This document shows, piece after piece, positions 1 through 21,632 of a stretch of 21,632 nucleotides of DNA. This stretch comes from a virus. Each line of letters begins with the position of its first letter. The first letter of the stretch is position 1. The stretch spans positions 1 through 21,632 of the IMG/VR virus record IMGVR_UViG_3300036861_000105; one strand, written 5' to 3'. The translations under genes were made by a program, and so were the position numbers. Under the pieces are notes generated by a model. It ran no database searches. It was not told the origin of the DNA and worked only from the letters and a program-made list of their open reading frames with translations.

Positions 1-468
1 AAACTGCACATTGCCCGCAGTGGCACCTATGGTGACGATGCCATTTATTTGTACGCCCCAGATGGTTGCGGCAGAGGCAGAGGAGTATGTCTGGGTTGCG
101 GCGGCATCTAGCAGGGCGTTGGGTGAGGAGCCCGTATCGCCTGCCCAAAAGATGCCGGCCCCGGCTCGATCCATCAGGCCCGCCCACTTCATCGTCCCCC
201 CTGATGGGACGGTCCACGTGCATTTGTATCCGGCGGTACCGTTAGAGTCGATCAGGAGGAAGGCCTGCACCAACCATACCTCATTTGCTGCGACCGCCCA
301 AAAGAGGTCCGGGTCGTTCGCCAGTGTCGTCGAAGTGCTGCTTGTATCTCCCGTCTTGTATTTATGCTGAGTGTTGACATAGTTCAGATTGTCGCGGATA
401 TGGGTATTGAAGTTGGCTGCCGTCAGCGTCTCGCCGGCACTCCAGGTCTTTGGTGCTGTCCAGGGCAT
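1..468 (-). CDS. Tail fibre-like / minor structural protein, 3' end cut by window edge
   Basis: The first 156 codons are present; the gene runs off the left edge with no stop. ATG at 468 follows a clear ribosome site (GGGAGAAT) just after the stop of the upstream tail gene. The N-terminus MPWTAPKTWSAGETLTAANF followed by NTHIRDNL is a motif seen at the start of many phage tail-associated proteins. The remainder is rich in Thr, Ala, Gly and Trp with beta character (LFWAVAANEVWLVQAFLLID). The position at the distal end of the tail module fits a fibre or adhesion component. No enzymatic domain is visible in the part present. The role is inferred from the N-terminal motif and gene order only. Confidence 0.75.
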   Translation of the reverse strand, partial: MPWTAPKTWSAGETLTAANFNTHIRDNLNYVNTQHKYKTGDTSSTSTTLANDPDLFWAVAANEVWLVQAFLLIDSNGTAGYKCTWTVPSGGTMKWAGLMDRAGAGIFWAGDTGSSPNALLDAAATQTYSSASAATIWGVQINGIVTIGATAGNVQF

Positions 469-477
469 CTATTCTCC

Positions 478-1758
478 CTACCTGAGAATCGCTGTTGAGT
501 CCAGCAGGCCATACGTCGGGTCATCTAGGATGCCCGCCACGACCAAACTGCTAGGTGCCACTGCAAGCGTTACAGTCCAAGAGCCGTCACGGCCGATATC
601 GTGAGAGATACCCTCGATCGACGATATCTGGGATGTCGCAGTCCGAGATTCGATGACCTTCACGATGTTGTTGATGTCCCGCACAAGGACGCGATCCCAC
701 AAACCATGTTGCATCGCGTTATCAACTAGGCTCTCTAGCCGAAGGACTGGCTGGGCATAACGCCGCACCTGCTCCGTGGCGCGGTCCAAAACCGCCCCAT
801 CATTCACAAGCTGAATGTCTGTCTCCGAACTGGATCGGATGCCGTACTGGGTCTGAGAGCCCGAATCTGTCGCAATCTGCTCGGTTCCCCCGGTCCGGGT
901 AAGGTGCACGTCATTCAGGATTAGGTTGTCATCGAAAGCCAGGGCGATGTCCCGGTAGCTCATCCCCGTCCCATCGTCGGCCCATATGCGGGTCGAGATA
1001 TCTGGGTTCACTTCCGCGCCTTCCCGGAAAACGGCATAGCCATTCTTGCCAATGAAGAACCGGCCACCTTCGGCGTGAGCTATCTGCTGGAGGTGCTCGA
1101 GAGCCGAGACGTTCGCCAACGTGATCGCCGGAACCGTAGCGGTGCCCACGTTGATATCCCGATCAGCGGTCGGCCAGTTGATTGCATCGAGGATTGCGCC
1201 TACCCTCGCCCCGCTACCCTGCTGGGAGAAACTGCCAGAGATATTCGCTACGGCTAGCATCTTCATGCCATCGACCAGGGTTACCCGAGTTTCCGTGTCT
1301 ACCTCGCCGGGGAAAGTTACCGGCCAATCCTCCACGAATCCGTTGAACACCGGATAAATGACCTCATCCCAGGAAGCCCGTATCCGAATGCGCCGCATCG
1401 GGAGGATGTTGGGGTAGTAAGGGGAGGCAGTATTGAATGGCGTGAATCGCCCATCCCGGTTATCTAGGGTTAGCGACGCCGTACCAGCTTCAATCCGCTC
1501 AAGCTCACGAGAGGCTCCCCGATGTGTTGCTGCTTCCCGAACATAGATCGTGATGTCTTCTGCAAAGGTTGGAGTTGTGGGGCCAAGGATTGCCGCATCA
1601 AGCTTGGCCGACAGAGGGTCGTCCAATATTGCCCCACTGATAAAGCCACCGAGATCAAGTTCGATAATGCTTGCTAGTCCGCCAACGCCTAATGGGCCGT
1701 TATAGGGATCGCCCGCATCGTACGGGCCACTACTGTCGTATAGAAAATCCCCACTCAT
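478..1758 (-). CDS. Minor tail / tail-tip protein
   Basis: A 426-residue protein in the tail-tip position, after the tape measure and spike genes. The pattern ITIYVREAATHRGASRELER, then TASLTLDNRDGRFTPFN and a NILPMRRIRIRA segment around residues 65-130, is typical of phage minor tail proteins that set up a beta-barrel hub (Dit/Tal-like baseplate or tail-tip components). Later parts (LEHLQQIAHAEGGRFFIGKN, about residues 220-240) are also typical of these hub proteins. A short motif occurs near both ends: AILDDPLSAKLDAAIL at about residue 42 and GILDDPTYGLLDSTAIL at the C-terminus. The stop is TAG and the next gene starts 9 nt downstream. The family assignment is confident at the level of tail-tip protein, not of exact subtype. 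Confidence 0.8.
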   Translation of the reverse strand: MSGDFLYDSSGPYDAGDPYNGPLGVGGLASIIELDLGGFISGAILDDPLSAKLDAAILGPTTPTFAEDITIYVREAATHRGASRELERIEAGTASLTLDNRDGRFTPFNTASPYYPNILPMRRIRIRASWDEVIYPVFNGFVEDWPVTFPGEVDTETRVTLVDGMKMLAVANISGSFSQQGSGARVGAILDAINWPTADRDINVGTATVPAITLANVSALEHLQQIAHAEGGRFFIGKNGYAVFREGAEVNPDISTRIWADDGTGMSYRDIALAFDDNLILNDVHLTRTGGTEQIATDSGSQTQYGIRSSSETDIQLVNDGAVLDRATEQVRRYAQPVLRLESLVDNAMQHGLWDRVLVRDINNIVKVIESRTATSQISSIEGISHDIGRDGSWTVTLAVAPSSLVVAGILDDPTYGLLDSTAILR

Positions 1759-1760
1759 GG

Positions 1761-2123
1761 TTAATAGTCTGCGCCAGCACGGCTCGTCTCAATCCAGCTC
1801 GAACCATTCCACTTGAATGCGATGAATCGTTTCTTGGTGTTGGCTGGGTTGGTAAATGCGCCACCGACGAGGACGAAGGCTGCATTCCAGGTCACTGCGC
1901 CTAGGGCACCGCCGGAGTTATTGAAGATCTCAATGACGAGGTCTTGGGAATACGATGCGGAGGGCGGACTTGTGGGGGCATTGATGGTGAAGGCGGTGCC
2001 GTTAGTGGCGGTAATCGTCTGCCAATGCCCGGCCGCTGCGTTTGGCGTGATGCTGGCGGAGTAGGCTGGGGTTGCCTTCGTCACTTGTAACGATGTAGGC
2101 AGAAGAGACGGAGGAGTTGTCAT
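1761..2123 (-). CDS. Small tail-associated beta protein
   Basis: A 120-residue protein whose ATG overlaps the stop of the upstream spike gene by 4 nt (ATGA). The second half contains LVIEIFNNSGGALGAVTWNA and FVLVGGAFTNPANTKKRFIA, then a KWNGSSWIE ending. This is a small beta-sandwich pattern that recurs in phage tail fibre tips and carbohydrate- or receptor-facing modules. It has no signal peptide and no membrane segment. It lies between a pectate-lyase-type spike and a tail-tip protein, so it may cap or accompany the spike. The function is inferred from fold-like pattern and context. Confidence 0.7.
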   Translation of the reverse strand: MTTPPSLLPTSLQVTKATPAYSASITPNAAAGHWQTITATNGTAFTINAPTSPPSASYSQDLVIEIFNNSGGALGAVTWNAAFVLVGGAFTNPANTKKRFIAFKWNGSSWIETSRAGADY

Positions 2124-3355
2124 CCGATGTTCCCCGTTACGGTCTTATTGGTTCCCGTTCCAGCATCCAGCAGCCCATCCGTTGTATTGGTGCGCAGGTC
2201 GTTGTTGGCAATCACGTAATTGTCGCTTGTCCCCGAAATAACCTGGATGCCGTACTTATGATTTGCTGATGCACCGCCGGCAACATTAAGATTGCCGCAG
2301 CGGTTGTTCACGAGACGGAAAGCGGAAACGTTCGGGGCAATAGTAATGCCTGAGTAGGTATTTGCTGTCTGCTGACTGTTATCTGCTATCGTTACCCCAT
2401 CCACCAATAGATCAGTTGTGGCATCCACGAGGATGCCGTACTGCTGGGCGAGAAGTACTATTCCACCCTTAATGGTTACAAGCTTGTGAGTGCTCGACAG
2501 GTGGATGCCACTCTGTCCACCCTTGACGTAGCACTCATTTAGTTGAATGTCGTAACCCTTAAGGATTTCTACGGCATGGGCCCCAGAGGCCGGGCTATCG
2601 AAGTAGCAATTTGAAAGACGAACCCAACGAGCATCGTGTGCCGCCCCATTGTTAGCGATCTGGAGTTGGGGATTAAAGCCATTAACGATTTCGACACCAA
2701 TCATGTTCAGGGTGTCTGTTCCCGAATCAACAAGGATGCCCTGCGCCGCCGATGCAGAGTTGGTGGCAGCCAGATATACATTCTCCATTCGAGTGGAGAT
2801 GCAGGTATCTGCCATTACGATTCCGCGATTCAGCCCCCCGCCCGTAACAGAGGCAGAGTCGTCGATCTTTACATTCTTCAGGAGTCCCGTCGCAGCCCCA
2901 CTCAGATAGATTGCATCCCATCCGCTTCTAATAGCGACGTTTTCAATGAGGTAGTCGCCTACTGTCGTAAGACTTATGCCCCGCCCCGCAGTCCTGGTAT
3001 TGCCGGACGAGTAGCAAGTGATAGCCATGTCTCGAATTGTAAAAACAGACTTGTTCGAGACAGTAATAGCGTTTGCTGTAGCACTTTCGAGATGCAAATG
3101 GGTTGTCCACATACCCGCACCACGAAGAATTATTTCATTGAACGACGGAATTAGACCTGAGGTAATGCGATAAGTCCCAGCGGGAAAGAAGACAGTGGCC
3201 CCAGCGGACGCGGCTGCTAGGGCAGCGTTGATTGCGGATGTGTCATCTGTACCCCCATCGCCCGTAGCCCCAAACATCTTCACGTCTACATGGAAATTAT
3301 GTAGGGTGGAGTGGCTAGGGTTATTACGCGGTGTTGTGGGCCCGGGCTGTGGCAT
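2120..3355 (-). CDS. Tail spike with pectate-lyase-type right-handed beta-helix
   Basis: A 411-residue protein. Residues about 22-75 carry the hallmark of the pectate lyase 3 superfamily: VDVKMFGATGDGGTDDTSAI, then a GATVFFPAGTYRI segment. The rest is a long series of short beta rungs (IENVAIRSGWDAIYLSG, LLVDGVTIADNSQQ, YVIANNDLRTN), as expected of a right-handed parallel beta-helix. Phage proteins of this kind are trimeric spikes that bind or cleave host surface polysaccharides. Catalytic residues cannot be assigned by eye. ATG overlaps the tape measure stop (TGATG), placing the gene where receptor-binding proteins are common. The N-terminal 20 residues probably attach it to the virion. Confidence 0.85.
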   Translation of the reverse strand: MPQPGPTTPRNNPSHSTLHNFHVDVKMFGATGDGGTDDTSAINAALAAASAGATVFFPAGTYRITSGLIPSFNEIILRGAGMWTTHLHLESATANAITVSNKSVFTIRDMAITCYSSGNTRTAGRGISLTTVGDYLIENVAIRSGWDAIYLSGAATGLLKNVKIDDSASVTGGGLNRGIVMADTCISTRMENVYLAATNSASAAQGILVDSGTDTLNMIGVEIVNGFNPQLQIANNGAAHDARWVRLSNCYFDSPASGAHAVEILKGYDIQLNECYVKGGQSGIHLSSTHKLVTIKGGIVLLAQQYGILVDATTDLLVDGVTIADNSQQTANTYSGITIAPNVSAFRLVNNRCGNLNVAGGASANHKYGIQVISGTSDNYVIANNDLRTNTTDGLLDAGTGTNKTVTGNIG

Positions 3356-4944
3356 CAGAGTCCTGTCGTCGAGTTACGTGCCTTTAGTTTCAACAAGCCA
3401 TCACGAACCTTGCGGACTACTTCCAGACCGGTTACGTCACCGTTGATGTTGATGGTGATTCCGCCCATGCCCATTTCGTTGTTGATACCGCTTAGGACTT
3501 CGCCCTTGTGGATACGGGCCAAGCCTGTGCGGAGAACTTCGCCGCCATGCTGCCCAGACGGCGGGGTGCCGAACCGGGATGGAACCTGGCCTTCAAAGGA
3601 ACCCGCTGGCTTAGCTTCGCCACTAAGGGTGAGGAAGTCCTTCAGTACGTTGTAGGCCTTGAGGATCGTTTCGATAAGAGTTTTGACCACACCGATGATG
3701 GCATTGACTACAGCAAGCACCGGACCCTTAATAACCAGCCATGCTTCAACGAAGCGATCCTTGATGAATTCAACTATGCGAGCAAGGAAGTTGACAATCG
3801 GTTCTACGAACTTGTCCCGAACGAACGTCACAACGGAGAGGGCTGCCGTGATGATCTTCGCGAGCCATTCGATGAGCTTCGTGATGAGGAAGATGACGAT
3901 GGGAAGCACTTCCGTTATCACCTTGAATGCGATGTACAACTGGACACCGATGACGATGATGAGGGGCTTGAAAACATCCCAGAGCTTCTTGAGTAGGGTC
4001 CACAATGCGGCGAACATCGGGCCAAGATTTGATTGAAGAACATGCCAGACCTGGGTGGCGGCCTCCACAAGATCCTTGCCCATGGATATCGCCACGGGCC
4101 TGACGATGTCCCATATCTTCTGAAACCATTCAATGATGGGACCAAGGGCACTACTGCCCTCTTGCAACGTCGCCCATAAATCCATGACGAACTGCTTGGC
4201 TTCCCTGAAGGCTGGTCCCACGTTTTGCCGCAGGAAGTTTGCAACGACGGTGAGTTTCTCGGCTAAGAATGTGAATGCGGGTGCAACGAATTTACCGACC
4301 TGTTCGCCCAGGTTGCCAAGTGCTACAGACATCTTGCCAGATGCCGTAGCCTGGGCCTCAGCACTACCACCAAACTCTCTCGTCAATTCCCCAAGGATGA
4401 ACTTCTGAGCACGGAGCACTTGGCCCTGTTCCACCCACTTGCCCACCATCTCGGTTTGTTTCTCGGTGAAACTCACACCCACTCGACGCAAGGCAGTCAT
4501 CCCGAGAATGGGGTCTTGCAACGCCTTACCCACCTGGATAGCCGAGGACTTGAAATCCTGACCCAGGGCCACCGACATGTCGGTAATAGTCTGCGTGGCC
4601 TGGTTAAAGATGTCGTTACCTTCACCCACGCGGTTCTGGATGTTGGTGAAGGTCAGCAGCAGATTCTCGCCAGATTGGATCGCCTCGTCGTCAATGCCGG
4701 TCTTCTTGGCAATGGCAGCAGCAAGGTTTTCCACTTCCTTGGCCGTAACGTTCGCAGCATTCCCCGTAGATTTGAGGACGGCCCCGGTCTGGGCCGTTAT
4801 CTTTTCCTGTTCCTCAAACTGTGAGAACGCATAGGCTGCGCCGGCAGCCAGGGCCGCCAGGCCGCCAGCAACAACCTTCAGGCCCTTCGAGAATTTGGAT
4901 GTCCGCGTGGTGACATCTACGGTCAGGGTGCTAATCGTTGGGAT
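3355..4944 (-). CDS. Tape measure protein, probable non-canonical ATC start
   Basis: The tape measure protein sets tail length and is threaded through the tail tube. The open frame runs to a TGA at 4951-4953 with no in-frame ATG, GTG or TTG until GTG at 4734. The sequence upstream of that GTG is clearly coding: IPTISTLTVDVTTRTSKF, then SKGLKVVAGGLAALAAGA, a classic tape measure N-terminus. An ATC codon at 4942-4944 lies 7 nt after GGGGGGTG, a good ribosome site, giving about 529 residues (MPTISTLTVD). Residues about 260-430 are strongly hydrophobic and helical (LPIVIFLITKLIEWLAKIIT), as usual for the membrane-interacting part. The Gly-rich C-terminal region is followed by a short amphipathic tail. 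At this size a fairly short tail is expected (roughly 80 nm at 1.5 A per residue; inference). The family is secure; the start is not. Confidence 0.85.
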   Translation of the reverse strand: MPTISTLTVDVTTRTSKFSKGLKVVAGGLAALAAGAAYAFSQFEEQEKITAQTGAVLKSTGNAANVTAKEVENLAAAIAKKTGIDDEAIQSGENLLLTFTNIQNRVGEGNDIFNQATQTITDMSVALGQDFKSSAIQVGKALQDPILGMTALRRVGVSFTEKQTEMVGKWVEQGQVLRAQKFILGELTREFGGSAEAQATASGKMSVALGNLGEQVGKFVAPAFTFLAEKLTVVANFLRQNVGPAFREAKQFVMDLWATLQEGSSALGPIIEWFQKIWDIVRPVAISMGKDLVEAATQVWHVLQSNLGPMFAALWTLLKKLWDVFKPLIIVIGVQLYIAFKVITEVLPIVIFLITKLIEWLAKIITAALSVVTFVRDKFVEPIVNFLARIVEFIKDRFVEAWLVIKGPVLAVVNAIIGVVKTLIETILKAYNVLKDFLTLSGEAKPAGSFEGQVPSRFGTPPSGQHGGEVLRTGLARIHKGEVLSGINNEMGMGGITININGDVTGLEVVRKVRDGLLKLKARNSTTGL

Positions 4945-4954
4945 GGCTAGTCAC

Positions 4955-4975
4955 CCCCCATCAGCCAAATGGGGG
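4955..4975. other. Hairpin just upstream of tape measure gene
   Basis: CCCCCAT at 4955-4961 and ATGGGGG at 4969-4975 are perfect inverted repeats around a 7-nt loop. On the minus strand the 3' arm supplies the G-rich ribosome site of the tape measure gene, so folding would hide that site. On the plus strand it lies in the leader of the 44-residue gene. It has no U tract and is not a typical terminator. Confidence 0.5.
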
Positions 4976-5061
4976 ACTGTACGCCAGTTTCGATTGGTCC
5001 GATACTAATAGTTGCAAGGTGGTGCAGATTCCGGGCGGGAGCCCGAGAGAGGTGGTGCAGG

Positions 5062-5196
5062 ATGGGATTCCTCAAATGGCTAGGGCGAGTGACATTGTGG
5101 TTCGTGTTCCTTCCCCTTGGGCTCTGGCGCTCCATTCGCCATGGCCGACGCAAGGCTATCCAGCAAGCCGTAGCAGAAGCTCGTAAGACTTCGTAA
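5062..5196 (+). CDS. Small membrane protein on the opposite strand (possible moron)
   Basis: A 44-residue protein, the only credible plus-strand gene in the window. MGFLKWLGRVTLWFVFLPLG then LWRSIRHGRRKAIQQAVAEA shows one hydrophobic segment (about residues 5-22) followed by a basic, helical cytoplasmic tail. ATG at 5062 has GAGAGAGGTGG just upstream as a ribosome site; the frame is open further upstream but the earlier ATG at 4969 gives an implausible N-terminus and no site. A short hairpin with a GGGA loop (5032-5045) precedes the ribosome site, and a strong hairpin ends the unit at 5201-5248. No convincing -35/-10 pair was found. The arrangement looks like an autonomous moron, for example an exclusion or membrane-modifying factor, but the function is unknown. 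Confidence 0.6.
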   Translation: MGFLKWLGRVTLWFVFLPLGLWRSIRHGRRKAIQQAVAEARKTS

Positions 5197-5200
5197 CAAC

Positions 5201-5248
5201 GTGCCCCTGACGGCGGGTTTGGCACCACCTTCTCGCCGAAGGGGGCAC
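5201..5248 (+). terminator. Hairpin terminator of the plus-strand mini-gene
   Basis: GTGCCCC (5201-5207) pairs with GGGGCAC (5242-5248), with an inner stem CGGCG (5211-5215) against CGCCG (5234-5238). The plus-strand 3' side continues TTCCTTT, a weak U tract. It begins 4 nt after the stop of the 44-residue gene and lies just beyond the stop of the minus-strand chaperone frame, so it might act on both strands, though the minus-strand side lacks a good U tract. Confidence 0.6.
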
Positions 5249-5253
5249 TTCCT

Positions 5254-5553
5254 TTAGTCGCCATTAGCCCAATCCTTGAGCGTTGCCTCGAGGCCCCGTC
5301 CGTCATCAGACGGACGGCTGGTCAGATCACGCATCCACTTGGGGAGGAAATCGCGGAGCTTGTATTGTTGTCCGCGCTTCTTCTGGCTCAGTAGCGAGAC
5401 GAGGTAGTAGTACAGCTGCGCGAAGCCTAGGTCGATGCGCTCATGGGGAAGGATGGGTCCGTAGACGCGCTCATAGGCCATCCACTCGGTTAGCTCGGCC
5501 GAGGTCATCGCCTCACCCACCTCGTCCACCGTGCGCCCCAGAGCGAGAGCTAC
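5254..5553 (-). CDS. Tail assembly chaperone, downstream T frame (made by -1 frameshift)
   Basis: This frame continues the tail chaperone in the -1 register: after the TAG at 5550-5552 region it reads VALALGRTVDEVGEAMTSAE and LTEWMAYERVYGPILPHERI, the typical T domain of siphovirus chaperones, and ends at TAA 5254. A GTG at 5527-5529 could start it alone, but no ribosome site is seen and the coding-like sequence extends upstream to the G stop, so a G-T fusion is more likely. The T part (QLYYYLVSLLSQKKRGQQYK) would bind the tape measure protein during tail assembly. The position directly between tail tube and tape measure genes fits this. Confidence 0.75.
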   Translation of the reverse strand, partial: VALALGRTVDEVGEAMTSAELTEWMAYERVYGPILPHERIDLGFAQLYYYLVSLLSQKKRGQQYKLRDFLPKWMRDLTSRPSDDGRGLEATLKDWANGD

Positions 5554-5915
5554 CCTTTGGAGCTGTACTCGTCCGGGGCTGGAGCGAAAGACTCCATCGC
5601 CTCATCCAGCTCCTTGGTGGATAGACCGTTGAGCTTGGCGACAAAGGCGAACACGCGGAGGATGACCGGGAAGTCTTCCTCGGCGAGTGCTTCGGCGTCT
5701 TCCTCTTTCAGGATTGGTTCGCCGGCCTCATCCACCAAGCAGTGCAGCAGCACCCGGATGGGCATCTCAGCCGGCTTCACCCCGTCGGAGAGCTCTGCCT
5801 GGTCCTTGGCCGAGAGCACCCGCACGTAGACTTCTCCGCCCCACTCCGGGACCTCGAGAGGCACTGGCTTGCGGTCCTTACGTGAAGCGAGAATCTGTTC
5901 CCGCGTTAGGCTCAC
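5550..5915 (-). CDS. Tail assembly chaperone, upstream G frame
   Basis: A 121-residue acidic, helical protein with a GTG start in a GTGA overlap with the tail tube gene. VPLEVPEWGGEVYVRVLSAK around residue 18-37, then helices such as EEDFPVILRVFAFVAKLNGL, match the G-type tail assembly chaperones (TAC families) of siphophages. It ends EYSSKG with TAG. These proteins coat the tape measure protein and recruit tube subunits, and are not part of the finished virion. The C-terminal part probably continues into the T frame by ribosomal slippage in a fraction of translations. Confidence 0.8.
   Translation of the reverse strand: MSLTREQILASRKDRKPVPLEVPEWGGEVYVRVLSAKDQAELSDGVKPAEMPIRVLLHCLVDEAGEPILKEEDAEALAEEDFPVILRVFAFVAKLNGLSTKELDEAMESFAPAPDEYSSKG
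5553..5561 (-). promoter_or_regulatory. Likely -1 frameshift region of the tail chaperone
   Basis: On the minus strand the last G-frame codons are TCC AAA GGG TAG. The T frame is in the -1 register and is coding-like immediately after the stop. The local sequence CCAAAGGG is the only slippery-looking string near the stop, but it does not fit the canonical X-XXY-YYZ heptamer well. The exact slip point is therefore uncertain. Confidence 0.4.
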
Positions 5916-6334
5916 GACGGGCTCACCGAGCTAACTCCCGGGTTCACGATCTTCAAGGTGAAGTGGGCTTCCATCCCCGCATCATCCGTTGATTCAACTT
6001 CCCAAGCTGAGACGAGGGCCGGGAAACGATAGGCCGTTGTCCAGGCCGGATGCTGGAGTTCATAGTTCCTGGCCGCCTGCGTACTCGCGTCATAGTCCGC
6101 CTTGATGGCCGCATGCTGTGCGTCGGCTGGGTCCCACAAAAGGGTGCACTCCACTTCCCTACCCTCTTGTCGGCCCGTGATGAAGTCCGCCCACAAATCC
6201 CCATGTGCGGAGACATCAATTAGGTTCCGTTCGGAACCAACCGCACTCACGGTAAGAAGCTGGGGGACCGACACGTAGGTGGAACCGGTGGTATTCCGCT
6301 TCAGGAGCCCGAGGAATCCTGCAACCTTTGCCAT
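5912..6334 (-). CDS. Major tail (tube) protein
   Basis: A 140-residue protein immediately before the tail chaperones, the standard place for the tube subunit. The pattern GSTYVSVPQLLTVSAVGSER, then LIDVSAHGDLWADFITGRQE and a central VECTLLWDPADAQHAAIKAD, is the typical phage tail tube organisation in which the central beta-sandwich is flanked by a segment of acidic and Ala-rich helix. The C-terminus MEAHFTLKIVNPG is also typical. ATG at 6334 has a GGGGTG ribosome site. Hexameric rings of this protein form the tail tube. Confidence 0.85.
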   Translation of the reverse strand: MAKVAGFLGLLKRNTTGSTYVSVPQLLTVSAVGSERNLIDVSAHGDLWADFITGRQEGREVECTLLWDPADAQHAAIKADYDASTQAARNYELQHPAWTTAYRFPALVSAWEVESTDDAGMEAHFTLKIVNPGVSSVSPS

Positions 6335-6343
6335 GTCACCCCC

Positions 6344-6676
6344 CTACACCGAGAGAACTGCGACGGTCAGGTTGGTGACCGCGTCGTATGTCCAAGTGAG
6401 AAACCCAGTCGAGTTGGAGAACCGGGCCACATCGAATGGCCCCACCATCTTGTCTCCGGTTGTGGCTGGAACGTTGACCACGATGTTGTGGTCCGAGCCC
6501 TGATTGCAGGCTGTCACCGAGTCGATGGTGACGTTCCGGGCAGAGGCGTTCGTGTTCTTGAAGTGCAGCAGGATCTTCCCGTCGTTCGCGACCTGGTCAC
6601 CAGCTACATCCGCCGGCGTATATGTCGGTGTAACGGATGAAGTCCCGCTTACGTCCTGTGCTGTTAGCGTGGCCAC
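6344..6676 (-). CDS. Small structural protein before the tail tube gene
   Basis: A 110-residue Thr/Val-rich, all-beta protein starting at GTG 6676 after a strong AAGGAGG site. Features are LLHFKNTNASARNVTIDSVT and, at the C-terminal half, a GPFDVARFSNSTGFLTWTYD pattern that recurs in small beta-sandwich virion proteins. It sits between the gp10-like protein and the tube protein, where a tail terminator is often found, but the sequence does not clearly look like one; a decoration or joining protein is equally possible. There is no signal peptide. Confidence 0.65.
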   Translation of the reverse strand: MATLTAQDVSGTSSVTPTYTPADVAGDQVANDGKILLHFKNTNASARNVTIDSVTACNQGSDHNIVVNVPATTGDKMVGPFDVARFSNSTGFLTWTYDAVTNLTVAVLSV

Positions 6677-6685
6677 ATTGCCTCC

Positions 6686-7045
6686 TTAGTGAATACTGGC
6701 CCTCAATACAGATGCCATGGCGGTCACGAGTGCGGTTGTAGATTCGTTCCCCGCCTCTTCCTCAAACGGCTGGGCAGCCATGAATGTGGTACCGAACTCC
6801 ACGAATCGGGCATACGGGACGTCAGAGCCCACCTTGGATGTGGCACCGTCTCCGAAGGAGCTGGTTTCCACTACGCGGATGCTCGAGGCCAGCCGGCCAG
6901 TGTCTCGAGGTGCTCGGGAAATCATGGCCCTCGCCACAATCTCCCCGCCGGCCTTGGTAGCGGCAGGTGATGCGGCCTCAATCTCGGCCTTCACTCTGGC
7001 CAAGGCGGCCTTTGTTTGCGGGATGCCTCGCACGAATAAGCTCAT
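6686..7045 (-). CDS. HK97 gp10-like head-tail joining / tail completion protein
   Basis: A 119-residue protein. An N-terminal helix (PQTKAALARVKAEIEAASPA) is followed by ARAMISRAPRDTGRLASSIR and VPYARFVEFGTTFMAAQPF, the signature of the HK97 gp10-like family (APRDTGRLxxSI and YAxFVEFGT). These proteins join head and tail or complete the tail. ATG overlaps the stop of the upstream secreted-protein gene (TGATG), so the latter is translated in the same operon. Confidence 0.85.
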   Translation of the reverse strand: MSLFVRGIPQTKAALARVKAEIEAASPAATKAGGEIVARAMISRAPRDTGRLASSIRVVETSSFGDGATSKVGSDVPYARFVEFGTTFMAAQPFEEEAGNESTTALVTAMASVLRASIH

Positions 7046-7443
7046 CAGGCAAGCACCTCATAGTCCAGTTCGACGATGGCCTTGTGGTGGCCGTAGTCCC
7101 CGACCCCGCTGCCAGTCTTGTAGAGCCCCTGAACGCACCACAGTCCCGGCTCGAATGGGACATAACCGTTGTAGAACGGGATATCGTGGGTGTTGAAGCA
7201 ACCATTAGCATCCATGCGGACGGTGATGGCGACGAAGTACTCAAGCGTTCCCATCTGGCTGGGTGCCTGTACGAAGAAGGAGACATCCTTGTTCGCACCG
7301 TAACCGCATCCGCTAAGGAAGACGTGGTCACCGACGTAGGTCGGGGTCGGATCTATGAAGAGTGTGTTGGTCTCACCTGCTGTAGCAATTTCAGCAATGC
7401 TCAGGAACATGAGGACGAGCGGCAGTACAATTAGTCTCTTCAT
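7045..7443 (-). CDS. Small secreted protein with Ig-like pattern, inserted in the head-tail joining genes
   Basis: ATG at 7443 overlaps the connector stop (TGATG), giving 132 residues; an earlier ATG at 7455 is less likely. The N-terminus MKRLIVLPLVLMFLSIAEIA followed by TAGET is a clear Sec signal peptide with probable cleavage after ATA near residue 22. The mature part has PTYVGDHVFLSGCGYGANKD, a pattern like bacterial Ig-like beta-sandwich modules of exported proteins, and three cysteines (in SGCGYG, NGCF and LWCVQG). A Sec-exported product is odd in a head-tail joining cluster, because virion parts are assembled in the cytoplasm. It might act at the cell surface, for example in superinfection exclusion. 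That function is inference; the signal peptide is visible. Confidence 0.7.
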   Translation of the reverse strand: MKRLIVLPLVLMFLSIAEIATAGETNTLFIDPTPTYVGDHVFLSGCGYGANKDVSFFVQAPSQMGTLEYFVAITVRMDANGCFNTHDIPFYNGYVPFEPGLWCVQGLYKTGSGVGDYGHHKAIVELDYEVLA

Positions 7444-8282
7444 CAGCCCACCCACACCGCCATACCGCGTTGCGTTAATACGTGGTCAACCTCGGGGATT
7501 CCAGTTGGCTGAGTGATGCTCTGAGCACCGAAGGTAAGAGGCCCGCGCACATCCACCGCTGCGGACATAGCCTCGGCCGGCAGGCCTAGGTTGTCGCCTA
7601 GAAGGCGGTACTGGATGGCACGGAGTGCTGCCTGGCGAAGCTCCAGGTCGGGCTCATCAGCTCCGTACTCGTAAGTGATCTGGACATTGCGGTCCCCGCT
7701 GGTAAAGGTGCCCGTGTCTCGCACCACGGTCCCCGTGGAGTACAAGGCCCATGTAGCTGTCCCGGTCTGGGCTACCCCGCCGATCTTGGCTGACAGAATG
7801 GTGCGCGGTTCGATGCGCGTCAGCCGGATGGTGTCGGTGTCGTCGCCGTCGAGCTTGTCAATGGCAAAGCGCGGGACGAAAGCACGGGCACAGAAGCTCT
7901 CGGCCAAGTCCTCGAACCACTGGCGGGCTTCCTCGAGTGCTGCGACAGAGAATCCCGAGAGGCCCTTCATGGCCGCGATGTCGTTTACTGGCGCGTAGAG
8001 GGCTCCGACTATCTCTGTGTGCGTGGTGATCTTCTGAGCCACGCCGCCGAACGTGCCATTCCAAACAAGGGTGAAGTATTCGAGGTTGGTCTGCGGGGCT
8101 AGCGTGTACTTGTATTGACCGGTAGTTCCATGTGTGGTGGCCGCACCGGTGGCAAAGGCAGTGCCGTCTGCCCTAGTGATGTCTACGGTTACCGCGCCAT
8201 CGGCGTCTGTAGCTACGCCACCCGAATAGAAGGTGACCTCAAGCGTTGCCTGGGTATTGCGGAGAGCGCGTTGGACTGCCAC
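7443..8282 (-). CDS. Head-tail connector (gp6-like) with N-terminal beta domain
   Basis: A 279-residue protein starting at GTG 8282, 5 nt after the upstream stop; a nearby ATG is out of frame. The first 95 residues form a beta domain (LEVTFYSGGVATDADGAVTV, then LEYFTLVWNGTFGG), like the Ig-like BppU-type modules found in other phage proteins. The second half has NDIAAMKGLSGFSVAALEEA and RQWFEDLAESFCARAF, then ELRQAALRAIQYRLLGDNLG, matching helical gp6-type connector proteins that bind the portal ring. A fusion of a beta module to a connector is less common. The connector identity rests on the helical half and on the gp10-like gene downstream. Confidence 0.7.
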   Translation of the reverse strand: MAVQRALRNTQATLEVTFYSGGVATDADGAVTVDITRADGTAFATGAATTHGTTGQYKYTLAPQTNLEYFTLVWNGTFGGVAQKITTHTEIVGALYAPVNDIAAMKGLSGFSVAALEEARQWFEDLAESFCARAFVPRFAIDKLDGDDTDTIRLTRIEPRTILSAKIGGVAQTGTATWALYSTGTVVRDTGTFTSGDRNVQITYEYGADEPDLELRQAALRAIQYRLLGDNLGLPAEAMSAAVDVRGPLTFGAQSITQPTGIPEVDHVLTQRGMAVWVG

Positions 8283-8287
8283 ATGGG

Positions 8288-9121
8288 TTAGCTTCCGAAA
8301 CTGGTCACGGAGGAATCGGCACCCACGCCTACCATTGCCGAGTCGCCCTGTAGTCCGGACATAGCGGAATCGCTATCCATGCCGGAGGAGGAGGAATCCC
8401 CATTCATCCCAGATACTGCCGAATCGCCGTCGTCGATGAAGATAAAGATTTGCGGTGGAGCAATGACGGTGACTGTCTGGCCGGTCCATACCACCGCACC
8501 AGGCGTAACCAGGATGACGGTTGCTATCGAAACAGTCACCGTTCGGCCGGCCCATGAAACCGACCCAGCGACAACCGGAACGGTGATCGCCTGGGTAACC
8601 GCCTGGCCGGACCAGGTCAGGCTGCCAGCGGTAACCGGGATGACCGTCGCTATGGCGATATTGACGGTCTGTCCTGCCCATATAATGGTTCCGGCTGTTA
8701 TCGGTACTGTTCGGTTCGCGGTGACCGTTTGACCCGACCAGACAACCGCCCCTGCTGTGACTGGGATAACAGTCGCTATTGCGATGTTTACGGTCTGACC
8801 GGACCAAGTTACCGCTGCGGCTGTAACCGGAATCGTCTGTTGCGCTGTGACTGACTGTCCAGCCCAGGTAACCGAACCTGCGGTAACGGGGATAACCGTC
8901 GCAATTGAGACCGTTACCGCTTGACCGGTCCATGTCACCGTGGCCGCAGTGACGGGAACGGTGATGCTTGCTGTTACAGATTGACCCGACCAAGTAATTG
9001 ATCCGGCGGTAACAACGACCGTAGTACCACCAGCAGCCGGAAGTGTCCCGATCCACCGTCGAGCGGCAGGCTTATTTGTCCTGATGAATGGTCCCGGACT
9101 GCGACGGAAGATGGCGCTCAT
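8288..9121 (-). CDS. Alternating-repeat virion protein
   Basis: A 277-residue protein with ATG in an ATGA overlap with the upstream gene. After a basic, Arg/Pro-rich N-terminus (FRRSPGPFIRTNKPAARRW), residues 35-224 hold nine repeats of the form VPVTAGxVxWxGQxVTxxIx, alternating in length between 20 and 22 residues; the longer copies carry an extra IATV. Residues 232-277 hold five copies of a 9-residue unit (GDSAVSGMN, GDSSSSGMD, SDSAMSGLQ, GDSAMVGVG, ADSSVTSFG). There is no signal peptide. The repeat geometry suggests a beta-solenoid or a string of beta-sandwich strands, hence a fibre or decoration protein. No enzyme motif is seen. The function is unknown; the repeats are directly visible. 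Confidence 0.7.
   Translation of the reverse strand: MSAIFRRSPGPFIRTNKPAARRWIGTLPAAGGTTVVVTAGSITWSGQSVTASITVPVTAATVTWTGQAVTVSIATVIPVTAGSVTWAGQSVTAQQTIPVTAAAVTWSGQTVNIAIATVIPVTAGAVVWSGQTVTANRTVPITAGTIIWAGQTVNIAIATVIPVTAGSLTWSGQAVTQAITVPVVAGSVSWAGRTVTVSIATVILVTPGAVVWTGQTVTVIAPPQIFIFIDDGDSAVSGMNGDSSSSGMDSDSAMSGLQGDSAMVGVGADSSVTSFGS
8291..8428 (-). repeat. Five 9-residue (27-bp) C-terminal repeats
   Basis: The consensus xDSAxSGxx is repeated five times at the end of the alternating-repeat protein. The Asp/Ser/Gly composition could form a loop or metal-binding string, though no RTX nonapeptide (GGxGxDxUx) is present. Confidence 0.75.
8450..9019 (-). repeat. Nine tandem coding repeats, alternating 60 and 66 bp
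   Basis: Protein repeats of 20 and 22 residues alternate (A-B-A-B), so the period of the full unit is 42 residues or 126 bp, present about 4.5 times. Copies share TAGxVTWSGQ; the DNA of individual copies has diverged at third positions, so the array is old or kept by selection on the protein. Confidence 0.85.
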
Positions 9122-9897
9122 CGCACTATGAGGGATGCCATGCGTCGTTGACGCGGGGGAAATGCCAGAGAGGTGGCAGCGGGAGCGGTTGTAACGCGAA
9201 GACGGATGTAACCTAACTCGCTACGGTCTGCCCCACCCGATGCTGTACCTGTTGCGGATAGCACCGCAGCGGCGGAACTCGGCCCCGCGGTCACCGGAGC
9301 GGTCGAATTGTCCCACGACATGTCTCCACCAGCTGTTGTGAGGTTGTCCTGGCGTGCGGTCCATGTGCCGAAAGTGACCCCGGTCTGTGTGGCCGTAACG
9401 TCGGTGGTGTAGGGACTCAAGACGTCAGTATTAGAGACAAGACTGGCGATTACATAGTCGCCCCCAGTAACATCATTATTCGCTGACATCGTCGCGGATA
9501 TCGACGTACCAGTTACTTCGTCAGCACCATATACGACTGTTGGGGTTGACCAAACTTCTCCAGCACCTTTAGAAAAAACTATGATCCACGCGGCAGCGAC
9601 ATTCCATGTGGGAGTACCTTCTGTGACGGTAGGGTTCGTCTCAGGATCAACGGTAGCTTCTTTGTACCAGACCTGCATAGCCATAGATCCGGTATCCACA
9701 CCCGCCACTGTTGTACCGCTCTGCCCTCGGCCAAGAGCAGTCCACCCTGATGTAGTAACTGACCATCCGAGGTCAAACCCCTTTCCACCGGCAATCAGGA
9801 TCATCATGTCGCCTACAACCTGATTGGCGTTAACCGTGGGAGTAATGCTGTTGATGCCGTTGACGGCAGTATCGGCACCTCGAAAACCGATAGCCAT
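9118..9897 (-). CDS. Virion-associated beta-rich protein
   Basis: A 259-residue protein starting at ATG 9897, directly after the stop of the beta-helix gene. The pattern GDMMILIAGGKGFDLGWSVT, TTSGWTALGRGQSG, then AMQVWYKEATVDPETNPTVT and AAAWIIVFSKGAG is common in phage and prophage beta-sandwich proteins often found in capsid- or tail-associated positions. The C-terminus is basic (SLAFPPRQRRMASLIVR). It overlaps the start of the repeat protein by 4 nt, so the two are translationally coupled and may form one structure. No exact function is assigned. Confidence 0.65.
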   Translation of the reverse strand: MAIGFRGADTAVNGINSITPTVNANQVVGDMMILIAGGKGFDLGWSVTTSGWTALGRGQSGTTVAGVDTGSMAMQVWYKEATVDPETNPTVTEGTPTWNVAAAWIIVFSKGAGEVWSTPTVVYGADEVTGTSISATMSANNDVTGGDYVIASLVSNTDVLSPYTTDVTATQTGVTFGTWTARQDNLTTAGGDMSWDNSTAPVTAGPSSAAAVLSATGTASGGADRSELGYIRLRVTTAPAATSLAFPPRQRRMASLIVR

Positions 9898-11136
9898 TTA
9901 CGGGAGAATCTGTCGATTGTTCAAGCAGACGAGGCCGGCCTGCGAGCAGTCGCCGATGTTCTGCGGGCCGTAGTCATTGTTCTGGATGAAGTTGTTGGAC
10001 TGGAAGAACCCGGACGAGCAGCTGGGGATGACGTGGCCGTTACCCGAACGGGCGTTGTTCGTGAACCAGATGTTGTGGCCCGTGTTGTTGATAGCCGTGT
10101 TCCCATCCGCGTTTGTGTTGCTGGAGCCGGATACCAGGATGCCCCCATAAGGGCTTGTACTCGTCGTGTTGTTGCCTTCGATATGGTTTGTACGAATCAC
10201 GAATCCATAGTTCGCTCCGGGCGGGATGGACTTGCCCGAGGCGGCATCACCCGAGGAGATCTCCACCTCGACGCCGGCACTCCAGTTCGCAGTAATCAAG
10301 GAGTTCTCTATGATCCCCCCAGGAGCATCGCAATCCCACCAGAGGCCGTTGAAGCTGTTGTCGTGAATGTAGGAGTTGCTAACCCGCATGTAGTTGACGG
10401 TCTTGATTCCGGCGTCAGTACCCCCGTGGTTCGTGCCGTTGTGGTCGATCTCGGAGTTCTCGACGACTAGGCCGTAACCCACACCGCCGATTCCCGATTG
10501 CCCGTTGCCATGAATGCGGGAGTTCATCACCGTCAGATTGACGAGCAACGAGTTGGCACCATCAATGCCCCGACCCGTTTGTCCCGAGTCCACATACGGC
10601 GAGCAACACAGGTCCACCCAATCGACCGTGAGATTTGTGTCGCCCGTCTGTGCCTCAATGACGCCCGCCCCGGCCGTGCTGTGGATCAACGTCGGAGCAG
10701 TAACCTCACCATTTGGACCGTGCGTTCCCGTAACGCCAACAACCACGTCTCCGTTGTCGTAGTGCAACGCCGCAGTGCCCATCTCGTACTGGCCGACCGC
10801 GAGGCAGTATGTCTGGGCTCCATTGCCTGGAATCACCGTATTCAGGTAGCCCGTCGTCGCATTGAACGGAACCTGCACGCCCTGACATGTTGGAGGTGGG
10901 GGGCTCGGACTAGGGCTAGGGGAGGGACTTGGACTCGGCGAAGGGGATGGGGATGGGCTGGGCGACGGACTGGGCGTGGGACATGGGGGGAGTTGGCCCA
11001 CCCCGCACGTCGGCTTGGCTTTTGGTTCCGCATATGCCGGTACACAGGCAGCAAGCATTAGTACCAGCCCAATGAGATATCGCCCAAATAGCCGACTTGT
11101 ACGGCCATGCCCAGCCTTCCGATGATTCCACTGCAT
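9898..11136 (-). CDS. Exported (probable lipoprotein) right-handed beta-helix protein with Ser-Pro linker
   Basis: A 412-residue protein with a strong ribosome site (AGGAGG, 8 nt before ATG). A basic N-terminus is followed by GRYLIGLVLMLAACVPAYAE: LAAC with Cys31 fits a lipobox, while AYA-E offers a signal peptidase I site, so it is exported either way. Residues 52-84 are Cys-Pro-Thr-Pro, twelve Ser-Pro repeats and Pro-Pro-Pro-Thr-Cys, a rigid wall-spanning linker. The rest is a right-handed beta-helix: NSLLVNLTVMNSRIHGNGQS, YGLVVENSEIDHNGT, MRVSNSYIHDNSFNGLWWD, IIENSLITANWSAG. This is typical of pectate-lyase-like or carbohydrate-binding helix proteins, yet active-site residues cannot be assigned. 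A gene for a surface-anchored protein inside the virion operon is unusual. The export signals are seen; a role in altering the host surface is inferred. Confidence 0.75.
   Translation of the reverse strand: MQWNHRKAGHGRTSRLFGRYLIGLVLMLAACVPAYAEPKAKPTCGVGQLPPCPTPSPSPSPSPSPSPSPSPSPSPSPSPPPPTCQGVQVPFNATTGYLNTVIPGNGAQTYCLAVGQYEMGTAALHYDNGDVVVGVTGTHGPNGEVTAPTLIHSTAGAGVIEAQTGDTNLTVDWVDLCCSPYVDSGQTGRGIDGANSLLVNLTVMNSRIHGNGQSGIGGVGYGLVVENSEIDHNGTNHGGTDAGIKTVNYMRVSNSYIHDNSFNGLWWDCDAPGGIIENSLITANWSAGVEVEISSGDAASGKSIPPGANYGFVIRTNHIEGNNTTSTSPYGGILVSGSSNTNADGNTAINNTGHNIWFTNNARSGNGHVIPSCSSGFFQSNNFIQNNDYGPQNIGDCSQAGLVCLNNRQILP
10900..10971 (-). repeat. (Ser-Pro)12 linker-coding repeat
   Basis: Twelve Ser-Pro dipeptides in a row. 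Serine codons alternate irregularly between AGT, TCG, AGC and TCC and all four Pro third bases are used, so the DNA is not a simple tandem repeat. This points to selection for the peptide rather than to recent slippage. Confidence 0.9.
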
Positions 11137-11159
11137 ACAGGGTGCCTCCTGTGTGCCAC

Positions 11160-11188
11160 GCCCCGGACCGTTCCAGCGGTGCCGGGGC
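11160..11188. other. Strong hairpin upstream of the beta-helix gene
   Basis: GCCCCGG (11160-11166) pairs with CCGGGGC (11182-11188), extended inward by ACCG/CGGT. On the minus strand it lies between the stop of the structural gene (11195) and the ribosome site of the exported beta-helix gene. There is no U tract after it on either strand, so it may be an attenuator, an RNA processing or stabilising element rather than a standard terminator. Confidence 0.5.
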
Positions 11189-11194
11189 TATTGG

Positions 11195-11686
11195 TTATGG
11201 CACTAGTTCTCCTACGTAAGCCGTTCCTTCCCAGGTAACCGCGTCTGCTGGTGCAGCGCTCATCCCGATGGCCATTGCCTGCGATATGCCGCAGGTAAAA
11301 GCCGTCTCCGGGGTCCAGAAGAGTTGGAGACCGGTACGCAGGTTGAACGTCGATGTCAGCAGGGTTGTGAGTGTGCCGGTACCCACCGCAATTTGAGTGG
11401 TGTTGTTTGACTCTGCGGTAAATGTGGCCGCTCCATCACCCGCATTGACCGGGGGCCGCGCAATGCCGGTAGCACCGCCCGAACCTGATGTGTACGTACC
11501 GGTCGCCCGCTTGACGTACCAACGGATCTGTTCCTCGGCAGCGTCCCCGAGCTCTGTGGATTGTCCTAGGTCGATACCCAGGAGCATGAGGCCAACGGTA
11601 GTGCCGGTGATGAGCTCCACCCAGTCAACCGCCACGGTGTTTGACGTGGAAGCAATGGGAACCGTATATACGCGCGGGCGGAACAT
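11195..11686 (-). CDS. Conserved phage structural protein
   Basis: A 163-residue protein whose ATG overlaps the upstream stop (TGATG). The sequence VELITGTTVGLMLLGIDLGQ, then STELGDAAEEQIRWYVKR and a TSGSGGATG loop, followed by AATFTAESNNTTQ, belongs to a common but uncharacterised phage and prophage structural type recognised by LGQS.ExGDAxEE. Ala- and Pro-rich closing strands (SAAPADAVTWEGTAYVGELV) complete a beta domain. The position soon after the capsid gene suggests a capsid-associated or decoration protein; no experimental role is known to me. Confidence 0.7.
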   Translation of the reverse strand: MFRPRVYTVPIASTSNTVAVDWVELITGTTVGLMLLGIDLGQSTELGDAAEEQIRWYVKRATGTYTSGSGGATGIARPPVNAGDGAATFTAESNNTTQIAVGTGTLTTLLTSTFNLRTGLQLFWTPETAFTCGISQAMAIGMSAAPADAVTWEGTAYVGELVP

Positions 11687-11898
11687 CAGGCGATCTCGAT
11701 GTATCCGCCGACTCCAACCCCATACTGAATCTGGCCATCGGTCATGGTCATGACTGCTACTCCATCCACGATGCTGACCTCTTTGATGATGCCGAGGCTG
11801 TTTGTGCGCGGCGGTTCACCGCTATGCGATAGCGCGACAATCTCACTTCCAACAATTGTTTCATCTAGATTTGCGTAATCGATACGTGTCACAGCCAT
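11686..11898 (-). CDS. Small unknown protein in the structural block
   Basis: A 70-residue protein with ATG overlapping the upstream stop (TAATG) and its own stop overlapping the next ATG. It is beta-rich with no signal peptide: IVGSEIVALSHSGEPPRTNS and VSIVDGVAVMTMTDGQIQYG. I do not recognise the family. The tight coupling on both sides supports it as a real, co-expressed structural-block gene. Confidence 0.65.
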   Translation of the reverse strand: MAVTRIDYANLDETIVGSEIVALSHSGEPPRTNSLGIIKEVSIVDGVAVMTMTDGQIQYGVGVGGYIEIA

Positions 11899-12359
11899 TA
11901 CGTCGCGGTTCCGGTAAAGAGTCCGTTGACCTGATCAGCGTCAAACGTGATCGTGTTGCCGCTCGTAATAGTCGTATCGCCGCCTACGTCGATGTAGCCG
12001 ATAAGCGGGTCAGCGGGAGTGGTGGGCGTGTCGTTCCAGACCACGCAATAGCGGAAGGGGCCGATGCTGCCGCCTGAGGCGGTCCACGACCAGTCAGCGA
12101 CCACGAAGTTGATCGGCTCAGTCTCATCGGGAATCGAAGCGGTGAGAGTGATTCCACCAGCGGTATATCCGTTCAGCGTAGAAAGTTCGTTCGTCGCATC
12201 GGCCTTGACCTCGTTGGTTGCCACATTCGGCACGTAGGTCGAGGTATGTAGCGTGGCCTTAATGGTGTGGCTAAGCCAATCCGTCATGCCGGTATCCCCA
12301 GCGACACCGCCGCCCAGGAAGTTCACCGCCGCTTTGTCGAACATAATGAATGTGGCCAT
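11898..12359 (-). CDS. Phage structural protein (unassigned)
   Basis: A 153-residue protein with ATG preceded by GAGGGAT. The features LSHTIKATLHTSTYVPNVAT, NGYTAGGITLTA and INFVVADWSWTASGGSIGPF are a recurrent set in phage structural proteins of unknown role found near capsid genes; the closing LIGYIDVGGDTTITSGNTIT belongs to the same pattern. It has one Cys and no membrane segment. The likely role is a capsid-associated or decoration component. The assignment rests on similarity of pattern and location. Confidence 0.65.
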   Translation of the reverse strand: MATFIMFDKAAVNFLGGGVAGDTGMTDWLSHTIKATLHTSTYVPNVATNEVKADATNELSTLNGYTAGGITLTASIPDETEPINFVVADWSWTASGGSIGPFRYCVVWNDTPTTPADPLIGYIDVGGDTTITSGNTITFDADQVNGLFTGTAT

Positions 12360-12366
12360 CTATCCC

Positions 12367-12741
12367 TCACAGGTAAGCGTCGGCAGTCAGGGTTACGTTG
12401 GTATTCGCTGAGTAAGCAAGCTTGAGGTAGCGGAAATCGTCGGTGCCTCGGATGTGGTACATGGTCGTTACGGCTGTCGTGATCGCGAACGAAGTGACGA
12501 TGTACGTGGGGGCCACCACCCACGTGCCAGAGTAGTACGGCACGTTCGCCCAGTTGACGCCGTCAACCGAGCCCTGGATGTTTACGGTTACCGTCGGAGT
12601 TGCACCGACGGCCGAGGTGATAACCACAACCCCGCCAGTCTGACCCTGGCCCCGGAAGACGATATTCGTGGAATCACCGTTACCCGTCTGTGCATCGGAC
12701 AGACGCAGACCTCCGCCGGGTACCACGTTCAGCGTGGCCAT
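12367..12741 (-). CDS. Possible capsid decoration protein
   Basis: A 124-residue, Thr/Val/Gly-rich all-beta protein with ATG in a TAATG overlap. GGVVVITSAVGATPTVTVNI and QGSVDGVNWANVPYYSGTW resemble small beta-sandwich proteins that decorate capsids or appear in tail tubes: an SVDGVNW turn followed by a DDFRYLKLAYSA strand pattern is common in them. It is the second gene after the capsid gene. No domain is identified with certainty; a decoration function is an inference from position and composition. Confidence 0.6.
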   Translation of the reverse strand: MATLNVVPGGGLRLSDAQTGNGDSTNIVFRGQGQTGGVVVITSAVGATPTVTVNIQGSVDGVNWANVPYYSGTWVVAPTYIVTSFAITTAVTTMYHIRGTDDFRYLKLAYSANTNVTLTADAYL

Positions 12742-12956
12742 TACTTACTCGCCTTCCTACCACGCGAGAGCCTGACTTCAGCGGTTTCGGTTTCAACCGT
12801 CTTCGGTTGCTTGATGTACTCAGCCCACCCCGCTCCAACTAGGGTGGCGGCATCGGACTCTTCCACTTCAACAACATCTGAGCCAGCGGGTGCGGGTTCC
12901 ATCTTCAATGCAAGAAATCCCGTCGGGTAGAGCACCAGAACCTTGACCTTCGCCAT
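12741..12956 (-). CDS. Small unknown protein after the capsid gene
   Basis: A 71-residue protein with AAGGGGG placed for translation just before ATG 12956. MAKVKVLVLYPTGFLALKME begins with a beta-strand, the middle is acidic (VVEVEESDAATLVGAGWAEY) and the end is basic (RLSRGRKASK). The acidic segment with AATLVxxGxAE resembles small head-completion or capsid-adjacent proteins seen downstream of phage capsid genes, but no function is established. It is coupled to the next gene. Confidence 0.65.
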   Translation of the reverse strand: MAKVKVLVLYPTGFLALKMEPAPAGSDVVEVEESDAATLVGAGWAEYIKQPKTVETETAEVRLSRGRKASK

Positions 12957-12974
12957 ATATCCCCCTTGGGGAGA

Positions 12975-12994
12975 GGGGGGGCCGAAGCCCCCCC
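12975..12994 (-). other. G/C hairpin with UUCG loop after the capsid gene
   Basis: On the minus strand GGGGGGC-TTCG-GCCCCCC forms a 7-bp stem closed by a stable UUCG tetraloop, about 14 nt after the capsid stop. There is no U tract, and the next gene's ribosome site follows. It may protect the capsid mRNA 3' end or partially attenuate transcription into the downstream genes. Confidence 0.6.
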
Positions 12995-13007
12995 ACCCCC
13001 AGCCTTC

Positions 13008-14312
13008 TTACGAGGCTCCGTTGCGGTAGAACTTCACCGCGCCAGATGCACCGTTGACGAGCTGCTTGCTATCCGTCCGAATACTCGAGCGGAACGCCAC
13101 CAGGCCATTCAGGAACCGGAAGTCATCCGAACGGTCGAACTGGACCGTATTGACATCGCGGAACGCGAAGTAGGCCGAGAAGTCTCCGAATGCGATCGAG
13201 TATGCGTTGATGGCCATAGCGGCCATCGCCGGATCAGTCACAACCGGACGCCCCAGCAACGAGTCCGGCTGACCGGCCTGAAGCCCGGGCTGCCAGAGGA
13301 AGTTGCCGGCGGTGGCACCCGTACCCTCACGAAGCTTACGGATATACGCAGCCGTCGAGTCGTTCATGACCCAGAAGCCGCGTCCCCGGTAGCCTGTGAC
13401 GATCGAGTGGTACAGATCCATCAAGGCCTCGGCAGAGACCGTCAGGCCTGTACCCGCACCACCAGTGACGCCAGCCGTTGGAGCATTTGCAATCCCCTCG
13501 GGCTGTGCAGTACCGGTTCCTGTGACGTTGTACGTTCCGGTCACCGTACCGATGGCGATGCCCGCAGCCCGACCGAGATATCCCAGCAGGTCGATAGCCG
13601 AGTCCTGGATCAACTCGGTAGAAACCTCTGTGAGCTGGCCGAACTTGTAGGCGTTCATGGTGACCTGCTTGAACTGCGCATCGTTCTCGAGGAACGCGCC
13701 GCCCTCAGCCACCAGCGTTGCGGTGCCGTGTGTGGTGGTCGCGGGAACGAGCAGGTTCTCACCGCTTGACGTGGTGAAGACCTGGGCGTTGGTCCGGCGG
13801 ACGCCGTTTGACTCGATCAGGTGCTCCTGAAGCGTCCTAACGAACCCGGTTGGAATCAGCTCGGCACCGTCTGTCGCCGTGCCCTTGGTCAGGTCGTGAT
13901 ACTCAATCGTTCCCGTCCTGTCGGGATTAGCCGCCAGGGAACCGAACTTGACCGTAATCGTCTTTGGTGCCCATACCTCAGTATCGGGCAGGCCGGCCTT
14001 CAGCCAGTTCCGCATCCTCTCTGTGAATGCCTGCTCGTTGGTCTCCGCAACCCGAGGATCGCGAACGACCTTCTCGAACCGCTGGCGCTGCTCGTCCAGC
14101 TCCTTCTCATTCTCCTGAACTGTCAGGTACCGGTCGATGGTTTCACCAAGCTCGGCGAACTCCTTGTCCAGCGCATCCCACTTAGCCTTGGCTTCGCCAC
14201 CGCCATCGTTGTCCAGATCACCCTCGATCTGCGCCATCAGTTCCGTCTGTTGCGAACGGATGTTGAGGCGCTTCTCGTGAAGCCTCTGGATCACCTCTCT
14301 CATTTCTGCCAT
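13008..14312 (-). CDS. Major capsid protein (HK97 fold) with N-terminal coiled coil
   Basis: A 434-residue protein. The first ~100 residues are a charged coiled coil (EVIQRLHEKRLNIRSQQTEL, then DALDKEFAELGETIDRYL), the usual scaffolding delta domain cut off by the prohead protease. The rest carries the classic HK97-type pattern: GAELIPTGFVRTLQEHLIES, GENLLVPATTTHGTATLVAE, KFGQLTEVSTELIQDSAIDL and GFWVMNDSTAAYIRKLREGT, then DFSAYFAFRDVNTVQFDRSD. It forms the icosahedral shell. ATG 14312 has a GAGGAG ribosome site. It is directly downstream of the protease, the canonical order. Confidence 0.95.
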   Translation of the reverse strand: MAEMREVIQRLHEKRLNIRSQQTELMAQIEGDLDNDGGGEAKAKWDALDKEFAELGETIDRYLTVQENEKELDEQRQRFEKVVRDPRVAETNEQAFTERMRNWLKAGLPDTEVWAPKTITVKFGSLAANPDRTGTIEYHDLTKGTATDGAELIPTGFVRTLQEHLIESNGVRRTNAQVFTTSSGENLLVPATTTHGTATLVAEGGAFLENDAQFKQVTMNAYKFGQLTEVSTELIQDSAIDLLGYLGRAAGIAIGTVTGTYNVTGTGTAQPEGIANAPTAGVTGGAGTGLTVSAEALMDLYHSIVTGYRGRGFWVMNDSTAAYIRKLREGTGATAGNFLWQPGLQAGQPDSLLGRPVVTDPAMAAMAINAYSIAFGDFSAYFAFRDVNTVQFDRSDDFRFLNGLVAFRSSIRTDSKQLVNGASGAVKFYRNGAS

Positions 14313-14322
14313 GTGTAACTCC

Positions 14323-15252
14323 TCACCGTTTCACCATTCGCGCAGCCTCGAGGGCGAGTTCTTCGCCTTGCTGCTCGTAGCGGCGCTGTACTTCCCGCAA
14401 CCAGGTGAGACGGGCCTCGTCGAGAGTGCTTTCGCGAGTCTCGGCCGAGGATGACTCGGACTGATGTGCTTGTAGATGATTCTCAACACTTGTCACGGAC
14501 TGCTTCAGGTCGGGTGCTCCACCTCGTCCGCCATGCAGGGCGGCTAGGGCAGCGGCTACGCCGGCTGAATCCGGGCCAGCTCCGGGACGTGGGTGATGTG
14601 GAAGCGCCCAGTGTGCAGCCGTGTCCGGGTCAGAGTCGTTGCTGCGCTCGAAAGCGATCTTGCGAAACTCGGCGGCATTAGAGCAGGTACGGAGTGCCGC
14701 GGCACCATCCCAGTGCTTCTCAAGCTGTTCCTCAAGATCAACGGCTAGCGCGGCGAGTGAATGGAGTGAGGCCGTTGCGGCGGCATTGGCGGGGAAGGTG
14801 ACCGGCCCGAACTCCCACAGCTTGAGTTCGCGTAGGTTCCGCTCGGTGCGGTCATCGTTGAAGTCTTCTTGAATCGTCTCAAACTGGATGCTCATGGCGC
14901 GGAGAGCGCCGGAGGCAAGGGCGGCACGGATGTTCTCGTTGTCTGGGCCGTCGTGGAGTTCTACCTTGGCGCGGAGCCCTCGACTATCCTCATGCAAGTC
15001 CTTGATAGTGCCGATGGGGAGCTCCCCATAGCGGGGGTCATGTCCGTGGTTGAACAACGTCTGGATCTGCTCCCGGTTATTCTTGAGCGTGCGCGTGAAT
15101 GCCCCGGGCTTGACGAACGTGGTCTGGGGATTGCGGGGGGTTCCTGAGTCAATCGGGTAGTTGAACACCGAAGCATAGCCCTCAAGCATGCGGCCCTTCG
15201 TTTCCACCTGAGCCAGCTCGCGGGGAATGTCCGCTACGAACCGCTCTCTCAT
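14323..15252 (-). CDS. HK97-family prohead protease
   Basis: A 309-residue serine protease that cleaves the capsid delta domain during maturation. ATG overlaps the portal stop (ATGA). EGYASVFNYPIDSGTP near residue 24 starts the protease domain; His69 in LFNHGHDP and Ser121 in LRAMSIQFE form the expected catalytic pair, with Glu147 in LWEFGPVTFPAN also typical. The Ala- and charge-rich C-terminal half (after about residue 165) is longer than usual and contains helices (ALAVDLEEQLEKHW, LTWLREVQRRYEQQGEELAL); it may be a scaffold or a cleaved tail. Confidence 0.92.
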   Translation of the reverse strand: MRERFVADIPRELAQVETKGRMLEGYASVFNYPIDSGTPRNPQTTFVKPGAFTRTLKNNREQIQTLFNHGHDPRYGELPIGTIKDLHEDSRGLRAKVELHDGPDNENIRAALASGALRAMSIQFETIQEDFNDDRTERNLRELKLWEFGPVTFPANAAATASLHSLAALAVDLEEQLEKHWDGAAALRTCSNAAEFRKIAFERSNDSDPDTAAHWALPHHPRPGAGPDSAGVAAALAALHGGRGGAPDLKQSVTSVENHLQAHQSESSSAETRESTLDEARLTWLREVQRRYEQQGEELALEAARMVKR

Positions 15253-16559
15253 TCCTTCACCTCCAGCGGCAAGGACGCCTGGCCATTGCCGTTGCCATTT
15301 GGACTTGGCTCTGATGCTGGTGGTGGCGTCACGGGCGCAGGTTCCGCCTGGCCGTTTGGCTGGAGGATCTGCATATTCAGCGGGAGGATGAAGCGATCCC
15401 CACCGGGCACCGGGGGCTTGTCATAGAGTGCCCGCACCTCGTTCCGGTTAATGATGCCGTTGTTTGAGAGCAGCACCAGTACCTCGGCCTCCGTCTTGGA
15501 GTCGGCGCGCAACAGCCCCCGCTGGTTGAGCTTGAGGTCCTGGCCCCGGACGAGCAGTTGGGACATGCCCTGTTCGAACAACTCGATCCACGGCAGCAGC
15601 GTGAAGCGGACGAATCCCAGGGACTGGGCCTCAATGCCGGTCCCCCATGATGTGTTCTTCTCCTCGAGCCCGACCATGTGAGCCGGCACGCCATACCAGC
15701 GAGCGATGTCCTCAACCTGGAACTTCCGTGTCTCGAGGAACTGGGCGTTCTCAGGCGTAACTGAGATGGGGGTCCATGTCGCGCCGCCCGTCAGAACCCC
15801 AGGACGGTGAGCCTTGTCGGAACCAGCATGCTTTGCTTCCCAGTTTTCCCGGATGAGGTCGATGTTCTCCTTGGTCTTTGGCCTGTCGCTCGGTGGAAGC
15901 GTGATAACCCCAGACATCTGCTGTCCGTTCCCGAAGAACTTACCTCCGAACTTCTCGGCAACGAGCCCGAGGCCGAGGCCCTGCCGTGCAAGATCCAGCG
16001 GGGAGAGTCCCCGCATGCCCCCGGCGTCATTCAGCTTGATGTGAAGCACATCACCGAGAAGGTTGTCGGGGCCGAACCGCGTGTATTCGGTAGACCCATT
16101 GACCAGGAAGTACATCCTGCGGCTGGTTTCCCTGCGGCGGATCTGAACAGCGCGGGGGTTCAGGGTCCAAAGCTCTCTAGCCTGTCCCGCGAAATCTCGG
16201 GCCGTGATGAGGACGAAGGCATTGCCATCCATGGCGAGGGACTCGAAGATCCGGCGGGCGAACTCGAACCAAGTGGATTCAGGATTGGGAACGTCCACCC
16301 ATGCGGGAGTGCGATCTACGGGCTCCCGGATATCAGTGCGCTTCCGCACGATGTCGGCGGGAAGTGCTCCAAGCGTCCCCGAGATGAGGGAGACGCAGCG
16401 ATAGACCACCGACAATCCAAGGGCCGAGGTCTGTGAGACAAGCACGCCAGCATGGACGGGATCGCCGATGTCCTCGCCCCGACCCCACAGCGCCATCTTG
16501 TCGATGTTGTGTTTCTCGAAGTGAAGACCGTCCCGAAAGTTGAACTTGAGCCTACTCAT
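15249..16559 (-). CDS. Portal protein (HK97 family)
   Basis: A 436-residue protein. SALGLSVVYRCVSLISGTLG, a FEFARRIFESLAMDGNAFVL helix, the GLSPLDLARQGLGLGLVAEK stretch and KFQVEDIARWYGVPAHMVGL, then an SWGTGIEAQSLGFVRFTLLP helix, are diagnostic of the HK97-type portal family. The dodecameric portal is the DNA gate and the docking site for TerL and the connector. It overlaps TerL by 4 nt (ATGA). A Pro/Asn/Gly-rich C-terminal tail (SEPSPNGNGNG) is flexible. Confidence 0.95.
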   Translation of the reverse strand: MSRLKFNFRDGLHFEKHNIDKMALWGRGEDIGDPVHAGVLVSQTSALGLSVVYRCVSLISGTLGALPADIVRKRTDIREPVDRTPAWVDVPNPESTWFEFARRIFESLAMDGNAFVLITARDFAGQARELWTLNPRAVQIRRRETSRRMYFLVNGSTEYTRFGPDNLLGDVLHIKLNDAGGMRGLSPLDLARQGLGLGLVAEKFGGKFFGNGQQMSGVITLPPSDRPKTKENIDLIRENWEAKHAGSDKAHRPGVLTGGATWTPISVTPENAQFLETRKFQVEDIARWYGVPAHMVGLEEKNTSWGTGIEAQSLGFVRFTLLPWIELFEQGMSQLLVRGQDLKLNQRGLLRADSKTEAEVLVLLSNNGIINRNEVRALYDKPPVPGGDRFILPLNMQILQPNGQAEPAPVTPPPASEPSPNGNGNGQASLPLEVKE

Positions 16560-18046
16560 AGCGCAATGAACTCCGGATCATCGGAGGGGATCTGAGTGAC
16601 CTGGTGGGCAGCGATAGTCACCGCGATCAGCCCGGCGGTGCTCCCCGTCGGCACGAAATACCAGCCCTGAACCGTTTCCTTAGACCGTCCCGCAAGAACG
16701 TGAGATCGCAGTTCCGGCAAGCCATCGTGGCGGAGTAGACCGGCCGAAGTCAGGCGGAACATCGTGGCCGTGGCCTGGGCCAGACGCATGGGGCGCTGCG
16801 GAACTTCAATCATGGGCAACCCTCGTTGCTCGAGTAATTCGGCCGAACGCATGAACTGCTCAGCGTCATAGGCGATTTGCCGAACGACATAGCGGTTACA
16901 AAGGTCGTGAAGGGTTCGCTCGACCACCTCAAGTGGCACCCGGCCACCAGACGGGGGGGCTAGGATCTCGGCCCTGACCGCTACCGCACCATCCGGCTTT
17001 AGTGCGGCGATGCCGATTCCCATACCGGCGGCGGCCCGGACCGCTAGGACAACCTCGTCCCCATCCTCTACCCCACCGATGTCCACAGCCATCCGGTCCC
17101 AGTCGGCTGGCACGATCCAGGGATCGTCACCCTCGGTCCAGATCCCGCAGGCATAGCGAAGCCACTGGCCGGGGGTCATGGTCTCGGAATCAGCCCGCTC
17201 GCGCAGCCACCTCTCGGTGACCCAGCTCGCCGGATTGGCCTTTTTCACCATCGGAATGCTGGAGGTATCGTCGGTGTCTAGCAGGCAGTATTCGATCCAG
17301 ACGAACGAGCCGTTCTCCGACCTGGCCTCATTCCGGGTACCCGCCCGGCGGAACCCGGGCATCTTGTGGGCCTTGTCCCGAAGCTGGCCCAGGGGTGAGT
17401 CCAGTTTGGCCCCGGCCGTGGAGATCGTGATCATCCTGCCGTCCCGGGGGCCAAGGCCGTCCCGGAAGACTCCGTATAGGTCCATGTCCTTGTGACGGTG
17501 AAGCTCGTCCACAAGGGCCAGGGTGGGGATGACTCCGTCACCCGTGGTCTTGTCTGCCGAGAGCACCTGAATCCTGGAGCCAGACTCCCCCACGCCGGCC
17601 TGCTTGTACTGAGGGCCACCCTGGGGGGCGAGGCGAATCTCCCTGAGGCCAGGACGAACCGCGAATACCTCATCAAGGCCGCTTCGGCGAATGAGCATCA
17701 CGGCCTGGTCCCAGAGGATCTTGGCCTGCCGCACTGCGGCGGCCGCAATGACCACGTCGGCATCCTCGACCACCCAGAGGTGGAAGAGCATCAGGGCAGA
17801 CAGCAGCGTGCTCTTCCCGTTCTTCTTGGGCACTACGATGATCAATTCACGGCACCCGTCGAAGTGGGGCTTCAGATCCCGCTTCTGGAACGATTCCAGC
17901 TTGAATCCCAGAATCTCGGCGAACTTCACGAATCCTTGGAGGCTATAGCCCCATTTCTGCCGAATCTCGGAGAGACCTGCAAGATGTGCTGACGTATCTC
18001 TGGGGCGATGTTCTGAAGTTTTGACTCCCCCGTCTTTGAGTTTCAA
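16556..18046 (-). CDS. terL: Terminase large subunit
   Basis: A 496-residue packaging motor with an ATPase and nuclease domain. Walker A is VPKKNGKST (residues 72-80); Walker B is TLALVDE (175-181, with Asp180 and Glu181). MITISTAGAKLDSPLGQLRD and PWIVPADWDRMAVDIGG are typical of this terminase type (terminase 1 family). In the nuclease part, acidic residues occur in AVDIGGVEDGDE and IAYDAEQF, though the full triad is not assigned with certainty. ATG 18046 overlaps the HNH stop by 4 nt. Confidence 0.95.
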   Translation of the reverse strand: MKLKDGGVKTSEHRPRDTSAHLAGLSEIRQKWGYSLQGFVKFAEILGFKLESFQKRDLKPHFDGCRELIIVVPKKNGKSTLLSALMLFHLWVVEDADVVIAAAAVRQAKILWDQAVMLIRRSGLDEVFAVRPGLREIRLAPQGGPQYKQAGVGESGSRIQVLSADKTTGDGVIPTLALVDELHRHKDMDLYGVFRDGLGPRDGRMITISTAGAKLDSPLGQLRDKAHKMPGFRRAGTRNEARSENGSFVWIEYCLLDTDDTSSIPMVKKANPASWVTERWLRERADSETMTPGQWLRYACGIWTEGDDPWIVPADWDRMAVDIGGVEDGDEVVLAVRAAAGMGIGIAALKPDGAVAVRAEILAPPSGGRVPLEVVERTLHDLCNRYVVRQIAYDAEQFMRSAELLEQRGLPMIEVPQRPMRLAQATATMFRLTSAGLLRHDGLPELRSHVLAGRSKETVQGWYFVPTGSTAGLIAVTIAAHQVTQIPSDDPEFIAL

Positions 18047-18438
18047 AGCAATTGCTCCTGCTCACCATCAATGGCCTCAGGGATTCCAGCCCTAATCCAT
18101 TCTTGGATGTCTAAGGGCAAGGACCCTTGGTTAGGGCGCTTCCTCTCACGCCCTCGCTTCATGTGGCACTCGACACACACTGGGTCGCACTTCCATAGTT
18201 CCTCAAGCAGGCTCTCTAAGTTGGAGGCCCCAAGCAGACCATCAGCCATGCCCACATCCCTATTCCGTAGGTTCCTGTGGCCAAACGCTGCCTTGGTAGA
18301 GGGGTCCCGGTGGTCACAGTGGAGTAGCCGTAGGTCCTCCATAGACTGGGGCCTGTATCCACAATCCACGCAGCCCCTAAGCTTGAATGCCCAGATCACA
18401 TACTGCCTAGCTGATCTGCCACCTCGCCCCGTCTTCAT
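18043..18438 (-). CDS. HNH-like endonuclease next to TerL
   Basis: Start ATG 18438 is set by an ATGA overlap with the upstream zinc protein, giving 131 residues rather than a longer frame. GCVDCGYRP (Cys23, Cys26), then LLHCDHRDPSTKAAFG (Asp42-His43), and CDPVCVECHMKRGRERK (Cys88, Cys91, His92), form an HNH/McrA-like fold: two CxxC pairs around a His-containing beta-alpha-metal site. HNH proteins next to TerL are known to be needed for DNA packaging or cutting in several HK97-like phages. The downstream overlap with TerL supports such a role. Confidence 0.75.
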   Translation of the reverse strand: MKTGRGGRSARQYVIWAFKLRGCVDCGYRPQSMEDLRLLHCDHRDPSTKAAFGHRNLRNRDVGMADGLLGASNLESLLEELWKCDPVCVECHMKRGRERKRPNQGSLPLDIQEWIRAGIPEAIDGEQEQLL

Positions 18439-18698
18439 CGCTTGTTCTCGAAGTGTGAGCAGTCCGGGCAGCACGACCTTTTGCCAGGTATGTGCATAAC
18501 TGGGTCCCATGGGAGGCCACAGCCACTGCACAGCAGTTCACCCTTGAGTACGCCCTTATGCTCGTCACACAGCGCAGCGACTCCGTATAGCTTCGCGGGT
18601 GCCCCGCACTTGATGATCCTTGGGCCGAGCCGGTCGCTATAGTCAACTGTCCCCGCCTCACATAGCGGGTATGTGGGTAGGGTTTCCTCTGGCCTCAT
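18435..18698 (-). CDS. Small zinc-binding protein (two Cys modules)
   Basis: The start MRPEETLPTY is at ATG 18698, in an ATGA overlap with the HNH gene, giving 87 residues rather than the longer frame to 18734. It has seven or more cysteines: PLCEAG, KCGAP and ALCDEH in the first half, LLCSGCG and SCCPDC in the second, enough for two zinc knuckles or ribbons. It sits between two HNH-type genes and is coupled to both, so it may act with them on DNA. The exact family is unknown. Confidence 0.65.
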   Translation of the reverse strand: MRPEETLPTYPLCEAGTVDYSDRLGPRIIKCGAPAKLYGVAALCDEHKGVLKGELLCSGCGLPWDPVMHIPGKRSCCPDCSHFENKR

Positions 18699-19018
18699 CG
18701 CAGCCGGTTCCTTCCACCCTTGCGGATGTTGCATGACCTATGGCAGGGACGGAGGTTGTCCGGGGTAGTGGCTCCACCCATGCTGATAGGAATGACGTGA
18801 TCTGCTTGGAGTGGGTCGTTGAGCCTGGCACCTCCACCGCATATCCAGCAGACAGAATCGGGACGCAGGGCTGCTAGCCGCTGGCGCTGGTAGGCGTAGT
18901 CATAGGGATTGGATTGCCCTGGTTTCCTGGCTGGATTACTGGGGCCACACCTGCTACACCGTGACCGTCCGGCCACTGCTGGGTGGGGGCATCCGTCAGT
19001 AAGACACTGGCGTGTCAT
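18695..19018 (-). CDS. HNH endonuclease
   Basis: A 107-residue HNH protein. An N-terminal Cys cluster (QCLTDGCPH, RCSRCG) precedes SVCWICGGGARLND (Cys57, Cys60), then ADHVIPISMGG (Asp73, His74), NLRPCHRSCNIRKGG (Asn88, Cys92, His93, Cys96, Asn97), the complete HNH motif with its structural zinc site. In phages such enzymes cut DNA near cos or aid packaging. ATG is not preceded by a strong Shine-Dalgarno site. It lies at the head of the packaging cluster. Confidence 0.9.
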   Translation of the reverse strand: MTRQCLTDGCPHPAVAGRSRCSRCGPSNPARKPGQSNPYDYAYQRQRLAALRPDSVCWICGGGARLNDPLQADHVIPISMGGATTPDNLRPCHRSCNIRKGGRNRLR

Positions 19019-19079
19019 GGTGGTTATTGCACGCTGCTAGTCACGAACTATGTTGGCAACAAGCGTAGTATTCTAGGTG

Positions 19080-19119
19080 AAGAGGCCTTTGCTGCTCTTT
19101 CGAGCGGCTCGGGCCTCTT
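19080..19119. other. Compound hairpin upstream of the HNH gene
   Basis: AAGAGGCC (19080-19087) pairs with GGCCTCTT (19112-19119); inside, minus-strand GCTC-GAAA-GAGC forms a second stem with a GNRA tetraloop. On the plus strand the 3' side is followed by TCCTTTC. It lies between the preceding small frame and the HNH start, and may be a terminator-like or mRNA processing element separating the small-gene cluster from the packaging cluster. Confidence 0.5.
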
Positions 19120-19124
19120 TCCTT

Positions 19125-19328
19125 TCACAGAGTCCCGCCGATCCTACATACCCGTTCTCTAATCCAATCACGGAGCAGTCGGATCTGACCCACCAGGAGA
19201 CGAGCGATGGCATGAGGCAACCCGTCTCCACCATGCTGCCTAGACCATGGACGGATTGGTCGGTAGTCCCGCCATCGCTGGGTGCTTCCCATGTACTCCA
19301 GCCATGCCTTCATTCCGGTTTCAGCCAT
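19125..19328 (-). CDS. Small basic protein, uncertain start
   Basis: The frame from ATG 19328 gives 67 residues: MAETGMKAWLEYMGSTQRWR, then a Pro-rich region and a helical end (LPHAIARLLVGQIRLLRDWI). It is rich in Arg and Trp. There is no ribosome site before this ATG, and the same frame stays open and protein-like upstream to a TAG at 19419-19421 (HRINQVVRDLIPTLGA) with no canonical start codon. The true N-terminus is therefore doubtful. The family is unknown; the gene precedes the HNH/TerL cluster, where a small terminase would be expected, but no helix-turn-helix is seen. Confidence 0.45.
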   Translation of the reverse strand: MAETGMKAWLEYMGSTQRWRDYRPIRPWSRQHGGDGLPHAIARLLVGQIRLLRDWIRERVCRIGGTL

Positions 19329-19616
19329 GGCGCCTAGTGTTGGTATTAGGTCACGAACTACTTGGTTGATGCGGTGGGGTCCGACGCCTCGAACGTCATG
19401 GGCTCCAAGTCTGGTGGTCTACGCTGCGCTAACCGCCAGCACCTTGCTCTTGTCACTCCCGCACCAACCAAGCCTGTTGTTGAAGGGGGGACCGTCCTCA
19501 GCCAAGTCGCTACCTTCGGAACCCGAAGGCCCAAAGCCCCGCGCTATATATCGAACGGGTTGCCCTGTCCCAACAGTCACGCTTAGGGACAGCCTCCCTG
19601 CGTTAGTGATTCTACC
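19329..19616. other. Unclear stretch between mini-gene cluster and packaging genes
   Basis: Nothing convincing starts here. On the minus strand a frame from GTG 19580 to the TAG at 19419 gives a 53-residue protein in the same frame as the 67-residue gene below; a second minus-strand frame (ending TAG near 19364, with PPDLEPMTFEASDPTASTK) is also open but lacks a proper start. A small hairpin (AGGGA-GGCTG-TCCCT) lies near 19590. The plus-strand frames here are long but antisense to better supported genes. Confidence 0.4.
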
Positions 19617-19757
19617 TCACGACTTGCTACTGCGAAGCATGGCCTCGAGCTTCTCGAAGACCTTCTTTCTGCGGTCTGCTATGAATGCCGCTCTTAGGGC
19701 GTATAGCCAGAGCATGAGCACCATGGCTGCAAGTACGAGATTCCAGAAAACGGCCAT
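19617..19757 (-). CDS. Small membrane protein
   Basis: A 46-residue protein missed by usual length cutoffs. MAVFWNLVLAAMVLMLWLYA then LRAAFIADRRKKVFEKLEAM shows one N-terminal transmembrane segment (about 2-26) and a basic, helical tail. A GAAGGGA stretch lies about 13 nt before ATG, longer than ideal. A competing frame over the same bases has poor protein character. The layout is like the 44-residue plus-strand protein at 5062-5196. Such proteins in phages are often holin-like, exclusion or unknown; no function is inferred. Confidence 0.55.
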   Translation of the reverse strand: MAVFWNLVLAAMVLMLWLYALRAAFIADRRKKVFEKLEAMLRSSKS

Positions 19758-19805
19758 GAAGGCAGTGTTTCCCTTCGGTCACATCGTCAAGATCGTCTGG
19801 GCAGC

Positions 19806-19943
19806 TCACGATCCTATCTCCCAGAAAAGACCGGCGAGCCCTACTAGGACGAACAGGAGGCAGCCTGCGGGAATCCACCACCCGTCTTCCCACCATTGCC
19901 ATGTCCAAACAACCCACCACCTGGGGCCGATACCACTCCTCAC
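19806..19943 (-). CDS. Tryptophan-rich small membrane protein
   Basis: GTG at 19943 lies in a GTGA overlap with the stop of the upstream zinc protein. The 45-residue product VRSGIGPRWWVVWTWQWWED then GWWIPAGCLLFVLVGLAGLF has eight Trp in the first 23 residues and one membrane segment (about 24-41). The overlap, identical in type to its neighbours, is the main support. No homolog is recognised. Confidence 0.55.
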   Translation of the reverse strand: MRSGIGPRWWVVWTWQWWEDGWWIPAGCLLFVLVGLAGLFWEIGS

Positions 19944-20167
19944 CCTGCCCCCTCAAGAGCTTTGTCCACATACTCACCGACAAACTCATAGCCCAGGGCT
20001 TCGTTGATACGTTTTCGGCGGCGCTGCACGGCTTCCAGCGCCGCCAGCAGCTCTTCCCAGCACCATGGAGCCTTGTCATCCTCCAACCGTTCTCCGCACT
20101 TGGGACATCGAGGCCTGTTATCGGGTATTGGTTCTGGTGGGGGGTATTGGCGGATTAGGGGGAACAT
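19940..20167 (-). CDS. Small CxxC protein with helical tail
   Basis: ATG 20167 overlaps the upstream stop (ATGA), giving 75 residues. RPRCPKCGERLEDDKAPWCW has a CxxC knuckle (Cys21, Cys24) with Cys36; it is followed by a charged helix (LLAALEAVQRRRKRINEALG). It may bind zinc and nucleic acid. It is a member of the coupled mini-gene chain. The exact function is unknown. Confidence 0.65.
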   Translation of the reverse strand: MFPLIRQYPPPEPIPDNRPRCPKCGERLEDDKAPWCWEELLAALEAVQRRRKRINEALGYEFVGEYVDKALEGAG

Positions 20168-20406
20168 CAGGGCAGGGACTCGATATCTCGGGCTACGGAT
20201 CTTTTGAAGCGATCTTGCCGGGTGGAAGCCCTAAGCTCCTTTTCCTTGGAGGCGGATACCTGCCGGCAAAGCACTGCCACCCGGCCTAATGCGTCGCTTC
20301 CACCACTGGATAGGGCCTCAATGATCCCCAGGGTTAGTCGGAGGGGTAAAGCACGGAGTAAGCGCTTCGATTCCTCCATGGGGGATGATGGTGGAACTGG
20401 GGTCAC
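20167..20406 (-). CDS. Small unknown protein
   Basis: GTG 20406, in a GTGA overlap, gives 79 residues rather than a slightly longer form from an upstream ATG. MTPVPPSSPMEESKRLLRAL is followed by LPLRLTLGIIEALSSGGSDA and charged helices (ASKEKELRASTRQDRFKRSV). It is probably helical, with no metal or membrane motif. It is flanked by overlaps on both sides. The family is unknown. Confidence 0.6.
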   Translation of the reverse strand: MTPVPPSSPMEESKRLLRALPLRLTLGIIEALSSGGSDALGRVAVLCRQVSASKEKELRASTRQDRFKRSVARDIESLP

Positions 20407-20774
20407 GGTTCCGTACCCCATTCCGACTCAATCAATTTCTGCATTCGTGCGTTGTCTGCCCGCAGGCGCTCGACTGTTTCTCGTAACACACCAAGTTCCT
20501 TGTCGATGTCCTTGCAGGCACTTAGCTGACGTTGCAGACGCTCGATTTCGGCTTCTTGCTCGCTGGTCATACGTGAGGCATCGAGCAATTCAGTTTCTAG
20601 GCGCTCGACTTCTTCCCATGCCTGGTTCCGCTGGTTCATCACGCCAATGCGTTCGGCATCCTGTCTCTGGTTCGCTTCGCGCAGTGCCTCGTTTTCTTTC
20701 CGTAACTCGATACAGGTGTCCGCTAATTGAGCACGGGTACGCCTACAATCTGCGAAGTCCTGCTCAATACTCAC
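20403..20774 (-). CDS. Coiled-coil protein
   Basis: GTG 20774 is fixed by a GTGA overlap with the zinc-ribbon gene, giving 123 residues; a longer frame from 20828 would overlap that gene entirely. Almost the whole protein is a coiled coil (ADTCIELRKENEALREANQR, EVERLETELLDASRM, EIERLQRQLSACKDIDKELG). It ends WGTEP. It could be a scaffold, a DNA-binding adaptor or an assembly factor; nothing specific is visible. Confidence 0.7.
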   Translation of the reverse strand: MSIEQDFADCRRTRAQLADTCIELRKENEALREANQRQDAERIGVMNQRNQAWEEVERLETELLDASRMTSEQEAEIERLQRQLSACKDIDKELGVLRETVERLRADNARMQKLIESEWGTEP

Positions 20775-20917
20775 GATATCCACCATTCCCCTCCACACCG
20801 GGCACACTCCCAGTAATCCGATGTCCAATGGTTAGCCCATGTGATCTTCTTACATTCCGGGCAGCGAGTAATGCTTCCGGGCCAGTACACATCCCACTGG
20901 AGGGGCCATAATCTCAC
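20771..20917 (-). CDS. Small zinc-ribbon protein
   Basis: A 48-residue product starting at GTG 20917 (GTGA overlap with the ParB-like stop) and ending in another GTGA overlap with the coiled-coil gene. It contains TRCPECKKITWANHW and WECARCGGEWW: two CxxC pairs (Cys19, Cys22, Cys38, Cys41), a classic zinc ribbon, with many Trp. This gene is easily missed because it has a GTG start and is very short. It may be a nucleic-acid-binding or transcription-related factor. Confidence 0.7.
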   Translation of the reverse strand: MRLWPLQWDVYWPGSITRCPECKKITWANHWTSDYWECARCGGEWWIS

Positions 20918-21522
20918 GACGCCTCCAATTCCTCTGGCCCGAATGCCAGCTGCCGGATCAGCTCCATGGCCTGGTCAAGACGCTCCGTGGGAGTCTTCAT
21001 ACCCTGGAGAAATGGTCGAATCTCCTCTAGGCAATCCAGTGCTTCATCGGCCACTATCCATGGATCAGCATTGGGTGCCAGCGGGTGTTTAGGCTGAATA
21101 CGCTCTCGGAGTCGGTGCTCGCGCTGTCTTGCTGCCAGTGCATCGGGTTCATCACTTGCCGATGGCTTCTTGGTCTTCTTGGGTTCTACTACGGGGGGAT
21201 CATCGTAGCCCAAGTCCAAGCGCAGCTGGTTGGCGATGGCTATCCACATTGTGCGCTTTACGCCGGTTAGTTGGCGTCGGTATGTGTTGAGAACGATTCC
21301 AGTGAGTTTGCGTTCTTCATCAGAGGCATATTCTCGGAATCGAACCGGATAGTCCTCAATCCCGAGCTCTTGTGCGGCACGAAGGCGGTGGTGGCCATCC
21401 ACCACCTGGTTAGTATTGGCGTCAATCTCGATGGGTACCAACACGCCGCGCTTGGCAATGTCGGCCTTAAGCGCGGCAAATTCCCAATCTTTCAGTGGGG
21501 AGAATCCCGGCACATCACTCAC
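20914..21522 (-). CDS. ParB/Srx-like nuclease-domain protein
   Basis: A 202-residue protein from GTG 21522 (GTGA overlap). GFSPLKDWEFAALKADIAKR and GVLVPIEIDANTNQVVDGHH followed by RLRAAQELG is the ParB N-terminal domain with the DGHHR box (residues 42-46). The middle (LTGIVLNTYRRQLTGVKRTM) resembles the ParB segment that leads into a helix-turn-helix. A basic Lys/Pro/Ser linker separates a helical C-terminal part. In phages such proteins act in DNA binding, cleavage or methylase-associated roles; no ParA partner is visible, so plasmid-like partition is not implied. Confidence 0.8.
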   Translation of the reverse strand: MSDVPGFSPLKDWEFAALKADIAKRGVLVPIEIDANTNQVVDGHHRLRAAQELGIEDYPVRFREYASDEERKLTGIVLNTYRRQLTGVKRTMWIAIANQLRLDLGYDDPPVVEPKKTKKPSASDEPDALAARQREHRLRERIQPKHPLAPNADPWIVADEALDCLEEIRPFLQGMKTPTERLDQAMELIRQLAFGPEELEAS

Positions 21523-21632
21523 GATGCATCCCTTCTCTCAGCCAGCCAGGCAAGCCAGCGATTTCGCCTCTGCGTCAATTTCCGTTCCTGATACGTATCG
21601 GTTACTCGTATCCCTGCACAGCGGTTGCACCA
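21519..21632 (-). CDS. C-terminus of a small Cys-containing protein, 5' end cut by window edge
   Basis: The last 37 codons of a gene entering from the right edge: WCNRCAGIRVTDTYQERKLT followed by QRRNRWLAWLAERRDAS and TGA. A CxxC pair near the edge suggests a zinc knuckle whose other half lies outside the window. Its stop overlaps the GTG of the ParB-like gene, in line with the coupled chain. Nothing more can be said. Confidence 0.6.
   Translation of the reverse strand, partial: WCNRCAGIRVTDTYQERKLTQRRNRWLAWLAERRDAS

Follow-up and report, generated by a model that had tools for sequence, protein, structure and literature searches.

An exported β-helix protein with a Ser-Pro linker predicted from the virion operon of an uncultured phage

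Phages are known to encode exported proteins that reside in the host envelope, and the β-helix protein g15 described here is a variant of this class. Lambda Lom and Bor and the T5 protein Llp belong to this class and resemble our reading of g15, but they have other folds and come from phages of diderm hosts. Pectate-lyase-like phage spikes and depolymerases (PF12708/PF13229) share with g15 a right-handed β-helix encoded in the phage late region, and a β-helix protein from a phage late operon can readily receive a tail-spike annotation. However, the spike-type proteins that we examined are signal-less, whereas g15 combines a signal, a Ser-Pro linker and a high cysteine content. A further parallel is provided by the Ltp-type superinfection exclusion lipoproteins (phage TP-J34), which are located on the outer side of the membrane and prevent the injection of DNA (PMC3952083), and which have a disordered stretch between the signal and the functional domain (PMC11480721). 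Like Ltp (PMC3952083), g15 is phage-encoded and is predicted to be exported and tethered outside the membrane. Unlike Ltp, a protein of about 142 residues with two HTH-type domains whose gene belongs to the lysogeny module, g15 is a 412-residue β-helix protein of a virion operon; the Pfam search found no repeated HTH-type Ltp domain in it, and no sequence relation between the two was established.

The window, namely the whole stretch of 21,632 nucleotides analysed here, is an IMG/VR fragment (21.6 kb) from an uncultured phage and carries terminase, portal, protease, capsid and tail genes. In it g15 is positioned amid the virion (particle-building) genes, between the capsid and head-tail genes (Table 1). 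The initial annotation had placed the gene correctly; its frame is on the minus strand, the plus strand having internal stops there. The start codon has AGGAGG 8 nt upstream, as it does in the orthologue from L002, which is the only close relative found (90% identical).

Table 1. Features of the g15 locus and of other proteins in the window
Feature	Position	Strand	Remarks
g15, exported β-helix protein (predicted), 412 aa	9898..11136	-	ATG at 11136, TAA at 9898; orthologue in L002
g15 signal sequence, residues 1-36	11029..11136	-	n-region 1-20 (+5), h-region 21-30, LAAC lipobox (C31), AYA/E37
g15 Pro/Ser linker, residues 53-83	10888..10980	-	(Ser-Pro)12 at 56-79
g15 mature β-helix domain, residues 84-412	9901..10887	-	six cysteines (84, 111, 178, 269, 397, 404); Pfam match at residues 187-295
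g14, 259 aa, directly downstream of g15	9118..9897	-	97.7% identical in L002; cassette partner
g16, 163 aa, directly upstream of g15	11195..11686	-	92.6% identical in L002, 65% in L013; cassette partner
Stable hairpin GCCCCGG..CCGGGGC in g16-g15 gap	11160..11188	-	hairpin with a different stem sequence there in L002
Predicted small hairpin ACAGG..CCTGT with Shine-Dalgarno and start codon of g15	11133..11156	-	same fold in L002
g4, pectate-lyase-like spike, signal-less	2120..3355	-	likely virion β-helix; internal contrast
g11, 131-136 aa, second signal-bearing protein of the operon	7045..7455	-	between head-tail adaptor and g10

The Sec-type signal with two cleavage options and the linker of 12 Ser-Pro repeats bracketed by cysteines, both claimed in the initial annotation, were recovered. 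The N-terminus of g15 (MQWNHRKAGHGRTSRLFGRYLIGLVLMLAACVPAYA, then EP after the cleavage site) contains both a lipobox, L28-A-A-C31, and a site resembling that of signal peptidase I, A34-Y-A36/E37, and the (Ser-Pro)12 tract is exact from S56 to P79 with C52 and C84 on its flanks. By a rule-based call that requires a basic n-region, a hydrophobic core and a signal peptidase site, g15 classifies as a Sec-exported protein, and among the 29 window proteins checked it ranks first in 12-residue hydrophobicity (2.98). The signal rule was positive for two of these 29, g15 and g11 (MKRLIVLPLVLMFLSIAEIATA), and for 0.76% of shuffled virion proteins and 0.3% of shuffled g15 sequences. For g11 the only relative found was a 100% identical copy in L030. 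A Tat signal was rejected for g15 by inspection, the RR motif being absent. Bacterial lipoproteins are recognized by a lipobox of the form [LVI][ASTVI][GAS]C ending the h-region; LAAC31 of g15 is the same in L002, but AYA/E37 competes with it, and the distant homologues described below have no lipobox. The sequence is compatible with either a lipoprotein (C31) or a plain secreted protein cleaved by signal peptidase I after A36.

Comparison with L002 suggests that this signal is under purifying selection. In the orthologue the n-region has drifted, whereas the hydrophobic core, the two cleavage sites and every cysteine are retained. The dN/dS ratio is 0.10 over the whole gene and 0.067 over the β-helix; within the signal it is 0.076 for the h- and c-regions (one non-synonymous change) versus 0.80 for the n-region, a contrast that is indicative only, as these segments are short. 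In a working signal peptide the n-region is free and the hydrophobic core and cleavage region are fixed, which is the pattern that this contrast would reflect. L002 lacks four residues of the Ser-Pro tract, a difference in length of the sort expected in a spacer.

The right-handed β-helix proposed earlier is supported by the Pfam Beta_helix model (PF13229; E=2.5e-9, 37.4 bits against a cut-off of 25.9), which was the sole Pfam match of g15. A test for pectate-lyase-like spikes gave no PF12708 or PHROG tail spike match for g15, whereas g4 gave strong matches. No solved structure matches g15 by sequence, and the PADLOC defence profiles gave no match to it. The two AlphaFold models of the structure are poor (mean pLDDT 42 and 47), and the PDB matches listed for them, which are mostly right-handed β-helices and include pectin methylesterases and tailspikes, all fall short of E<=0.001, so that with such low model confidence they lend slight support, and to the fold class only. 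Cysteines make up 2.7% of g15, whereas the capsid, portal, protease, tail-tube and tape-measure proteins have 0-1 cysteines; the β-helix is probably stabilised by disulphides.

Distant homologues retain the β-helix behind different N-termini. In L008, where the capsid protein shares 77% identity with that of the window, a gene upstream of terminase encodes a 401-residue protein that aligns to the g15 β-helix at 27% identity (pairwise E=2e-4). Two phage contigs, L019 and L020, have copies that are 87-88% identical to it over the β-helix, the L020 gene lying downstream of the capsid gene on the same strand. The L008 protein starts with a membrane (TM) anchor followed by a PSPSPSPEPTPEPT linker, and the L019 and L020 proteins with a Sec signal ending ALA/DDP followed by a Thr/Pro linker; these N-termini are unrelated to that of g15. 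Both the six β-helix cysteines and the combination of an export signal with a Pro-rich linker are common to all five proteins (g15 and its homologues in L002, L008, L019 and L020). All five are likewise among the 14 entries that the signal rule flagged in a survey of 215 frames, a set that is not fully independent (L008 overlaps L018, and L020 overlaps L033) and in which some other flagged entries use doubtful internal starts. The L020 homologue gave a weak PADLOC match to PD-T4-6 (E=0.0014) over residues 20-107, corresponding to the signal and low-complexity linker, which we judged compositional. The genes directly 3' of the β-helix gene in L008 and L020 were dropped as g14 homologues for want of support in pairwise BLAST. 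Among the structural genes of L020 there is also one for a glycosyltransferase-like protein of the PHROG moron category (2885-3835), and both L008 (18672-19259) and L009 (12246-12833) encode, after the tail genes, a signal-bearing RTX-repeat protein (PF00353) with a Pro/Thr-rich C-terminus.

These homologues bear on an alternative, namely that g15 is a virion appendage such as a head or tail fibre or a spike, with the hydrophobic N-terminus serving as a particle anchor, or with export followed by docking at lysis via a neighbour like g14. Its location between capsid and head-tail genes, among likely virion genes, and its co-transfer with g14 and g16 are what such an appendage would predict. 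What lies between g18/g19 and the head-tail adaptor differs among the capsid relatives: L004 and L005 encode there large pectate-lyase-like proteins, which again favor an appendage, L010 has a 274-residue protein without a Pfam match, and L007-L009 have nothing comparable. However, the virion-type β-helices available for comparison (g4 and those of L004 and L005) are all without a signal, g15 is unlike the major virion proteins in its cysteine richness, and a single domain has been given export signals by three unrelated N-termini, which implies that annotation of the g15 family as spikes is probably wrong. We consider an appendage unlikely: g15 is very probably exported, and it is probably not part of the virion. 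Since the homologues keep export by means of different signals, g15 appears to serve the phage in remodelling the surface of the infected cell and not as a component of its particle. The cell-surface destination put forward in the initial annotation is accordingly retained as regards export and a surface or secreted, non-virion fate, for which the selected signal and the non-homologous N-termini speak, and the precise role is discussed below in conditional terms.

Searches for relatives beyond these phages were largely negative. Neither g15 nor the L008 homologue found anything by tblastn in 50,697 phage records, and scans of genome contigs with g15 and with the capsid alignment yielded no cellular relative and no prophage. 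The best cellular match of g15 is the Azospirillum protein WP_109071545.1 (29% identity over 281 aa, E=3e-12), a plasmid-encoded β-helix protein of 937 aa with CBM60 xylan-binding modules. It has the GLW-D..EN..N..G..EIS pattern in common with g15, but differs in possessing CBM60 and Ig-like domains and in lacking C269 of the phage cysteine framework. As this match outscores the L008 homologue, two phage lineages might have recruited a cellular family separately; a single phage lineage is favored by the six cysteines in common. With respect to hosts, the L019 record encodes a WhiB protein, a family confined to Corynebacterium among 14 control genomes, and that phage, at least, probably infects an actinobacterium.

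Both the class of fold and the Azospirillum relative suggest that g15 acts on glycans. One way to read this is that g15 is a secreted carbohydrate-active auxiliary, which attacks matrix or environmental polysaccharide instead of a receptor and thereby aids the infected cell or the release of progeny. The pectin-enzyme-like fold class and the CBM60 modules of the cellular relative are in line with it, as is a large protein with a polysaccharide deacetylase domain (PF01522) in L013 (12295-13788), a glycan enzyme in a comparable slot near the g16 homologue. Against this, g15 itself has no identified catalytic or binding site, no CBM and no sequence match to a solved enzyme, and we regard such an auxiliary as rather improbable.

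In the interpretation that we favor, with a probability of roughly 0.55, g15 is produced late in infection, is exported, and acts on glycans either tethered to the envelope or in secreted form; receptor masking would be its most likely benefit. The protein would be translated alongside the virion genes, taken out of the cytoplasm by the Sec system, and cleaved, either at C31 to give a lipoprotein or after A36 to give a secreted protein. The stiff Ser-Pro spacer would keep the β-helix off the membrane, at the level of the cell wall or farther out; if the host is monoderm, anchoring by lipid or by a membrane segment, combined with a Pro-rich spacer, would place it in or outside the wall. There it might bind, and perhaps modify, a surface glycan, such that infected cells and their debris present a masked or altered phage receptor, to which neither progeny nor rival phages re-adsorb. 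That exclusion, one of the functions initially suggested, or receptor masking is the main role of g15 is our preferred but tentative view. If the role is receptor masking, exclusion would here be encoded by uncultured phages within the virion operon, with an effect comparable to that of the Ltp-type lipoproteins.

The timing of expression and the mobility of the gene can be judged from its neighbourhood. Late expression, as originally claimed, is suggested by gene order only. No promoter-like site above chance was detected near g15, so that it is probably read with the operon; Rfam and tRNA searches gave no match, and the promoter and terminator counts did not exceed those of shuffles. Two hairpins are predicted before and over the start of g15 (11133-11188, minus strand); the strong one in the 58-nt gap between g16 and g15 (11160-11188; z -2.98 and -2.05) may serve in translational control or transcript processing. 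While the capsid proteins of the window and L002 are 47% identical, the products of g14, g15, g16 and g17 are 98, 90, 93 and 80% identical, indicating that this cassette moved or recombined as a unit. Such horizontal movement, together with the tyrosine integrases of the relatives L008 and L009, is what one would expect if g15 were a lysogenic-conversion moron, expressed from the prophage and changing the surface of the lysogen. The want of a promoter of its own, its tight packing with virion genes and a window record without an integrase (though this is a fragment) make a moron very unlikely. Under the favored reading of a late, exported glycan-acting protein, it is conceivable, if quite doubtful, that the mobile cassette pairs a surface-tethered β-helix with virion surface proteins directed at the same host glycan, with the former masking or altering this glycan on cells that are dying and the latter binding it on new ones. 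In L005, an HNH-like frame (10530-10982) directly upstream of the head-tail adaptor gene opens by repeating the initial residues of the adaptor (VAVQRVLRNTQAT versus MSVQRALRNTQAT in the adaptor) and resembles a homing-type insertion.
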